This document shows, one piece after another, positions 1 to 64,000 of a stretch of DNA of 64,000 bases. How positions within the stretch are numbered: position 1 is the first letter of the stretch; every line of letters begins with the position of its first letter. The translations under genes and the position numbers were made by a program. This DNA comes from Solwaraspora sp. WMMA2065 (GTDB lineage Bacteria > Actinomycetota > Actinomycetes > Mycobacteriales > Micromonosporaceae). The stretch spans positions 3,348,001-3,412,000 of the forward strand of contig NZ_CP128361.1 of assembly GCF_030345075.1 (NCBI RefSeq). The letters are read 5' to 3'. The notes below the pieces were generated by a model. That model saw nothing but the letters and a program-made list of their open reading frames with translations, ran no database searches and was not told where the DNA came from.

Positions 1-60
1 CTCGGCCTCAGGGTAGGGCAAATCCGACAAATCTTCGCGAAGAACGGTGATTTTCGCCGC

Positions 61-91
61 TGACCCCGCCGTCGATGGGCACCCGGGGTCA
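61..91 (-). terminator. Hairpin downstream of the atpI-like gene
   Basis: An 8-bp perfect stem (TGACCCCG pairing with CGGGGTCA) with a 15-nt loop lies just past the stop codon of the minus-strand membrane protein gene. There is no clear T-run, so it could be a Rho-assisted terminator or an attenuator before the next gene off the window edge. A second short palindrome, TCTTCGCGAAGA, sits at about 33-44. Confidence 0.3.
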
Positions 92-99
92 CCGGATGA

Positions 100-501
100 T
101 CAGCGCGGATCGATCTCCACGTACGGGATCCGGGCCCGGAAGGTCCACCACACCTGCGCCGTGATCCATCCCACTGTTGCCACGATGATCGCCACCGCCA
201 ACATCCGCTGCCCCGGCCAGTCCGACGCCGCCACCGCGAACACCGCCACCCCGAGCAGCGCGAACTTCAAGCTGTAGGTGAGCAGGCCCACACTGAGCAC
301 CATCTGCGGATGCACCGAGTCCGCCCAGGCCAGCGCCAGGCTGGAGGCCACATAGCTGGCCGCCACCAGCGCGACACCGACGGCGGCGCCGACCGCCCCC
401 GGGACTCCGTCCAGCCAGCCGCCGACCCCGGCGAGCACCACCAGCAGCACCGCCGACACCATCGACGGCACCGGCAGGTGCCGAAGCCGACTACGCATCA
501 T
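100..501 (-). CDS. atpI: Small four-helix membrane protein, AtpI-like (ATP synthase protein I)
   Basis: This is a 133-residue, almost wholly hydrophobic protein with about four predicted membrane segments (roughly residues 14-35, 37-58, 68-95 and 100-122). AtpI-type proteins help assemble the c-ring of the F-type ATP synthase and affect Mg2+/Ca2+ handling. The assignment rests on size, topology and position: in actinobacteria atpI follows the prfA-prmC-tsaC run and precedes atpB, which would lie beyond the window edge. The ATG start has GGAGG 7 nt upstream. The usual undecaprenyl-phosphate GlcNAc-1-P transferase gene is not found between it and tsaC here. Sequence motifs alone would not separate it from another small membrane protein. 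Confidence 0.55.
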   Translation of the reverse strand: MMRSRLRHLPVPSMVSAVLLVVLAGVGGWLDGVPGAVGAAVGVALVAASYVASSLALAWADSVHPQMVLSVGLLTYSLKFALLGVAVFAVAASDWPGQRMLAVAIIVATVGWITAQVWWTFRARIPYVEIDPR

Positions 502-542
502 CGGACGACCTCCGCCTGCATCCTCTGCCCGCCCCGCCGATC

Positions 543-1175
543 TCAGGGCAGCAGCGCCACGCCGAGCGCTCCCACCGTCTCCTCGATCTCGTCGGCCACC
601 CGGGCAAAGGTGTGGTCGCCGCGCCCCCACGGATCGTCCAGATCGTCCCCCGGCTGGGGACCGGCACCGGCCCGGACCACCGCGACCGCGGCGACCAGTG
701 CCGCGCCCCGGGCGTGCACCGCCTCCGGGGTGACCGCCGCGTCCGGACCCGACCGGGCACCGGGCAGCCCCGCCGCGTCCACCGCCGGCAGCAACCGGCC
801 GAACTCGCCGAGCACGAAGGTGCGCTCGGCGGCGTCCGGGCGCAACGCGAGCACGTACTCGAGCTGGTCGGCGGTGGCGGTGAGGACCAGATCGGCGGCG
901 TCGATCTGGTCGGACCGCAGCTTGCGGGCGGCGAAGCCGTCGACCTGCCCGCCCCGGGCGAGCACCTGGCGGGCCGCCGGCGGATTCATCTCCTCGCCGG
1001 CGTGCCAACCGCCGGTGCCGGCGCTGTGGCTGTGCAACAGCTCCTCGACCGGCGGCGCGGCGGCCGGACCGAGCCGGTCCAGCCGCTGCTCGAGCGCCAG
1101 CACCAACAGCCGCTCGGCCATCGGCGAACGGCAGATGTTGCCCATGCAGACATGAAGAACGGTGAACGGCGGCAC
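543..1175 (-). CDS. Low-molecular-weight protein-tyrosine-phosphatase family protein
   Basis: The N-terminus carries the LMW-PTP phosphate-binding loop CMGNICRS (C-x5-R-S) at about residues 10-17. A late DDPWG segment supplies the expected general-acid Asp-Pro. At 210 residues it is longer than the usual 150-180, with extra Ala/Gly/Pro-rich sequence in the middle. The family dephosphorylates tyrosine or arginine residues, and some members act as arsenate reductases, so the substrate cannot be told. The start is a GTG that overlaps the TAG stop of the upstream tsaC gene by one base, so the two are translationally coupled. Confidence 0.85.
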   Translation of the reverse strand: MPPFTVLHVCMGNICRSPMAERLLVLALEQRLDRLGPAAAPPVEELLHSHSAGTGGWHAGEEMNPPAARQVLARGGQVDGFAARKLRSDQIDAADLVLTATADQLEYVLALRPDAAERTFVLGEFGRLLPAVDAAGLPGARSGPDAAVTPEAVHARGAALVAAVAVVRAGAGPQPGDDLDDPWGRGDHTFARVADEIEETVGALGVALLP

Positions 1176-1819
1176 TAGGACTCCGTACCGATGATGTCCG
1201 GGACCACGTCACGCAGCTTCTCGATCGGGACCGCGCCGTCGCGGACCACCCGGGGCACGTCGCCGGTCAGGTCGACGATGGTGCTTGGCACGGGGTCGGG
1301 GCACGGGCCGGCCTCCAGGTACGCGCGCACCGAGTAGCCGAGCTGGTCCCGGGCCTCGGCGGCGGTCACCGCCGGCGGCCGGCCGGTCTTGTTCGCCGAC
1401 GAGACCGCCATCGGACCGGTCTCCCGCAGCACCTCCAACGCCACCGGATGCAGCGGCATCCGGACCGCGACGGTGCCGTTGGTATCCCCCAGATCCCAGT
1501 TCAGGCTGGGCGCGTGCTCGACGATCATGGTGAGCGCCCCCGGCCAGAAGGCGTCGGCCAGGTCGCGGGCGGTCGGCGGCAGGATCAGCACCAGACCATC
1601 GAGGGTGTGCCGGGAACCGACCAGCACCGGCGGCGGCATCTGCCGGTCCCGACCCTTGGCGTTGAGCAGCGCGGTGACGGCGTACGAGGTGAAGGCGTCG
1701 GCGCCGACGCCGTACACGGTGTCGGTCGGCAGCACGACCAGCTCGCCGTTCTTGACCGCCTCGATCGCCGCGGCGATGCCTTTGTCACGGTCGGCGGCGG
1801 ACCGGCAGTCATAGAGCAT
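1175..1819 (-). CDS. tsaC: L-threonylcarbamoyladenylate synthase (YrdC/Sua5 family)
   Basis: This 214-residue protein has the YrdC signature: the PTDTVYGVGADA segment near residue 31, KGR around 55, and SSANKTGRP near 140. The enzyme makes threonylcarbamoyl-AMP from threonine, bicarbonate and ATP for the t6A37 modification of ANN-decoding tRNAs. The length fits the single-domain TsaC type without the extra Sua5 domain. A GTG codon directly precedes the chosen ATG and could also be used. It sits downstream of prmC and is coupled to the phosphatase gene that follows. Confidence 0.9.
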   Translation of the reverse strand: MLYDCRSAADRDKGIAAAIEAVKNGELVVLPTDTVYGVGADAFTSYAVTALLNAKGRDRQMPPPVLVGSRHTLDGLVLILPPTARDLADAFWPGALTMIVEHAPSLNWDLGDTNGTVAVRMPLHPVALEVLRETGPMAVSSANKTGRPPAVTAAEARDQLGYSVRAYLEAGPCPDPVPSTIVDLTGDVPRVVRDGAVPIEKLRDVVPDIIGTES

Positions 1820-1881
1820 CACGGTGTGCCAGTCTGCCACGTGCCCGCCCGCTGATCCGCACCGATCACCGCCAGCTGCCG

Positions 1882-2784
1882 TCAGCCCGTCCGGCGGGTG
1901 GTCACGAAACGCGGCCGGCCGGCCAGATCGCGGTGGCTGGTGACAGCGTCGAACCGGCCGGCGGCGGCGACCAACGCGACGACGGCGGCGGCATGGCCGT
2001 CGTCGTGCTCCACGCCGAACAGCCCGCCGGGGCGCAGCAGGGTCACGGCGCGGTGCACCACCGGTCGGATGACCGCCAGGCCGTCCGGCCCGCCGAAGAC
2101 CGCTTCGGCCGGGTCGTGCCCGGCGACCTCCGGCGGCACCGGGGTGCCGTCCGGTACGTACGGCGGATTGCACAGCAGCACGTCCACCCGGCCGGCGAAC
2201 TCGCCGAGCAGGTCCGGATCCCGGACATCGCCGGCCCGCACCTCGATCGGCCGGTCCCCGGCGGCGGCCTGTCGCCGGGCGTTGCGGCGCAGCCAGCGCA
2301 GGCTGTCCGTCGAGCGTTCGACCGCGACCACCCGGGCCGTCGGAACCTCGTGCGCGACTGCCAGCGCCACCGCGCCACTGCCGCTGCACAGGTCGACGAC
2401 GACCGCCTCGCCGGGCTGGTCACGCAGCGCGTCGACGCCCGCCCCGGCGAGCAGCTCGGTCTCCGGCCGGGGCACGAAGACCCCCGGCCCCACCGCGAGC
2501 TCGAGATAACGAAACGGTGCCGATCCGGTGAGGTGCTGCACCGGTTCCCCAGCCGCCCGGCGGGTCACCAGACTGTGGAACCTGCCGATGTCGGTCTCGT
2601 CGAAGTCGCCACTCAGTGCCAGCCGGCCACGCGGAATGTCCAGCACCGAGGCGGCAATCAGCTCCGCGTCGACCCGGGCGGCGGCGACACCGGCGGCGGC
2701 CAGCCGGGCGGCCGCGGCAGCCACGGCGGCTCGGACCGGCGTCCGATCCGGCAATCCGGAGGTGTTCTCTGGCAAGTGGTTCAC
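1882..2784 (-). CDS. prmC: Peptide chain release factor N5-glutamine methyltransferase PrmC
   Basis: PrmC methylates the glutamine of the GGQ motif in release factors. The protein (about 300 residues) has an N-terminal helical domain, the SAM-binding stretch VVDLCSGSGAVA near residue 125, and the catalytic NPPY tetrapeptide (CNPPYVP) near residue 200. The GTG start is the first usable codon in frame after the divergent gene's upstream region. There is no strong ribosome-binding site, so the message may be leaderless or the start may be slightly off. Its substrate gene prfA lies nearby on the same strand, separated by a convergent GGDEF gene. Confidence 0.9.
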   Translation of the reverse strand: MNHLPENTSGLPDRTPVRAAVAAAAARLAAAGVAAARVDAELIAASVLDIPRGRLALSGDFDETDIGRFHSLVTRRAAGEPVQHLTGSAPFRYLELAVGPGVFVPRPETELLAGAGVDALRDQPGEAVVVDLCSGSGAVALAVAHEVPTARVVAVERSTDSLRWLRRNARRQAAAGDRPIEVRAGDVRDPDLLGEFAGRVDVLLCNPPYVPDGTPVPPEVAGHDPAEAVFGGPDGLAVIRPVVHRAVTLLRPGGLFGVEHDDGHAAAVVALVAAAGRFDAVTSHRDLAGRPRFVTTRRTG

Positions 2785-2886
2785 GACATAATCATGGTGC
2801 GTCCACCCGGGCGTCCGTGGAACAGGTCGCGGATCGGGTCGGGTGTGTGCTCCGCCAGATTCCAGCGGGCTCCAGGGAGGTTGTGC

Positions 2887-4443
2887 GTGGGTTGGCTCGA
2901 CCGGCTCACCGACCAGGCCGAGGCGCTGATGCAGGCCCGGGCGCTGATGGAAAGCAGCCGCTCGGCCGAAGCCTGTGTCGCCTTCGAGCAGGTGATCCGG
3001 AGCACCAGCAACCGGTACGTACGGGCCGACGCGCTGGTGCAGCGGCTCTCCGCGCTGCTCAACCTCGGCCGGTCCGCCGAGTACACGGTGGCCGTCGACC
3101 GGGCGTTCGAGGCGGCCCGGGACGTCAGCGAGCCGTACCTGCACGGCCACCTGCACGCGCTGGCCGCGCTCGCCGCCCACCAGCAGGGCGCGTTCGACCG
3201 GTGCGTCACCCATCTGGTGCACAGCGCGCGGGCGCTCGGCGCGGCCACCGACGTCGACCGGGAAACCGCCTGGGGCTGGCACGACCTGGCGATGGCCTAC
3301 TCCTACCTCAGTTTCCACGGGTACGCGCTGAGTGCCATCGAGCACGCCCGGCAGCTCGGCAACGCCACCGGCATTCCAGAGGAGACCTTCGCCGCGCCCG
3401 GCATCCGGCTGCGCAACGCCGTCGCGTTGGACCATCATGGAGACACCGACGGCTGCCTGCGGGTGCTCCGCGACATCGGCAGCGACCTGGCGAAGTTCGT
3501 GCACGCCGACCGGACCGGGCTGCTACGCCCGAGCAGCCGGGTGGCGTACGGGTACGCGCTGGCCCGGCTCGCCGCGCTCGGTGAGCCGGCCCGGCTGCCC
3601 CCCGGCGCCCCGGAGGCCACCCGCCTGATGATCGACGGCGGCGACAGTGCCCGCGCCCGCGACCTGCGCCAGCTCGGGGTGGTCTGCCTGACCATCGCGG
3701 CGGACCGGCCGGCGGAGGCGTTGACCCGCCTGTCCACGGCGGTGGTCTCCGCCGAGACGCTCGGTGCCGCCGAGACGGCCCGGCTGCGCAGCGTCGCGCA
3801 CACCCGGGCTGGCGACCACGCCGCCGCGCACGACGCCGACCGGTACGCGTTCCGGCTGGCCACCCGGCGCAACGACCGGCTGCGCGACATGTACGTCGAC
3901 GGCATCGCCGCCCGGCTGGACCAGGAGGAGATGCGTCGCTCCGCCGCGCAGTACACCCAGGAGGCGTTGACCGACCCGTTGACCGGGCTGGCCAGCCGCC
4001 GCCACCTCGACCTCTACGTCACCGACATGGCCGGCCGGGGCGACCGGGCCGTGGTGATGGTCTGCGACCTGGACGGTTTCAAGTCGGTCAACACCGTGCA
4101 TGGCCACCACTCCGGTGACCTGGTGCTGCAACGGGTCGCCGGGGTGATCAACCGGGTGATGCGCCGGGGTGACTTCGTGGCCAGGTACGGCGGCGACGAG
4201 TTCGTGGTGGTGCTGCCGGGCGCCGGCCCGGCCGAGGCGGCCGACGTGGCCCGCCGAATCACCGCCGCGGTGGCCGGTGAGGAGTGGGAGTCGCTGGTGC
4301 CTGGCACTCCGGTCGGGGTCAGCGTCGGCTACGCCGAGATCAGCGGTTCCGGTCCGGGGTTGCGCGAAGCGCTCAGCCGGGCCTTCGAGGTGGCCGCCCG
4401 ACAGATGCGCGAGGCCCGGCAGCGGCCCCATCCGGTGCGCTGA
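2887..4443 (+). CDS. Diguanylate cyclase with N-terminal helical/TPR-like domain
   Basis: This 518-residue protein has an alpha-helical, TPR-like N-terminal part (about residues 1-340) and a C-terminal GGDEF domain (about 365-515). The catalytic loop reads RYGGDEF, and an RRGD four-residue I-site lies five residues ahead of it, so both cyclase activity and product inhibition by c-di-GMP look intact. The GTG start at 2887 has AGGGAGG ending 6 nt upstream. The gene is on the opposite strand to, and inserted in, the prfA-prmC-tsaC block. There is no membrane segment, so it should be cytoplasmic. The N-terminal repeats may sense a protein partner. Confidence 0.88.
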   Translation: MGWLDRLTDQAEALMQARALMESSRSAEACVAFEQVIRSTSNRYVRADALVQRLSALLNLGRSAEYTVAVDRAFEAARDVSEPYLHGHLHALAALAAHQQGAFDRCVTHLVHSARALGAATDVDRETAWGWHDLAMAYSYLSFHGYALSAIEHARQLGNATGIPEETFAAPGIRLRNAVALDHHGDTDGCLRVLRDIGSDLAKFVHADRTGLLRPSSRVAYGYALARLAALGEPARLPPGAPEATRLMIDGGDSARARDLRQLGVVCLTIAADRPAEALTRLSTAVVSAETLGAAETARLRSVAHTRAGDHAAAHDADRYAFRLATRRNDRLRDMYVDGIAARLDQEEMRRSAAQYTQEALTDPLTGLASRRHLDLYVTDMAGRGDRAVVMVCDLDGFKSVNTVHGHHSGDLVLQRVAGVINRVMRRGDFVARYGGDEFVVVLPGAGPAEAADVARRITAAVAGEEWESLVPGTPVGVSVGYAEISGSGPGLREALSRAFEVAARQMREARQRPHPVR

Positions 4444-4450
4444 CCGCCCG

Positions 4451-4532
4451 GCCGGTGCCGGTGTGGCCGCGGTCAGCGGCACAGCCGGTGCCGGTGTGGC
4501 CGCGGTCAGCGGCACAGCCGGTGCCGGTGGGG
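4451..4532. repeat. 33-bp tandem repeat between convergent genes
   Basis: Two full copies of a 33-bp unit (4451-4483 and 4484-4516) and half of a third lie between the GGDEF stop and the prfA stop. Each unit can fold a short hairpin (CGGCAC / GTGCCG around a 5-nt loop), so the array may serve as a bidirectional terminator. Confidence 0.7.
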
Positions 4533-4545
4533 CCGGTGGGGCCGG

Positions 4546-5634
4546 TCAGCGGCGGGTCAGTTCGGTGTCACCGGCGAGCCGAGCTGCCCGGTCCGCCTCG
4601 GCGAGCGCGTCGAGGACGCCGTCGAGCTCCCCGCCGACCACCAGGTCCATGTTGTACGCCGTGTAGCCGATCCGATGGTCGGTGATCCGGTTCTGCGGGT
4701 AGTTGTAGGTGCGCACCCGCTCGGACCGGTCGACCGTACGCACCTGGGAACGGCGGGCGTCGGACGCCGCCGCGTCGGCCTGTTCCTGGGCGGCGGCGAG
4801 CAACCTGGCGCGCAGGATCCGCATCGCCTGCTCCCGGTTCTGCAGCTGGCTCTTCTCGTTCTGGCAGGAGACGACGATGCCGGTCGGCAGGTGGGTGATC
4901 CGCACCGCCGAGTCGGTGGTGTTGACCGACTGGCCGCCGGGGCCGGAGGAGCGGAACACGTCGACGCGTAGTTCGTTCGGGTCGACGTTGACCTCGACGT
5001 CCTCGGCTTCCGGCAGCACCAGCACCCCGGCGGCGCTGGTGTGGATCCGGCCCTGCGACTCGGTAACCGGCACCCGCTGCACCCGGTGCACGCCGCCCTC
5101 CCACTTGAGCCGGGACCAGACGCCGTTACCGCCCTCGGGCACCCCCCGCGACTTGATCGCGAGCGAGACGTCCTTGACCCCGCCGAGGTCGGAATCCTGC
5201 GAGTCGAGCACCTCGACCTGCCAGCCGCGCCGTTCGGCGTACCGCAGGTACATCCGTAGCAGGTCGCCGGCGAACAGCGCCGACTCCTCGCCGCCCTCGC
5301 CCGCCTTGATCTCGACGATGACGTCCTTGGCGTCGTGCGGGTCCCGGGGGATCAGCAGTTCGGCGAGGCGGGCCTCCAGGTCGGGCAGGCTGGCGGCGAT
5401 TGCCTCCGCCTCGACGGTGAACGCCGGGTCCTCGCCGGCCAGCTCCCGGGCGGCGGCCAGATCGGCCCGGGCCTGGGCGAGCTCGCCAGCGGCCTTGTGC
5501 AGCGGGGCCAGCTCGGCGAACCGGCGACCGACCCGGCGGGCGGTGGTCTGGTCCGCGTGGATCGCCGGATCAGACAGCTGCTTCTCCAGCTCGGCGTACT
5601 CGTCGAGGAGCCCGGTCAGGCGCTCGCTGCTCAT
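4546..5634 (-). CDS. prfA: Peptide chain release factor 1
   Basis: This 362-residue class-I release factor reads UAA and UAG. The peptidyl-tRNA hydrolysis motif GGQ is present in GPGGQSVN. The stop-codon-recognition tripeptide of RF1 (P-x-T) is seen as PVT in [10 protein letters not shown]. Length and domain order (helical domain 1, superdomain 2/4, GGQ domain 3) match the family. The GGQ glutamine is the target of PrmC encoded at 1882-2784. It lies just downstream of rpmE on the same strand. Confidence 0.96.
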
Positions 5635-5731
5635 CCAAGTACTCCTTCATCCGGGTTGAGAAGACCAGGACCGTCCAGACACCGCGGCGCCCGCCCCCGA
5701 CCTCGGTCGGAAGCGGGCGCCGCGTGCACAG

Positions 5732-5956
5732 CTACTTGGCCTTGTTGGCCTTCGCCTTGGCGTACTTCTGCTGGAACTTGGCGACCCGGCCGGCGGTGTC
5801 GAGGACGCGCTGCTTGCCGGTGTAGAACGGGTGGCAGGCGCTGCAGGTCTCAGCGTGGATCTTGCCGCTGGGTGCGGTGCTGCGGGTGGTGAAAGATGCG
5901 CCGCAGGAGCAGGTGACCTCGGTGGTCACGTACTCCGGGTGGATGTCCTTCTTCAC
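5732..5956 (-). CDS. rpmE: Ribosomal protein bL31, zinc-binding (C+) type
   Basis: This 74-residue large-subunit protein carries the C+ zinc signature: a CSC pair near residue 16 and a CSAC pair near 37. It starts MKKDIHPEY and ends in a Lys/Ala-rich tail. A second, cysteine-free L31 is encoded at 60932-61207. In bacteria with both, the zinc-free form replaces this one under zinc starvation, so this is the zinc-replete version. Confidence 0.95.
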
Positions 5957-6084
5957 TGATGGTCCTCTCTTCGTCGGTCGCCGGGTCGCCGTCGACGTCG
6001 ACCGCGCCGTTGCGCGGGCCGACTCTGGCGTGAACCGGAACCTGGCCTGCTGTCAGTCTGCCACGGGCCGTGGCAGCGGGTCGC

Positions 6085-6108
6085 GGTGGGCGGAGCGAAC
6101 CGCCCACC
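6085..6108 (-). terminator. GC-rich hairpin between rho and rpmE
   Basis: A 9-bp perfect stem (GGTGGGCGG / CCGCCCACC) with a 6-nt loop lies downstream of the rho stop codon. No U-tract follows it. It is a candidate intrinsic-like terminator or mRNA 3' end structure for rho. The rest of 5957-6189 should hold the rpmE promoter. Confidence 0.45.
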
Positions 6109-6189
6109 ACGACCGTCACGAACACCGCCGGACGCAACGCCCGACGGACCTGCCGGATTCCCGACCGCGCGGGGCGGCCGGCGCCGGGG

Positions 6190-8160
6190 TCACTCCCCCG
6201 GCGTCGACTTCGCGATCTGCATCAGGAACTCGATGTTGGTCCGGCTCTGCTTGAGCCGGTCCAGCAGCAGGTCCAGCGCCGCCTGGGAGTCCAGCGAGTG
6301 GAGCACCTTGCGCAGCTTGTGGGTGATCGCCAGCTCCTCCGGCGCGAGCAGGATCTCCTCCTTGCGGGTGCCGGACGGGTGGATGTCGATCGACGGGAAC
6401 ACCCGCTTGTCGGCGATCTTGCGGTCCAGCTTGAGCTCGGCGTTGCCGGTCCCCTTGAACTCCTCGAAGATCACCGTGTCCATCATGGATCCGGTCTCCA
6501 CCAGTGCGGTGGCGAGGATGGTCAACGAACCGCCGTTCTCGATGTTTCGGGCCGCGCCGAGGAACCGCTTCGGCGGGTACAGCGCCGTCGAGTCGATACC
6601 ACCGGACATGATCCGCCCGCTGGCCGGCGCGGCCAGGTTGTACGAGCGCCCCAGCCGGGTCACCGAGTCGAGCAGCACGACGACGTCGTGGCCCAGCTCG
6701 ACCAGCCGCTTGGCCCGTTCGATGGCCAGCTCGGCGACCGTGGTGTGGTCCTGCGGCGGCCGGTCGAACGTGGCCGCGACGACCTCACCCTTCACCGACC
6801 GTTGCATGTCGGTGACCTCTTCCGGGCGTTCGTCGACCAGCACCACCATCAGGTGGCACTCGGGGTTGTTGTGCGTGATGGCGTTGGCGATCGCCTGCAG
6901 CACCATCGTCTTGCCCGCCTTGGGCGGGGAGACGATCAGCGCCCGCTGGCCCTTACCGATCGGCATCACCAGGTCGATGACCCGGGTGGTGAGGATGTGC
7001 GGCTCGGTCTCCAACCGCAGCCGATCCTGCGGGTACAGCGGGGTGAGTTTGTAGAACTCGGGACGCCGCCGGGCCTCCTCCGGCTCCATGCCGTTGATGG
7101 TGTCCAGCCGGACCAGCGGGTTGTACTTGTCACGACGCTGCTCACCCTCGCGGGTGGCGCGCACCGCGCCGGTGACCGCGTCACCGCGCCGCAGACCGTG
7201 CTTCTTGACCTGCGACATGGAGACGTAGACGTCGTTGGGCCCGGAGAGGTAGCCGGTGGTACGCACGAACGCGTAGTTGTCCAGCACGTCGAGGATGCCG
7301 GCGACCGGGACGAGAACGTCGTCCTCGGTCACCTGCGGCTCCCGGCCGCCGCCACCGTCGCCGTCACTGCGGTCCCCCCGCCGCCGACGGTCGCGGAACC
7401 GGCTGCGTCGGCTGCGCCGACCGCCGCCTTCGTTGTCGTCGTCGTCGTTGTTGTCCCGCTGGTTCCGCTCGCTGCGGTCACCCCGGTCGTTACGGTCACC
7501 CCGGTCGTTACGGTCGCGACCACCACGGCCGTCACCGCCCCGCTCGGCCCGCTCGCCACGGTCACGGTTGTCCCGCTCGCCACGGTCACGGTTGTCCCGG
7601 CCGTCACGGTTGTCCCGGCCGTCACGGTTGTCCCGGCCGTCACCGCCCCGGTCGGCCCGCTCGCCAGACTCGGTCGGCGCGGTCGCGGTCTCGTCGGTAC
7701 GCGACTCGGTTGCCGACCGACGGCCCCGGCGGGTGCTGCGCTCGCGGGCCGGCTCGTCGACGATGGCGAGCTGCTCGCCGTCACCGCCGTCGCGCCGCTC
7801 GGACCCGCCGTCGCGCCGTTCAGACCCGCCGTCGTGCCGTTCAGACCCGCTGTCGCGCCGCTCGGCCTCAGGACGAACCTCGGCGCGGACCTCCTCCCGA
7901 GGGGGTGCGGTCGCCGCCGCGACCTCGGCGCGCGGCCGTGGGGCACCCCCGCCGGCCTGGCGCTCGGTGATCGCGGTGATCAGCTCACTCTTGCGCATCC
8001 GGGCGGTGCCGGAGATGCCGAGCGACGCGGCGAGGCTCTGCAACTCCGGCAGCAGCATCGCGGACAGCCCGGTGCCGGACCGCCGACGGCGGGCAGGAGC
8101 AGCGGTGGTGTCGTCAGCGACGTTGGAGACATCCGACGTCACGTCGGTGGTGTCGCTCAA
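6190..8160 (-). CDS. rho: Transcription termination factor Rho
   Basis: This 656-residue hexameric RNA helicase ends transcription. Domains in order: an N-terminal Rho_N (SAP-like) helical domain (about residues 30-75), a long Arg/Gly/Asp/Asn-rich disordered insertion (about 100-270), the RNA-binding cold-shock-like domain, and the ATPase. The Walker A motif is PPKAGKT, followed by VLVDERPEEV and the Q/R-loop region (SVTRLGRSYN). The TTG start at 8160 is preferred because GGAAGGA lies about 5 nt upstream; a longer reading from 8241 lacks such a site. The insertion is typical of high-GC actinobacteria and adds RNA-binding capacity. Confidence 0.96.
   Translation of the reverse strand: MSDTTDVTSDVSNVADDTTAAPARRRRSGTGLSAMLLPELQSLAASLGISGTARMRKSELITAITERQAGGGAPRPRAEVAAATAPPREEVRAEVRPEAERRDSGSERHDGGSERRDGGSERRDGGDGEQLAIVDEPARERSTRRGRRSATESRTDETATAPTESGERADRGGDGRDNRDGRDNRDGRDNRDRGERDNRDRGERAERGGDGRGGRDRNDRGDRNDRGDRSERNQRDNNDDDDNEGGGRRSRRSRFRDRRRRGDRSDGDGGGGREPQVTEDDVLVPVAGILDVLDNYAFVRTTGYLSGPNDVYVSMSQVKKHGLRRGDAVTGAVRATREGEQRRDKYNPLVRLDTINGMEPEEARRRPEFYKLTPLYPQDRLRLETEPHILTTRVIDLVMPIGKGQRALIVSPPKAGKTMVLQAIANAITHNNPECHLMVVLVDERPEEVTDMQRSVKGEVVAATFDRPPQDHTTVAELAIERAKRLVELGHDVVVLLDSVTRLGRSYNLAAPASGRIMSGGIDSTALYPPKRFLGAARNIENGGSLTILATALVETGSMMDTVIFEEFKGTGNAELKLDRKIADKRVFPSIDIHPSGTRKEEILLAPEELAITHKLRKVLHSLDSQAALDLLLDRLKQSRTNIEFLMQIAKSTPGE
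7470..7645. repeat. Short tandem repeats coding the Rho Arg/Asp/Gly insertion
   Basis: Degenerate units of about 9-18 bp encode RDNRDG, RDRGER and RNDRGD-type peptides. The repeats lie wholly inside rho and keep its frame, so copy number can vary without inactivating the gene. Confidence 0.75.
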
Positions 8161-8449
8161 TGGATTCCTTCCCTCGATAGGCCGGGCAACCCGGGTCAAG
8201 ACGCTAGGTGGCCGGGTGGCCTCGGTGCACCCGCCTCGCATGACACGTCGCGGGAGTCTTGGCGCAGCTTTGCCGGACCCGCTTCACCAGCCTCGGTGGG
8301 CAGCTCTCGACATCTGCAGCGATCCGTGGAGACTGCGGTTTGGCGGTGGCCTAGGCAGGGGTGAGACGGGCTTACCGCCGATAGCTTCGGGGGTGCGCCG
8401 CCCCGCAGGAGATCGCGTGCTTCGCGGCTGTGCTTGGCCTAGAGCGTAG
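8161..8449. other. Intergenic leader between thrB and rho
   Basis: This 289-bp stretch has no convincing gene. It should contain the rho promoter and 5' leader, which in other bacteria takes part in Rho autoregulation. The rho ribosome-binding site lies at its left end. No strong hairpin was recognised by eye. Confidence 0.5.
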
Positions 8450-9394
8450 TCAACTCTTCCGACCTGCGGCAACAGGGTCCCGCTCGGCGTGTCCTACTAT
8501 AGCGCCTTCGATCCGCGCTCCGGCAACGTCTACCGGAAACAAGTGTGTCTGCCAGTCCATTCCCGGACAGAAGTCCGCCGGGACTTCGGTCAACGCCAGG
8601 ACGCTCGGACCCGCCCCACTGATCACCGCAGCCACACCGGTCGCCCGCAGTCGGCAGACCAGTTCCGCACTGGCCGGCATCGATGGACCCCGGTAGTCCT
8701 GGTGCAACCGGTCCTCGGTCGCGGCCAGCAACAGCGTCGGGTCAGCGGTGATCGCGTGGCTCAGCAGGGCGGCCCGGCCGGCGGTGAACGCGGCGTCCGC
8801 GTGCGGCACCTGGGCGGGCAGCGCCGCCCGCGCCGCCTCGGTCAGACCCCGGTTACCGGGTACGTAGACGGTCAGCGACACCGCCGGATGCGCCGGCACC
8901 GACACCGCGCGCGCCCCGGAGGCCTCGGTCCAGGCAATGGTGAAACCGCCGAGCAGGCAGGGCGCCACGTTGTCCGGGTGACCCTCCAGCCGGGCGGCGA
9001 TCCGTAGCGCGGCGGCGGTGTCCAGCAGCTGCGTCCCGCCGACGGCGAGCCCTCGGGCCAGTTGCACGCCGGCCACGATCGCCGCCGACGACGAACCCAG
9101 GCCGCGTGCCTGGGGGATGCGGTTCACGCAGCTCAACGCCAGTCCGGCCGGCCGGCCGCCGAGCTCGTCGAAGGTGGCGTGCATGGCGCGCACGACAAGA
9201 TGGCCGTCGTCGACCGGCAGCTCCCCGGTGCCTTCACCGGAGATCTCGACCCGGCAGCCGGCGGGCACCACCCGGGCGGTCACCTCGTCGTGGTGACCGA
9301 GCGCCAACCCGAGCGCGTCGAACCCGGGGCCGAGGTTGGCGCTGGTGGCCGGGACCCGCACGGTCACCGGCCCGGGAACGAAGCTGATACCCAT
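8450..9394 (-). CDS. thrB: Homoserine kinase
   Basis: This 314-residue GHMP kinase phosphorylates homoserine in threonine synthesis. The N-terminal substrate segment PATSANLGPGFDALG and the ATP-binding loop RGLGSSSAA (about residues 97-105) are clear, as is the C-terminal GHMP motif SGAGPSVLAL. hom and thrC lie on the same strand but 6.5 kb upstream, separated by transport and regulator genes. thrB may therefore be transcribed separately or from the SPFH gene's promoter. Confidence 0.95.
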   Translation of the reverse strand: MGISFVPGPVTVRVPATSANLGPGFDALGLALGHHDEVTARVVPAGCRVEISGEGTGELPVDDGHLVVRAMHATFDELGGRPAGLALSCVNRIPQARGLGSSSAAIVAGVQLARGLAVGGTQLLDTAAALRIAARLEGHPDNVAPCLLGGFTIAWTEASGARAVSVPAHPAVSLTVYVPGNRGLTEAARAALPAQVPHADAAFTAGRAALLSHAITADPTLLLAATEDRLHQDYRGPSMPASAELVCRLRATGVAAVISGAGPSVLALTEVPADFCPGMDWQTHLFPVDVAGARIEGAIVGHAERDPVAAGRKS

Positions 9395-9428
9395 CGCCCC
9401 ATGCTAGGTCCTGGCCGGTCGCCCGGTG

Positions 9429-9659
9429 TCAGGGCGCCGGTGGCCGGTCCGGGCCGTCGACCGACGCACCCGATCCAGGTGCCCGATCGGATTCAGGTGC
9501 CCGATCCGGTCCGGGTGTCCGGCCGGCGGCGCGCAGCGCGAACCGCAGCGCGTACTCGATCTGGGCGTTGACGCTGCGCAGGTCGTCGGCGGCCCACTTG
9601 GCAATCGCCTCGTGCACCGCCGGATCGAGCCGCAACAGCAGCTTCTTGCGTTCGGCCAT
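9429..9659 (-). CDS. Small ribbon-helix-helix (Arc-type) protein
   Basis: This 76-residue protein has an Arc/MetJ-like N-terminal half. A short beta strand (KKLLLRLDP) is followed by two helices ending near residue 45. The remainder is a Pro/Asp/Arg-rich low-complexity tail. Such proteins bind DNA as dimers and are often antitoxins or autoregulators, but no toxin gene accompanies it. It starts 15 nt after the SPFH gene, so the two are probably one operon and it may regulate that gene. Confidence 0.65.
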   Translation of the reverse strand: MAERKKLLLRLDPAVHEAIAKWAADDLRSVNAQIEYALRFALRAAGRTPGPDRAPESDRAPGSGASVDGPDRPPAP

Positions 9660-9674
9660 CAGCCGTGGACCGCC

Positions 9675-10544
9675 TCAGCCGTAGAGAGACCCGGTGTTCA
9701 CCACCGGCTGCACCGCCCGGTCACCGCAGAGCACCACCAGCAGGTTGGCGACCATCTGGGCCTTGCGTTCCTCGTCGAGGTCGACCACGTGCTCGTCGGC
9801 CAACCGCTCCAACGCGTTGGAGACCATGCCGACGGCGCCCTCGACGATCCGGAACCGGGCCGCGACGACGGCGGCGGCCTGCTGCCGGGCGAGCATCGCG
9901 TGGGCGATCTCAGGGGCGTACGCAAGGTGAGTGACCCGGGACTCCAGCACCTCCACGCCGGCCAGTTCGACCCGCTCCCGCAACTCGGCGGTCAGCTCGT
10001 CGGCGACCACCGTACTGTCCCGCAGGCTGGCCCGCTCACCGTCGTGTGCCTCGTACGGGTAGCTGGTGGCCAGGTGCCGGACGGCGGCCTCGGCCTGGAC
10101 GGCCACGTACTCGACGTGGTCGTCGACGGCGAAGACGGCGCTGGCCGAGTCGACCACCCGCCACACCACGACGGCGGCGATCTCGACGGGGTTGCCGTCG
10201 GCGTCGGCGACCTTGAGCCGGTCGGTCTCGAAGTTGCGCACCCGCAGGGTGACCTTGCGCCGGACGGTGAACGGCCAGGTCCAGTGCAGGCCGGCGACGC
10301 GGATCGAGCCGAGGTAGCGACCGAAGAACTGCACGACCTGCGCCTCGTTGGGGTTGACCACGGTGAACCCGGTGGCGGCCAGCGCGACGACCCCGGCGTA
10401 GACCGCGACAGCGACGGCCATCCAGACGTCCACGTCGGCCACCGAGTTGATGCCGGGCGCCACCACCGCCAGGCCGATCAGGCCAGACACCGCCAAGCCA
10501 CTGATCGCCACGAATCCGGACATCCGGAACACGGCTCGTTCCAT
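9675..10544 (-). CDS. SPFH/Band 7 (prohibitin-like) membrane protein
   Basis: This 289-residue protein has two N-terminal membrane segments (about residues 8-30 and 38-60). A Band 7 domain follows, including [18 protein letters not shown] and a [20 protein letters not shown] segment. SPFH proteins form large oligomeric membrane scaffolds that organise microdomains and proteases. The ATG at 10544 is chosen because GGGAG lies 6 nt upstream. It is followed closely by the ribbon-helix-helix gene. The exact partner is unknown. Confidence 0.85.
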
Positions 10545-10592
10545 GCTCTGCTCCCTTGCCAACCAGATCGCTATCAAAGTGATATCACGATG

Positions 10593-11816
10593 CTAGCGGC
10601 TGGCCGCAACGACCGAGCCCAGCCGCCGGGTCGCCAGCCGCCAGCCGACCGCATAGGTGACGGTCACCAGACCGCACGTCGCCAGGATGACCCGGGTGTC
10701 CAGGGTGTCGATCACACTGGCCACGATCAACTGACTCACCGAGATCGACAGGGTGGCGAGCATCAGATCGGTGGCGAAGACCCGGCCACGCAGCCGGTCC
10801 GGCACCACCGCCTGCAGGGCGTAGTTCGACAGCACCCAGTTGCTGCCGCCGCCCAGGTGCGCCAGGAAGACCAGGGCGAGCACCAGCGGGAACCAGGTGA
10901 CCAGCGAGATGCTGGCGTAGGACAGCCCGTACACCGACATCGACGCGGCCAACCCGGTGAGCAGCCAGGACCGCCGGTTCAGCACCGGGCGGGTCAGCAA
11001 CGGCCCGATGACCGCGCCGGCACCCCGCACGGCGAACAGCAGGCCGGTGCCGATCGCGCCGACCCCGTACACCCCGGCCAACAGCGGAAACAACGTGAGT
11101 ACGCCGTTGCCGAGGCCGACCGCGCTCTTCGCGGTCACCAGGGCGAGCACCTGCGGCCGGCCACCGATGTAGGCCAGCGCCTCCCGGATCGCGGTCAGTG
11201 TCCGGGGCGCCGGCAGCGTGGCATCGCGTGGGGTCTGCATCGGTCGGCGGATCGACATGGTGACCACCGCCGCGAGCAGCAGCGCCGCGGCGGCGATCCA
11301 GAAGCACGCGTACGGGCCGAGGGCCGCGCTGAGCAGCCCGCCGAGCGACGCGCCCACTATCGCCATCGTGCCCCACGCGGATCCGGCGAACACGTTGGCG
11401 GCGGGCAGCTCCGCCGCCGAGACCACGTTCGGCAGCGCGGCCTGCGCGGCCGGCGAGTAGCAGGACTTGGCCACCGCGAGCGACGCGATGGCGAACAACG
11501 CCAGCCAGGCGGTACCCGAAGTGCGGACGGCCAGCAGCAACAGCACCGCGACGACGGCGGCCAGGTTCGCGGCGATCAGGATCCGACGGCGGTCGAAGCG
11601 GTCTGCGAGCGTACCGGTGAACGGCAACATCAGGGCGTGGATGCCGGTGTCCACGGCGAGCACCAGAGCGCCCCAGACGCCGCTGCCGGTGAGCTCCGGC
11701 AGCAGCACCACCAGCGGCACCATGACGAACCAGTCCGCCCCGAAGACGACCAGCTCGGCGAGGAGCAGCCGGCGGAAATCCCGGTTCCCGGTAAGGACCG
11801 CTAACGGTGAGGCCAC
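10593..11816 (-). CDS. MFS transporter (12-TM multidrug-type permease)
   Basis: This 407-residue polytopic membrane protein has about 12 hydrophobic segments. The major-facilitator loop 2-3 motif is seen as GTLADRFDRRRIL (about residues 65-77), with a related DRLRGRVFA in the second half. It resembles the MFS_3/enterobactin-exporter-like drug-efflux group. The substrate cannot be told. The GTG start at 11816 has AAGGTG about 8 nt upstream; a longer reading to 11927 would overlap the downstream end of the RND gene region and looks non-coding. Confidence 0.85.
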   Translation of the reverse strand: MASPLAVLTGNRDFRRLLLAELVVFGADWFVMVPLVVLLPELTGSGVWGALVLAVDTGIHALMLPFTGTLADRFDRRRILIAANLAAVVAVLLLLAVRTSGTAWLALFAIASLAVAKSCYSPAAQAALPNVVSAAELPAANVFAGSAWGTMAIVGASLGGLLSAALGPYACFWIAAAALLLAAVVTMSIRRPMQTPRDATLPAPRTLTAIREALAYIGGRPQVLALVTAKSAVGLGNGVLTLFPLLAGVYGVGAIGTGLLFAVRGAGAVIGPLLTRPVLNRRSWLLTGLAASMSVYGLSYASISLVTWFPLVLALVFLAHLGGGSNWVLSNYALQAVVPDRLRGRVFATDLMLATLSISVSQLIVASVIDTLDTRVILATCGLVTVTYAVGWRLATRRLGSVVAASR

Positions 11817-11923
11817 GTACCGACACCTTACCGACCGGATACCGGACAGTGGACGAAGTGTGATCTGTGCGACGGGTCGTCGCGGGGGTCCCCGGGGCCG
11901 GTGCCCTGGGGACCCCCGCACGG

Positions 11924-14900
11924 TCACTTCTCCGCCGGCGGATCCGTCGGCGGCAGCGGCGAGGTGCGGCTCTTCGGCAGTTTCAGCACCTCGAACTGGT
12001 CGGTGCCGTCGACCAGCGCCGCCGAGGGGCGGGCCGGCGGCGCGGCGACCGGCGACGTACGACTGGCGGGGCCGGCGGTGTCGGAGCCGTTGCGGCCGTC
12101 CGCTGCGTCGCCGGTGCCTGGTACGGCATCGGTGCCGGTAACGGCTCCTGACGGCCGGTCCGGTGCCGCAGCGACGTCACTCGCGTCGTCGGTCGGGCCG
12201 GCCGACCGGCGGGTGGCCCGGCGCTGCCGCAGCCGATCCTTGGTGCCCTCGACCATGGTGTAGAGCGTCGGCACCAGGACCAGGGTGAGCAGCGTCGAGC
12301 TGAACAGGCCGCCGATCACCACGATCGCCAACGGCTGGCCGATGAAGCCGGCCACCCCGGTCAGGCCGAGCGCCATCGGCGTCAACGCGCAGATGGTGGC
12401 GATCGCGGTCATCAGGATCGGCCGCAGCCGACGCCGGCCGCCCTCGACCACCGCCTGGGACACGCTCATCCCCTGCTCGCGGTACTGGTTGATCAGGTCC
12501 ATCAACACGATCGCGTTGGTCACCACGATGCCGACCAGCATCAACGCGCCGATCAGCGCCGGCACACCCATCGGCGTACCGGTGACGACCAGCAGACCGA
12601 TCGCGCCGGTCGCCGCGAACGGCACCGACACCAGCAGGATCAGCGGCTGGACCAGGCTGCGGAACGTCGCCACCATGATCACGAAGACGATGGCGATCGC
12701 GGCGAGCAGGGCCAACCCGAGGTCGGCGAACGCCTCCGCCTGGTCGGCGCTGACGCCGCCGATGGTGTACGTCGCACCGGCCGGCAGACTCAGGTCCTCC
12801 AGCCGCTGCGACAGCTCGGCGCTGGTCTGCCCGACGTTCGAGCCGGTCGCGGTGCCGGTGACGGTGGCGCTGCGCTCACCGTCCACCCGACTGATCTGCA
12901 CCGGCCCGTCGACTTCGGTGATGTCGGCGAAGGCGGCGAGGGTCGCCGGCCCGACCGGCAACGCCGCCAACTCCTCGGCCGAGGTCACCCGGGCGCTCGG
13001 GCTGAGCACCACGTCCAGCCGGTCGCCGTCGATGGTGACCTGTCCCAGCGGGCTGCCGCGGAAGGCTTGGGCGACGAGTTGCCCGAGCGCGGCCTCGTTC
13101 AGCCCGGCCTGAGCTGCCGCCGCGCGGTCGATCTGCACCTGCAGCCGGGTCACGTCCTCGGACAGGGTGCTGGTGACGTCGGCAACGTCCGGGGTCTGCG
13201 ACATCGCGGTCCGGACCCGCTCCGCGGCGGTGGCCAAATCGTCCGGGTCGTTGGCCTGCACGATGACCTGCAGCTGGTTGCTGCTCCCGCCACCGGGCCC
13301 GCCGTCGGCCGCCCCGACCGTGATCTCGCCCAGGCCGTCGCGGCCGGCGAACTCGTCCCGCAGCTGCTGCTGCACGGCGATGTTGTCGGTGTCCTCGGTC
13401 AGGCTGATCGAATAGCTCGCCGTGGTGTTGCCGCCGCCACCGGCGAACGGGTTGCTGCTCGCGCCGATCGACACCTGGTAGGACTCGATCCCGTCGGTCC
13501 GCGCGAGGACCCGCTCCACCGAGATGGCGGCCCGGTCGACGGCGGCCAGGCTGGTGCCCGCCGGCAACTCCTGCCGCATGCTCAGGGTGTCCTGGCCGGC
13601 GTCGTCGATGAAGTTGGTCTCCAGCCGGGTGCTCAGCGCGAACGTGCCGAGCAGCACCGCCAGCCCGATGCCGACGGTGGCCCACCGCCGGGTGGTGGCG
13701 AACCGGATCACCGGCAGGTAGCCGCGCTGCAACGGGTTGCGCAGCTCCTTGGCTTCGGCCTCCTGCCGGACCTGCTCCACGTCGGTGCCGGCGGCGGCCG
13801 GCTTGAGGAACCAGTAGGCGAGCACCGGGATGATGGTGAGCGAGACCAGCAGCGAGGCGAGCAACGCGACGGTCACCGTGATGGCGAACGGCGCGAACAG
13901 CTGGCCGACGAAACCGCCGACGATCGCGATCGGGGCGAAGACGGCGACGGTCGCCAGGGTCGACGAGGTGACCGCGCCGGCCACCTCCCGGACCCCGGTC
14001 AGGATCGCGGTACGCCGGTCCTCGCCGTACTCCAGATGCCGTTTGATGTTCTCCAGCACCACGATCGAGTCGTCCACCACCCGGCCGACCGAGATGGTCA
14101 ACGCGCCGAGGGTGAGCAGGTTGAGCGAGTAGTCGCCGACCCACAGGGCGATCAACGCGATCAGCACCGACAGCGGGATGGAGACCGCGGTGACCACGGT
14201 GGACCGGATCGACAGCAGGAAGACCAGGATGACCAGGACCGCCATCACCAGGCCGAGCAGGCCTTCGGTGGTGAGGGCCTCGATCGAGCGTTCCACGAAC
14301 GGTGCCTGGTCGAACACTACGATCAACTCGGTGTCAGCGGCCGCGCCCAGCTCGTCGAGTCGGTCCCGGATCTCGTGCGAGATGCCAACCGCGTCGCCGT
14401 CGGGGCCGGCGGTCACCGCGATCCCGAGGCTGTCCGCGCCGTTGGTCCTGGTGATCGAGGTGGCGGGGGCGGTCTGCTCGCTGATCTCGGCGACGTCGTC
14501 GAGCCGCACCGGCGGCCGGCCGGACGCGGTGAGATAGATCCCGGCGAGATCGCTCAGTGAATCGATCCTGGTGCCGACCTGGACGGTCAGGCTCTCGTCG
14601 CCGTCGGTGAGGGAGCCGGCCGGGATGGTGACGCCGTTGACCCGCAGGGCGTTGCCGATAGCGCTCGGGTCGAGACCGGCGTCGGCCAGCGCGGCGTAGT
14701 CGGGGGTGATCGAGACGACCTGCTCACCGGCGCCGGTGACGTCGACGGCGCGTACCCCCTCGATGGCTTCCAGCTCGGGCAGCACGACCTCGTCCAGACG
14801 TCCGGCGAGCCCCGGTCCGCCGGCGCCGGTGGCGGCCAGCACCACAGCCGGCAGGTCGTCGGTGCTGCCGGCGAAGACGGCCGGTTCCACACCGTCGGGC

Positions 14901-15253
14901 AGCTGGATCCGGTTGATCGAGGTCTCCAGCTCGTTGACGGCGCTGGTCAGGTCGGTGCCGAAGGCGAACTCGACCTGCACGGTGGCGAAGCTCTCGCTGG
15001 AGGTGGAGGTGACGCTCTCGAGGTCGGCGACGCCCGAGAGGGCGTTCTCGATGGGCTCGGTCACCTGCGATTCGACGATCTCCGGTGCCGCGCCGGGGTA
15101 GACCGCGCTGATGAACGCGGCCGGGAACTCCAACGAAGGCAGAAGCTGCTGTTTGAGCGTCGGGATGGTGACGGCGCCGAAGATCGTGATCACGACCGCG
15201 ACGAGCGCCACGAGCCCTCGGTTGGCGAGGCTGAGTCTGGCGAGCAACGACAT
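11924..15253 (-). CDS. RND-family efflux pump (AcrB/SwrC-like)
   Basis: This 1109-residue protein has the duplicated RND plan: TM1, a large extracytoplasmic loop, TM2-6, TM7, a second loop, then TM8-12. The proton-relay aspartates are visible in the TM4 segment VGRVVDDSIVVLENI. A Ser/Pro/Ala-rich cytoplasmic tail of about 100 residues follows the last membrane segment. HAE1-type RND pumps occur in Gram-positive bacteria without an outer-membrane channel and export lipophilic drugs or surfactants. The ATG at 15253 follows AGGAG with 11-nt spacing. A divergent MarR gene and a palindrome upstream point to ligand-induced derepression. Confidence 0.9.
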   Translation of the reverse strand: MSLLARLSLANRGLVALVAVVITIFGAVTIPTLKQQLLPSLEFPAAFISAVYPGAAPEIVESQVTEPIENALSGVADLESVTSTSSESFATVQVEFAFGTDLTSAVNELETSINRIQLPDGVEPAVFAGSTDDLPAVVLAATGAGGPGLAGRLDEVVLPELEAIEGVRAVDVTGAGEQVVSITPDYAALADAGLDPSAIGNALRVNGVTIPAGSLTDGDESLTVQVGTRIDSLSDLAGIYLTASGRPPVRLDDVAEISEQTAPATSITRTNGADSLGIAVTAGPDGDAVGISHEIRDRLDELGAAADTELIVVFDQAPFVERSIEALTTEGLLGLVMAVLVILVFLLSIRSTVVTAVSIPLSVLIALIALWVGDYSLNLLTLGALTISVGRVVDDSIVVLENIKRHLEYGEDRRTAILTGVREVAGAVTSSTLATVAVFAPIAIVGGFVGQLFAPFAITVTVALLASLLVSLTIIPVLAYWFLKPAAAGTDVEQVRQEAEAKELRNPLQRGYLPVIRFATTRRWATVGIGLAVLLGTFALSTRLETNFIDDAGQDTLSMRQELPAGTSLAAVDRAAISVERVLARTDGIESYQVSIGASSNPFAGGGGNTTASYSISLTEDTDNIAVQQQLRDEFAGRDGLGEITVGAADGGPGGGSSNQLQVIVQANDPDDLATAAERVRTAMSQTPDVADVTSTLSEDVTRLQVQIDRAAAAQAGLNEAALGQLVAQAFRGSPLGQVTIDGDRLDVVLSPSARVTSAEELAALPVGPATLAAFADITEVDGPVQISRVDGERSATVTGTATGSNVGQTSAELSQRLEDLSLPAGATYTIGGVSADQAEAFADLGLALLAAIAIVFVIMVATFRSLVQPLILLVSVPFAATGAIGLLVVTGTPMGVPALIGALMLVGIVVTNAIVLMDLINQYREQGMSVSQAVVEGGRRRLRPILMTAIATICALTPMALGLTGVAGFIGQPLAIVVIGGLFSSTLLTLVLVPTLYTMVEGTKDRLRQRRATRRSAGPTDDASDVAAAPDRPSGAVTGTDAVPGTGDAADGRNGSDTAGPASRTSPVAAPPARPSAALVDGTDQFEVLKLPKSRTSPLPPTDPPAEK

Positions 15254-15311
15254 GTGCGGGCTCACTCCTGGAAGAGTCCGGCGGCGGAACGACGGGAATT
15301 GTTCGGCCAAG

Positions 15312-15324
15312 GCTAACAGTTAGC
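15312..15324. promoter_or_regulatory. Palindromic operator candidate (MarR/RND divergent promoter)
   Basis: The perfect inverted repeat GCTAAC-A-GTTAGC lies midway between the divergent RND and MarR start codons. MarR-family dimers bind palindromes of about this size, so this is the likely site for repression of one or both genes. Confidence 0.55.
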
Positions 15325-15403
15325 GTCACGCGAAGTTGTTGGGATATCGTCTGCGCACGGCGGGCGGCCGGCCCACCACCGTGCCGGACCAGAGGGAGCG
15401 CAG

Positions 15404-15928
15404 GTGGCCCAGCGGGACGAACTGATCGACCAGATCGTGGTGACCAGCCGCCGGCTGCAGGTCCTGTTCGCCTCCGACCGTTCCGACCCGCTGTTCGACT
15501 CACAGCTCACCGTGCCGCAGCTGAAGATACTGCTACTGCTCTACCTGCGTGGCAGCGCCTCGGGACAGGAGCTCAGCCAGGTGCTCGGGGTACGGATGGC
15601 CACGGTCAGCGGGATCGTCGACCGGCTCGCGGCCCACCGGCTGGTCGGCCGCCGGGAGGACCCCCGGGACCGGCGGGTCCGCCGGATCGAGCTGACCGAC
15701 GACGGGCGGCAGCTGATGGACCGGATCGTCACCGCCGGCACCGACCGCCAGGCACGGCTGTTGGCCCGACTGGACACCGACGAGCTGCGTACCGTAGCCG
15801 TCGCGACCCGGCTGCTGGTCGACGCCGCAGAAGCCGACCTGGCCGAAACCGACACGCCTCAGGTCGAGCCGCGTCACACCCGACCGGCGACGTCGTCAGG
15901 CCAGGTCGAGGGCGCGGGCCGCGAGTAG
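15404..15928 (+). CDS. MarR-family transcriptional regulator
   Basis: This 174-residue winged-helix repressor has the recognition region [25 protein letters not shown] (helix-turn-helix, residues about 58-80). The beta-wing follows, with the family pattern [16 protein letters not shown]. The GTG start follows GAGGGAGCGCAG. It is transcribed away from the RND pump and probably controls it. The 3' end overlaps the convergent thrC stop by 33 bp. The C-terminal tail after residue 150 is low-complexity. Confidence 0.9.
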
Positions 15929-16945
15929 CGGATCGTTGCCGATGGTGGTCGGTGCCGGAGCGGTGGAGATCGCCCACTCCGGGTCCTTCAGACCGTGCCC
16001 GGTGACCGTGCAGACCACGGTGGCACCGGCCGGTACCTTGCCGGCGGCGGCGGCCTGCAGCAGCCCGGCGACGCTGGCCGCGCTGGCCAGCTCGACGAAG
16101 ACCCCGACCTCCCGGGCCAGCAGCCGGTACGCCGCCAGGATGTCCCGGTCGGTGACCGCGTCGATCAGCCCCCCCGAGGCGTCCCGGGCGTCGAGCGCCT
16201 TGGTCCAGCTCGCCGGGTTGCCGATCCGGATCGCGGTGGCGATCGTCGACGGCTGGCGGACCACCTCGCCGGAGACGATCGGGGCGGCACCCGATGCCTG
16301 GAAGCCGTACATCTTCGGGGCGCGGGTGGCGTTGCCGGCCTCGACATCCTCCAGGTAGCCCATCCAGTAGGCGCTGATGTTGCCGGCGTTGCCTACCGGC
16401 AGGCAGTGGATGTCCGGGGCGTCGCCGAGCCCGGCGACGATCTCGAACGCGGCGGTCTTCTGCCCGTGCAGCCGGAAGATGTTCACCGAGTTGACCAGCG
16501 CTACCGGGTAGTCCTGGGCCAGCTTGGCCGCCATCGACAGGCAGTCGTCGAAGTTGCCGTCGACCTGCAGCAGGCGGGCCCCGTGCACCAGCGCCTGGGC
16601 GAGCTTGCCGAGCGCGATCTTGCCCTGCGGCACGAGCACCGCGCAGGTCAGGCCGGCGCGGGCGGCGTACGCGGCGGCCGACGCGCTGGTGTTGCCGGTC
16701 GAGGCGCAGATGATCGCCTTGTTGCCCTCCTCGACCGCCTTGGAGACCGCCATCGTCATGCCCCGGTCCTTGAACGACCCGGTCGGGTTGGCCCCCTCGA
16801 CCTTGAGGTAGACGTCGGCACCGACCCGGGCGGAGAGCACCGGCGCCGGCAGCAGCGGCGTGTTGCCCTCGTAGAGGGTGATCACCGGCGTGGCGTCGGT
16901 GACCGGCAACCGGTCCCGGTACGCCTCGATCAGGCCCCGCCACAT
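15896..16945 (-). CDS. thrC: Threonine synthase
   Basis: This 349-residue PLP enzyme converts O-phosphohomoserine to threonine. The lysine of the Schiff base sits in [11 protein letters not shown] (about residue 60), and the phosphate-binding loop is [10 protein letters not shown] (about 185). It is the short actinobacterial type. The ATG at 16945 is chosen because GAGGAGG precedes it by 5 nt. hom lies 40 bp upstream on the same strand, so hom-thrC form an operon. Confidence 0.95.
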
Positions 16946-16985
16946 GACAACCTCCTCGGTTCGCGCCGGCACAGCGTACCGGCGG

Positions 16986-18296
16986 CTACTGGCCGCCCTC
17001 GACCCGCAGCACGCTGGCGATGGAACGGACGACGTCCAGGCCGCGCAGCTCCTCGACGGTGGCCGCGAGGGCGGCGTCCGGCGCCCGGTGGGTGACGATC
17101 ACCAGGCTGGCGTCGTTGTCCCGGCCGGACTGGCGCACGGTGGCGATGGACACGTCGTGCCGGGCGAACACCCCGGCGACGGCGGCCAGCACCCCGGCCC
17201 GGTCGGCCACGTCGAGGCTGATGTGGTAGCGGGTGACCGCCTCCCCCATCGGCCGGATCGGCAGGTCGGCGTAGGCGGACTCGCTGGCCGTGTGCACCCC
17301 GGCGAGCCGGTTGCGGGCCACCGCGACGATGTCGCCGAGCACCGCGCTGGCGGTCGGCGCCCCACCGGCGCCCCGGCCGTAGAACATCAACTGCCCGGCC
17401 GCGACCGCCTCGACGAAGACCGCGTTGAACGCGTCGCCGACGCTGGCCAGCGGATGGCTGCGCGGGATCATCGCCGGGTGCACCCGGACGCTGACCGACT
17501 CGGCGCCGTCGGCGCCCGGGCCCCGGTCGGCTATGCAGAGCAGCTTGATGGTGCAGCCCATCGCCTTGGCGCTGGCCATGTCGGCGGCGCTGACCTCGGT
17601 GATCCCCTCGCGGTGCACGTCGTCGGCGCCGACCCGGGTGTGGAAGGCCAGCGAGGCCAGGATGGCGGCCTTGGCCGCGGCGTCGAACCCCTCCACGTCG
17701 GCGGTCGGGTCGGCCTCGGCGTACCCGAGGGCGGTCGCCTCCTCCAACGCCTCGGTGAACCCGGCCCCGGTGGCGTCCATCGCGGAGAGGATGAAGTTGG
17801 TGGTGCCGTTGACGATGCCGGTGACCCGGGTGATCGAGTCGCCGTGCAGCGAATCGCGCAGCGGGCGCAGCAGCGGGATGGCGCCGGCCACCGACGCCTC
17901 GTAGAACAGGTCGGCACCGCCCTCGGCGGCGGCGTCGTGCAGGGTGCCGCCGTCCTCGGCGAGCAGCGCCTTGTTGGCGGTGACCGCGCTCTTGCCGCTG
18001 CGCAGCGCCTCGACCAGCCAGGTCCGGGCCGGTTCGATGCCGCCGACCACCTCGACCACCACGTCGACGTCGTCCCGTTTGACCAGGCCCAACGCGTCGG
18101 TGGTGAACAGCGCCGGGTCGACCGGCAGGTCACCACGGGCCCGGTTGGGCCGGCGGACCGCGATCCCGGCGATCTCGATCGGCGCCCCGACCCGGGCGGC
18201 GAGGTCGGCAGCCTGCTCGTGCAGCAGCCGCACCACCTCGGAGCCCACCGTGCCGCAGCCCAGCAACGCCAGCCGTACCGGCTTACCCATGCTCAC
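16986..18296 (-). CDS. hom: Homoserine dehydrogenase with C-terminal ACT domain
   Basis: This 436-residue enzyme reduces aspartate semialdehyde to homoserine. The NAD(P)-binding loop LLGCGTVGS is at about residues 10-18. The catalytic core includes [13 protein letters not shown] and the [13 protein letters not shown] signature. A C-terminal ACT domain (about 355-430) suggests allosteric feedback by threonine. The start is GTG 18296 or, six bases later, ATG 18290. It is followed by thrC. Confidence 0.96.
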
Positions 18297-18355
18297 CCCA
18301 TACCTCGCGACCGCGCGCCGCGCGCGCTATCCACGTCGTCCCGCCGCCTGCGGCG

Positions 18356-19741
18356 CTATCCCACGTCCAGTGCCAGCAGATCGGCCTCGGTCTCCCGACG
18401 GACGATCACCCGGGCCGCTCCGTCGCGGACCGCGATAACCGGCGGCCGGGGCACATGGTTGTAGTTGCTCGCCATGCTCCGGCAGTACGCCCCCGTGCCC
18501 GGCACCGCGAGAAGATCTCCCGGCTGCACGTCGGCGGGCAGGAATTCATCCTTCACCACGATGTCCCCGGACTCACAATGCTTTCCCACGACGCGGGCGA
18601 GGATCGGCGCCGCGGTCGACGCCCGGGAGGCGACCGTCGCCGAGTAGGAGGCGTCGTAGAGGGCGGTACGGATGTTGTCGCTCATCCCGCCGTCGACGCT
18701 GACGTAGCTGCGGATGCCGTCGACGTCCTTGACGGTGCCGACCTGGTAGAGGGTGAACACCGCCGGGCCGATGATCGCCCGGCCCGGCTCGACCGACAGG
18801 TGCGGCACGGCCAGCCGCAACGCCTCACACTCACTGTCCACGATCTTGTTCATCCGCTTGGCCAGCTCGTGGGCCGGCGCCGGGTCGTCCTGGGTGGTGT
18901 AGGCGATCCCGAACCCGCCGCCGAGATCCAGCTCGGGCAGCTCGACGCCGCGCGCGTCGCGGATCTGCGCCTGCAGCGCCAGCACCCGCCGGGCGGACAC
19001 CTCGAACCCGCCGGCGTCGAAGATCTGCGAGCCGATGTGCGAGTGCAGCCCGCGCAGCTCCAGCACCCCCTCGTCGAGGATCCGGGCGGCCGCCTCGAAC
19101 GCCGCCCCGCCGGCCAGCGAGAAGCCGAACTTCTGGTCCTCGTGGGCGGTGGCGATGAACTCGTGGGTGTGCGCCTCGACCCCGACGGTGACCCGGACCA
19201 GCACCTTCGGCCGGACCCCCCGGTCACGGGCCAGCGTGGTCAGCCGGTCGATCTCGTCGAACGAGTCGACGATGATCCGGCCCACCCCGGCGTCCAGCGC
19301 CCGGGTCAGCTCGGCGACGCTCTTGTTGTTGCCGTGCAGGCCGATCCGCTCCGGCGGCATCCCGGCCGACAACGCGACGGCCAGCTCACCGCCGGTGCAG
19401 ACATCCAGGTGCAGGCCCTCCTCGGCGATGATCCGCACCACCGCCCGGCACAGGAACGCCTTGCCGGCGTAGTAGACGTCCTGGCCGGCGAAGGCGGCCC
19501 GGAAGTCGCGGCAGCGGGCCCGCAGGTCGTCCTCGTCGAGCAGGTACGCCGGGGTGCCGTACTCGGCGGCCAGCTCCCGTACGTCCCGGCCGCCGACGGT
19601 GATCGACCCGGCGTCCGCCCGGGTCACCGTCCGCGGCCACAGCTGCGGCAGCAGGATGTTGACGTCATCCGGGGTACGCAGCCAGCCCGGCCCCCGGCTG
19701 CCGAGGTCACCGTGCAGGGCCCCGGCCTCGTGTGCGCGCAC
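18356..19741 (-). CDS. lysA: Diaminopimelate decarboxylase
   Basis: This 461-residue PLP enzyme makes lysine from meso-diaminopimelate. The PLP lysine is in YYAGKAFLC (about residue 93). HSHIGSQIF, DLGGGFGI and EPGRAI are the other family signatures, and the CESGDI segment near the C-terminus supplies the substrate-contacting cysteine. A 15-20 residue N-terminal extension follows the GTG start. It lies between argS upstream and hom downstream on the same strand. Confidence 0.96.
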   Translation of the reverse strand: MRAHEAGALHGDLGSRGPGWLRTPDDVNILLPQLWPRTVTRADAGSITVGGRDVRELAAEYGTPAYLLDEDDLRARCRDFRAAFAGQDVYYAGKAFLCRAVVRIIAEEGLHLDVCTGGELAVALSAGMPPERIGLHGNNKSVAELTRALDAGVGRIIVDSFDEIDRLTTLARDRGVRPKVLVRVTVGVEAHTHEFIATAHEDQKFGFSLAGGAAFEAAARILDEGVLELRGLHSHIGSQIFDAGGFEVSARRVLALQAQIRDARGVELPELDLGGGFGIAYTTQDDPAPAHELAKRMNKIVDSECEALRLAVPHLSVEPGRAIIGPAVFTLYQVGTVKDVDGIRSYVSVDGGMSDNIRTALYDASYSATVASRASTAAPILARVVGKHCESGDIVVKDEFLPADVQPGDLLAVPGTGAYCRSMASNYNHVPRPPVIAVRDGAARVIVRRETEADLLALDVG

Positions 19742-19795
19742 GGCGCTACCGTCCTTCGTCGTGGATGGATCTGGGTCTGGGTACGTCGGCCGGGG

Positions 19796-21460
19796 TCACA
19801 TCCGCTCGGGCGCCGAGACGCCGAGCAGGTCCAGGCCGTTGGCGATCACCGTACGGGTGGCGTCGTTGAGCCACAGCCGGGCCCGGTGCCGGTCGGTGAT
19901 CTCCTCGTCGCCGAGCGGCATGATCCGGCACTTGTCGTAGAACCGGTGGTACGCCCCGGCCAGCTCCTCAAGGTAGCGGGCGATCCGGTGCGGCTCACGC
20001 AGCTCAGCGGCGGAGGCGACCACGGCGGGGAACTCGCCGAGCGCCTTGAGCAGCTCGTTCTCCTTCTCATGGTCGAGCAGCTCGGGCCGGAAGTCGTCCG
20101 GCCCGCCCCGCTGCAGCCCTACCTCGGCCGCGTTGCGGGCCACACTGGCGGTCCGGGCGGCGACGTACTGCACGTAGAAGACCGGGTTGTCGTTCTTGGC
20201 CCGGGTCCACCGCTCCACGTCGATGTCGATCGGCGAGTCGGACGAGTAGCGGGCCAGTGCGTACCGGGCGGCGTCGACGCCGATCGCCTCGACCAGGTCC
20301 TCCAGGGTGACCACGGTGCCGGCCCGCTTGGACATCCGCACCGGCGTCCCCTCGCGCACCAGGTTCACCAGCTGCCCGATCAGGATCTCCAGGGTCTGAT
20401 CCGGGTCGTCGCCGAAGCAGGCCGCCATCGCCCGCAGCCGGCCGATGTAGCCGTGGTGGTCGGCACCGAGCATGATCACGACCTGGTCGAAGCCGCGCTC
20501 CCGCTTGTCCAGGTAGTAGGCGCAGTCGGCGGCGAAGTAGGTCCATTCGCCGTTGGACTTGCGCAGCACCCGGTCCTTGTCGTCGCCGAAGTCGGTGCTG
20601 CGCAGCCAGGTCGCGCCGTCGCGCTGGTAGGTGCGCCCCTGCTCGCCCAGCCGGGTCAACGCCAGCTCCAGCTCGCCCCGGGCGTGCAGGTCCTTCTCGT
20701 TGAAGTACGTGTCGAAGTGCACCCCGAACCCGGCCAGCGACGCCTTGATCTCGTCGAACATCAACGCCACGCCCTCGACCCGGAACAGCTCCCGGGCGGC
20801 GTCGTCGTCGAGGTCACGGACCTCGGGGTGTTTGGCGGCCACGGCACCGGCGATGTCGGCGATGTACGCCCCGCCGTACCCGTCCTCGGGCGCCGCCTCG
20901 CCCCGCGCGGCGGCGAGCAGCGAGTTGGCGAACCGGTCGATCTGGGAGCCGGCGTCGTTGAAGTAGTACTCGGTGCCGACGTCGGCCCCGGTGGCCCGCA
21001 GGATCCGGGCGAGCGCGTCACCGACGGCCGCCCAGCGGGTGCCACCGAGGTGCACCGGGCCGGTCGGATTGGCCGAGACGAACTCCAGGTTGAGCCGGCG
21101 GCCGGTCAGGCGGGTGCTGTGGCCGTACTCCCGGCCGGCCAGGACCACGGTGCGGGCCAGCGCCCCGGCGGCGGCCGAGTCGAGTCGGATGTTCAGGAAG
21201 CCCGGCCCGGCGATCTCCACCGAGGCGATCCCGTCGGCCTCGCTGAGCGCGGCGGCCAGCGCGGCGGCCAGCTCACGTGGGGCGGTGCCGACTCGCTTCG
21301 CCAGTTGCAACGCCAGGTTCGAGGCGTAGTCGCCGTGGTCTGGGTTGCGCGGACGCTCGACGGTGACCACGTCGGGGAGTAAAGATAGATCGATGTCACG
21401 GTCGACGAAGACCGACCGGGCCGCGGCGCGGACGAGCTCAGCGAGATTGGCGGGAGTCAC
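19796..21460 (-). CDS. argS: Arginyl-tRNA synthetase
   Basis: This 554-residue class-I synthetase has the HIGH-equivalent motif in PTGPVHLGG (about residue 125) and the KMSKS-equivalent in RMSKRAGT (about 350). The DALR anticodon-binding domain ends the protein. The GTG at 21460 is preferred; a TTG directly upstream (21463) could also serve. No strong ribosome-binding site is visible. lysA follows 54 bp downstream. Confidence 0.95.
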
Positions 21461-21565
21461 CAAGGCATGTTACCGGGGGTAGACTCGTGGCCTTGGCGGC
21501 GACCCTCACCTGCTGTGTCCCCGCTGAATGCCCCTTGACCGACCGACCTGACGAGGCACCACACC

Positions 21566-22453
21566 ATGAGCATCAGCACCCAGGGTGGCGACAACCGCAA
21601 CCCTTCCTCCGTGGTCAGCACCGGCAAGCCGGCGGCCGGCGGCAAGCCCCGGACCGACGATAAGGCCGCGGGCAAGCCGGCGAAGGGCAAATCGGCGAGC
21701 GGCCGGGGCGGTGGCGCCCCGGCCGCCCGGGCCGCTGGCGGCAAGACCAGCGGCAAGGCCGGCAAGGGCGGCCGCAAGCCGGTCAAACCGGTCAAGGTCA
21801 CCCAGGAGCGCAACTGGGGTCCGATCGCGCTGATGGTCGGCGTCGGGGTGCTGGCCACCGCGATCATCGGGTACGGGGCCTACGCGGTCTCCCAGGAGGC
21901 CCGGTCGTGGCAGGACCGCGCCTCGGACATCACCGACCTGGTCAACTACCGGGAGTCCAACCCGGCGGCGGTGCAGCCAATGGCCGGCAAGCAGTCACAC
22001 GAGTGGGGGCCGCTGGAGTACGAGATCCAGCCGCCGGTCGGCAGCAGCCACAACCCGAACTGGCAGAACTGCATGGGTGACGTCTACGACGCGCCGATCG
22101 CCAGTGAGCACGCCGTGCACAGCCTGGAGCACGGCGCGGTCTGGCTCACCTACCAGGAAGGTCTGCCCGCCGACCAGGTCGAAACGCTGGCCAGCAAGAT
22201 CCGGGGCAACGAATTCACCTTGATGAGCCCGTTCGAGGGCCTGGAGTCGGCGGTCTCGCTGCAGGCGTGGGGCTACCAGTTGGCCGTCGACGACGTCAAC
22301 GACCCACGGATCGACGAGTTCATCCGGGCGTTGCGGCAGAACGCCACCGTCGAGCCGGGCGCCACCTGCTCGGGTGGGATCACCGCCACCGGCACCACCC
22401 CGCGTGACATCGGCGCCCAGGAGCAGCAGATGGACGGCGGCGCCGGGTCGTGA
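21566..22453 (+). CDS. DUF3105 membrane-anchored protein
   Basis: This 295-residue protein has a Lys/Gly/Ala-rich cytoplasmic N-terminus (residues 1-80), one membrane segment (about 88-112) and an extracytoplasmic DUF3105 domain. Conserved family features are HEWGPLEYEIQPPVGSSHNP, NCMGDVYD and HSLEHGAVWLTY, whose histidines could bind metal. The function is unknown. Its stop overlaps the GTG start of the DUF305 gene (GTGA), and this DUF3105-DUF305 pairing recurs in actinobacteria. The Lys-rich tail may bind nucleic acid or lipid. Confidence 0.88.
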   Translation: MSISTQGGDNRNPSSVVSTGKPAAGGKPRTDDKAAGKPAKGKSASGRGGGAPAARAAGGKTSGKAGKGGRKPVKPVKVTQERNWGPIALMVGVGVLATAIIGYGAYAVSQEARSWQDRASDITDLVNYRESNPAAVQPMAGKQSHEWGPLEYEIQPPVGSSHNPNWQNCMGDVYDAPIASEHAVHSLEHGAVWLTYQEGLPADQVETLASKIRGNEFTLMSPFEGLESAVSLQAWGYQLAVDDVNDPRIDEFIRALRQNATVEPGATCSGGITATGTTPRDIGAQEQQMDGGAGS

Positions 22454-23199
22454 CCACCAGGACGGAGACGGACGCGATGGCCGACACCGGGCGGGGGCCC
22501 GTCGACGGGCCGGCGACGCAGGACCGGCCGGCCTACCCGGCCGGCGGGGATCCGACCGATCCGCCGACGCCCGGTGGCGATGCGGCCGAAACCAGCCGCC
22601 GTGGCCGGTTCGGCACCGCGTGGCTGGCCGCAGCCGTCGTGGTCGGTCTCCTGCTCGGGTACGCCGCCGGCCTGCTCACCCCCGGTCTGCTGCGTCCCGG
22701 CGACGCCTCGCCGGAGGCCGGGTTCGCCCGGGACATGTCGACCCACCACGCGCAGGCCGTGGAGATGTCGATGATCGTGCTGGAGCGCAGCGAGAACCCG
22801 GCGGTGCGGACCCTCGCCAGCGACATCGCGCTGACCCAGCAGAGCCAGATCGGCATGATGCAGACCTGGCTACGTGAGTGGGGCCTGGAGCCGACCGGCA
22901 CCCAGCCCCGGATGGACTGGATGGAAACCACCGGCGAGTGGGCGGTGGTCGACGGTCTGATGCCGGGGATGGCCACCGACGCGCAGCGGGCCGAGCTGAG
23001 GGCGGCCACCGGTGCCGAGGTGGACCGGCTGTACCTGTCGCTGATGCTCACCCACCACCTGGGCGGCATTCACATGGCCGACGGGGTGCTCGAGCTCTCC
23101 GACGACGAGGATGTGCGCTGGCTGGCCGAGTCGATGGTGAGCGGCCAGCAGAAGGAGATCGAGCTGATCCGTACCCTGCAGTCCCAGGTCGGCGGCTGA
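22450..23199 (+). CDS. DUF305 exported four-helix protein
   Basis: This 249-residue protein has a disordered N-terminus, one membrane/signal segment (about 55-78) and two DUF305 repeats. Each repeat begins with a His pair: MSTHHAQAVEM (about 97) and MLTHHLGGIHM (about 199). DUF305 is a ferritin-like helical fold, and the His/Met/Asp positions suggest metal binding, possibly copper. The function is unproven. It is translationally coupled to the DUF3105 gene. A strong hairpin at 23245-23272 ends the unit. Confidence 0.9.
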   Translation: MTTRTETDAMADTGRGPVDGPATQDRPAYPAGGDPTDPPTPGGDAAETSRRGRFGTAWLAAAVVVGLLLGYAAGLLTPGLLRPGDASPEAGFARDMSTHHAQAVEMSMIVLERSENPAVRTLASDIALTQQSQIGMMQTWLREWGLEPTGTQPRMDWMETTGEWAVVDGLMPGMATDAQRAELRAATGAEVDRLYLSLMLTHHLGGIHMADGVLELSDDEDVRWLAESMVSGQQKEIELIRTLQSQVGG

Positions 23200-23244
23200 C
23201 ACCGCACCGCCCGACGGCGGCCCTGTGCTTACCGGCACCGCCCC

Positions 23245-23272
23245 GCCCGTCCCGGTCTCTGCCGGGGCGGGC
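23245..23272 (+). terminator. Terminator hairpin of the DUF3105-DUF305 operon
   Basis: An 11-bp stem (GCCCGTCCCGG / CCGGGGCGGGC, one G-T wobble) with a 6-nt loop sits 45 bp after the DUF305 stop codon. It lacks a T-tract, as is usual in this G+C-rich genome. Confidence 0.6.
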
Positions 23273-23433
23273 GGCGTCGTATCCGCCTTTATCCCGTGGT
23301 ACCCCGCCACCTCCAGCCTTGCCCGTTCCATGCCGCTATACCATGACTTCGCATACTTTGCCGGACTCTACCGTCTCAGACGTTTTCTAGGCACATATCG
23401 CTACCGTCCTGATACAGCCTCGTTGGTCCTAGC

Positions 23434-24129
23434 GTGGGGGCACTTCTTAGCGATACTCGGAGATCGATCACGAGCTGGTGCCGACGGCACACGCTCGGCG
23501 GTGACGGCGCGGTGGCGGCCCGCCGTCGCGGATCACCCACCGGTGACGCTGGCGGGCTGACACCGGAGCAGGAACTCGACCTGATCGGCCTGTTGCGGGG
23601 CCGATGGCCGGAGGACCACGCGCTGGACGACGAGCTGTGGAGCCGTCGTACGGTCGCGACGCTGATCGAGCGACGGTTCGGGCTGACGCTGAGCCCGGCC
23701 GACGTCGGCCACTACCTGGACGCATGGGGGCTGGCGCCCCGGCGGCCGGAGGAACGCGCCTGCGGGCTCTGCGTCGACGCGGTCAACGAGTGGGTGGAGC
23801 GGGTCTACCCGACGGTGCTGCGCGCGGCCCGGGAGCACCGGACGGACCTGTGGTGGCTCGGTCGGACCCGGTTGCACGGCACCACCCCGGCTGCGGACGT
23901 GCTGTCGGCCGCCTCGGTACGCGGCCAGATCCGGTTCATGATCCTGACGCCGTCGATCGATCCGCCGCTGCCGCGCGAGTTCCTGCTGCGGCTGTGCGGA
24001 CCGGACCGGCGCGGGGCGCATCTCGTCGTGGACGGCTCCTGGGCCAGCTCCGAGCTGCCCCGCCGACTGCCTCGGACCATCGTCACGCACCTGCTGCCGA
24101 GCTGCGCCCGCCCGACCCGGTCAGCCTGA
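23434..24129 (+). CDS. IS630-like helix-turn-helix protein, possibly domesticated transposase
   Basis: The N-terminal half (from LTPEQELDLIGLL to DVGHYLDAWGLAPRRP) matches the winged helix-turn-helix of IS630/Tc1-type transposases. The second half keeps only a weak echo of the DDE fold (VRGQIRFMILTPS, AHLVVDGSW) without an obvious full catalytic triad. No inverted repeats were seen. The sequence before about 23510 is less G+C-rich and looks non-coding, so the true start may be GTG 23512 or nearby. It could be a DNA-binding regulator derived from a transposase, or a remnant. Confidence 0.55.
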   Translation: MGALLSDTRRSITSWCRRHTLGGDGAVAARRRGSPTGDAGGLTPEQELDLIGLLRGRWPEDHALDDELWSRRTVATLIERRFGLTLSPADVGHYLDAWGLAPRRPEERACGLCVDAVNEWVERVYPTVLRAAREHRTDLWWLGRTRLHGTTPAADVLSAASVRGQIRFMILTPSIDPPLPREFLLRLCGPDRRGAHLVVDGSWASSELPRRLPRTIVTHLLPSCARPTRSA

Positions 24130-24241
24130 GCAACTCCCGCGTCCCGGCCGGCGACCGGACCACCGCGCCGGCGGGACCGGACACGGCGGATACCGATTCG
24201 GCGACCCGGTGCTGGGTTTGCTAATCTTCCTGGGTCGCTGA

Positions 24242-24313
24242 GCCCCCGTAGCTCAGGGGATAGAGCACCGCCCTCCGGAGGCGGGAGCGCAGGTTCGAAT
24301 CCTGCCGGGGGCA
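24242..24313 (+). tRNA. tRNA-Arg (anticodon CCG)
   Basis: A full cloverleaf is visible: acceptor stem GCCCCCG / CGGGGGC, D-arm GCTC AGGGGAT AGAGC, anticodon stem CCGCC / GGCGG with loop CTCCGGA (anticodon CCG, reading CGG), and T-arm with GGTTCGAATCC. The CCA end is not encoded. Confidence 0.95.
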
Positions 24314-24346
24314 CACTTGCTGAAGAACCTTCGACCTGCACGACAA

Positions 24347-24379
24347 GGCCGCTGACCAGGGCGATTCCAGTCAGCGGCC
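24347..24379 (+). terminator. Terminator downstream of tRNA-Arg
   Basis: A perfect 10-bp stem (GGCCGCTGAC / GTCAGCGGCC) with a 13-nt loop is followed by TTCATTGT. It lies 34 bp after the tRNA and should end its transcript. Confidence 0.75.
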
Positions 24380-24381
24380 TT

Positions 24382-24815
24382 CATTGTCTGTCATACTGTG
24401 TCCGGCCGTCACCGGCCCGTGGCGAGCAGCTGTGCCGAATGCCGCCAGCACGCCCAGCCCTGCCGTGGTGGTCGCCCCGTCGAGTGCGCCGCAGCAGATC
24501 CAGAGCCTGTTCGCCAGCCGCTGCGTCGATGTGCGCGGACCCGATACGCGGGACGGCGCCCCCGTTGCAGCTGTGGGACTGCATCAACGCACCCCAGCAG
24601 CAGTGGCGCCTGTTCTGATGAGAACCAGCTGACCAGCTCTCCGAAGAACCCAGAACTCGACACCGGACGCCAGACGCCGCAATTTTCGCCATCTGCCGAT
24701 CCCGCCACCCCACCGAAGGTATTTCTGCCCGTCGATTTCTCTCGGTATAGGTATCCGCCCCGCGCGACCGTGACAGTCACGGTCTGCCTTTCACACCCCT
24801 ACCTCGGGAGGAACC
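24382..24815. other. Intergenic region, no gene seen
   Basis: This 434-bp stretch has less biased composition and only short reading frames with irregular codon use. It ends with a 19-bp palindrome and the ribosome-binding site (GGGAGG) of the next gene. It probably carries that gene's promoter. Confidence 0.5.
24766..24784. promoter_or_regulatory. 19-bp perfect palindrome upstream of secreted-protein gene
   Basis: GACCGTGACAGTCACGGTC is a perfect inverted repeat around a single central base. It ends 31 bp before the TTG start of the secreted protein gene. Its size and place suit a repressor operator; as RNA it would also make a tight stem close to the ribosome-binding site. Confidence 0.5.
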
Positions 24816-25859
24816 TTGTCCACGCGACTGACGCAACGCGTACGTCGATCAACGCTCGCCCTGGTAACCGCTGCCGCCGTAGCACTGCTGCTGCCGGTCA
24901 GCTCGGCCACGGCGGCGGCGCTGGACCGCTCGACCGGCAGCGGTGCAACCGCCGCACCCGTCGACGTCTTCATGAAGGACCATCCGTCGGACGTCGGGAT
25001 TCAGCCGCACGGCCTGAACCCGATCTGGGCGAGCCCCGACATCAAGGTCTGCCCCACCGCCGTCGAGTGCGCGACCAGCCAGAACCCGATCGTCGGGCAG
25101 ACCAACTACATCTTCATCAAGCTGCGCAACCCCGGACCGTACGGTTCCGGCGGCATGGAGCAGGGTGAGATCCACGTCTACCGGACCACGCCGGGTGGCG
25201 GCGCGACCTGGCCCACCCACTGGACCGAGATCGGCTGGATGTCGGTGCCGGTCTACGCCGGTGTCACCACCGTCACCATTCCCTGGAACGGTGTCCCCGG
25301 CCCGGGGCACTTCTGTCTGCTCGCCCGCTGGGTCTCCCCCAACGACCCGATGGCCTTCGAAGGTCCGAGCAACAGTGTGAACACCCGGAACAACAACAAC
25401 ATCGCCTGGCGCAACGTCGACTCGGTGGCGCTGTCGACCAGCGGGCAGACCGAGGTCCGGCCATTCGCGATCGGCAACGTCCTGCGGGAGCCGACCCGCA
25501 ACAGCGTGGTCTTCAGCGCGGAAGGTGCACCACTGCAGGCCGCTGGCGGGCGGCTCGTGGTGGATCTCGGGCCGACGTTGTTCGCCCGCTGGGTCGAGGG
25601 CGGCATGGCCGGCAAGGGCATCCGGGAGGCGGGCCGTAACCGAGTCGAGATCGTCGAACCGGGCCAGGCCAGTCTGGACAACCTGATGCTCCGGGGCAAC
25701 GAGCGGCTGACCATGCGACTGCTGTTCACCGCCACCAACCCGGTCGATAAGCCGATCGCCGTACTGGTGACGCAGTTCGGCCCGGACGTCGACGGCTCCG
25801 ACCGGGCCGACCTGGGTGGTGTGCGCTACGACGTGACCGTCAGCAAGCAGGACCGTTAG
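24816..25859 (+). CDS. Secreted protein of unknown function
   Basis: This 347-residue protein has a clear Sec signal peptide: basic MSTRLTQRVRRST, a hydrophobic core, and a likely cut after ATA-A near residue 33. The mature part looks beta-rich, with WASPDIKVCP, TNYIFIKLRNPG and a VTIPWNGVPGPGHFCLLARW segment. These resemble the CARDB/Ig-like pieces of some secreted actinobacterial proteins. I do not recognise a family. The TTG start has GGGAGG 4 nt upstream. It lies next to, and converges with, the sigma-factor/S8-protease operon, so it may be a target or substrate of that module. Confidence 0.8.
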   Translation: MSTRLTQRVRRSTLALVTAAAVALLLPVSSATAAALDRSTGSGATAAPVDVFMKDHPSDVGIQPHGLNPIWASPDIKVCPTAVECATSQNPIVGQTNYIFIKLRNPGPYGSGGMEQGEIHVYRTTPGGGATWPTHWTEIGWMSVPVYAGVTTVTIPWNGVPGPGHFCLLARWVSPNDPMAFEGPSNSVNTRNNNNIAWRNVDSVALSTSGQTEVRPFAIGNVLREPTRNSVVFSAEGAPLQAAGGRLVVDLGPTLFARWVEGGMAGKGIREAGRNRVEIVEPGQASLDNLMLRGNERLTMRLLFTATNPVDKPIAVLVTQFGPDVDGSDRADLGGVRYDVTVSKQDR

Positions 25860-25874
25860 CCACCTCGCAGGGCA

Positions 25875-25913
25875 GGGACGGAGGTGGCGTCCGGGACCCG
25901 TGACCTCCGTCCC
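25875..25913. terminator. Bidirectional terminator hairpin
   Basis: A perfect 11-bp stem (GGGACGGAGGT / ACCTCCGTCCC) with a 17-nt loop lies between the converging stop codons of the secreted protein gene and the 154-aa partner gene. It can serve both strands. Confidence 0.7.
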
Positions 25914-25936
25914 GACGAGGTTCCGGATCTGCTGGC

Positions 25937-26401
25937 TCAGCGAAGACTGACCCAGCAGGTCCGGACCTTGTACGTCGCGGTGCTGGCCCGCAGCTGCACC
26001 GGGCCGGTCGGCGGTACGCCCATCGAGAAGAACCCGGCCTCGTCCACCTGGACGTCCTCGTACTGCCCGGCGGCCGACCGGGCGCTGAGCCGGCCCGTCG
26101 CGGCCGGAGAGAGCTGCCCCACCACCCCGGTCGCGGTGACCTCGATGGCGAGGACCACCGGGCCGGAACGGAAGGTCAGCGTCCGGTCGGTACCGCCGGA
26201 CCGGGTCGATCCGGCCGGATCGAGGTCACAGGCCGAGTCGAAGACCAGCTCGGCGACCGCCAGCTCGGCGTCGACGGTCCGCCAGCTGAACGCGGCCAGT
26301 GCCGCGGCCAGGAAGTGCTCCGGCACCGGTCCGGAGTCGCGCAGGGCGGCACCCAGCTCGATCAGCAGCTCGTCGTCACTGTTTGGTGGCCACTGCCGCA
26401 T
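25937..26401 (-). CDS. 154-aa partner protein of the sigma/S8/CHAT module
   Basis: The N-terminal half is helical (DDELLIELGAALR, PVPEHFLAAALAAFSWRTVDAEL). The C-terminal half looks like a small beta-sandwich with alternating strands and a VPPTGPVQLR turn, recalling carboxypeptidase-regulatory-like domains. I know of no assigned function. The ATG at 26401 (or GTG 26404) follows GGAGG and lies inside the 3' end of the sigma-factor gene, a 26-nt overlap, so translation is coupled. Its position suggests it holds, senses or inhibits the sigma factor, or is a substrate of the encoded proteases. Confidence 0.75.
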   Translation of the reverse strand: MRQWPPNSDDELLIELGAALRDSGPVPEHFLAAALAAFSWRTVDAELAVAELVFDSACDLDPAGSTRSGGTDRTLTFRSGPVVLAIEVTATGVVGQLSPAATGRLSARSAAGQYEDVQVDEAGFFSMGVPPTGPVQLRASTATYKVRTCWVSLR

Positions 26402-27101
26402 CACGTTCACCTCCGTTCCCCTGCTGCCCCCCGGGCGGGCCGATCCTGACGTACGGGGCGAGGGCTGGGCAGTTGCGCAGCTTCGCCAAGCATCGGGCCT
26501 GGGTCGGGCCGACACTTCCAGTGGGCATGCCGAGTTGCTCGCCGATCTCACGGTAGCTGGCCGGCGGGTCGGCGACGAGTAGCGTGAGTAGTTCCCGGCA
26601 GCGCGGCGGCAACTCGGCGAGCGCATCACGCAGCGCCTGGCACCGCTCGTCCCGGAGCAGGTCCTCGTCGGGAGTCGTCGGGTCGACCAGCCGGAAGACA
26701 CCGACATGCGCGTCGGTCGACTCGTCGTACGGGTCGAACGGCTGCGTACGCCGGCCGAGCCGCAGCATTCGGTGACACTCCCGTCGGGTGGTGGTCACCA
26801 GCCACGCGGGCAGAGCGTGTGCCTCGCGCAGCCGGCCGAGGTGCTCGACCAGCCGCAGCCAGACGGTCTGGTTGACGTCGGCGGCGTCGGCGTGGTCGAG
26901 CCCGTGGCTGCGGATCACCGCCGCTACCAGCGGGCCGTACCGGTGGACCAGCGCGGACCAGGCGGTCTCGTCGCCGGCGGCGGCAGCGGAAACCAGGTCG
27001 GGGACGGTAGCCGGCGCTGGGTCGGTAGCCGGTGCTGGGTCGGTAGCCGGTGCTGGGTCGGTAGCCGGCGGTGGGTCGGGGACGGCGTCGGGGCTGCTCA
27101 T
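26376..27101 (-). CDS. ECF-type RNA polymerase sigma factor
   Basis: This 241-residue protein has sigma region 2 (about residues 48-112, with the DVNQTVWLRLVEHL and LPAWLVTTTRRECHR segments) and region 4 (about 153-210, with the helix-turn-helix SYREIGEQLGMPTGSVGPTQARCLAKL). The N-terminus is a DPAPAT repeat encoded by 18-bp direct repeats (about 27010-27066). Regions 1 and 3 are absent, as in ECF sigmas. The ATG overlaps the S8 protease stop (ATGA). No classical zinc anti-sigma gene is present; the 154-aa protein downstream is the only candidate partner. Confidence 0.88.
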   Translation of the reverse strand: MSSPDAVPDPPPATDPAPATDPAPATDPAPATVPDLVSAAAAGDETAWSALVHRYGPLVAAVIRSHGLDHADAADVNQTVWLRLVEHLGRLREAHALPAWLVTTTRRECHRMLRLGRRTQPFDPYDESTDAHVGVFRLVDPTTPDEDLLRDERCQALRDALAELPPRCRELLTLLVADPPASYREIGEQLGMPTGSVGPTQARCLAKLRNCPALAPYVRIGPPGGQQGNGGERDAAVATKQ

Positions 27102-28441
27102 TCGACCAGCACGCCGTAGTCGGGGTGCCAGGCCGGGCCGGAGGTCAGCACCGCCGCGGCGGCCGCCGCGTCCAGCCCGGTGCCGGTCATCAGGGCGGCG
27201 AGCCGACCGGAGACGTGGCCGGTGGCGAAGGAGGTGCCGGCCCAGGCGGCGAAGCCGTCGAAGTGCAGCACCGGTTGGCCGGGCAGGACCATCTCCCCGT
27301 CGACGTACGTGCTGGTGCGGTCGCCGTACGCGCTGGCGTCCACCCACGAGCCGTAGTTGCTGTAGTCAGCCGGCACCGGGACGCCGTCGGTCGCGTCGAG
27401 GGCGGCGACGGCCAGCACACCCGGCAGCGCCGCCGGCCAGGACGGACGGCGGGTGCCGGCGTTGCCGGCGGCGGCGACCACCGCCGTCGTCTTGGGCAGC
27501 GCGGCGACGGCGTTGGCCAGCGGCAACGGCGGCTGGTCGTGCTGCGTGAAGTAGCCGAGGGAGAGGTTGATGACCGACACCTGCGGACCGAGCCGGCCGA
27601 TCGCGGCGATCAGGCTCTCCTCGTCGCCGATGCCGTTGGCGTCCAGTGCCGACTCCGGGTCGACCCGTACACCGGGGGCGGCCTGCCGTACGACACCGGC
27701 GACGAAGGTGCCGTGCCCGCCCTGCAGGGCCAGTTGGGTGCCGCCGAGGTACAGCGGGTCCTCGTCGTCGGGCTCCGGCAGGTAGCTGCCGCCGAGCCAG
27801 TCCGGGTGCACGTCGCCGGCGAGCCGCCAGATGCCGGTGTCGCAGACACCGACCGTGACGTCGGCCCCTTCACCGAGCCGGGCCGGATCCGGCGGTGGAA
27901 GCGCGGCCGCTACCCGTGGTGGCCCGCCGGGGTTGCCCATGATGTTGCCGAAGCCGAGCAGGACGTGGTGCGGCTGCACCTGCGGGGCCCGCCCGCCGGG
28001 CCACTGGCGCGGGTCGCGGAGCTTGTCGACCACGGCCGGGACGTCGGTCTCCCGGTCGAAGCACAGCCGGCCGACTTGGGCGAACCCGTCGTCCTCGGTG
28101 ACCTGGTGGCCATCGGCGCGCAGCCGGGCCGTCACCCGCTCGACGTCGGCCGGGGCGACCAGTAGCTGCCGGGGACGGTAGAGGAACTCCTTGCCGGCTG
28201 CCGCGGTGTACCGCCGTACCGCCGGGTGGGCGGCCAGGATCTCCAGGAACGCCCGTTGGTAGCTCTGGTCGAGGGACCGGTCGGCGGGCCCTGGCGCGCC
28301 GGCCTGGCCGGTCGGGTGCGACCAGTTGGTCGCCGGGCCGAGGGGCAGCAGCGCGGCCGCCAGCGCGGACCACCCCATCAGCTGCCGGCGGGAGACCTGC
28401 CCGGGGAGACCCGGCACGGGGTGACGGTGGTCGGACGACAC
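27098..28441 (-). CDS. S8 family subtilisin-like serine protease
   Basis: This 447-residue protease has the full triad: Asp201 in VCDTGI, His243 in GGHGTFVAG and Ser404 in GTSFATGHVSG, with oxyanion Asn327 in AAGNAG. The N-terminus has SRRQLMG followed by a hydrophobic stretch (about residues 17-38), which could be a Tat-type signal or an anchor. Residues 55-170 form an extra N-terminal domain before the catalytic core. The GTG at 28441 follows GGAGG with 5-nt spacing. It heads the operon with the sigma factor and is divergent from the CHAT gene. Whether it works inside or outside the cell is not certain. Confidence 0.9.
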   Translation of the reverse strand: MSSDHRHPVPGLPGQVSRRQLMGWSALAAALLPLGPATNWSHPTGQAGAPGPADRSLDQSYQRAFLEILAAHPAVRRYTAAAGKEFLYRPRQLLVAPADVERVTARLRADGHQVTEDDGFAQVGRLCFDRETDVPAVVDKLRDPRQWPGGRAPQVQPHHVLLGFGNIMGNPGGPPRVAAALPPPDPARLGEGADVTVGVCDTGIWRLAGDVHPDWLGGSYLPEPDDEDPLYLGGTQLALQGGHGTFVAGVVRQAAPGVRVDPESALDANGIGDEESLIAAIGRLGPQVSVINLSLGYFTQHDQPPLPLANAVAALPKTTAVVAAAGNAGTRRPSWPAALPGVLAVAALDATDGVPVPADYSNYGSWVDASAYGDRTSTYVDGEMVLPGQPVLHFDGFAAWAGTSFATGHVSGRLAALMTGTGLDAAAAAAVLTSGPAWHPDYGVLVE

Positions 28442-28607
28442 CTGACCCTCCAAGCGGGTGGGAGACGGGGCCGGCACCACGAGGGCGACCACAGAAGGTT
28501 ACGGGACCGACACGATTATTTCAAAGGATAGTTATGTGTCAATTAAATGACTGGCGCCCGGGTGCCGCCGTTGACCCGGGGTGCACGGGTGGGGAATTCT
28601 CTGTCTC
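28442..28607. promoter_or_regulatory. Divergent promoter region between S8 protease and CHAT genes
   Basis: This 166-bp region contains a strikingly A+T-rich stretch (about 28512-28550), rare in this genome, and should hold back-to-back promoters. No known operator was recognised. It is a plausible target for the encoded sigma factor. Confidence 0.45.
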
Positions 28608-31283
28608 GTGACCGAACGCACCGATTCCGGTGTCGACCTGGCACAGCGGGCCCTGGACACCGTCCAGCGCTACCCACACGAGGCCATCTCGATCGCCCAC
28701 CGGGTGCTTGCCGACGCGCCGGACGCCCGCGCCCGATCCACTGCGGAACGCGCCATCGGCCTGGCGTTACGCGAGCTCAACGACCTAACCGGCGCGGCAC
28801 GCCACCTGCACCGGGCGGTGCGGGCTGGGGACGACGCCCGGCTTCGGGCGCTGGCCCGGATGAGCCTCGGCTACGTCCTGGCCAGCGCCGGCCGGACCAC
28901 TGCCGCGCTGCGGGTCGTCACCCTGGCCCTGCCGCAGCTGACCGGCGCCGACGCCGGCCGGGCCCGGATGCAGCGCGGCGTGGTGCTGCACTACCGGGGC
29001 CGGTTCGACGAGGCGGTCCGCGACTACGACCAGGCGGTGGAGATCGCCCGCCGTGAGGGCGACCTCCTGCTGGAGGCGCGCGCCCGCAACAACCGGGGGC
29101 TGCTCAACGCCCACCTCAACGCCCATCTCGATGCCGACACCGACGACGACCTGAACCGCGCCGCGGCCATCTTCAGTCAGCTCGGGCTGGACCTGGCCGC
29201 CGCCGACGCCCGGTGGAACAGCGGCATCGCCACCGGGCAACGCGGCGACGTGGCCGGCGCGCTGCACTGCTTCGCCGAGGTCGACAACGAGTACCGCCGG
29301 CTCGCAGTGCCCCGCCCCGCGCTGCTGCTGGACCGCTTCGAGCTGTTGCTGTCCGTACCGCTGATCGACGAGGCGGTCACGGTGGCCGAGACCGCCGTGA
29401 CCGAGCTGCGCCGGCTCGGGATGGCCTCGGACCTGGCCGAGGCGCTGCTCGCCCAGGCGCGGGCCGCGCTGCTCGCCGGCGACCTGGCCACCGCGGCCGA
29501 CACCGCCGGGGCGGCACGTAGCCGGTTCCGACGGCAGGGCCGGCGGGCCTGGGCCACCCTCGCCCGACACGTCGAGCTGCGGGCCGGGTACGCCCGGGGC
29601 ACCCGGTCCCCCGCGCTGCTCGCCGCGATGATCCGTACCGCCGACCAGCTCGACGCCACCGGCTGGCCCGGACCCGCCCTCACCAGCAGGATCGAGGCCG
29701 CCCGGCTGGCCACCACGCTGGGCCGGCACAGCCGGGCGGTCGAACTGATGGAGGTCGCCGCGGACGCCCGGCGGCGGGGCACCGCACCCCGCCGCGCCCA
29801 GGGGTGGTACGCCCTGGCGTTGCGCCACCGGCTGGCCGGCGACGAGTCCGGGGCGGCCCGTGCGCTGCGCCACGGTCTAGCGGTACTCGACGGACACCGC
29901 GCCTCGCTCGGCGCGACCGAACTGCGGGCCAACAGCGGGACGTACGGTAAGGAGCTGGCCGCCGAAGGCCTGGACATCGCCATCCAGCGGGGCGCACCGG
30001 CGCAGGTGTTCACCTGGGCGGAACGGTGGCGGGCCAACGCGCTACGGATGCGGCGGGTCTCACCGCCACCGGATCCGGACCTGGCCACCGCGCTGACCGA
30101 GCTGCGGATGGTCAGCGCGGCACTCGAGGACGCGTTGTTGGCCGGCAACCCGGTGCAGACGCTACGCGGCAGTCAGGCCCGGCTGGAGCAGCGGATCCGG
30201 GAGCTGGCCCGAGGGGTCAACGGTGGCGGCGAACTGCTCGCGCCGCCCGGGGTCACCGACCTCGCTGCGGCGCTCGGCGCCGCCGTACTGCTGGAACTGG
30301 TGGCGCACGGCGAGCGGCTGCTCGCGGTGCTGGTCCACGACGGCCGACCGACGCTGCACGACCTCGGGTCGTTGACCGACGCGGTACGGGTGGCCCGGCT
30401 GCACCGGTTCGGGTTGCGCCGGCTGGTCACCACCGGCGACAGCGCCGACGCCCGGACCGGGGTACGGCACACTGCCGGCGCACTGGACCGGCAACTGTTC
30501 GATCCGGTACGCGACCTGATCGCCGACCGTCCGCTGGTGATCGTGCCGATCGGCGACCTGCACGCCGTACCGTGGTCGGGTCTGCCGACCTGTGCGGGCC
30601 GGGCGGTGACGGTGGCGCCATCGGCGACGGCGTGGCTGCGGTCCGCCGGCCGGCGGTCCGGCGGGGTGGATCCGCAGCCGGCCGGCGGACCGGCGGCTGG
30701 GGCGCAGCCGGCCGGCGGGCCGGCGGTGCTGGTGGCCGGGCCGCGACTACCGGCTGCCGAGACCGAGGTACGGCAGCTCAGCGCGGTGCTGCCCGGCTCC
30801 CGCACGCTCACCGGGGCCGCTGCCACCGCCGACGCGGTAACCGGGGCACTCAACGGCGCGCGACTGGCCCACATCGCCGCGCACGGGCGGTTCCGGGCGG
30901 ACAACCCGCTGTTCTCCACACTGGAGCTGGCAGACGGACCATTGACCGCGTACGAACTGGAGCGGATCATCAGTCCGCCCGGTTGCGTGGTGTTGTCGGC
31001 CTGTGATTCCGGGCTGGCCGGGGTCCGCCCCGGCGACGAGGTGATGGGCTTCACCGCGGTGCTGCTGGCGCTGGGCGCCCGCTGTCTGATCGCGACGGTG
31101 CTGCCGGTGCCGGGCGAGCTGACCACCGTGCTAATGCTGGAGTTGCACCGCGAGATGCTGGCCGGGCATGCTCCGGCGGTGGCGCTGGCCCGGGCACAGC
31201 GGGCGTTCGCCGCGGACCCGGACGGTGCGGTCGGGGCCCGGCATGCGACGGCCGCCGCGTTCGTCTGCTTCGGCGCCGGTTGA
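28608..31283 (+). CDS. TPR-CHAT caspase-like protein
   Basis: This 891-residue protein has TPR-like helical repeats over about residues 15-470 and a C-terminal CHAT domain (about 590-890). The caspase-type catalytic dyad is intact: His759 in HIAAHGRF and Cys799 in LSACDSGLAG. The TPR part should bind a partner or inhibitor and the CHAT part should cleave a protein substrate. The known parallel is Csx29, the TPR-CHAT protease of type III-E CRISPR (Craspase), which cleaves Csx30 to free a sigma factor. The start is uncertain (GTG 28608 or GTG 28581). The protein has no signal peptide. The S8 protease and sigma factor are encoded divergently. Confidence 0.9.
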   Translation: MTERTDSGVDLAQRALDTVQRYPHEAISIAHRVLADAPDARARSTAERAIGLALRELNDLTGAARHLHRAVRAGDDARLRALARMSLGYVLASAGRTTAALRVVTLALPQLTGADAGRARMQRGVVLHYRGRFDEAVRDYDQAVEIARREGDLLLEARARNNRGLLNAHLNAHLDADTDDDLNRAAAIFSQLGLDLAAADARWNSGIATGQRGDVAGALHCFAEVDNEYRRLAVPRPALLLDRFELLLSVPLIDEAVTVAETAVTELRRLGMASDLAEALLAQARAALLAGDLATAADTAGAARSRFRRQGRRAWATLARHVELRAGYARGTRSPALLAAMIRTADQLDATGWPGPALTSRIEAARLATTLGRHSRAVELMEVAADARRRGTAPRRAQGWYALALRHRLAGDESGAARALRHGLAVLDGHRASLGATELRANSGTYGKELAAEGLDIAIQRGAPAQVFTWAERWRANALRMRRVSPPPDPDLATALTELRMVSAALEDALLAGNPVQTLRGSQARLEQRIRELARGVNGGGELLAPPGVTDLAAALGAAVLLELVAHGERLLAVLVHDGRPTLHDLGSLTDAVRVARLHRFGLRRLVTTGDSADARTGVRHTAGALDRQLFDPVRDLIADRPLVIVPIGDLHAVPWSGLPTCAGRAVTVAPSATAWLRSAGRRSGGVDPQPAGGPAAGAQPAGGPAVLVAGPRLPAAETEVRQLSAVLPGSRTLTGAAATADAVTGALNGARLAHIAAHGRFRADNPLFSTLELADGPLTAYELERIISPPGCVVLSACDSGLAGVRPGDEVMGFTAVLLALGARCLIATVLPVPGELTTVLMLELHREMLAGHAPAVALARAQRAFAADPDGAVGARHATAAAFVCFGAG

Positions 31284-31458
31284 GCCCAGGTGCCGTCGGC
31301 CGCTCCGCCGTTGGCGTTGTCGAGGGGCCGCAGAATTCGCCTGCCACCGTACCGGACCTCCGGTTAGCTGACGAGCGACGACGCTGGCCGACCCCGCCGG
31401 GCCCGCTGTCACCACCCTGGAAGCAATAGCCCGGGCGGGCGAGGTCGGTGAGCTGTCC

Positions 31459-32313
31459 GTGGTCGATCTGAACTACCCGTTCACTGCGGGAGTCGGTCTG
31501 TCCGAGGTGAAGGACGCGCTTGCCGAGGCCGGCCTGGCCGCCATCGGCATCACGCCGGAGATCTACCTGCGCAGGTTCAGCAAGGGCGCCTTCACCAACC
31601 CGGACCCGGCGGTACGGTCCACCGCGCTCGACCTCATGCACGAGGCGGCCGGAGTCGTCCGCGAGCTCGGCGCCGACTACGTCAAGATCTGGCCTGGTCA
31701 GGACGGCTGGGACTACCCGTTCCAGGTGGACCACCGGCAGCTCTGGGCACTGGCCGTCGACGGCATGCGCGAGCTCGCTGGCGCTCATCCCGACCTGAAG
31801 TTCGCCATCGAGTACAAGCCACGCGAGCCCCGGGTGCACATGACCTGGGACTCCGCCGCCCGTTCGCTGCTGGGCATCCAGCAGATCGGCTTGGACAACG
31901 TCGGGGTCCTGCTCGACTTCGGTCACTCACTGTACGGCGGAGAATCGCCCGCCGACGCCGCTCAGCTGCTCATCGACCACGGCCGGCTCTACGGGATGGA
32001 CGTCAACGACAACCTCCGCGGCTGGGACGACGACCTGGTGGTCGGCACCGTTCACCTCACCGAGATCTTCGAGTTCTTCTACACCCTGCGGGTGAACAAC
32101 TGGGAAGGCGTCTGGCAGCTCGACCAGTTCCCATTCCGGGAGGACAGCGTCGCGGCGGCCCGGCTGTCCATCCGCTTCCTCAAAGCGGTGCACCGAGGTC
32201 TGGACCTGCTCGACATTCAGGCACTACGCGAGGCGCAGCACCGCCAGGACGCACTCACCGCGCAACGCCTGGTGCAGGACGCCCTGTTGCGATCGATGGC
32301 GGTAGACCGATGA
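31459..32313 (+). CDS. Xylose-isomerase-like TIM-barrel protein, N-terminus apparently missing
   Basis: The 284 residues match the sugar-phosphate isomerase/epimerase (AP-endonuclease-2) fold, with metal-ligand segments [24 protein letters not shown] and YGMDVNDN. The GTG at 31459 lacks a good ribosome-binding site. In-frame family-like sequence continues upstream (TLADPAGP ... [12 protein letters not shown]) to a stop at 31369-31371, so about 30-50 N-terminal residues of the usual barrel are absent. It overlaps the transketolase gene by ATGA, so it is the first gene of a four-gene sugar module. It may be a 5'-truncated gene or may start at a rare codon. Confidence 0.75.
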
Positions 32314-33203
32314 ACGCGGCACCGGTCGCTGCCCCCGACAACTCGGCGCTGCCGGTTCTCGGTCGGATCGGCCCCGGGGCCGGCCGGGAAGCGATCATCG
32401 CGCACATCCGGGAAGGCGCCCGGCTCATCCGGCGACGCGACATCAGCATGATCAACGCGGCCGGGCTGGGGCATGTCGGTGGCGAGTTCAGTGTCATCGA
32501 CATCCTGGCCACCCTCTATCTGCACGTGCTGGAGATCTCCGCAGACCGACTGGATGATCCCGAGCGAGATCGGCTCATCCTGTCCAAGGGTCACGCGGCC
32601 GGCGCACTCTACGCCACGCTGGCCGCCGCCGGTCTGCTCGACCCTGTCGCCCTGGACACGTTCCTGCAGCCGCTGTCGAAGCTCAACGGACATCCCGACC
32701 GGACCAAGGTCCGCGGTGTCGAGGCCAACACCGGCCCGCTCGGGCACGGTCTGCCGATCGCGGTCGGCACCGCCCTGGCCGGCAAGCTCGACGGTTCCCG
32801 TCGACGCACCTTCGTCGTCCTCGGCGACGGCGAGTTGCAGGAAGGCTCCAACTGGGAGGCGATGATGGCCGCCGCACACCACCGGTTGGAGCGCCTCACC
32901 GCGATTGTCGACCGCAACCGGCTGCAGCAGGGTGCCCGGGTCGCCGACACCAACGAGCTGGAGCCGCTCGCGGACAAGATCCGTGCGTTCGGTTGGCAGC
33001 CGGTCGAGGTAGACGGACACGACCACGGCGCGCTGCTCGACGTGCTCACCCGCGCCCCGGCCGACGGCAAACCCACGTTCGTGATCGCCCACACGGTGAA
33101 GGGCCATCCGATCACCTTTATGAGCGACGAGGTCGCCTGGCACCACAAGGTCCCCGACGCCGACCAGGTTGCCACCGCCCTCGCTGAGTTGGAGACAGAG
33201 TGA
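32310..33203 (+). CDS. Transketolase, N-terminal (TPP-binding) subunit
   Basis: This 297-residue split transketolase half carries the thiamine-diphosphate motif, starting [14 protein letters not shown] (about residues 172-185) and ending near DRNRLQ. The [12 protein letters not shown] and [12 protein letters not shown] segments are typical. It pairs with the C-terminal subunit encoded immediately downstream (GTGA overlap). Split transketolases of this kind serve dedicated sugar pathways, for example apiose or sulfoquinovose breakdown, rather than the general pentose-phosphate pathway. The substrate here is unknown. Confidence 0.92.
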
Positions 33204-34153
33204 GCGCCTTGACGACCGATCAGGTCCTGCACGACTGCCGCGACGCCTACGCGGCGACCCTCGTCGAGCTCGCAGCAACCGATCCACGGATCGTCGCGGT
33301 GGTCAACGACTCGGTGGGTTCCAGCAAGCTGAGCGAGTTCGGCAGCAGATTTCCTGACCGGCTGATCAACGTCGGCATCGCCGAGCAGGACATGGTGGGC
33401 GTTGCCGCCGGCCTGGCCAACGGCGGGAAGATACCATTCGTCTCGGCCGCCTCGTGCTTCCTCACCGCCCGCGCGCTCGAGCAGATCAAGGTCGACGCCG
33501 CGTACTCCAACCACAACCTGAACCTGTGCGGGATGAGCCCGGGCATGGCGTACGGCGAACTGGGACCCACCCACCACTCGATCGAGGACCTGGCCTGGCT
33601 CCGTGCCATACCCAATCTCACGGTCATCGTGCCCAGCGACCCCGCCGAGACCGGACAGGCGGTCCGCTGGGCGGCCGGACATCCCGGGCCGGTCTTCATC
33701 CGGGTCAGTCGGATGGGAGTCGCTGCGGTCAACGCCGAGAACTACCGCTTCGTGGCCGGGCAGGCGGTCCGGCTCCGCGAAGGAACCGACGTCACGATCA
33801 TCGCCAACGGAACCGTCGTGTCCGCGGCGATGGAGGCCGCCGGCCTGCTGAGTCGGCTTGACATCGAGGCTCGGGTGCTGTCGATGCCGACCGTCAAGCC
33901 GCTCGACGTCGACGCCGTCGTCGCGGCGGCACGGGACACCGGCGCGATCGTCACCGTCGAAGAGGCGCTGACCACGGGTGGCCTGGGCGGAGCGGTCGCG
34001 GAGACCGTTGTGCAGCACCATCCGGTTCCGGTCAGGTTCGTCGGCGTCCCCGGCGTGTTCGCGCCCACCGGTTCGGCCCGGTGGCTGCTGGAGCACTTCG
34101 GGATCTCTCCCGCCGGCATCGTCGACGCGGCCCACCGGGCGCTTCGACGCTGA
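33200..34153 (+). CDS. Transketolase, C-terminal (pyrimidine-binding) subunit
   Basis: This 317-residue second half of the split transketolase has the PYR domain with NVGIAEQDMVGVAAGLA, where the Glu activates thiamine diphosphate (about residue 61). The C-terminal transketolase domain (about 190-310) follows. It begins with GTG inside the previous gene's stop codon. The two subunits should form an alpha2beta2 enzyme. Confidence 0.92.
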   Translation: MSALTTDQVLHDCRDAYAATLVELAATDPRIVAVVNDSVGSSKLSEFGSRFPDRLINVGIAEQDMVGVAAGLANGGKIPFVSAASCFLTARALEQIKVDAAYSNHNLNLCGMSPGMAYGELGPTHHSIEDLAWLRAIPNLTVIVPSDPAETGQAVRWAAGHPGPVFIRVSRMGVAAVNAENYRFVAGQAVRLREGTDVTIIANGTVVSAAMEAAGLLSRLDIEARVLSMPTVKPLDVDAVVAAARDTGAIVTVEEALTTGGLGGAVAETVVQHHPVPVRFVGVPGVFAPTGSARWLLEHFGISPAGIVDAAHRALRR

Positions 34154-34247
34154 CCCGCACGGGGTTCCGAGTGTTCTGCGCGTGCGTCTGCCGACCGGAA
34201 GGCGGGCGCTACGATCGGCAGGGATCGGCCAACCGGCCCTCGGGCAA

Positions 34248-35279
34248 GTGCCAGAGGGTAGCCACCAAGCCGCAGCTGAGGAGGATGTCGTCGGCACGAA
34301 ACCACGAGCGGCATACAGCGACGACCAGGTTCGGCTTGTCGCGAAGGTCGCCCGCATGTACCACGAACGAAACATGCGGCAGACCAGCATCGCCGATGAG
34401 TTGCACATATCGCAGGCACGTGTGTCCAGGCTGCTCAAACGAGCCACTGAGATTGGCATCGTCCGGACGATCGTGTCGCTGCCGGCCGGTGTCCACACCG
34501 ACTTGGAGGAGGCTGTCGAGCAGCAGTACGACCTGCATGAGGCCGTGGTGGTCGATGCCTCGAGTGTGGATGACCTGCTCCCAGCTCTGGGCGCGGCGGC
34601 AGCCGACTACCTGGAGACCACCCTCACCGGCGGTGACCGGGTCGGCATCTCCTCGTGGAGCGCGACTCTGCTGGCCGCTGTCGAACGGATGCGTCCGTCC
34701 CGCGCCCGCGTCGTTGATCAGGTCGTCCAGATCGTCGGTGGCGTCGGGAATCCTCGCGTGCAGGTACGCGCAAACCTGCTGATGAGCCGATTCGCGGCGA
34801 TGACCGGAGCCGAGCCACTTTTCATGCCGGCGCCGGCGATGCTCGGCACCGAGGCTGCTCGCGAGGCGTTGTTGCGGGATCCCACTGTCGCGGAAGTGCT
34901 GCAGACCTGGCCGAAGCTGACGATGGCACTGGTCGGCATCGGCAGCCTCGAGCCCTCGCCACTGCTACTCGAGAGCGGCAACGCCCTCGCGGAGCCTGAC
35001 CAGGCGGCCCTACGCGCCGGCGGTGCCGTAGGGGATGTCTGTCTGCGGTTCTACGACGCCGTAGGTCAGGCCGTGCACACCCCGCTCAGCGACCGAATCC
35101 TTGGCATCAGTCCCACAGAGTTGCAGACGATTCCCCGGAGAGTCGCCGTCGCTGGCGGGAGGAACAAGCTCGCCGCCATCCGCGGCGCGCTGCTCGGCAA
35201 GCACGTCAATGTGCTCATCACCGACCTCACGGTCGCCCAGCTTCTGGTTGACACCCCAGATCGACCTACTTCCCGGTAG
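34248..35279 (+). CDS. SorC/DeoR-type sugar-binding transcriptional regulator
   Basis: The N-terminal helix-turn-helix (RQTSIADELHISQARVSRLLKRA) is followed by the SorC sugar-phosphate-binding domain (about residues 90-340), including GDRVGISSWSATL and VGGVGNPRVQV. Effectors are usually phosphorylated sugars. The start is unsettled: no ATG, GTG or TTG lies near the strong GAGGAGG at 34278-34284 in this frame, and the nearest is GTG 34248. An ATG just after GAGGAGG is in another frame, so a one-base sequence error or frameshift is possible. It probably regulates the upstream transketolase operon. Confidence 0.82.
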   Translation: MPEGSHQAAAEEDVVGTKPRAAYSDDQVRLVAKVARMYHERNMRQTSIADELHISQARVSRLLKRATEIGIVRTIVSLPAGVHTDLEEAVEQQYDLHEAVVVDASSVDDLLPALGAAAADYLETTLTGGDRVGISSWSATLLAAVERMRPSRARVVDQVVQIVGGVGNPRVQVRANLLMSRFAAMTGAEPLFMPAPAMLGTEAAREALLRDPTVAEVLQTWPKLTMALVGIGSLEPSPLLLESGNALAEPDQAALRAGGAVGDVCLRFYDAVGQAVHTPLSDRILGISPTELQTIPRRVAVAGGRNKLAAIRGALLGKHVNVLITDLTVAQLLVDTPDRPTSR

Positions 35280-35996
35280 CTCATTCGATTTTGTTTCGCC
35301 GAGGCCAGCGAAACTGGTAAGTCTGGCAGGTCGACAAGATTGCCTACCGCCGCAGTCAACCGATGTCGCACCCTCGTCGAGCGGGTATTCATAACCGACT
35401 TTCCTTGCAGCGCCCGACCCCTACTGGCATGATGAGGTGTGGACAACACGCGCCGGGAGCCCAGAAGCGCTGATGTTCCGTGGCCGAGGGCAACGGCGAC
35501 GGACGCACCCGTCCCTCGACGACGTAGCTGAGGGCAAAGGCCAGCAGTAGCACGCCGGCCACCCGGCGAAAAGCAGGCCCACGCCCTCAGCTACGCCCAT
35601 CGCGGCGTCGCGCGGTCACCGCAACGACGCTCGCTGTCGCATGCGCAGCGCCCACTGGAAAGCGTCAGCCCGGCCGAGCACCCACAAACACCGACGCCAA
35701 TCAAGGCGAAACAGCGCGCCCAACGGGCATAGAGTAGATATTCAGTGACGACTACCCTTGCAGTCGCGATTCACATCTGCGACGATGAATGTATATATGG
35801 CTTTCGGGAGACCGGGGACGCTGCTCGTTCTGTGGCCGAGGGCAACGGCCGCGGAGACTTTCGTCCTTCATACCCGCAGCTGGGGCGACAGCCGGCGAGA
35901 TGTCCATTCACATTCTGGCAGCAATGCGCTCAGCTCAGGTCCAGCTGCGCTGTTCGCCGCCCGTTCTCCTGATTAGGGTGGCAGAGAGGAAGCCCG
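35280..35996. other. Intergenic region with 18-bp direct repeat, no gene seen
   Basis: This 717-bp stretch has only short reading frames with atypical codon use. An identical 18-bp sequence, GTGGCCGAGGGCAACGGC, occurs at 35480-35497 and 35832-35849. The right end supplies the ribosome-binding site (GAGAGGAA) of the CBM2 gene. It may contain remnants of older insertions and the promoter of the secreted enzyme. Confidence 0.5.
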
Positions 35997-36926
35997 ATGA
36001 GGCTTGCCCACCACAAGAGAACTCGACTGTCCGGACTCCGACGTAGCGCGCTGGCCGCGACCGCGCTCGTCGTGGCTTCCACCGCGACAGTCGCCGTCGC
36101 CACTCAAGCCAGCGCCGCAGCCGGTTGCCGGGTCAACTACAACATCACCAGCCAGTGGTCCGGCGGCTTCGGCGCGACCATCGACATCACCAACCTCGGC
36201 GACCCGATCTCCGGCTGGACACTCCAGTTCACCTTCCCCGCAGGCCAGACAATCACTCAGCTCTGGAACGGCTCGGTCAGCCAGTCCGGCAGCAACGTGA
36301 CCGTCAGAAACGCCTCGTACAACGGCAACATTCCCACCAACGGCACCGTCAGCCCAGGGTTCAACGGAGCCTGGACCAACAACAACCCGAAACCCACCTC
36401 GTTCACCCTGAACGGCACCGTCTGCACCGGCTCCACCACCCCCACCACCGCACCACCCACCACCGCACCACCCACCACCGCACCACCCACCACCGCACCA
36501 CCCACCACCGCACCACCCACTCAGACGGTCTTCGCCATCAACGCTGGCGGCAGCGCCTTCACCAGCTCGGACGGCACCGCCTTCGCTGCCGACACCGGCT
36601 TCTCCGGCGGCTCCACCTACACCGTCAGCGACTCCATCAACGGCACTACCGACGACGCTCTCTTCCAGAGCGAACGCTACGGCAACCTCAGCTACTCAGC
36701 CGCAGTGCCGAACGGCTACTACACCGTCACCCTCTACTTCGCCGAGGTCTACCACACCGCAGCCGGCCTCCGGAGCTTCGACGTCCTCATGGAGGACACC
36801 GAACAGGTCAGCGACCTCGACATCTTCGCCCGAGTCGGCGCGGACACCGCCTATACCACCCAGAGCTCCGTGGCAGTCGGCGACGGCACCATCAACATCC
36901 AATTCGTATCCAACGTCGAGAACTGA
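35997..36926 (+). pseudogene. CBM2-malectin secreted enzyme, 5' fragment (split by IS3 element)
   Basis: This fragment encodes a signal peptide (cut near ASA-A, residue 41), a family 2 cellulose/xylan-binding module (about 43-142), a Thr/Pro linker of five APPTT-type repeats, and most of a malectin domain (about 175-308). The reading frame ends at TGA 36924-36926, which is the first three bases of the inserted element. The missing end of the malectin domain resumes in frame at 38224. The fragment could still be made as a truncated secreted carbohydrate-binding protein. Confidence 0.9.
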
Positions 36927-36996
36927 GGTGCCCCGAGGATTCCGGACAGGGAGCCAATAAGGTTACCCTGTAAGGAAAATCGAGGGAAGAAGCGCG

Positions 36997-37290
36997 ATGG
37001 CACGCATAAGCTCATACACCCCAGAGTTCCGTGAAGAAGCAGTGCAACTCGTTCTACAGTCGAACAAGCCAGTGTCGCAGGTTGCCCGGGAGATCGACGT
37101 TCACCCGGAGACGCTCCGTTCCTGGGTCCGCCAGTACCGGCGGGAAAACAGCGGCGCCCAGGACAGCCCACCGATCGGCGTCGACGAGCGCGCTCGACTG
37201 AAGGAACTCGAACGTCGCAACCGGGAACTCGAAATGGAGAACAGCTTCCTGAAAAAAGCCGCGGCGTACTTCGCGAAGGACCCTCGGTAA
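36997..37290 (+). CDS. IS3-family transposase OrfA
   Basis: This 97-residue protein has an N-terminal helix-turn-helix (PVSQVAREIDVHPETLRSWVRQ) that binds the element ends. A leucine-zipper-like helix (LKELERRNRELEMENSFLKK) follows. A run of six adenines followed by G at 37252-37258 lies near its end, suited to -1 ribosomal frameshifting into OrfB, whose frame is -1 relative to OrfA. Confidence 0.92.
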   Translation: MARISSYTPEFREEAVQLVLQSNKPVSQVAREIDVHPETLRSWVRQYRRENSGAQDSPPIGVDERARLKELERRNRELEMENSFLKKAAAYFAKDPR

Positions 37291-37295
37291 CGAGC

Positions 37296-38180
37296 TTGTA
37301 CGAGTTCATCGAGACGATGCGACTCGACACCGCGAAGTACGCCTACCCCGTCGACTTCATGTGCGAACAACTCGGCGTGTCCAGGTCCGGATACTACGAA
37401 TGGCGAACCCGCCCCGACTCCGCGACCGCCACCCGCCGCGCCCACCTTCGATCGACCATCGAGGAGGTGTTCGCCGCGTCCGACGGCACCTACGGGCATC
37501 GACGTGTCCACGCGCAACTGCGGCGCCAGGGCGTGTCCGCCGGGCCGGAACTCGTCCGCCAGCTGATGCGCGAGCTCGGGCTCGTGCCGTGCCAGCCCCG
37601 CCCGAGGCGGTGGGGTCTCACCCAGTCGTCGTCCGGCACGGTGCCTGACCTCGTCGGCCGGGAGTTCACCGCCGACGCGCCTGGCGAGAAGCTCGTCGGC
37701 GACATCACGTACATCCCGACCGGCGAGGGGTGGCTGTATCTGGCGACCGTCATCGACTGCTGCACGAAGGAAGTCATCGGATACGCGATGGACGACCACT
37801 ACCAGACGCCGTTGATATCCCGCGCCATCCGTAACGCCGCCCGGAATCGCGAACTCAGGAAGAACGCCATCTTTCATTCGGACCGGGGCAGCAACTACAT
37901 GTCGGACGACTACGGCAGAACGCTTCGGGATCTGAGGTTGCGGCGATCTGCTGGCCGGACCGGAATTTGTTTCGACAATGCGATGGCGGAATCGTTCTTC
38001 GGTGCGCTGAAGAACGAACGCGTGTCGCGTGTGAAGTATCCCACTCGTGAGGCGGCACGCCGGGACGTTACTGCCTACATCGAATTCTGGTACAATCGTC
38101 AGCGTCTGCATTCAGCGGTGGGCTACCGACCTCCCCGGGAAGTCCACGCAGAGTTCGAGAACCTTCAAATCGCGGCGTGA
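37296..38180 (+). CDS. IS3-family transposase OrfB (DDE integrase)
   Basis: This 294-residue catalytic part has an HTH_21-type N-terminus (YGHRRVHAQLRRQG) and an rve integrase core. The DDE residues are in GDITYIP, HSDRGSNY and NAMAESFFGALKNE. The separate reading starts at TTG 37296, but the active enzyme is expected to be the OrfAB frameshift fusion. Confidence 0.92.
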   Translation: MYEFIETMRLDTAKYAYPVDFMCEQLGVSRSGYYEWRTRPDSATATRRAHLRSTIEEVFAASDGTYGHRRVHAQLRRQGVSAGPELVRQLMRELGLVPCQPRPRRWGLTQSSSGTVPDLVGREFTADAPGEKLVGDITYIPTGEGWLYLATVIDCCTKEVIGYAMDDHYQTPLISRAIRNAARNRELRKNAIFHSDRGSNYMSDDYGRTLRDLRLRRSAGRTGICFDNAMAESFFGALKNERVSRVKYPTREAARRDVTAYIEFWYNRQRLHSAVGYRPPREVHAEFENLQIAA

Positions 38181-38223
38181 AAGAACCGGCCGAACCACTG
38201 TCCGGAAAACGCGAGGCCCCTCA

Positions 38224-39798
38224 AACGCAAAGGTCAACGCCATCAAAGTCGCCCGCGCCAGCAACCCCGGCGACCCAGTGGCCGCCTTCACCATCACCCC
38301 GACCAACCCCAAACCGGGCGACACCATCACCGTCGACGCCACCGCATCCTTTGACCTCGACGGCACTATCACTGCCTACCGCACCGACTACGGCAACGGC
38401 ACCGTCAAGACCGGCGCAGTCACCACCCACCAGTACTCCGCCGCGGGCACCTACACCGTCACCGTCACCGTCACCGACAACGACGGCCGCACCAACTCCC
38501 TCGCCAAGTCGGTATCGGTACGAGCCGCGTCCTCGAAGCCGCGGGTCATCAACACGACCGACCTGGGGGCTGACCCGGACGACCTGCAGTCGCTCGTTCG
38601 TATGCTGGTGATGGCCAACGAGGTGGACCTGGAAGGCATCATCGGCAGCACCAGTTGCTGGCGGCCGACGCAGAGCTCCTCCAACATGAACAACCTGCTC
38701 AATCCCCGACTGAACGCGTACGGCCAGGTACTGTCCAACCTGCAACGGCACGCCGACGGATACCCGAGCCTGTCGTACCTGCAGTCCATCTCGAAGCTGG
38801 GTCAGACCGGCTACGGCATGGACGCGGTCGGTTCGGGTAGGGACACCCCCGGCTCGGAGCTGATCATCGCTGCGGTGGACCGGGACGATCCCCGGCCGGT
38901 TTGGGTCAACTTCTGGGGTGGCGGCAACACTTTGGCGCAAGCGGTCTGGAAGGTACAGAACACTCGCAGCCAGGCAGAGGTCAACCGGTTCATCAGCAAG
39001 CTCCGGGTGTACGACATCCTCGGTCAGGACGATGCTGGCGCGTGGCTGACGAAAAACTACCCGAACCTCGTCTACATCCGCGCAAAGAACCTGGTGTACA
39101 GCTGGCAGCCGTCGGACGGTTGGTTGGACTCCAACGTCCAGAACCACGGTCCGCTGGGGGCGCAGTACCCGGACAGGCAGTGGGCGACCGAGGGTGACAC
39201 CCCGGCGTTCCTGCACCAGATCGCGAACGGGCTGACCGATCCGGACCACGTGGACTGGGGCGGCTTCGGCGGTCGGTTCGGCCCAGCCGAAAGGTCCGCT
39301 GTACGTGGTATGTCCTGCAGCGGTCGGCTCGACCACGAGCCGTCGTTCGACCCCTACTACATGTACACCGACGCGTCGGAGGGTGGCAGCTCGATCAACC
39401 GGTGGAGCACCGCCATTCACAACGACTTCGCGGCCCGGATGGACTGGAGCATCACCAGCAGCTACTCCGGCGCCAACCACCATCCGATCGCCGTGCTCAA
39501 CGGTGACACCACCAAGGATGTCCTGGAGATGCCCGCCTCCGCTGGCTCCAGTGTGAACCTCAGCGCAGCCGGCTCCAGCGACCCGGACGGCAACTCGCTG
39601 GCGTACACGTGGTCGTACTACGACGAGCCCAGCTCGTACAACGGCAGCGTGTCGATCAGCAACAGCTCTGGCACCTCGGCCACGGTGCAGATCCCGTCGA
39701 ACGCTGGCGGGCAGAGCATCCACATCATCCTGCAGGTACGTGACAACGGGTCGCCCAACCTGTACTCCTTCCGGCGGATGGTGATCAACGTCCGGTAG
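38224..39798 (+). pseudogene. PKD-DUF1593 enzyme, 3' fragment of the split gene
   Basis: After the AAC duplication the frame continues as NAKVNAIKVA (end of malectin). A PKD domain follows (from about 38270, with FTITPTNPKPGD and SAAGTYTVTVTV). Next comes a DUF1593 nucleoside-hydrolase-like domain (from about 38540, with the Asp-rich TTDLGADPDDLQSL) and a C-terminal Ig-like domain. The part lacks its own start and signal peptide. The intact gene would encode about 830 residues: CBM2, linker, malectin, PKD, DUF1593, Ig-like. The role is inferred to be secreted plant-polysaccharide processing. Confidence 0.9.
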
Positions 39799-39838
39799 GT
39801 CGGGTCAGCCGCCGGCCGTGGGGACGGAGCGGCGACCA

Positions 39839-39888
39839 AGGGGCGCCTCCCAGGCAGGACATTGTTGGACTGCCCGGGAGGCGCCCTG
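39839..39888 (+). terminator. Strong terminator hairpin after the DUF1593 gene
   Basis: A stem of about 16 bp (GGGCGCCTCCC ... GGGAGGCGCCC, extended inward by GGCAG / CTGCC) is followed by TGCTTCCTGT. It lies about 40 bp after the stop codon. Confidence 0.8.
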
Positions 39889-39933
39889 CTTCCTGTGGTC
39901 CGACCGGCCAGCACCCCCGCCGCCCATTGATCT

Positions 39934-39955
39934 GTTTCGTTAGATTGTTCGAAAC
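39934..39955. promoter_or_regulatory. Inverted repeat upstream of the esterase remnant
   Basis: GTTTCG and CGAAAC, spaced by 10 bp, form an inverted repeat about 70 bp before the signal-peptide start. The half-sites resemble LacI-family operators found before actinobacterial glycan-degradation genes, but this is by eye only. Confidence 0.3.
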
Positions 39956-40024
39956 TTATCGCCGCGACATCCGCGAACTTCGATTGATGTCGCAGCCGTC
40001 ACCTAGCCGGAAGGGAGAGCCCTG

Positions 40025-40689
40025 GTGATCATCAGCTCGGGCCGCTCGAAGATCCGTTCGGCGGTCGTCATGCTCTCCACAGCAGCCCTCGCGGTCGCTG
40101 GAGCCATGACAGTACTGGCGGGAACCCGCGCCGCCGACGCCGCCGACGGTGCCCTCGCCTTCGCCTCGAATGTCGAGGATGAGGGCGCCGACTGCCTCGT
40201 ACCCAATCCAGGTTCCTTCAGCCCAGCTCCCGACTTCCAGATCCGGTCCTAAAAATCGACGGTTCGCGGATCACCACCAAGGCCGAGTGGGTATGCCGGC
40301 GGGCCGAGATCCGGGAACAGGCCGAACGGTACGTCTACGGTGACAAGCCAGCGAAGCCGGCCACCGTCACCGGCACCATGACCAGTTCCAACATCACGGT
40401 GAACGTCTCGCACAACGGCCGCAGCTCCAGCTTCTCGGCCAGCGTCCAACTGCCCAGCGGATCCGGACCCCACCCGGCCGTCATCGTCTACGGCGGTTTC
40501 GGCGCGGACACCGCCACCATCCGGTCCGCCGGTGCCGCCGTGATCAGCTTCGACCCGTTCTCCGTCGGCCAGGAAGGCACCGGACGCAGCAACAAGCAGG
40601 GTGCCTTCTACAGCATCTACGGCTCGTCCAGCAGCACCGGGCTGCTGATGGCCTGGGCGTGGGGCGTCAGCCGGATCATTGACGTCATC
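40025..40689 (+). pseudogene. CE15-like glucuronoyl esterase remnant (frameshift and 3' truncation)
   Basis: The first 60 or so residues are a signal peptide and the start of a mature enzyme (VEDEGADCLVPNPGSFSP). At about 40227-40233 one base is missing: the frame ends at 40252, but the next frame continues as LPDPVLKIDGSRITTKAEW, then KPATVTGT, FDPFSVGQEGTGRSNKQGAFYS and SSTGLLMAWAWGVSRIIDVI, which match the CE15 alpha/beta-hydrolase family. Homology stops abruptly at about 40689, before the catalytic acid and histidine region, where the 3' end of an oppositely oriented gene begins. It is non-functional. Confidence 0.82.
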
Positions 40690-41098
40690 GGATTCCTTCC
40701 GTGGATACTCCGGCGTTGCGGCCGGGAGGAAACGGAACTCCTGCGGAGCAGGGCAGGGAAAGCCGATCCGCCGCCGGGGCGGATCGGCGTCCAGGCGCGA
40801 TCGGATGCGGCAGGCCGTAGTCCGTACCCTCGGGTAGACCGTGCATGTCGACGTGCAGAGGCGATGACCACGAGCCAGCGACGAATCCAACGAAGTACGT
40901 GAAATTGGATTCGCCAGCCGGAAGGCAGACACGCTGCTCATAGTCGGACAGATGCCAGGTCGCCTGCGAGGTACCGGCGGCAGGTGCCGCCGATCCCGTG
41001 CCGACGGCCGCCGACGCGGTCGATGGACTTATCGCCAAGGTCAGCGCCAAGCCGGTTGCCACTGCGAGCGCCACCTTGACTGAGCGGGTCAATCTCAC
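40685..41098 (-). CDS. Small secreted protein of unknown function
   Basis: This 137-residue protein has a strong signal peptide (VRLTRSVKVALAVATGLALTLA, cut near ASA-A at about residue 30). A short mature part contains one YEQRVCLPAGESNFTYFVGFVAG segment. The GTG at 41098 follows AGGAGG with 6-nt spacing. The last 35 residues (from about GRRSAPAADR) look like out-of-frame or rearranged sequence, and they abut the truncated esterase. The C-terminus may therefore be altered by the same deletion. Confidence 0.6.
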   Translation of the reverse strand: MRLTRSVKVALAVATGLALTLAISPSTASAAVGTGSAAPAAGTSQATWHLSDYEQRVCLPAGESNFTYFVGFVAGSWSSPLHVDMHGLPEGTDYGLPHPIAPGRRSAPAADRLSLPCSAGVPFPPGRNAGVSTEGIR

Positions 41099-41464
41099 GA
41101 TGAGCCTCCTTCGGTGATGCGACCTCGGACGACCTCCAACCCCAGAACCCGGTACACACCCGGTTCGCCGCCCCTCGTGCACGGAGCATCACGTGGATAC
41201 TCCTCGAACACCACGCACCTCTTGGGTATCCCCTACAACCACACCAGCATCGATGTTGCCGAATCTGTCCACTCGTGCTGAATTGACTCACATCGCCGCA
41301 GCGTGGGGGCAACCGCGCTGAGAACGGCCAGCCGGGAGCATCGCAGCGTCGGCAGCGCGGCACCTGGCAGACACCCGTGCCGCACCGCCCGACAGGCTGT
41401 CCGTCAGCAACATCCACTCTGGTCTGCCAAGGCATCGGATTCGGCGACGAGGTGAGAAGTAGCC
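41099..41464. other. Divergent intergenic region, no gene seen
   Basis: This 366-bp region separates the divergent small secreted protein and the signal-anchored protein, so it should hold two promoters. No clear operator, hairpin or reading frame with typical codon use was recognised. Confidence 0.5.
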
Positions 41465-42046
41465 ATGGTTCCCCGGGAGAGATTCGCCAGGTGGTACCGA
41501 AACCGCTTCGCCTGGGTGGCGGTGATCCTGCTGGCGAGTTCGTTCAGCGTGGTCGTACTGGCCGACTCGGCCGACCCCGACCTGGCACCGGCGGATCTGC
41601 GCGGACAGATCATGACCCGGATGCGCGCCACGCTTGAACAGGCGGACCCGGGGCAGCACAACCACGCCGATCACATCGTGCAGGCGGCCGACGGCGACGG
41701 ACGGGCACCGGCGGTGATCTGCGGGGTCCACGTCTACGGCCACGAGCCGACCGACGTCGACACACTCGCCGACGTACGGACCGTCTACGGCTTCCACCTC
41801 TGCGGGGTCGCCGGACCCGACCGCCCCTGGGACGTCGCTCCGAAGCTCGCCGGTCCGGTGATCATGGACCTGTCCACCGAGCCACCCGGTATCCAGGTGG
41901 TCGAGGCCACCGCCGAGGTCATGTTCGTCGACCGGCTGCGGCAGATGTTCCCACCGAAGTACGCGGAGCTGGCGATGAAGGAGGCTCTGGCCGAGCCGGA
42001 GATGGCCGATCTGCGCCGCCGGTACGACGCCGCAGCCGGACTCTGA
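41465..42046 (+). CDS. Signal-anchored extracytoplasmic protein of unknown function
   Basis: This 193-residue protein has a basic N-terminus and one membrane segment (about residues 15-34). The outside part contains a His-rich NHADHIVQ stretch, a pair of cysteines (VICGVHVYGHEP and FHLCGVAG, likely disulphide) and a charged helical C-terminus. I do not recognise a family. A strong hairpin terminator follows it, so it is probably monocistronic. Confidence 0.7.
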   Translation: MVPRERFARWYRNRFAWVAVILLASSFSVVVLADSADPDLAPADLRGQIMTRMRATLEQADPGQHNHADHIVQAADGDGRAPAVICGVHVYGHEPTDVDTLADVRTVYGFHLCGVAGPDRPWDVAPKLAGPVIMDLSTEPPGIQVVEATAEVMFVDRLRQMFPPKYAELAMKEALAEPEMADLRRRYDAAAGL

Positions 42047-42083
42047 CCACACCGAACGGAGCGCTGGCGGCGCCGACGGACGT

Positions 42084-42121
42084 CCCGTGGTGGTCGGGAC
42101 CAAGGTCCCGGCCACCACGGG
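42084..42121 (+). terminator. Terminator hairpin
   Basis: An 18-bp stem with one mismatch (CCCGTGGTGGTCGGGACC against its complement) around an AA loop lies 38 bp after the preceding stop codon. Confidence 0.8.
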
Positions 42122-42200
42122 TGTTCCGCCTCAGGCGGCGGGACCCGCCAACGCGGGAAGCTGATCTCGTCACAGCGAGATACGAGTCGCGGAGGCGACG

Positions 42201-42797
42201 ATGACCACCACCCAGCACACCAGCCACCGGTCGATCGAACGGCCCCTCGAGCGCGCCGAACTCCCCGGCGCGATGCTGACCACCACCGCCGCCCGGGCCA
42301 TGGCCGTGCTGCGGATCTCCACCGGGTTCGTCTTCCTCTGGGCGTTCCTCGACAAGACCTTCGGCTTCGGCTTCGCCACCCCGGCCGAGCGGGCCTGGGT
42401 CAACGGCGGCTCGCCGACCAAGGGCTTCCTCTCCTCGGTCGAGGTCGGCCCGCTGCAGTCGTTCTTCCACTCGATCGCCGGCACCTGGTGGGCCGACACC
42501 CTGTTCATGACCGGCCTCGGCGCCATCGGCATCGCGCTGATCGCCGGTATCGGGCTGCGGGTCGCCGCCGCGTCCGGTGCCCTCATGATGGTGTTCATGT
42601 GGCTCGCCGAGTTCCCGCTCGACCGCGTCACCGCCAGCGGGGAACCCGCCCACGCCACCAACCCGCTGGTCGACTACCACATCGTCTACGCGGTCGTCTT
42701 GGTCGCCCTCGCCGCCGCCTACGCCGGCCACACCTGGGGTCTCGGCCGACTCTGGGCGAAGCTGCCCTTCGTGCAGCGCAACCGCTGGATGATCTGA
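42201..42797 (+). CDS. DoxX-family membrane protein
   Basis: This 198-residue protein has four hydrophobic segments (about residues 36-58, 96-118, 120-140 and 158-180). The DoxX pattern includes VLRISTGFVFLWAFLDKTFG and GLGAIGIALIAGIGLRVAA. DoxX relatives include the small subunit of thiosulfate:quinone oxidoreductase and redox-stress membrane proteins. GGAGG precedes the ATG by 5 nt. The exact role is not known. Confidence 0.85.
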   Translation: MTTTQHTSHRSIERPLERAELPGAMLTTTAARAMAVLRISTGFVFLWAFLDKTFGFGFATPAERAWVNGGSPTKGFLSSVEVGPLQSFFHSIAGTWWADTLFMTGLGAIGIALIAGIGLRVAAASGALMMVFMWLAEFPLDRVTASGEPAHATNPLVDYHIVYAVVLVALAAAYAGHTWGLGRLWAKLPFVQRNRWMI

Positions 42798-42876
42798 CCT
42801 TCCCCTCCCCCGATCGGTGTGCCGGACCGCTCCCCCGCGGTCCGGCACACCGGCGTCTGACGTGCCGCCGACCCTG

Positions 42877-44130
42877 TCAGGCCAGCAGACTCTCGCCGAT
42901 CCAGCCGCCGGGCCCGCAGCCGGGCGGAATCGCGAACACCGCCGACCCGATCGGGGTCACCCACTCGTTGAGCAGGTCGTGGTCGGCAAGCCGCTGCTGG
43001 ATCGGCAGGAACTGGGCGGTGACGTCCGCCTGGTACGCGGCGAAGATCAACCCGCTGTCCGGCGTACCGTCGGGGCCCGGCACCCCGTCGTAGTTGTACG
43101 GCCGCCGCAGGATCTTGTACCGGTCGTCGGTGATGTGCGCCCGGGTGACGTGCGAGAAGTCCGGCATGATCGGCAGCCCGACTTCGTTGACCGCGGAGAA
43201 GTCCGGTTCGTCGGTCTCCTCCTCACCGGTCAGCGGTGCCCCGCTGTCCAGCCGCCGCCCGATCACCAGCTCCTTGTCGACCCGGCCCAGCTTGTCCCAG
43301 GTTTCCATCTCGGTGCGGATCCGGCGCACCACACAGGTGGTGCTGTCGCGCAGCCAGTCCGGACCGTCAGCGGCCCAGACCGCCGTGTCGAACGCGGGCG
43401 TGTCAGGGGTCGGGTTCGCCGTACCGTCGATCTGGCCCATGATGTTGCGCTGGGTGTGCGCCTCATGTTCGACCCCCCGCCCCCGGCGGAAGCCCTGCTG
43501 CACCCAACGCACCCGGGCGAACGGCCGGGCATCCTTGATCAGCATCCGTTGCGCGTGGGCCACCGTGAGCGGATCGTCGGCGCAGATCTGCAGCAGTAGG
43601 TCACCGCCGGACCAGCCGGGTTCCAGCCGGTCGATCGCAAACGCCGGCAGGTCGGCCACCGAATCCGGCCGGCGGTCCGGCACCCCGGCCACCGCGTACA
43701 GCCCGGGGCCGAACCCGAACGTCACAGTCAACCGGGCCGGCAGCACCGCCAATTCCGGCTCGGTGTCGGCCAACGGCGCCACGCCCTGGGTCAGCCGGGC
43801 CGCATCGTCGGTGAGCAGCCGCAACAGCCGGCCCAGTGCCGGCCGGCCCGTTCCCGTGTTCAAGGTGAACGCGACGAACGAGGCGTACGCCTGTGGCGCG
43901 GTCGCCACCCCGGCCTGCCGCGCCCCGTGGAACGGCACCGTCTCCGTACCGAAATCGACCGGTAGCGGCTCGGCGGCGGCCGGGCCGGGGTCGGCCGGTT
44001 GCCGGTTGCCGGTTGCTGCCGCGGCGACCGCCGCACCGCTGGCCAACGCTCCGCCGAGCGCGGCGGCGCCGCCGGTGAACAGCAGGCGGCGGTTCACCGC
44101 CGGCCGGGCAACGTGTTCCTCAGCAGGCAT
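42877..44130 (-). CDS. Tat-exported DyP-type haem peroxidase
   Basis: This 417-residue enzyme has a Tat-like N-terminus (NRRLLFTGG, then an Ala/Gly-rich core). The DyP signature GQIDGTANP holds the catalytic Asp. HVTRAHI holds the likely haem-ligating His near residue 325. In Streptomyces lividans the DyP DtpA is encoded next to a copper chaperone and CopC and is needed to mature the copper-radical oxidase GlxA. The same neighbours occur here. EfeB-type deferrochelatase is the other reading, but no EfeU/EfeO genes are present. Confidence 0.92.
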   Translation of the reverse strand: MPAEEHVARPAVNRRLLFTGGAAALGGALASGAAVAAAATGNRQPADPGPAAAEPLPVDFGTETVPFHGARQAGVATAPQAYASFVAFTLNTGTGRPALGRLLRLLTDDAARLTQGVAPLADTEPELAVLPARLTVTFGFGPGLYAVAGVPDRRPDSVADLPAFAIDRLEPGWSGGDLLLQICADDPLTVAHAQRMLIKDARPFARVRWVQQGFRRGRGVEHEAHTQRNIMGQIDGTANPTPDTPAFDTAVWAADGPDWLRDSTTCVVRRIRTEMETWDKLGRVDKELVIGRRLDSGAPLTGEEETDEPDFSAVNEVGLPIMPDFSHVTRAHITDDRYKILRRPYNYDGVPGPDGTPDSGLIFAAYQADVTAQFLPIQQRLADHDLLNEWVTPIGSAVFAIPPGCGPGGWIGESLLA

Positions 44131-44134
44131 GCGC

Positions 44135-44728
44135 TCAGCCGTTGTCCATGTCCATGTCCATGTCCATGTCCATTTCCGAGTCCGGGTCGTAGCTCTCCTC
44201 GGCCCCGGCGAAGGGCTTCGCCACCGCGCTGAACTCGTACGTCCCGCCGTCGGCGAACGTCATCGTGAAGGTGATCTCGTCACCGGGCTGAACCGCTTCG
44301 GCGATGTCCATCAGCATGATGTGGTCGCCGCCGGGTTCGAGGGTGTGGCTGCCGCCGGCCGGTACGGTGATCCCACCGCCCTTCTCCCGCATCACCATCG
44401 CGCCGTCCTGCATCGCCATCTCGTGCAGCTCGATCGGGGAGATCGCGGTCTCGACCGCAGTGACGGTGATGTCGGCGTCGGTGTCGTTGACCAGCACCCC
44501 GAAGGCGGCCGTCATGCCCTCGTCGGCGGCTTTCACCCACGGATCCTCGATGACGAGCCCGGCGGTCTGGGTCACCGCCGGGCTGTCCGACGGCGTCGGC
44601 TCGGCGGTTGTCGACGCCCCGTCGCCACCGCAGCCGGCGAAGGCGAGCACGACACCGGCGAAGCCGGACAGCGCCGCGAGCCGCCGTGCCCGCTTCCGTA
44701 CCGAACCAGCCTGGACCGCTGTTGACAT
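44135..44728 (-). CDS. PCuAC-family extracytoplasmic copper chaperone (lipoprotein)
   Basis: This 197-residue lipoprotein has the lipobox AFAGC near residue 34. The PCu(A)C domain has the copper ligands spaced as in the family, HEMAMQDGAM then HTLEPGGDHIMLM. The tail is a run of Met-Asp dipeptides encoded by CCATGT hexamers (about 44147-44175), which adds soft copper ligands. The ATG at 44728 is preferred over an upstream start. It lies 4 nt before the DyP gene in the same operon, so it probably delivers copper outside the membrane. Confidence 0.9.
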   Translation of the reverse strand: MSTAVQAGSVRKRARRLAALSGFAGVVLAFAGCGGDGASTTAEPTPSDSPAVTQTAGLVIEDPWVKAADEGMTAAFGVLVNDTDADITVTAVETAISPIELHEMAMQDGAMVMREKGGGITVPAGGSHTLEPGGDHIMLMDIAEAVQPGDEITFTMTFADGGTYEFSAVAKPFAGAEESYDPDSEMDMDMDMDMDNG

Positions 44729-44794
44729 GCGCGTTCTCCTCACGAGTGGTATCCGAGTAGTCGGGCCGTGATCCACACCGGTTCCGGAAGTGAC

Positions 44795-45415
44795 CTAGGT
44801 CACCCGTCGGCGACGCGCGGCGAAGAACGCCGCCACGGCCGCCCCGACGATCACGAGCGCCACCCCGCCGACCAGGTACGGCCACCGCCCGACGCCACCC
44901 GACGGCTCCTCCGGCTGCGCCTGCCCGGGTTCCGCTGCCGCGCTCCCGGTCGCGGCGGCGCTCGCCGTCGCCGCACCGGACGCGGCGGTCAGCGGCGCGT
45001 TCACCGCGAACCGGAACGACCCCTGCACCGGGTGGCCGTCCGCCGACACCACCCGGTACGCCACCGTGTAGACGCCGTCCGGCAACGGCTGCACCGGCCG
45101 CGCCACAGCCCGCTGCTGATCCACCACCGGGCCCTCCACCGGCACCTGCGCACCACCGGCGTCGCTGACCACGATGGTGGTGAACTCGCCGTTGAGCCGC
45201 TCGGTGAACACCAGCTCGATTTCTTCCGGCGCCTGCGTCACCCGGGTGTTCTGCCCGGGCTGCGAACTCACCAGCGCGTTGTGCGCCACAGCCTGCGACG
45301 CCGGCAGCAGGACGGCAGCAACGGCGGCGGTGACGGACACTGCCGCGCGCAGGCCCAGCGTGGCGAAGGCGACGCCACGGCGACCACGTACGGACATCTC
45401 GGCTGTTGTCGGCAC
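44795..45415 (-). CDS. CopC-domain copper-binding protein with C-terminal membrane anchor
   Basis: This 206-residue protein has a signal peptide ending AVA, leaving a mature N-terminal His (HNALVSS), the classic Cu(II) ligand of CopC. The CopC beta-barrel has YRVVSADGHPVQGSFRF. An Ala/Glu/Pro linker, one membrane helix (about residues 178-198) and an Arg-rich end complete it. The GTG at 45415 is chosen because GGGAGG lies 8 nt upstream. It probably leads the CopC-PCuAC-DyP operon. No CopD domain is fused. Confidence 0.9.
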   Translation of the reverse strand: MPTTAEMSVRGRRGVAFATLGLRAAVSVTAAVAAVLLPASQAVAHNALVSSQPGQNTRVTQAPEEIELVFTERLNGEFTTIVVSDAGGAQVPVEGPVVDQQRAVARPVQPLPDGVYTVAYRVVSADGHPVQGSFRFAVNAPLTAASGAATASAAATGSAAAEPGQAQPEEPSGGVGRWPYLVGGVALVIVGAAVAAFFAARRRRVT

Positions 45416-45530
45416 GGATGACACCTCCCTCGGTCAGGGCTTCTGGACCCGGCCCGGAATCGATTGAACATTACTCACGTCGCGACGCTCGCCGCTGGTC
45501 GGACAGCTTGCCAGCCCGCACAATGACCTG

Positions 45531-46415
45531 ATGCGCCTGATGTCGTTGCTGCCGTCGGCGACGGAGATCGTCTACGCGCTCGGGCTGGACGACGATCTCG
45601 TCGGGGTGACCTTCGAGTGCGACGAGCCGCCGACCGCCCGCCGGGACAAAGCCATCGTGGTCGGTGGCCGCGACACCCGGGGCATGACCCCGGCGGAGAT
45701 CGACAGCTACGTCAAGGGCCGGATGGCTGCCGGGGACGACCTGTACACGCTGCACGCTGACGCGCTGGCCGGCCTGGCATCGGATCTGATCCTCACCCAG
45801 GACCTGTGCCGGGTGTGCGCGCTGCCGTCCGGCCAGGTGTCCAACGCCCTCGACTACCTCGGCTGCCGCGCCGACGTGCTGTCGCTCGACCCGTACACCC
45901 TCGACGAGGTGCTCGACACCTTCGTCGCGGTGGGTGAACGTACCGGCGTACCGGATCGGGCCGGCGTGCTGGTCGCCGGCCTGCGCCGCCGGCTCGCGGC
46001 GGTGGCCGCCGCAGTCGCCGGCGCCGCCGCGCCCCGGGTGGCGGTGGTGGAGTGGGTCGACCCGCCGTTCACCGCCGGCCACTGGGTGCCCGACCTGGTG
46101 TCGGCCGCCGGAGGCAACCCGGTTGCCGCCCGTCCCGGTGCCCGCTCGACGCAGACCACCTGGGACGCCTTCGCCGCCGCCGACCCGGACGTGGTGCTGG
46201 TGGCACCGTGTGGCTTCCATCTCGACGGCGCCGCCCAGCAGGCCCGAGTGGTGACGGACCGGATGCCGGGCGTACCGGTGTGGGCGCTCGACGGGGACTC
46301 CCTCGTCGTCCGGCCCGGACCGCGGCTGATCGACGGGGTCGAAACCATCGCCGCCGTGCTGCACCCCGACCGGGTGCCGGCCGCGCCGGCCGGCGCGGCC
46401 GCCCGCGTCGCCTGA
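45531..46415 (+). CDS. TroA/BtuF-fold cobalamin or metal-chelate binding protein without signal peptide
   Basis: This 294-residue protein has the helical-backbone metal-receptor (PF01497) fold: RLMSLLPSATEIVYALGL at the N-terminus, then LILTQDLCRVCALP and the VDPPFTAGHWVPDLVSAAGG segment, with a long central helix. It has no signal peptide or lipobox, so it is cytoplasmic, unlike true BtuF. No ABC permease lies nearby. A role in handling cobalamin or a metal chelate inside the cell is inferred. The last codons are in a 22-bp tandem duplication. Confidence 0.8.
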   Translation: MRLMSLLPSATEIVYALGLDDDLVGVTFECDEPPTARRDKAIVVGGRDTRGMTPAEIDSYVKGRMAAGDDLYTLHADALAGLASDLILTQDLCRVCALPSGQVSNALDYLGCRADVLSLDPYTLDEVLDTFVAVGERTGVPDRAGVLVAGLRRRLAAVAAAVAGAAAPRVAVVEWVDPPFTAGHWVPDLVSAAGGNPVAARPGARSTQTTWDAFAAADPDVVLVAPCGFHLDGAAQQARVVTDRMPGVPVWALDGDSLVVRPGPRLIDGVETIAAVLHPDRVPAAPAGAAARVA

Positions 46416-46440
46416 TCACGGCCGCCCGCGTCGCCTGATC
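46396..46440. repeat. 22-bp tandem duplication over a stop codon
   Basis: The sequence CGGCCGCCCGCGTCGCCTGATC occurs twice (46396-46417 and 46419-46440), separated by one base. It covers the last codons and TGA of the metal-binding protein gene, so the second copy is a non-coding echo of the gene end. Confidence 0.85.
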
Positions 46441-46545
46441 GGGGATCCAGTGTCGGGCCCACCGGCCGAGCACGCAGGGCTGGGATCGTCGTTGGCTGGG
46501 TATGAGTGCCAGTAGCGCAGATTTCAGCCGACCCGAGGAGAACTC

Positions 46546-48072
46546 GTGACCGACCAGCGACAACGCCCACCGACCACCACCGACGCCGGGGTGCCGGTCG
46601 CCAGCGACGAACACTCGCTCACCGTCGGCCCGAACGGCCCGCTGCTGCTGCAGGACCACTACCTGATCGAGCAGATGGCGAACTTCAACCGGGAGCGGAT
46701 CCCGGAGCGGCAGCCGCACGCCAAGGGCGGCGGCGCGTTCGGCGTGTTCCAGGTGACCGGCGACGTCAGCGCGTACACCCGGGCGGCGGTCTTCCAGCCC
46801 GGCACCGAGACCGAGGCGATCGTCCGGTTCTCCACCGTCGCCGGGGAACGGGGCAGCCCGGACACCTGGCGTGACCCGCGCGGCTTCGCCGTGAAGCTGT
46901 ACACCAGCGACGGCAACCTCGACATCGTCGGCAACAACACGCCAATCTTCTTCATCAAGGACCCGATGAAGTTCCAGCATTTCATCCGGTCGCAGAAACG
47001 CCGGGCCGACAACAACCTGCGCGACCACGACATGCAGTGGGACTTCTGGACCCTGTCGCCGGAATCCGCGCACCAGGTCACCTGGTTGATGGGCGACCGG
47101 GGCATTCCGCGTACCTGGCGGCACATGAACGGGTACGGCAGCCACACGTACATGTGGATCAACGCGCGGGGCGAGAAGTTCTGGATCAAATACCACTTCA
47201 AGACCGACCAGGGCATCGAGTTCTTCACCCAGGACGAGGCGGACCAGATGGCGTCGGCCGACACCGACTACCACCAGCGGGACCTGTTCGAGCACATCGC
47301 CGCCGGACAGTTCCCGTCCTGGACGCTGTACGTGCAGGTGATGCCGTTCGAGCAGGCCAGGACGTACCGGTTCAACCCGTTCGACCTGACCAAGGTATGG
47401 CCGCACGGCGACTACCCGCTGCACGAGGTGGGCCGCCTGACCCTGAACCGCAACGTCACCGACTACCACACCGAGATGGAGCAGGCGGCGTTCGAGCCGA
47501 ACAACGTGGTGCCCGGCACCGGGCTGTCCCCGGACAAGATGCTGCTGGCCCGCGGGTTCAGCTACGCCGACGCGCACCGCGCCCGGCTCGGCGTCAACTA
47601 CCGGCAGATCCCGGTCAACTCGCCGAAGGTGCCGACACACAGCTACTCCAAGGACGGCGCGATGCGCGTACACAACGTCACCGACCCGGTGTATGCGCCG
47701 AACTCGTACGGTGGACCGCAGGCGCAGCCGGATCTCACCGACGACGGCGGCATCTGGTACGCCGACGGCGAGATGGTCCGGGCGGCATACTCGTCGCACG
47801 CCGAGGACGACGACTGGGGGCAGGCCGGCACCATGGTCCGCCGGGTGTTGGACGACGCGGCCCGCGACCGGCTGGTCGACAACATCGTCGGGCACCTGCT
47901 CAACGGGGTGAGCGAACCGGTGCTGCAGCGTGCCTTCGAGTACTGGCGCAACGTCGACAAGAACATCGGCGACCGGGTGGCCGCCGGAGTCCGGGCCAAG
48001 CAGGATGAGAAGGACCCGAAGGCGGCCAAGCAGGCCAATCCCGCCCGGTCCAGCATGCAGGCCAAGGCCTGA
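46546..48072 (+). CDS. Monofunctional haem catalase
   Basis: This 508-residue small-subunit (clade 3) catalase has the catalytic His in [20 protein letters not shown] (about residue 59), the Asn in [11 protein letters not shown] (about 132) and the proximal haem Tyr in [12 protein letters not shown] (about 343). The GTG start has GAGGAG 5 nt upstream. It is free-standing and probably serves peroxide defence. Confidence 0.96.
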
Positions 48073-48120
48073 CCCATGGCGGTACGTCCCGGTCGGGGTA
48101 CCTCGACCCGACGCTTTGGA

Positions 48121-48627
48121 TCATCGGCGGTCCCGCGACTGGACGCGGTGCAGGCGGACGGCGAGCCACAGCCCGCTGACGGCGAACATCACCGCGCTGG
48201 CCAGCAGCCAGCGAGTCAGGTACGGCTGCTGGGTCAGGCCGGTCGCGGCGGTGAACGTGCCGCCGCCGAGCCGCAGAATGCCGGGCAGGTAGACGATGAA
48301 CAGCAGCGCCGACCCGAGCGCCGGCACCCGGACATGGTTCACCACGGACAGCCGCGCCGGGCGGCTACCGTTCCCGGTGGCCGCCTGGGTCGCGGTGAGC
48401 AGCGCCCGGTCGGCGGCCGCGTAGACCGGGAACATGACCAGGTCGTGCACGATCACTGCGGCCACGAACCAGATCAGCATCCGTACGGCGGTCGCCTCGC
48501 CGGCCAGCCGCAGCGCCACCCAGCCGGCGACCGCGAAGCAACCCACCAGCAACAGCGGGTGCCACCACGGCGCCCCGTAGCCGGCCCGGAGCCGCCCGGC
48601 CACCAGCTGCCTGCTCCGGTCACCCAT
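48121..48627 (-). CDS. Four-helix membrane protein partner of the molybdopterin oxidoreductase
   Basis: This 168-residue protein has about four membrane segments (residues about 22-42, 50-72, 100-122 and 138-158). Its ATG overlaps the upstream oxidoreductase gene by 8 nt, so the two are coupled. No known domain was recognised. It may anchor or pass electrons to the oxidoreductase. Confidence 0.75.
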   Translation of the reverse strand: MGDRSRQLVAGRLRAGYGAPWWHPLLLVGCFAVAGWVALRLAGEATAVRMLIWFVAAVIVHDLVMFPVYAAADRALLTATQAATGNGSRPARLSVVNHVRVPALGSALLFIVYLPGILRLGGGTFTAATGLTQQPYLTRWLLASAVMFAVSGLWLAVRLHRVQSRDRR

Positions 48628-49954
48628 TGCCGTCACCGTCGCCGCTGAAGTCGATGGTCGCCACCCATTTGGTGCAGTGCACGCCGGGCAGCGCCGGCAC
48701 GATGATCCGGGCCGGAAAGCCGTGGTCGAGGGAGAGGTCGACGCCGTTGACCCGCAGCGCCAGCAGCGAGTCCGGGTCCAGCACCTGGTTGGCCTGCAGG
48801 GTCGCCTTGTTGAACAGGCCGCCGCGCTGGATCGAGGTGACCCGGGCCGACGCCGGCTCGGGCACCCCGGCCTCGGCGGCCAGGTCGCGCAGCCGTACCC
48901 CGGTCCAGGTCTGCAGGGTCGACCAGCCCTCCACACACGCGATCGGCAGCCGGGCGGTGTGCGAAGGCATGCCGAGCAGCTGTTCCCGGCTCAGGCTCAC
49001 CACCCGGCCGTCGTCGCCGAGCAGTTCCAGGCGCCAGCCGTCGCCGGTGTCGGCCGGCCGGATCCCGGCCGCCGCGGCGGTGCGGTTGACCGGGAAGCCG
49101 TTCGGTCCGTCACCGGCCGGTCGACCACGGGGCAGCAGCAGGGCCAGCCGCCGCCACGGGCCGTCCAGGCTCTGCCCGACGGTGAGCACGGCCAGCAGTA
49201 GCGATCCGCCGCCGACCAGGGCGAGCGCTCCCCGGCGGCTGATCGTCGCCGGGGCGGGCCGCAGGGCGACCAGGCCGTCCGGGTCGGGCGGCTCGGGCCG
49301 GGTGTCGGCCCGCGAGGTACGCAGTTCGGCACGCAGCGGCCGGGACCGCAACGCGGTGACCATCCGGGGCAGCTTGAGTACGACGTGAACGACGAACGCG
49401 GCGGTGAACACCCACGCCCCGAAGTAGTGCGCGGTGTAGAAGTCGAACCCGAACAGGTACGCGTACTGCACGTTGAGCACACCGGTGACGGTCTGGAACA
49501 GGATCCCGCCGACCAGCAGCAGCAGGGAGATCCGCTCCAGTGCCTGCGCCGCAGACCGCACCGGCGGCCAGGCGAACAGTTTCGGAATCACCGACCACAG
49601 TTTGGCCAGGATCACCGGGATCAGCGCGATCCCCAACGCCACGTGCAGGCCCTGGCTGACCCGGAACAGCCAGGACGGGCGGGTCGGCCAGTCGAAGTAC
49701 GGCAGCCGCAGCCAGCCGACGTCGCGCGGGAACGCCTGCCCGAACTGCGGTCCGTAGGCGATGTAGTCGAGCAGCCCGGTGATCATCACCACCGGCAGGC
49801 CGATCAGCAGGACGAGGCCGAGGACCGAGGTCAGCCAGGGGCCGCGCAGCGGGCTGCGCCAGCGGCGGGCAACGTCGGACGGGCCGGCGGAGGTAGGACC
49901 GGCGGAGGCGGGGCCGGAGCCCGGGTCCGGAACCGGATCGGTGGTGGCGGCCAT
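48620..49954 (-). CDS. Membrane molybdopterin-dependent oxidoreductase (cytochrome b561-like plus sulfite-oxidase-type domain)
   Basis: This 444-residue fusion has four membrane helices in the N-terminal half (about residues 40-62, 92-118, 137-160 and 170-195), with His residues placed as in b-type cytochromes (GLHVALG, TAHYFGAWVF, FVVHVVL). The C-terminal half is a YedY/sulfite-oxidase-like molybdopterin domain with the Mo-ligand Cys in PIACVEGWS (about residue 345). The domain faces outside after a further anchor segment (about 255-275). The substrate is unknown. Confidence 0.88.
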   Translation of the reverse strand: MAATTDPVPDPGSGPASAGPTSAGPSDVARRWRSPLRGPWLTSVLGLVLLIGLPVVMITGLLDYIAYGPQFGQAFPRDVGWLRLPYFDWPTRPSWLFRVSQGLHVALGIALIPVILAKLWSVIPKLFAWPPVRSAAQALERISLLLLVGGILFQTVTGVLNVQYAYLFGFDFYTAHYFGAWVFTAAFVVHVVLKLPRMVTALRSRPLRAELRTSRADTRPEPPDPDGLVALRPAPATISRRGALALVGGGSLLLAVLTVGQSLDGPWRRLALLLPRGRPAGDGPNGFPVNRTAAAAGIRPADTGDGWRLELLGDDGRVVSLSREQLLGMPSHTARLPIACVEGWSTLQTWTGVRLRDLAAEAGVPEPASARVTSIQRGGLFNKATLQANQVLDPDSLLALRVNGVDLSLDHGFPARIIVPALPGVHCTKWVATIDFSGDGDGNG

Positions 49955-50069
49955 GTACCGGGACGCTAGTTCGCGACGACCCGGTCAGGGCCCGGTTCGA
50001 CGATTACGGAATTCTGACGACTGGCCGGAACCGGACCGGCGACCCACCGACCGGCCATACCGTGAGCGG

Positions 50070-51158
50070 ATGCGGATACTGCTCACCGGCGCGGCCGGGT
50101 TCATCGGATCGCACGTCGCCGACCTGCTGGTCGACGAGGGACACGAGGTGGTCGCGCTGGACGCGCTGCTGCCGCAGGCACACGGCGACAAGCCACCCGA
50201 CTGGGTCCGCCGGCACGACCTGGTACGCGGCGACGTCCGCGACGGCGAACTGTTGGACCGGCTGTTGCCCGGCGTCGACGTGGTCTGTCACCAGGCGGCG
50301 ATGGTCGGCCACGGCCTCGACCCGTCGGACGCGCCGGCCTACGCCGGGCACAACGACTACGGCACCGCGGTACTGCTGGCCGCGATGCACCGGGCCGGCG
50401 TGACCCGACTGGTGCTGGCCAGCTCGATGGTGGTGTACGGCGAGGGCCGCTACACCTGCGCCGCCCACGGCGTCGTCCGGCCGGCGCCGCGCCGCCCCGA
50501 CGACCTGGCCGCCGGCCGGTACGACCCGCGCTGCCCGCAGTGCGCCGGTGAACTCCGCTGGACGCGGGTGCCGGAGAACGCGCCGCTGGAACCGCGCAGC
50601 ACGTACGCGGCGAGCAAACTCGCACAGGAGCATCTGGCGGCGGCGTGGGCGCGGCAGACCGGCGGCGGTGGCTGGGCGCTGCGCTACCACAACGTCTACG
50701 GCCCCCGGATGCCACGCGACACCCCGTACGCGGGAGTGGCGTCGCTGTTCCGGTCGGCGTTGGCCGACGGACGGGCACCGCAGGTGCTCGAGGACGGCCG
50801 GCAGCAGCGGGACTTCGTGCACGTCACCGACGTCGCCTGGGCGAACCTGCTGGCCATGGTCGCCGACCAGCCGGCCGGCATGGTGCCGGTGAACGTCTGC
50901 TCGGGTGAGCCGCACCCGGTCGGTGAGCTTGCCCGGCAACTGGCGGCGGCGATGGGCGGGCCGGAGCCGGCGATCGTCGGCGGTGCCCGGCCGGCGGACG
51001 TACGGCACGTGGTGGCCGACCCGGGCCGGGCGGCGCGACTGCTCGGCTTCACCGCCCGGGTCGGTTTCGCCGACGGGGTGACCGCGTTCGCCACCGACCC
51101 GCTGCGGGAGCCGGCCGCGCTGCAGGGTGAACCGGCAGCCCTGCCGGTGCCGGCCTGA
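50070..51158 (+). CDS. NAD-dependent nucleotide-sugar epimerase with CxxC insertion
   Basis: This 362-residue extended SDR protein has the Rossmann loop GAAGFIGSH (about residues 7-15). The SSMVVYGEG serine and the YAASK catalytic Tyr/Lys pair (about 182-186) follow. Between them lies a Cys-containing insertion (YTCAAHG ... RCPQCAGEL) that could bind zinc. This feature is also seen in dTDP-L-rhamnose 4-epimerase-like enzymes. The ATG start lacks a strong ribosome-binding site. It probably supplies a sugar donor to the nearby glycosyltransferases. Confidence 0.88.
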   Translation: MRILLTGAAGFIGSHVADLLVDEGHEVVALDALLPQAHGDKPPDWVRRHDLVRGDVRDGELLDRLLPGVDVVCHQAAMVGHGLDPSDAPAYAGHNDYGTAVLLAAMHRAGVTRLVLASSMVVYGEGRYTCAAHGVVRPAPRRPDDLAAGRYDPRCPQCAGELRWTRVPENAPLEPRSTYAASKLAQEHLAAAWARQTGGGGWALRYHNVYGPRMPRDTPYAGVASLFRSALADGRAPQVLEDGRQQRDFVHVTDVAWANLLAMVADQPAGMVPVNVCSGEPHPVGELARQLAAAMGGPEPAIVGGARPADVRHVVADPGRAARLLGFTARVGFADGVTAFATDPLREPAALQGEPAALPVPA

Positions 51159-51197
51159 GACCCGGGCCGGCGCTGCCAGCGCCGGCCCGGGACCCGG

Positions 51198-52595
51198 TCA
51201 GGAGAAGGTGAGTAGCAAGTGGTTGACGGCGAGCGCGGTCGCCGCCTGCCCGGCCAGCCACCAGCGGCGTGCGCCGGCCGGCAGGTGGGCGGTGGCGACC
51301 AGCAGCCACACCACGAACGGCAGCCAGATCCGTTCCACCTCGGCCTTACTCAGCCCGGACAGGTCGGCGGCGAGGATCGCGACGGCCGCCGTCAGCGGCA
51401 GCACGACCGTCGGCCGTGCGGCGGCCCGCAACCCGGCTAGCAGCCGTCGCCCGCGCGACGCGCCGGCCGGCTCGGTCGGGGCAGCAGGTACCGTCGGCGT
51501 GGCCTGCCGGGCCGCCCCGATCGTGCGCCGCAGCGCCGGCCCGACGACCAGGCCAGCGGAGAGCAGCATCGCCGCCAGGTTGGCCCACACCCAGTAGCTG
51601 TACGGACGCTCGGCCGCCCAGCCCTGGTAGTACCGCTCGACGACCAGTTGATAGCCCTCCCACCACCAGAAACCGGCGGCGGTGAACGCCACCACGACTG
51701 CGGCCACCCCGGTGCCGGCGATCAGCAGCGCGGGCAGGAACCGGCCGGGCCGCATCACCAGCACCGCCAACGCCAACGGTCCGACCAGCACGAACCCGTA
51801 CGACAGGTAGAGCGCGAAGCCGAGCAGCAGGCCGCCGGTGAGCAGCGCCGCCGGGTGGCGGGCGGCCAGCAGGGCCAGCCCGGCGGCGACCACCCCGGTG
51901 AACACCGCGTCGCCGGACGAGCCGATCCACACCGCGCCGGGCAGCAGCACCAGGAACGGCAGGACGGTGCGGGCGGCGTCCTCCGCGCCGAGCCGACGCA
52001 GCGCCGCCGGCACGCTGACCACCATGGTCGCGCCGATCAGGATGCAGGCCAGGCCGGCCGCGGTGCCACCGCCGAGGCCGATCCGGTCCAGCCAGACGAA
52101 GACCAGCAGCGCCCCCGGCGGGTGGCCGGCGGTGTGCGTGGACCAGGAGCCGGGCTGGAAGTCGATGATCCGGTCGCTGAACCCGGCCAGCATCACCGGG
52201 ATACTGGTGATCCGGTGCACCTCGTGCAGGTACTCGGCCTGGTTGGTGAGGCGTTCGGTGACCCCGGCGGTCCAGCCGTCGATCAGGGCCAGCGACAGTA
52301 TCCAGGCCACCGCGGCGAGGTACCCGACGCCGAGCAGCCGCCCCCAGTTGGCGGTGCGCGCCCACCGTACCCCCCAGCCGACGACCGCGACGGCGACCAC
52401 GACGGCGAGCGGCGTGCCCCAGCCGACGTGCGGACGCCAGAACGCGTACAGCGGTGCGGTCTCGGCATAGAGTCCGACGCCTCGCCGGTTGAGCACCACA
52501 CCGACGACGACGGCGGCGGCGATCAGCGCCAACTCGACCCCGAGCACGATCAGGTCGGCGCGACCGGACCGCCGGGTGGCGGATTCTGGTGTCAT
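51198..52595 (-). CDS. Polytopic membrane glycosyltransferase-like protein (GT-C type)
   Basis: This 465-residue protein has about 11-12 membrane segments and a large first outside loop containing RITSIPVMLAGFSDRIIDF and THTAGHPPGALL, recalling GT-C (GT39/GT87-like) mannosyl- or arabinosyl-transferases. An Asp/Glu-based active site cannot be pinned down by eye. It is divergent from the GT2 gene across a promoter with four direct repeats, and convergent with the epimerase. Role: probable lipid-linked sugar transfer. Confidence 0.7.
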   Translation of the reverse strand: MTPESATRRSGRADLIVLGVELALIAAAVVVGVVLNRRGVGLYAETAPLYAFWRPHVGWGTPLAVVVAVAVVGWGVRWARTANWGRLLGVGYLAAVAWILSLALIDGWTAGVTERLTNQAEYLHEVHRITSIPVMLAGFSDRIIDFQPGSWSTHTAGHPPGALLVFVWLDRIGLGGGTAAGLACILIGATMVVSVPAALRRLGAEDAARTVLPFLVLLPGAVWIGSSGDAVFTGVVAAGLALLAARHPAALLTGGLLLGFALYLSYGFVLVGPLALAVLVMRPGRFLPALLIAGTGVAAVVVAFTAAGFWWWEGYQLVVERYYQGWAAERPYSYWVWANLAAMLLSAGLVVGPALRRTIGAARQATPTVPAAPTEPAGASRGRRLLAGLRAAARPTVVLPLTAAVAILAADLSGLSKAEVERIWLPFVVWLLVATAHLPAGARRWWLAGQAATALAVNHLLLTFS

Positions 52596-52648
52596 GACCA
52601 CCGGACGGTACGGCCTGCACCGGCATCCGGACCGGGCAACGGCCGGAC

Positions 52649-52693
52649 CGTAACCCTCCGGTAAGAATTGCCGCCCGTAAGACTTCCGTAAGC
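52649..52693. promoter_or_regulatory. Four GTAA-centred direct repeats in a divergent promoter
   Basis: The units CCGTAAC, CGGTAAG, CCGTAAG and CCGTAAG have their GTAA cores at 52650, 52661, 52677 and 52688. The spacings are 11, 16 and 11 bp. Paired 11-bp direct repeats are the usual layout for OmpR/PhoB-family response regulators. They lie between the divergent membrane glycosyltransferase and the GT2 operon. Confidence 0.5.
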
Positions 52694-52739
52694 GCGGAAC
52701 GCCACCCGGTCGGGGGCGGTTCGTCCTAGCGTCGGCGGT

Positions 52740-53414
52740 ATGCCGACACCGATCGACGTGGTGCTGCCCTGCCTCGACGAGGCAGCCGCCCTACCGGGCG
52801 TACTCGCCGCGCTGCCGCCCCGCTACCGGGCGCTGGTGGTGGACAACGGGTCCCGGGACGGGTCCCCGCAGGTGGCCGTCGAGCACGGCGCCCGAGTGGT
52901 GCACGAGCCCCGACGCGGGTACGGGGCGGCCGTGCACACCGGTCTGCTGGCCGCCGAGACCGAGCTGGTCTGCGTGCTCGACGCGGACGGGTCGTTCGAC
53001 CCGGCGGAGCTGCCGGCGCTGGTGCGTCCGGTGGCCGACGGGCACGCCGAACTGACCGTGGGACGCCGCCGACCGGTGTCGGCGCGGGTCTGGCCCTGGC
53101 ATGCCCGGGCCGGTACGGCGCTGGTTGCGGCGCTGCTACGGCAGCGCGGCGTACCGCTGCGGGACCTGAGCCCGATCCGGGTGGCCCGCCGCGAGGCACT
53201 GCTGTCGCTCGGGGTCACCGACCGGGCCTTCGGCTACCCGTTGGAGCTGATGATCCGGGCCGCCGGTGCCGGGTGGCGCATCGTCGAGCTGGACGTGACG
53301 TACGCACCCCGGGCGGCCGGCACCCGGTCGAAGGTGTCCGGCTCGGTACGCGGCACGCTCCGGGCGACCCGCGACTTCGGTCGGGTGTTGCGCACCGTGG
53401 ACGGTGCCCGTTGA
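52740..53414 (+). CDS. Family 2 glycosyltransferase
   Basis: This 224-residue protein has the GT-A fold: DVVLPCLDEAAALPGVL at the start, VVDNGSRDGS, and the metal-binding LDADGSFDP (about residue 81). It has no membrane segment, unlike the polyprenyl-phosphate mannosyl synthases with a C-terminal anchor. It starts a coupled operon with the DUF2064 and methyltransferase genes (4-nt overlaps). Confidence 0.9.
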   Translation: MPTPIDVVLPCLDEAAALPGVLAALPPRYRALVVDNGSRDGSPQVAVEHGARVVHEPRRGYGAAVHTGLLAAETELVCVLDADGSFDPAELPALVRPVADGHAELTVGRRRPVSARVWPWHARAGTALVAALLRQRGVPLRDLSPIRVARREALLSLGVTDRAFGYPLELMIRAAGAGWRIVELDVTYAPRAAGTRSKVSGSVRGTLRATRDFGRVLRTVDGAR

Positions 53415-54166
53415 CCGTCCTGCTGGTGATGGCGAAGGCACCGGTGGCCGGGCTGGTGAAGACCCGGCTCTGCCCACCGGCCACTCCCGCGCAGGCCGCC
53501 CGGATCGCCACCGCCGCGCTGCTGGACACGATGGACGCGGTCCGTGCGACCGGCGCGGCCGGTGCGGTGACGCCGGTGCTGGCGCTGGCGGGCCGGCTGA
53601 CCGACGCTGACGCGTACCCGGGTGCCGCCGAGGAGTTGACCGTGGCGACCGCCGGCTGGCGGGTGCTGCCACAGCGCGGGGACGGTTTCGCCGACCGGCT
53701 GGCCAACGCGCACGCCGACGTGGCGGCGGCCTACCCGGGCCGGCCGGTGCTGCAAATCGGGATGGACACCCCGCAGCTGACCGGCGCGGCGCTGACCGCC
53801 GCCAGCAGGGCGCTGACCGGTGTCGATGGGAGATTCACCCGGGCCGCAGCGGTGCTCGGTCGGGCTGCCGACGGCGGCTGGTGGGCGCTGGGCCTGACCG
53901 ATCCCCGGCACGCCGAGGTGCTGCGGCGGGTGCCGATGTCGACCTCGCACACCGGACGCGACACCTGGTCAGCGCTGCGCGCGCGAGGGTTGCGGGTCGC
54001 GCCGCTACCGGTGCTGTGCGATGTCGACGAGTGGCCGGACGCGCTGGCGGTGGCCGACGCGGTCCCCGGCAGCCGGTTCGCCGGACAGGTGGCGGCGGTT
54101 GGCGTACCGGCCCTGGCCCGGACACCGGTGACGGTGGCGATGCCTGCGGCTGGGGCACGACGGTGA
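53411..54166 (+). CDS. DUF2064/TIGR04282 family glycosyltransferase-like protein
   Basis: This 251-residue nucleotidyl-/glycosyl-transferase-like (GT-A) protein has MAKAPVAGLVKTRL (about residues 6-19) and IGMDTPQLT (about 118-126), the family hallmarks. Family members are annotated in databases as arsenosugar biosynthesis glycosyltransferases, but no arsenic genes are nearby. The TTG start overlaps the GT2 stop (TTGA). Confidence 0.85.
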   Translation: MTVLLVMAKAPVAGLVKTRLCPPATPAQAARIATAALLDTMDAVRATGAAGAVTPVLALAGRLTDADAYPGAAEELTVATAGWRVLPQRGDGFADRLANAHADVAAAYPGRPVLQIGMDTPQLTGAALTAASRALTGVDGRFTRAAAVLGRAADGGWWALGLTDPRHAEVLRRVPMSTSHTGRDTWSALRARGLRVAPLPVLCDVDEWPDALAVADAVPGSRFAGQVAAVGVPALARTPVTVAMPAAGARR

Positions 54167-54837
54167 CCGCCAGCGTGCCCGGCCGGTACGCGGCGGACCA
54201 CGGTTTCGCCGCCCCCCTGCTGGCTCCGGCTTCCGGCGGACACTGGCTGGTGCAGGGTGACGGGGTCCGCTGGCAGCTGCCGGTGGAGCGCTGGCACGGG
54301 CCGGTGGAGCCGACAGCCGACGCGGTGGTGGCCCGGTGCTGCGGCCCGACCCTGGACCTGGGCTGTGGGCCGGGCCGGGTCACGGTGGCGTTGACCCGGG
54401 CCGGGGTGACCGCCGTCGGGGTGGACGTGTCGGCCCGGGCGGTGGCGCTGACCCGGGCCCGGGGCGGGGTGGCGATCCACAGTGACCTGTTCGACCGGCT
54501 GCCCGCCGAAGGCCGGTGGCGGCACGCCGTACTGCTGGACGGCAACATCGGCATCGGCGGCGACCCGGTGGCGCTGCTGCGCCGGTGCCGGTCGTTGCTG
54601 CATCCACAGGGCACCCTGCTGGTGGAACTGGATCCGCCCGGGGTCGGGCTGTGGCGCGGGTACGCGCACGTGGTCAGCACCGCCGCCGGGGGCCGGCCCC
54701 GGCTGGGGCCGGCGTTCCGGTGGGCACGGCTGGACACCGACGCGGTCCGAGCCGCTGCGGCCGCCGGTGGGCTGACCGTCCGGGAGGTGTTCCGCGACGC
54801 CGGCCGGTGGTTCGGCGAACTGGCGGTGTCGCGGTGA
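54163..54837 (+). CDS. Class I SAM-dependent methyltransferase
   Basis: This 224-residue methyltransferase has the motif I loop LDLGCGPGRVTVAL (about residues 65-78), acidic motif II VGVDVS and a LDGNIGIGG motif IV-like segment. The GTG start overlaps the DUF2064 stop (GTGA). It is likely to modify the product of the two preceding enzymes. It converges with the glutaredoxin-fusion gene with a gap of only 4 nt. Confidence 0.88.
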   Translation: MTASVPGRYAADHGFAAPLLAPASGGHWLVQGDGVRWQLPVERWHGPVEPTADAVVARCCGPTLDLGCGPGRVTVALTRAGVTAVGVDVSARAVALTRARGGVAIHSDLFDRLPAEGRWRHAVLLDGNIGIGGDPVALLRRCRSLLHPQGTLLVELDPPGVGLWRGYAHVVSTAAGGRPRLGPAFRWARLDTDAVRAAAAAGGLTVREVFRDAGRWFGELAVSR

Positions 54838-54841
54838 GTGG

Positions 54842-56527
54842 CTACCGCCCGCCGTCCGACACCGCGCCGTCCGACACCGCGCCGTCCGACACCGCGCCGT
54901 CCGACACCGCGCCGTCCGACACCGCGCCGTCCGGCAGCGGGTAGCGCAGCACCAGTGGATCGGCCGACAGATTGTGCCGGGCGAGGAACTCGCGTACCTG
55001 CGGTTCGACGGCCGGGCCGGTCAGCGCGGCGAACCGCTGGAGCATCGACGCGACCGCGCAGACCACGGCGAGCTCGACCAGTTCGTCGGCGTCGAAGTGG
55101 TTGATGGCCGGCTGCACCTGCCGCCGGGGGGTCACCAGCGGCACCTGGGCGGAGAGCCAGGCCAGCCGCAGCGCCGCGCGTTCCCGGTCGTCGAAGACGC
55201 CGCCGTCGTCGGCACGGCCGGTGGCGGCGGCCACGCAGCGGTCGATCCGGGTCACCGCGTTTGACCGGTCCGGTGCGGCGGTGAAGGCGAGGTAGCCCTC
55301 GGCGGCGGCCAGGTAGCCGTGGTCCCGGGCGACGGCCGACACCCGGGCCATCAGGTGTTTGAGGTCGGCGGGGATCCGCGAGTGCGGCCGGTCGCGCATC
55401 AGTTCGACGTACAGGTGACAGTGCCGGCGGCGCTGCGCGGCCGGCCAGGCCCGCACCCAGGCCGGGACGAAACCCAGCTCGCGTTCGGCGTAGGTCTCCG
55501 GGTCGCCGACGAGTTCGTCGTAGCCGGCCATCAGCTGCGGCAGGGTCGGCCCGCCGGACGGCAGCTCGTGGTCGAGGTTGCGCGGGTTGGTGTCGCCGAC
55601 CGCGTGCCGGCCGGCGGTCACGCCCCGGGCACTGGCCGTCGCCGCCCAGTCGCCCTCGATTTCCAGGCCGACCAGGTCGTTGAACACGTTGAGGAAGCCG
55701 AACGACGCCACCACCATGGTGAGCGCGTCCATCCTGGCCTGGGCGTCCCCGTCGCCGTGGCGGGCCTGGTCGACGGTGTCCCGGACCTTCGCCAACGCCT
55801 GTGGGGTGACGGCGTTGCGGGTGGCCCGGGCCGCCAGGTCGGTCAGGGCGGCTTCGTGCGGCCCGGTCGCGCTGTCCGGTTCCGCCGGGCCGGTCGCGCC
55901 GGGTACGGCGACGGCGTGGGTCATGCAGTAGGAGCAGCCGTGCGCGCGGGACGTCGCGTAGGCGACCTCGGACATCACCGCCCGGCCGAGCCGCTGCCCG
56001 CCGGCCTGCACGGCCGCCGCGTTCTGGCAGTAGACGAACAGCTTGTAGGCTGCCGGCCAGCGGTGCAGGTAGGCGAAGGTGTTGGGCCAGAAGCCGAAGA
56101 ACCTCCGGTACATGTGCAGGATCGGCCAGGTCTGCGGGTCGGGGTCGTGGGTGCCGTCGCTGGTGGGGATGACTGTGGACAGTGCGAGGTCGGCCGCACC
56201 GTCGGCCAGCTCGTCGTCGGTGTACGCGTCGAGGTCCAGGTCGCCGCGGTGTGGTGCGGTGGTCAGGGCGGCCAGCCGGCCGGTCGCGGCCAGCCGGTCC
56301 AGGTCGTCGGCGCTGCCGACGTGGTAGTCGCCGAGGAAGATCTGCGGGACGGTGTACGCGCCGGAGAAGTAGGCGCTGGCGTTCGCGGTGCGGGCATCGG
56401 CGGTGACGTCGTACGACTGGAAGTCGATGCCTTCGCCGGTGAGCGTCCGCTTGGCCCGGGCGCAGAAGACACAGTCGGGCTTGGTGAACGCACGCACGGT
56501 CGGTCGGGTGGGCAGGGACGGGTGCAC
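54842..56527 (-). CDS. Glutaredoxin-AhpD/carboxymuconolactone-decarboxylase-like fusion
   Basis: This 561-residue protein has an N-terminal glutaredoxin domain (about residues 8-85, active site CVFC, cis-Pro in TVPQIFLGD). A long AhpD-like helical domain follows with the redox pair HGCSYC (about 196-201). The C-terminal half repeats helical segments of the same type. The last 25 residues are five DGAVS repeats from a 15-bp tandem array. Together the domains could form a peroxide- or thiol-reducing system in one chain. A divergent TetR with two palindromes controls it. Confidence 0.8.
   Translation of the reverse strand: MHPSLPTRPTVRAFTKPDCVFCARAKRTLTGEGIDFQSYDVTADARTANASAYFSGAYTVPQIFLGDYHVGSADDLDRLAATGRLAALTTAPHRGDLDLDAYTDDELADGAADLALSTVIPTSDGTHDPDPQTWPILHMYRRFFGFWPNTFAYLHRWPAAYKLFVYCQNAAAVQAGGQRLGRAVMSEVAYATSRAHGCSYCMTHAVAVPGATGPAEPDSATGPHEAALTDLAARATRNAVTPQALAKVRDTVDQARHGDGDAQARMDALTMVVASFGFLNVFNDLVGLEIEGDWAATASARGVTAGRHAVGDTNPRNLDHELPSGGPTLPQLMAGYDELVGDPETYAERELGFVPAWVRAWPAAQRRRHCHLYVELMRDRPHSRIPADLKHLMARVSAVARDHGYLAAAEGYLAFTAAPDRSNAVTRIDRCVAAATGRADDGGVFDDRERAALRLAWLSAQVPLVTPRRQVQPAINHFDADELVELAVVCAVASMLQRFAALTGPAVEPQVREFLARHNLSADPLVLRYPLPDGAVSDGAVSDGAVSDGAVSDGAVSDGGR
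54851..54940. repeat. 15-bp tandem array at the 3' end of the glutaredoxin-fusion gene
   Basis: Five exact copies of a 15-bp unit (GCCGTCCGACACCGC) run from 54851 to 54925, with one degenerate copy to 54940. They encode DGAVS repeats on the minus strand and keep frame, so copy number changes only lengthen the tail. Confidence 0.9.
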
Positions 56528-56582
56528 GATAGAGCCTCCTTTGGCTGCGGTTACCGGGCCCCGGGCGCTTCATTGAGCATAC

Positions 56583-56609
56583 ACTCATTGAGTTCTTACT
56601 CAACGAGTT
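56583..56609. promoter_or_regulatory. TetR operator candidates (two palindromes)
   Basis: Two 11-bp palindromic half-sites, ACTCA-T-TGAGT (56583-56593) and ACTC-AAC-GAGT (56598-56608), are spaced by 4 bp. Together they also form TTGAGT-TCTT-ACTCAA. They lie between the divergent TetR and glutaredoxin-fusion genes, next to the TetR ribosome-binding site. Confidence 0.65.
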
Positions 56610-56630
56610 TGGTCGAGGATGTGGAGGACC

Positions 56631-57290
56631 ATGGCAACCAGTCGGCAACAGGCCGCCGAGCAACGGCGACGGCAGCTGCGTGAGGTCGCGGTACGCGTCT
56701 TCGCCCGGCAGGGCTTCGCGGCCACCACCACCAAGCAGCTCGCCAAGGAAGCCGGCGTCGCCGAGGGACTGCTGTTCCACTACTTCCCCACCAAACTCGA
56801 CCTGCTCAAGGACGTGGTCTCCGAGTACGGCGGCTACCGGCTCGCGATCGGCGACGTCCTCGACCCGCTCGACCCGGACGACCCCCGGTTCGCGCTGGCC
56901 GCCTACTGCCGGGCGCTCCTCGCCCACCTGCGCGAACACGCCGACCTGATCGCCGTACTGGCCGGGGAGAGCCAACTCGACAGCGACCTGTCGAATGTGT
57001 TCTGGGACGTGGTCGGCGACATGCGGGCCGGTCTGGCCGGGTGGCTCGACCGGGCGGTGCGGGCCGGTTCGGTACGCCCTGATGCCTCGACCACCGTCGC
57101 GGCGCACCTGGTCACCTCGACGCTGTCGCTGTTCTTCCTGGAACACCGGCGACTGCCGGAGCGGCAGTGGCGTACCCGGGCAGCGGAGCACGTCGCCGCC
57201 GTGGTGGACAACACGCTCGCCGGCATCGGCGCGGCACCGGCATCCGGCACCGCCGCCCGGGTGGACCGGCCACCTGCCCCACCGAGTTGA
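56631..57290 (+). CDS. TetR-family transcriptional repressor
   Basis: This 219-residue protein has the N-terminal TetR helix-turn-helix (AVRVFARQGFAATTTKQLAKEAGVAEGLLFHYFPTKLDLL within residues 18-58). The C-terminal ligand domain is all-helical and ends in a Pro/Ala tail. The ATG has GGAGG 3-4 nt upstream. It probably represses itself and the divergent glutaredoxin-fusion gene through the palindromes at 56583-56609. Its ligand is unknown. Confidence 0.9.
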   Translation: MATSRQQAAEQRRRQLREVAVRVFARQGFAATTTKQLAKEAGVAEGLLFHYFPTKLDLLKDVVSEYGGYRLAIGDVLDPLDPDDPRFALAAYCRALLAHLREHADLIAVLAGESQLDSDLSNVFWDVVGDMRAGLAGWLDRAVRAGSVRPDASTTVAAHLVTSTLSLFFLEHRRLPERQWRTRAAEHVAAVVDNTLAGIGAAPASGTAARVDRPPAPPS

Positions 57291-57363
57291 TCTTCCGTTG
57301 GTCGCAGACCGTCGTTCAGCCAGCTGACGCCCGGCGCTCACCACCGGGCGCGACGTTGCTCGG

Positions 57364-58713
57364 GTGACTGACGATCCCTGCGTACTCACCAGCCGCGACG
57401 CCCCGAGGGCCTCGGACCAGGGTCTGGCCTGGGCGCAGGGCGTCGTCGACGGACACCGTACGCTGCCGGTGATCCTCACCACCCACGACCTGGCCTGGGC
57501 CGACGACGCCGGTGCGGCCAAGCTGTCCGGCCACGGGCAGCGGCTGTGGGACCGGTTGATTCGGGACAACGACCAGATCTTCCTCACCCTCAACGGCCAC
57601 TACTGGCCGCCCGGGCGGACCACGCTCACCAACGCGGCCGGCCACGACGTACACGTGCACATCGTCAACTACCAGGACCGGTACTACGGCGGGGCCGGCA
57701 TGATCCGGCTCTACCATTTCGATCTGGTCCGCAACGTCATCGACGTGGAGACCTTCGCGCCCTGGTTCCTCACCCGGGATCCGGCCAAGCGGACGCCGCT
57801 GCAGGCCGAGACGGTCGAGCTGACCGGCCCGGTCGACCGGTTCAGCGTCGAGGTCGACTTCGCGGCCCGGTTCGACGGGTTCGCGCCGGTGCCGCCGGCC
57901 GCGCCCCGGCCGCCGGTCGCGGTGCTGCGGCACACCACCGTCGGCTACTGGCGGTTCGACTCGGCCGGCTTCGGTGCCGGCACCGGTAGCCCGGTCACCG
58001 GCAACCCGGTGCTCGACGGCACCGTGGTCCGCGACCTCAGCGGCAACGGCAACGACCTGACCGTGGGCCGGATCGGCGCCGGCACCGCCGAGACGTTGAC
58101 CTTCTCCGACGAACACCACAGTGGCCAACCGGCGCACGCCAGCCTGCGCTTCGACGGCGGCAAGGGACCGGACCGGGGTGCCATCCTGCGAGCCGGCCCG
58201 GACGCGCCGATCAACGGTATGAAGTTCCGTGACGGCTACACCATCGAGGCGTTCGTGAAGCTGCCCGACCCGTACCCGGGCGACCACGCCTGGATGGGAA
58301 TCCTGAGCTGGGAGGGGCGCAGCGGCGACGCCGGCAAGACCACCGGCTGGTCCCCGCTGGAGTGCACCTGCAGCCTGAACATCTCCCCCGAGCGCTTCCT
58401 GCAGTACGTTGTCTACGCCGACGTGCAGGACGCCGACCCGACGTCGTGGAGCCACGCCCTGCCGCCCGGCCGGTGGATGCACCTCGCCGTGGTCAACGAC
58501 TCCGAGCAGACCGTCGTCTACGTCGATGGGTCGACGATCGCCCGCAACCCCACCCAGCCCTCGACCGGCATCGCCACCCTCGGCCTGCCGTTCGTGATCG
58601 GCGCGACCTCGTTCGACCTGCAGTACGGGCAGGGCTTCTACGGCTGGATCGGTGACGTGCGGATCACCGCGAAGGCGCTGCGCCCGCACCAGTTCCTGCA
58701 CCCGTACAGCTGA
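57364..58713 (+). pseudogene. Metallophosphoesterase-LamG protein lacking its N-terminus
   Basis: The 449 residues begin in the last third of a calcineurin-like phosphoesterase domain (LAWAQGVVDGH, VILTTHDLAWADDAG, FLTLNGHYWPPGRT). A LamG-like concanavalin domain (about residues 195-445) follows. The usual signal peptide and the first metal-binding motifs (D-x-H, GD-x-x-D, GNH) are absent: the codons before about 57390 show no homology and run straight into the TetR gene end. It is probably a 5'-deleted relic, although a GTG at 57364 allows a shortened product. Confidence 0.7.
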
Positions 58714-58715
58714 CC

Positions 58716-58735
58716 GTCAGCCGCCGGCGGCTGAC
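58716..58735. terminator. Palindromic terminator between convergent genes
   Basis: GTCAGCCGCC and GGCGGCTGAC form a perfect 20-bp palindrome between the LamG gene stop and the convergent TetR stop. It can fold as a hairpin on either strand. Confidence 0.65.
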
Positions 58736-58741
58736 GAAGGT

Positions 58742-59362
58742 TCAGCCGCCGGCGGTCGGGTCCGGTTCACCGGTCGGCGGTCGCTGTGCGGGCGCTGCCG
58801 AGAGGGCGCTGCCGATGAGAACCTCGGCGGCGGCGCGCGCGTGAGCGGCGGCGGCGTTGTCGCCGGCGATCGCGGTGGTGGTCTGTACTCCCTCGGCGAG
58901 AATCGCGAGTTGGGCAGCAAGGGTCGCGGATCCGCCGGCTTCGGCTACCAGTGTCGCCACCCGCTGCTGAAACTCCGCCTTCTGCCCCCGGACGAACTCG
59001 GCGACGCCTGGCGTGGTCCCGCCCAGCTCACCGAAGGTGTTGATGAACAGGCAGCCACGGAAGTCGTCGGCCGTGGCCCACTGGGCGAGCCCGTCGTAGA
59101 TGGCGAGCAGCTTGTCGCGTGGTGTGCCGCCGCTGGCCACGGCGGCGTCCACGAGGTCGTTCCACATCCGCTGCCGGCGGGTCAGCACCTGCTCGACCAC
59201 GGCTTCCTTCGACCCGAAGACCTGGTAGAGCCGCTTGAGCGGGACTCCTGCCTCGGCGCGCAGTGCGTCCATGCCGACGGCCTGCACGCCCCGGGCGTAG
59301 AAGAGCTGGTCGGCGGCGTCGAGCACCTTGTGCCGCACCTCGTCGTCGGTCAACGCCGGCAT
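58742..59362 (-). CDS. TetR-family repressor beside alpha/beta hydrolase
   Basis: This 206-residue protein has the N-terminal helix-turn-helix LFYARGVQAVGMDALRAEAGVPLKRLYQVFGSKEAVV (residues about 22-58). Its C-terminal domain resembles TetR_C_6/YsiA-like members (CLFINTFGELG). The ATG at 59362 follows GGAGAAG. It is divergent from the hydrolase gene, and two GAGAACG-type operators lie between them. It probably responds to the hydrolase substrate or an oxidant. Confidence 0.9.
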   Translation of the reverse strand: MPALTDDEVRHKVLDAADQLFYARGVQAVGMDALRAEAGVPLKRLYQVFGSKEAVVEQVLTRRQRMWNDLVDAAVASGGTPRDKLLAIYDGLAQWATADDFRGCLFINTFGELGGTTPGVAEFVRGQKAEFQQRVATLVAEAGGSATLAAQLAILAEGVQTTTAIAGDNAAAAHARAAAEVLIGSALSAAPAQRPPTGEPDPTAGG

Positions 59363-59452
59363 GTCTTCTCCTTCAGGTCGAGCCGCCACCCGGTTGGCCG
59401 TTGTCGCCGGTGACGAGGGTCACCGGCGAATCGTCGATTGCCGACTGGCGGA

Positions 59453-60361
<909 letters not shown>

Positions 60362-60432
60362 ACCGGGCGCGCCAGGGCGGCGGACCGGGTGCGGGCAGGT
60401 CCGGGTACGGGCAGGTCCGGGTGGGCCTGCCC

Positions 60433-60807
60433 TCACCCGGCGTACGGGGTCGCGTCGGTCAACGCCACCACCCCCGGCAGCCGGGTGTCCTGCCGCTGGA
60501 ACTGCACCACCACCGGCTCCGACGAGGTCAGTACGCAGCCGAACGGTCGGCCCAGCCGGATCGGCTCCGGGTCGACGAGGTCGTTGAGCCGGGCGTGCCG
60601 GATCCGGCGCGCCCACACCATCCAGCGGTACGGCCCCGCCGGCTCCTGATCGTCGTAGTACACGGTCAGCTCGACCTCGGCGTCGACGTCACCGGCGTTG
60701 AGCAGGCAGAGCTGGTCGAAGCTGGTGAACTCCGGCTCGTCGCCGTTGCTGACCGGCGGGATCCGCCCCCCGGCCACCACCCAGATGCGGGCACCGATGC
60801 CAGCCAT
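60433..60807 (-). CDS. Sensory-rhodopsin-transducer-like (ASRT) protein
   Basis: This 124-residue protein matches the Anabaena sensory rhodopsin transducer family by remembered pattern: RIWVVAGGRIPP, LCLLNAGDVDAEVELTVYY, GPYRWMVWARRIRHARLNDL and VVVQFQRQDTR. ASRT is a soluble all-beta tetramer that binds a microbial rhodopsin and possibly DNA or sugars. No rhodopsin gene is present in the window. The ATG at 60807 follows GGAGG. The real ligand of such orphan homologues is unknown. Confidence 0.8.
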   Translation of the reverse strand: MAGIGARIWVVAGGRIPPVSNGDEPEFTSFDQLCLLNAGDVDAEVELTVYYDDQEPAGPYRWMVWARRIRHARLNDLVDPEPIRLGRPFGCVLTSSEPVVVQFQRQDTRLPGVVALTDATPYAG

Positions 60808-60931
60808 CACGCCTCCTTGCCGGCCGCTGCCGCCACGATCGCGGCCTACCGGCACCTGCCGGCTACCCGGCGACCGGCTCGGCTAACCCCGGCCACGATC
60901 GCACGGGGCAGAGCGGGGGCGGCTGCGTACG

Positions 60932-61207
60932 CTAGCCGGCCGCGGCGTCGCCCTCCGGGCGCTTCTTCCGGGCGTACTTGGCACGGAACTTCTCCACTCG
61001 ACCGGCACTGTCCAGCAGTCGCTGCCGACCCGTCCAGAACGGGTGGCTGGCCGCGGAGATCTCCACGTCGACCACCGGGTACGTCTGGCCGTCGGTCCAC
61101 TCGATCGTCTTCTGGCTGGTCGCAGTCGATCGGGTCAAGAACGCGAAATCCGCGCTCCGGTCCCGGAAAACCACATAATCGTATTTAGGGTGGATATCAG
61201 GCTTCAT
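60932..61207 (-). CDS. rpmE2: Ribosomal protein bL31 type B, zinc-free (C-) paralogue
   Basis: This 91-residue L31 begins [16 protein letters not shown] and ends [10 protein letters not shown]. It lacks the CxC and CxxC zinc pairs of the L31 at 5732-5956 and has the type-B insertion ([17 protein letters not shown]). C- paralogues are made in zinc starvation and displace the zinc-holding form from ribosomes. A Zur-box-like palindrome lies 27 bp upstream of the ATG. Confidence 0.93.
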
Positions 61208-61233
61208 CCGTGCGAACCAGCCTTCCTGACGCT

Positions 61234-61256
61234 TGACAGTAATGATTGTCATTCTA
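61234..61256. promoter_or_regulatory. Zur-box-like palindrome
   Basis: The core AATGA-TTG-TCATT (61241-61253) is a perfect inverted repeat inside a longer TGACAGTAATGATTGTC stretch. It fits the AATGAT-centred Zur sites known from Streptomyces and Mycobacterium. It lies 27 bp from the zinc-free L31 gene and about 100 bp from the divergent His-rich gene, so it may repress both when zinc is plentiful. Confidence 0.75.
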
Positions 61257-61355
61257 GCAAGGCCTGTCACACCCCCGGACCCGGATACACCCTGCACGTA
61301 GAGCCCGGATAACGTATGCTCGCATCGCAATGTAAATATATATTAGGGAGCATCC

Positions 61356-61649
61356 ATGTCTCACCCGGTGCACACCGAACACCCGCACAGCCACTCTGCG
61401 ACCTGCGGGCACGCTGCGGTGACCCACGACGGGCACACGGACTACCTGCACGACGGGCATGTCCACCACGAGCACGCCGGGCACTGGGACGAGTGCGGCA
61501 CGGACCAGCACGTGACAGCCGAGTCACATGCTGACCACACGCATGGTCCCGACTGTGGCCACGAGATGGTGCCCCACGGCGACCACCAGGACTTCGTCCA
61601 CGCCGGGCACCGACACGCCGCGCACGGCGACCACTACGACGAGCACTGA
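61356..61649 (+). CDS. His-rich small protein, probable zinc-binding, with internal duplication
   Basis: This 97-residue protein contains 27 histidines and 3 cysteines. Two repeats of about 32 residues (about 17-48 and 66-97) share the pattern C-G-H, then alternating H-x-x-H, D-G-H/H-A-G-H and a D-E end. There is no signal peptide, so it is a cytoplasmic metal sponge or chaperone by inference. The ATG follows TAGGGAG. It is divergent from the zinc-free L31 across the Zur-like box and overlaps the stop of the anchored surface protein gene by 16 nt. Confidence 0.85.
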   Translation: MSHPVHTEHPHSHSATCGHAAVTHDGHTDYLHDGHVHHEHAGHWDECGTDQHVTAESHADHTHGPDCGHEMVPHGDHQDFVHAGHRHAAHGDHYDEH

Positions 61650-63277
61650 GCGGGGCGTCGCCGACGCGTCGCGAACAACACCAGCGCGCCAGCGATCACC
61701 AGGATGGCTCCGGTGGCCGGCAGGTGCCACGACGATCCGGTCCGCGGCAGTCTCCCGTCACCGGAGCCACCACCCGGGTTGTCGTCGCCTCCGGGCCCGA
61801 AGCCCGTGTCCGGGTCCGTCGCGTCACCGATCGCCACGGTGAGCGAGCGGGAGTCGGTGAGAGTCGACCCCGACGACGTGGTGGCCGACATCTCGAAGGC
61901 CAGCCGGTAGATGCCCGGCTCGCTGAACGCCCAGTTGCCGTGGGCGTGGGTGTTGATCGGGATGTCGAGCCGCTGCGGCAGCCGGGCCGACGAATCGAAC
62001 AGCACCTCGGATTCACCGAACGACCCGGTCAGGAACAGCGCGAACCGGCCGGGGCCGTCGACACCGGTGAAGGTCCAGACGACCGGGCCACGAACCCCGG
62101 CCACCACCGACGGATGCTGCGTGTTCCAGCCCGGCCAGACGATCCCGGCGCGCTGCCCCTGCGGCAACAGCCACACCTCGTCACCCGGCGCGCCCAGGAA
62201 GTCGGCGTTGTCCGGCACGGTGATCTTCGCATTGTCCTTGACGTGCAGCACCACGTCGGACAGGTCGCGCCACACCGGGGGCGAGACGGTGTCGTCCTTG
62301 AGGCGGATCGTCCAGTCCGCACCGGTGAGCTCCGGGCCCATGTCGACGTGACCGTCGTCGATCACCACCCGTGACCCGTCCTGTTGAGCCGCTGCGGCGA
62401 GCTGCGACGCGGTGCTGGTCGCCGTCGGTGCGGCAGCCGCCGCCAGCGCCCGCGCGGGGGTGCCGTCCGACGGCGAATCGGCACCGAGCGGTACACCGTC
62501 GCCCGGGGCGGCACCGGACGCCCTCGCCAGGTCCGCCGCCGGAGCGGGAGCCGGGGCCGGCACCGGCCGGGTGTCTGCGGGGTCGGGCGGCGCCTCGTCG
62601 AGCCGCGGCACCAGCACCCGGTAGTCGGCGTCGGCCGTCACCTCGGCGCCGTTGGCCAGCGTCGCGGCCGCCGACAGCGTCAGCCGGTACTCGCCCGCGG
62701 CGTCGAAAAGCCAGACCAGACCGCCGGTCCTGGTCGCTGCCGGCAGCCGGGCGGTACGCGGCATCGCGTCGAGGGTGCCGAACAACGGCGTCGGCTGGCC
62801 GAGCCCACCGAGGGTATAGGCGACGAATCCACCCGGGCCGTCGACCTGACGCAGCGACAGCTCGATGGTGTCGCCGCGTACCGCCCCGCGAGGCACTGCC
62901 CGGGTGTCCAGATACGGAAACTCGACGTCGCTACCGGTCAGTGCCCACATCGGCCGACCGGCCGGGCCGAGGAACCGGAACGCCGGATGGTCAGGTGTCC
63001 GCACCGCCACGCCGCCTGCCGGTCCGAAGACCGCCGTCGCCGGCTTCCGGTCGGGCCCGGACACCTCGCGAGTGACCAACGACAACGTTGCGCCATCGAG
63101 GGTGACCGCTACCAGGTCGGCACCTGCCGAATTCACTACTGCCGGCGGATCGGTCGCGGGTGCGGCGGTCACCGGCGCCGGCGCGGTCAGGGCCGCAGCC
63201 AGTGCACCGATCGCCAGCACCGCGGCGCACCGGCGACGCGTCGCCGCACCGGTGGGGCGGTGAATCGTCGTCATCAT
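61634..63277 (-). CDS. Surface-anchored choice-of-anchor-M repeat protein (ABC transporter-associated)
   Basis: This 547-residue protein has a signal peptide (basic start, cut near VTA-A at about residue 38). Two similar domains (about 45-225 and 305-480) carry the VDGPGGFVAYTLG and VDGPGRFALFLTG segments and a HAHGNWAFSEPGIYRLAF motif, as in the TIGR03769/TIGR03773 actinobacterial surface-anchored proteins. The C-terminus has sortase-like LPRTG and LPATG motifs, a hydrophobic helix and RRRR. These proteins accompany zinc/manganese ABC transporters. The start overlaps the upstream gene (ATGA). Confidence 0.88.
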   Translation of the reverse strand: MMTTIHRPTGAATRRRCAAVLAIGALAAALTAPAPVTAAPATDPPAVVNSAGADLVAVTLDGATLSLVTREVSGPDRKPATAVFGPAGGVAVRTPDHPAFRFLGPAGRPMWALTGSDVEFPYLDTRAVPRGAVRGDTIELSLRQVDGPGGFVAYTLGGLGQPTPLFGTLDAMPRTARLPAATRTGGLVWLFDAAGEYRLTLSAAATLANGAEVTADADYRVLVPRLDEAPPDPADTRPVPAPAPAPAADLARASGAAPGDGVPLGADSPSDGTPARALAAAAAPTATSTASQLAAAAQQDGSRVVIDDGHVDMGPELTGADWTIRLKDDTVSPPVWRDLSDVVLHVKDNAKITVPDNADFLGAPGDEVWLLPQGQRAGIVWPGWNTQHPSVVAGVRGPVVWTFTGVDGPGRFALFLTGSFGESEVLFDSSARLPQRLDIPINTHAHGNWAFSEPGIYRLAFEMSATTSSGSTLTDSRSLTVAIGDATDPDTGFGPGGDDNPGGGSGDGRLPRTGSSWHLPATGAILVIAGALVLFATRRRRPAQCSS

Positions 63278-64000
63278 GAGGTCCCCTGGGTCGTCTTGTC
63301 GTCAGTGGCATCGGTGACCGCGCGGTCGCGTACGGCCTCGGCGCGGCCCTGTTCGCGCGCGGTGGCGACGGCCTGTTCCAGCTGTGCTGCCCGCCGGCGC
63401 CGGGCGCGGCGGCGGCGGGCGACGACCAGCCAGCCGGCCAGCCCGATCACCAGCAGGATCACCAGCTGCGACCACGGGACGGCCCACAGGCCGCTTTCGC
63501 GGGTCACGGTCGCTGGGGGCGGGTCGAGCACCTCGTCGGCGACGGCGGTCGGTGCGACGGTGAGCCGCGCACCGAGCCGGAACATCGGCGGCACGCCGTC
63601 GACCCGGATAGTGGTCCGGTAACTGTCGCCGGGCAGGATCTCCGGCAGCGGATCGCCGTCGACTTTGCGCCCGGCCAGCCCGAACGGTCCGGCGACGGTC
63701 AGCTGCGGCTGCCCGGTAAGTCGTACGTTGCCGGTGTTGCGCACGGTGAAGCTGGCCGTGACGGTGCCACCCGCGACCGGGTTCCAGGTGCCGTCGTACG
63801 TCGCCGACAGATCCCCGACGTCCAGGCCCGGCTGCAGTTCCCCGGTGACCCGTAGATAGATCCGGGAGCCGACCCGGTGGTCGACCGCCACCTGGTTGCC
63901 CTCGCCGTCGGTGCCGGTGGCGGCGAGCGAGGCGACGATGCCGCCGGGGTGGTCGCCGGGGGTGGCGTTGTCCGGCACCGCGATGGTGAACGGCACGTCC
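63274..64000 (-). CDS. WxL/DUF916-like surface protein with C-terminal anchor (partial, runs off window)
   Basis: The visible 240 residues show a beta-sandwich pattern typical of DUF916/WxL-interacting proteins (VPDNATPGDHPGGIVASL, VGSRIYLRVTGEL, ATYDGTWNPVAGGTVTASFTVRNTGNVRLTG). One membrane helix (VILLVIGLAGWLVVA) and an Arg-rich cytoplasmic tail follow. The N-terminus lies beyond 64000. It is coupled to the anchored repeat protein that follows, and the pair probably forms a surface assembly beside a metal transporter. Confidence 0.78.
   Translation of the reverse strand, partial: DVPFTIAVPDNATPGDHPGGIVASLAATGTDGEGNQVAVDHRVGSRIYLRVTGELQPGLDVGDLSATYDGTWNPVAGGTVTASFTVRNTGNVRLTGQPQLTVAGPFGLAGRKVDGDPLPEILPGDSYRTTIRVDGVPPMFRLGARLTVAPTAVADEVLDPPPATVTRESGLWAVPWSQLVILLVIGLAGWLVVARRRRARRRRAAQLEQAVATAREQGRAEAVRDRAVTDATDDKTTQGTS

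Follow-up and report, generated by a model that had tools for sequence, protein, structure and literature searches.

Four genes in the 64-kb stretch of DNA analysed here (the window), encoding an ECF sigma factor, a 154-aa partner, an S8 subtilisin-like protease and a TPR-CHAT protease, appear to form an ECF54-type signalling module in which, with a probability that we put at roughly 45%, the protease half cuts the partner and thereby frees the sigma factor. The best reading of the module would be a CRISPR-free proteolytic sigma switch, Craspase-like in its working but outside Craspase. The partner, co-translated with the sigma factor, would bind it and hold it inactive; the TPR-CHAT protein, whose TPRs probably make it the sensor, and the pro-subtilisin S8 would make up the protease half; and upon a signal this half would cut the flexible loop of the partner, most likely after Arg67, splitting the partner and releasing the sigma factor. 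CHAT would be the likelier of the two to cut at arginine, because its clan-CD relatives (separase, metacaspase, clostripain and gingipain R) cut after basic residues and because CHAT occurs without a nearby S8 gene in 9 of 116 complete loci, and S8 might strengthen the cut, depend on CHAT for its own activation, or dispose of the fragments. If this is true, sigma-factor release by caspase-fold proteases also takes place outside CRISPR systems, and does so in common Actinobacteria; Arg67, a defined protease pair and a natural split into two halves turn the proteolytic control proposed for ECF54 into a few direct tests.

Gene layout and relation to ECF54

The first-pass annotation, made from the letters of the window, had described these four genes, the overlaps that chain three of them, and the catalytic residues of both proteases, all of which are borne out by the open reading frames and domain matches (Table 1). 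The S8 gene matched Peptidase_S8 (1.7e-20), the divergent gene CHAT (3.3e-38) plus TPRs, and the sigma gene sigma70-ECF (TIGR02937, 1.2e-23; region 2, 5.4e-13; region 4, 1.8e-7), and the partner matched no Pfam or NCBIfam family above cut-off. The S8 triad given as D201/H243/S404 and the CHAT dyad given as H759/C799 were numbered from starts 17 and 9 codons downstream of the longest ORFs, and correspond to D218/H260/S421 and H768/C808 in longest-ORF numbering. These residues are invariant in 86, 87 and 87 aligned S8 sequences and in 82 aligned CHAT sequences (redundant sets), which argues for the sigma switch.

Table 1. Features of the module, in window coordinates
Feature	Coordinates	Strand	Remarks
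Partner, 154 aa	25937..26401	-	Predicted: two N-terminal helices, loop with invariant Arg67, Ig/transthyretin-like beta-sandwich
Candidate cleavage site, codon of partner Arg67	26201..26203	-	
ECF sigma factor, regions 2 and 4	26376..27101	-	ATGA at 27101-27098 common to S8 stop and sigma start; 26-base overlap of sigma end (26376) and partner start (ATG 26401)
S8 subtilisin-like protease	27098..28441	-	Predicted pro-protein; N-terminus Tat-like; GGAGG ahead of the GTG start at 28441
Divergent intergenic region	28442..28607		S8 side: conserved ATTGAC-N16/17-AA(G/T)AAT promoter-like site; CHAT side: TTGAC box
TPR-CHAT protease, His/Cys dyad	28608..31283	+	Divergent from the other three genes

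The gene grouping itself is not new, having already appeared in print as the context of ECF54: a review (PMC8999054) describes conserved "carboxypeptidase, subtilase, CHAT" genes beside this actinobacterial ECF sigma factor and proposes proteolytic control, citing Huang 2015 and Casas-Pastor 2021 and giving SFT86700.1 of Geodermatophilus amargosae as model. When the sigma factor from the G. amargosae DSM 46136 module (L126, chosen by its module and not by the accession SFT86700.1) was compared with the window genome, the window sigma scored 169 bits and the next match 44. We thus assign the window module to the ECF54 type by gene context, sigma regions 2 and 4 and this best match, rather than by an ECF54 profile score. 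Unlike the present analysis, the account of ECF54 in PMC8999054 names, in its passages on this group, no partner fold, separable halves or invariant arginine. The "carboxypeptidase" of the published context is probably the partner, an equation with the review's protein that we infer and that is new here: of 66 partners, 32 gave a CarboxypepD_reg match with an E-value of at most 0.1 (the strongest, 2.7e-7; that of the window partner, 0.076, is under the cut-off). Among the 19 families listed for the partner there was no zinc-finger or anti-sigma (ZAS-type) family, save RsiG in 1 of 66 members at 0.0033. The relay from sensor through protease to sigma factor proposed in the first-pass annotation stands as a reasonable suggestion, backed by the coupling of sigma to partner, the coupling of S8 to CHAT and the invariant arginine in the partner loop.

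Conservation of the four genes and their two halves

The four-gene set is kept together in many Actinobacteria. Loci were gathered through the partner, mostly from its best matches, such that the partner is present everywhere by construction; the 156 loci were reduced to 146 by removal of 10 near-duplicates (at least 97% identity), and then to 116 by removal of 30 with short flanks; these 116, each non-redundant and with 6 kb or more on either side of the partner, are the complete loci. All four genes lie within 7 kb in 88 of these 116 (13 orders), a count that includes one locus, L042, with a far-off and doubtful sigma gene, and the gene-order strings over all 116 number 20. Sigma genes counted in L152, L153 and L042 are weak or distant, and probably unrelated. 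Although S8, sigma and CHAT genes are many in the genome (22 S8, 31 sigma70-region-2 and 5 CHAT matches in 6.74 Mb), their co-conservation in 88 of 116 loci excludes chance grouping, and the question raised by the first-pass annotation, whether the homologues are kept together elsewhere, is answered with a clear yes. A fifth conserved gene was sought and rejected: of the 25 largest clusters formed by the called neighbour genes of L036-L151, those outside the four-gene set occur in at most 22 loci and look lineage-bound.

The association holds across genomes as well. A survey of 150 genomes from the order found matches to the partner profile in 68 (E <= 1e-3) and to the CHAT subfamily in 63 (E <= 1e-30), with both in 61 (Fisher test, which ignores phylogeny, p = 2e-31); counted by hand per genus, 27 have partner and CHAT, 3 the partner only, 2 CHAT only and 24 neither. 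In the reverse direction, 25 of 30 CHAT matches of at least 600 bits, and 63 of 86 of at least 300 bits, have a partner match no more than 6 kb away. Several of the CHAT matches lacking a near partner sit at contig ends, and others are truly apart; one genome scored as "CHAT only" (G072) has, on inspection, a weak partner and a sigma gene.

New here is the division of the module into a sigma-partner half and an S8-CHAT half, which can be separated within a single genome. Of 110 loci having a sigma gene (redundant set), 100 carry it next to the partner gene and in the same orientation, and in L050 the two form one natural fusion ORF; among the 90 complete loci having both S8 and CHAT, 81 have them side by side, and the distances of S8 and CHAT correlate at 0.87 (partial correlation, 0.68). 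In genome G035 the two pairs occupy separate interior places. All of these observations, like the four-gene grouping and the joint occurrence of partner and CHAT across genomes, count in favor of the sigma switch. Two further candidates for split genomes were discarded, G014 because its sigma-partner pair sits at a contig start, and G118 because it holds several partner and CHAT copies.

That the proteases instead keep the sigma factor off by degrading it directly, with the partner as adaptor or protector, is close to the published ECF54 proposal, in which peptidases degrade the sigma factor and keep the system inactive without an anti-sigma factor (PMC8999054, section 3.3). Both this proposal and the partial distance correlations of the partner, which are highest with S8 (0.35, against 0.16 each for sigma and CHAT), weigh against the sigma switch and for direct degradation, and co-evolution was dropped as proof of sigma-partner binding, since sigma and partner did not stand out as a pair in the distance test. 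However, sigma-partner pairs with neither S8 nor CHAT within 7 kb occur in 15 of 116 complete loci (two of which, L152 and L153, have the doubtful sigma genes), and the conserved cleavage-like site was found in the partner, the protein that the site search covered; we consider direct degradation rather unlikely. A substitute protease in protease-less loci was looked for in one, Jiangella L115, whose large ORF encodes an exported-looking NAGPA/metallophosphatase protein that we take as unrelated. The long ORFs upstream of sigma in L116 and L119 have a start similar to that of the L115 ORF. The S8-sigma gap of Saccharothrix gave no Rfam match for a structured RNA.

Arg67 of the partner and the nature of the proteases

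The partner is predicted to fold as two helices followed by a beta-sandwich. Foldseek returned no match to its model at E <= 0.001, and the best VIA-align score, Z 7.8, covered a portion of the beta domain; we therefore draw no function from the fold. A functional reading of the weak match between the partner profile and a biofilm-associated protein Ig domain in the PDB was likewise set aside, the match being taken as one of fold only. In the loop of the partner, Arg67 occupies the column with the lowest entropy in the family, being kept in 145 of 146 sequences and followed by S, G or A in 140 of 146, which favors the sigma switch. The surrounding block has a mean pLDDT of 53, the positions flanking Arg67 are highly variable (entropy, 1.8 to 3.3 bits), and the loop differs in length between partners. 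Independently of alignment, all 117 parsed loops (from the 146 partners) contain an arginine, which lies 8-12 positions after DS in 112 of 117 (shuffled mean, 47; maximum, 64). Arg67, lying in a variable, low-confidence loop and preceding a small residue, is thus a candidate cleavage site, new here.

The same arginine could belong to a surface that binds the sigma factor, RNA polymerase or a ligand, with the partner a ligand-gated sigma regulator and the proteases acting elsewhere. Such a role would agree with three observations that count against the sigma switch: all 28 sigma-only loci retain Arg67 (a neighbourhood count, with 13 loci cut by contig ends and a genome-wide protease check in a minority); G012, a complete genome, carries arginine at that place in a divergent partner and shows no CHAT match at 1e-30; and, in what PMC10028731 reports on Csx30, no single residue proved essential for cutting, so that an invariant residue at the cut would have no parallel there. 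Arg67 is also kept in 3 loci showing none of the other three genes nearby, which again counts against the sigma switch. However, the strong variation beside Arg67, the shifting loop length and the small residue that follows speak against a binding surface, which we regard as distinctly improbable.

For the protease half of the proposed sigma switch, S8 is predicted to be a pro-subtilisin, which is new here: a ferredoxin-like prodomain is predicted at residues 93-179 of the 464-aa ORF, and the S8 model matches unprocessed pro-subtilisins, in keeping with the sigma switch. Counting against it, a Tat-like N-terminus, by which S8 would lie outside the cell and apart from the sigma factor, was found in the window S8 and in 18 of 18 parsed S8s of its clade (of 103 non-redundant loci with S8, 78 were parsed and 25 were not).

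Craspase, other sigma-releasing systems and phage defense

By sequence, the solved structures nearest to the window CHAT are chains named "CHAT domain protein", which count for the sigma switch and which we take to be Craspase structures. The module resembles Craspase (the type III-E CASP system of Csx29, a TPR-CHAT protease, with Csx30 and CASP-sigma) in having a TPR-CHAT protease with a His/Cys dyad, an ECF-type sigma factor, and a small protein that has a flexible loop and may act as inhibitor of the sigma factor; in support of the sigma switch, Csx29 is described as cutting a sigma inhibitor made of two domains and a flexible linker (PMC10028731). Unlike Craspase, the module has a second, S8 protease, and its partner, of 154 aa, has a profile whose 5 PDB matches include no CRISPR chain; the window CHAT scored 15.2 bits against the Csx29 family (cut-off, 300). 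Structure comparison of the partner, in which the helices were barely covered, gave only generic beta-sandwiches. As the first-pass annotation had stated for CRISPR parts, no CRISPR-like array was found in the window (direct repeats of at least 23 bases within 100 bases), where only tandem repeats were detected. It is a doubtful extension that the module is a widespread CRISPR-free counterpart of Craspase, in which a separase-like TPR-CHAT and a pro-subtilisin would free an ECF sigma factor by cutting a small inhibitor after an invariant arginine, the sigma-release switch being older and type III-E CRISPR having added RNA guidance.

Protease-driven sigma release, as proposed for the window module, reportedly also occurs in the CalpL-CalpT-CalpS system of type III CRISPR, where CalpL, said to be a SAVED-Lon protease driven by cyclic oligoadenylate, cuts a sigma inhibitor and releases the sigma factor; in contrast, SAVED and Lon domains are not among the family matches of the window proteins. 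Caspase/EACC2 and TRADD-N conflict systems contain ECF sigma factors and TPR proteins, but with other partner domains, and the word subtilisin is absent from the text of PMC8195603 in which they are described.

The first-pass annotation had also suggested a phage response, and an anti-phage or programmed-cell-death module, a Craspase-like defense without CRISPR, would fit the closest solved CHAT chains and a PADLOC scan in which CHAT hit BovA (3.8e-7) and S8 hit "subtilase" (1.5e-5). This part found little support in PADLOC, in phage and plasmid searches or among neighbour genes, and we hold it to be very unlikely: the 10 neighbouring window proteins gave no PADLOC match at 0.001, no further conserved gene emerged from the 25 largest neighbour clusters, the partner occurs in 0 of 50,697 phage records and in one of 72,556 plasmid records, a chromosome-sized Nonomuraea record, and the neighbours of the module are mostly housekeeping or metabolic genes, plus one transposase.

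Conservation of the gene set

Pfam and NCBIfam identified three of the four module proteins, and the partner matched no family of either above cut-off. The TPR-CHAT gene diverges from the other three, which are chained by overlaps as the first-pass annotation had described; ORF analysis shows that S8 and sigma share ATGA (27101-27098) and that sigma and partner overlap by 26 bases. With the GTG starts that we adopted for S8 (28441, preceded by GGAGG in the intergenic alignment) and CHAT (28608), that annotation's numbering of the S8 triad (D201-H243-S404) and CHAT dyad (H759-C799) was recovered. Numbered from the longest ORFs, these residues are invariant among aligned homologues: D218/H260/S421 in S8 (86/87/87 rows) and H768/C808 in CHAT (82 rows).

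Features of the module, its surroundings and related loci (window coordinates unless a genome or locus is named)
Feature	Position	Strand	Remark
Partner (154 aa)	26401-25937	-	
ECF sigma	27101-26376	-	
S8 protease	28441-27098	-	
TPR-CHAT	28608-31283	+	
18-base tandem repeats	26987-27076		encode PATDPA-type tract, sigma N-terminus
tRNA gene	24242-24313	+	near module
Actinobacterial L31 ribosomal protein leader	5976-6044	-	
IS3-type transposase pair	36997-38180 and 35997-36926		orfB with rve/HTH_21 domains
Another S8 match, own genome	G000:C1 1708989-1711638		~1.2 kb from partial CHAT match on opposite strand
Second partner copy, locus L045	8916-9422		lower-scoring; between sigma and CHAT

Loci were gathered via the partner (20 neighbourhoods in the order, 78 named loci, 18 more from the order, 20 from the phylum and 20 divergent) and scored with profiles seeded with the window proteins. 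The 156 loci with a partner, window included, came to 146 without near-duplicates, 116 of them complete, both flanks being 6 kb or longer. The first reading had suggested searching for the four families together in other genomes: sigma, S8 and CHAT all lie within 7 kb of the partner in 88 of the 116 complete loci. Within the same distance, 9 have sigma and CHAT without S8, 15 sigma alone, 2 S8 and CHAT without sigma, and 2 no other module gene. Gene order takes 20 forms, 13 containing all four genes, and that of the window is the commonest (45/116). Retention of the set through such repeated reshuffling is strong evidence that the four genes form one functional unit. Because sampling began at the partner and took mostly best matches, these counts are not phylum frequencies. 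Searched across genomes, the partner profile had matches in 68 of 150 from the order and in 31 of 296 from the phylum; the CHAT subfamily (E <= 1e-30) matches 63 of the 150, 61 of them together with the partner.

A CBM2-malectin ORF with an incomplete malectin match directly precedes the IS3-type pair, whose insertion may have interrupted it.

Two halves and their expression

The module divides into a sigma-partner and an S8-CHAT half. Sigma adjoins the partner on the same strand in 100 of 110 loci with sigma (redundant set), and in locus L050 a single ORF encodes sigma and then partner. Of the 90 complete loci containing both S8 and CHAT, 81 have them side by side, and S8/CHAT pairwise distances gave the best correlation (r 0.87, partial 0.68; 75 loci). 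The halves occur unlinked within one genome, G035: its single partner match (L055, accompanied by sigma) and its single CHAT match (L193, accompanied by S8) sit on separate contigs, both distant from contig ends; genome G118 is similar but carries several copies. S8 looks less essential than CHAT: among the 23 complete loci of a more divergent branch (partner <80 bits), 18 combine CHAT with sigma and partner, and 12 have S8.

In Blastococcus mobilis two partner-S8-CHAT sets (L092/L093) are adjacent, ~11.6 kb apart, and a single sigma was found for them. In three Jiangella loci (L115, L116, L119) neither S8 nor CHAT lies near the sigma-partner pair, and upstream of the pair is a large exported-looking ORF, in L115 a phosphodiester glycosidase/metallophosphatase.

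In all 15 Micromonospora-group S8-CHAT gaps, the shared sequence facing S8 is ATTGAC, 16-17 bases and AA(G/T)AAT, and that facing CHAT is a TTGAC box. Since these sites look like housekeeping promoters, control of the module after translation is plausible. In Saccharothrix loci the gap sequence differs, and sigma is preceded by another conserved segment: a leader between S8 and sigma in L072-L079, ~150 bases before sigma (TGTATCTG ... CTCCGTAGTGTGTGGCAGC ...), for which Rfam gave no hit in L072 or L073.

Relation to ECF54 and Craspase

Judged by its sigma factor, the module probably belongs to an already described kind, ECF54, because Geodermatophilus amargosae, the species of the ECF54 model named in a review (PMC8999054), holds the module (L126), and among the sigma factors of the window genome the one best matched by the L126 sigma is the window sigma (169 bits, 49% pairwise identity; next, 44 bits). 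According to that review, it had been proposed that proteolytic enzymes control ECF54 and that no anti-sigma factor is involved, since its gene context includes carboxypeptidase, subtilase and CHAT proteins; an actinobacterial context with subtilase and CHAT is common to ECF54 and the module. A literature search, with most subscription papers outside its coverage, found no experimental study of the module.

Craspase offers a working precedent: once activated by RNA, Csx29 cleaves a sigma inhibitor made of two domains within their flexible linker (PMC10028731). The module plausibly works like Craspase. In our proposal the partner would inhibit sigma, CHAT would sense through its TPR region and cut after partner Arg67, and S8 would amplify or clean up. 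However, the module CHAT falls below the Csx29 family cut-off, and no CRISPR array was found in the 64-kb window, consistent with the absence of CRISPR parts remarked on initially. In contrast to the near-invariant Arg67, no residue of Csx30 was found to be essential for cutting (PMC10028731).

The partner and the proteases

The AlphaFold2 model of the partner (66 sequences, mean pLDDT 85.6) predicts helices at 9-22 and 28-41 followed by a beta-sandwich, with block pLDDT of 92-97 over residues 71-150 and 53 for 61-70. Foldseek and VIA-align returned generic Ig-like sandwiches only, and 32 of 66 partners match CarboxypepD_reg at E 0.1 or better, a domain that is regulatory-like rather than enzymatic. 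Arg67 is the lowest-entropy column among the 146 non-redundant partners (145 Arg, one His in L179), in a loop (57-72) of variable length where the positions around it reach entropies of 1.8 to 3.3 bits; S, G or A directly follows Arg67 in 140. Independently of alignment, a simple pattern parsed 117 of the 146 loops: all 117 contain Arg, which in 112 falls at positions 8-12 after DS (mean 47, maximum 64 in 2000 within-loop shuffles), and 109 contain [VTALMI]R[SGA]. An invariant Arg followed by a small residue, within a loop that otherwise varies, could mark a protease site or, alternatively, serve in binding. Loci where only sigma is nearby all retain Arg67 (15/15 complete loci, 13/13 at contig edges), which fits unlinked proteases as well as a non-protease role.

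S8 is probably made as a zymogen, since its model, with a predicted ferredoxin-like domain (93-179, block pLDDT 91-98) joined to the catalytic domain by a weak linker (181-190, pLDDT 57), matches unprocessed pro-subtilisins. In the window's clade it may also be exported by Tat, as (S/T)RRx and then a hydrophobic stretch occur in 18/18 parsed non-redundant S8s of the Micromonospora-Plantactinospora-Verrucosispora group, window included, and in 0/60 parsed elsewhere (25 of 103 loci could not be parsed); such export would be awkward for a purely cytosolic relay. Among solved structures, the sequence of CHAT is closest to chains labelled 'CHAT domain protein' (E 5.5e-4), which we take to be Craspase structures.
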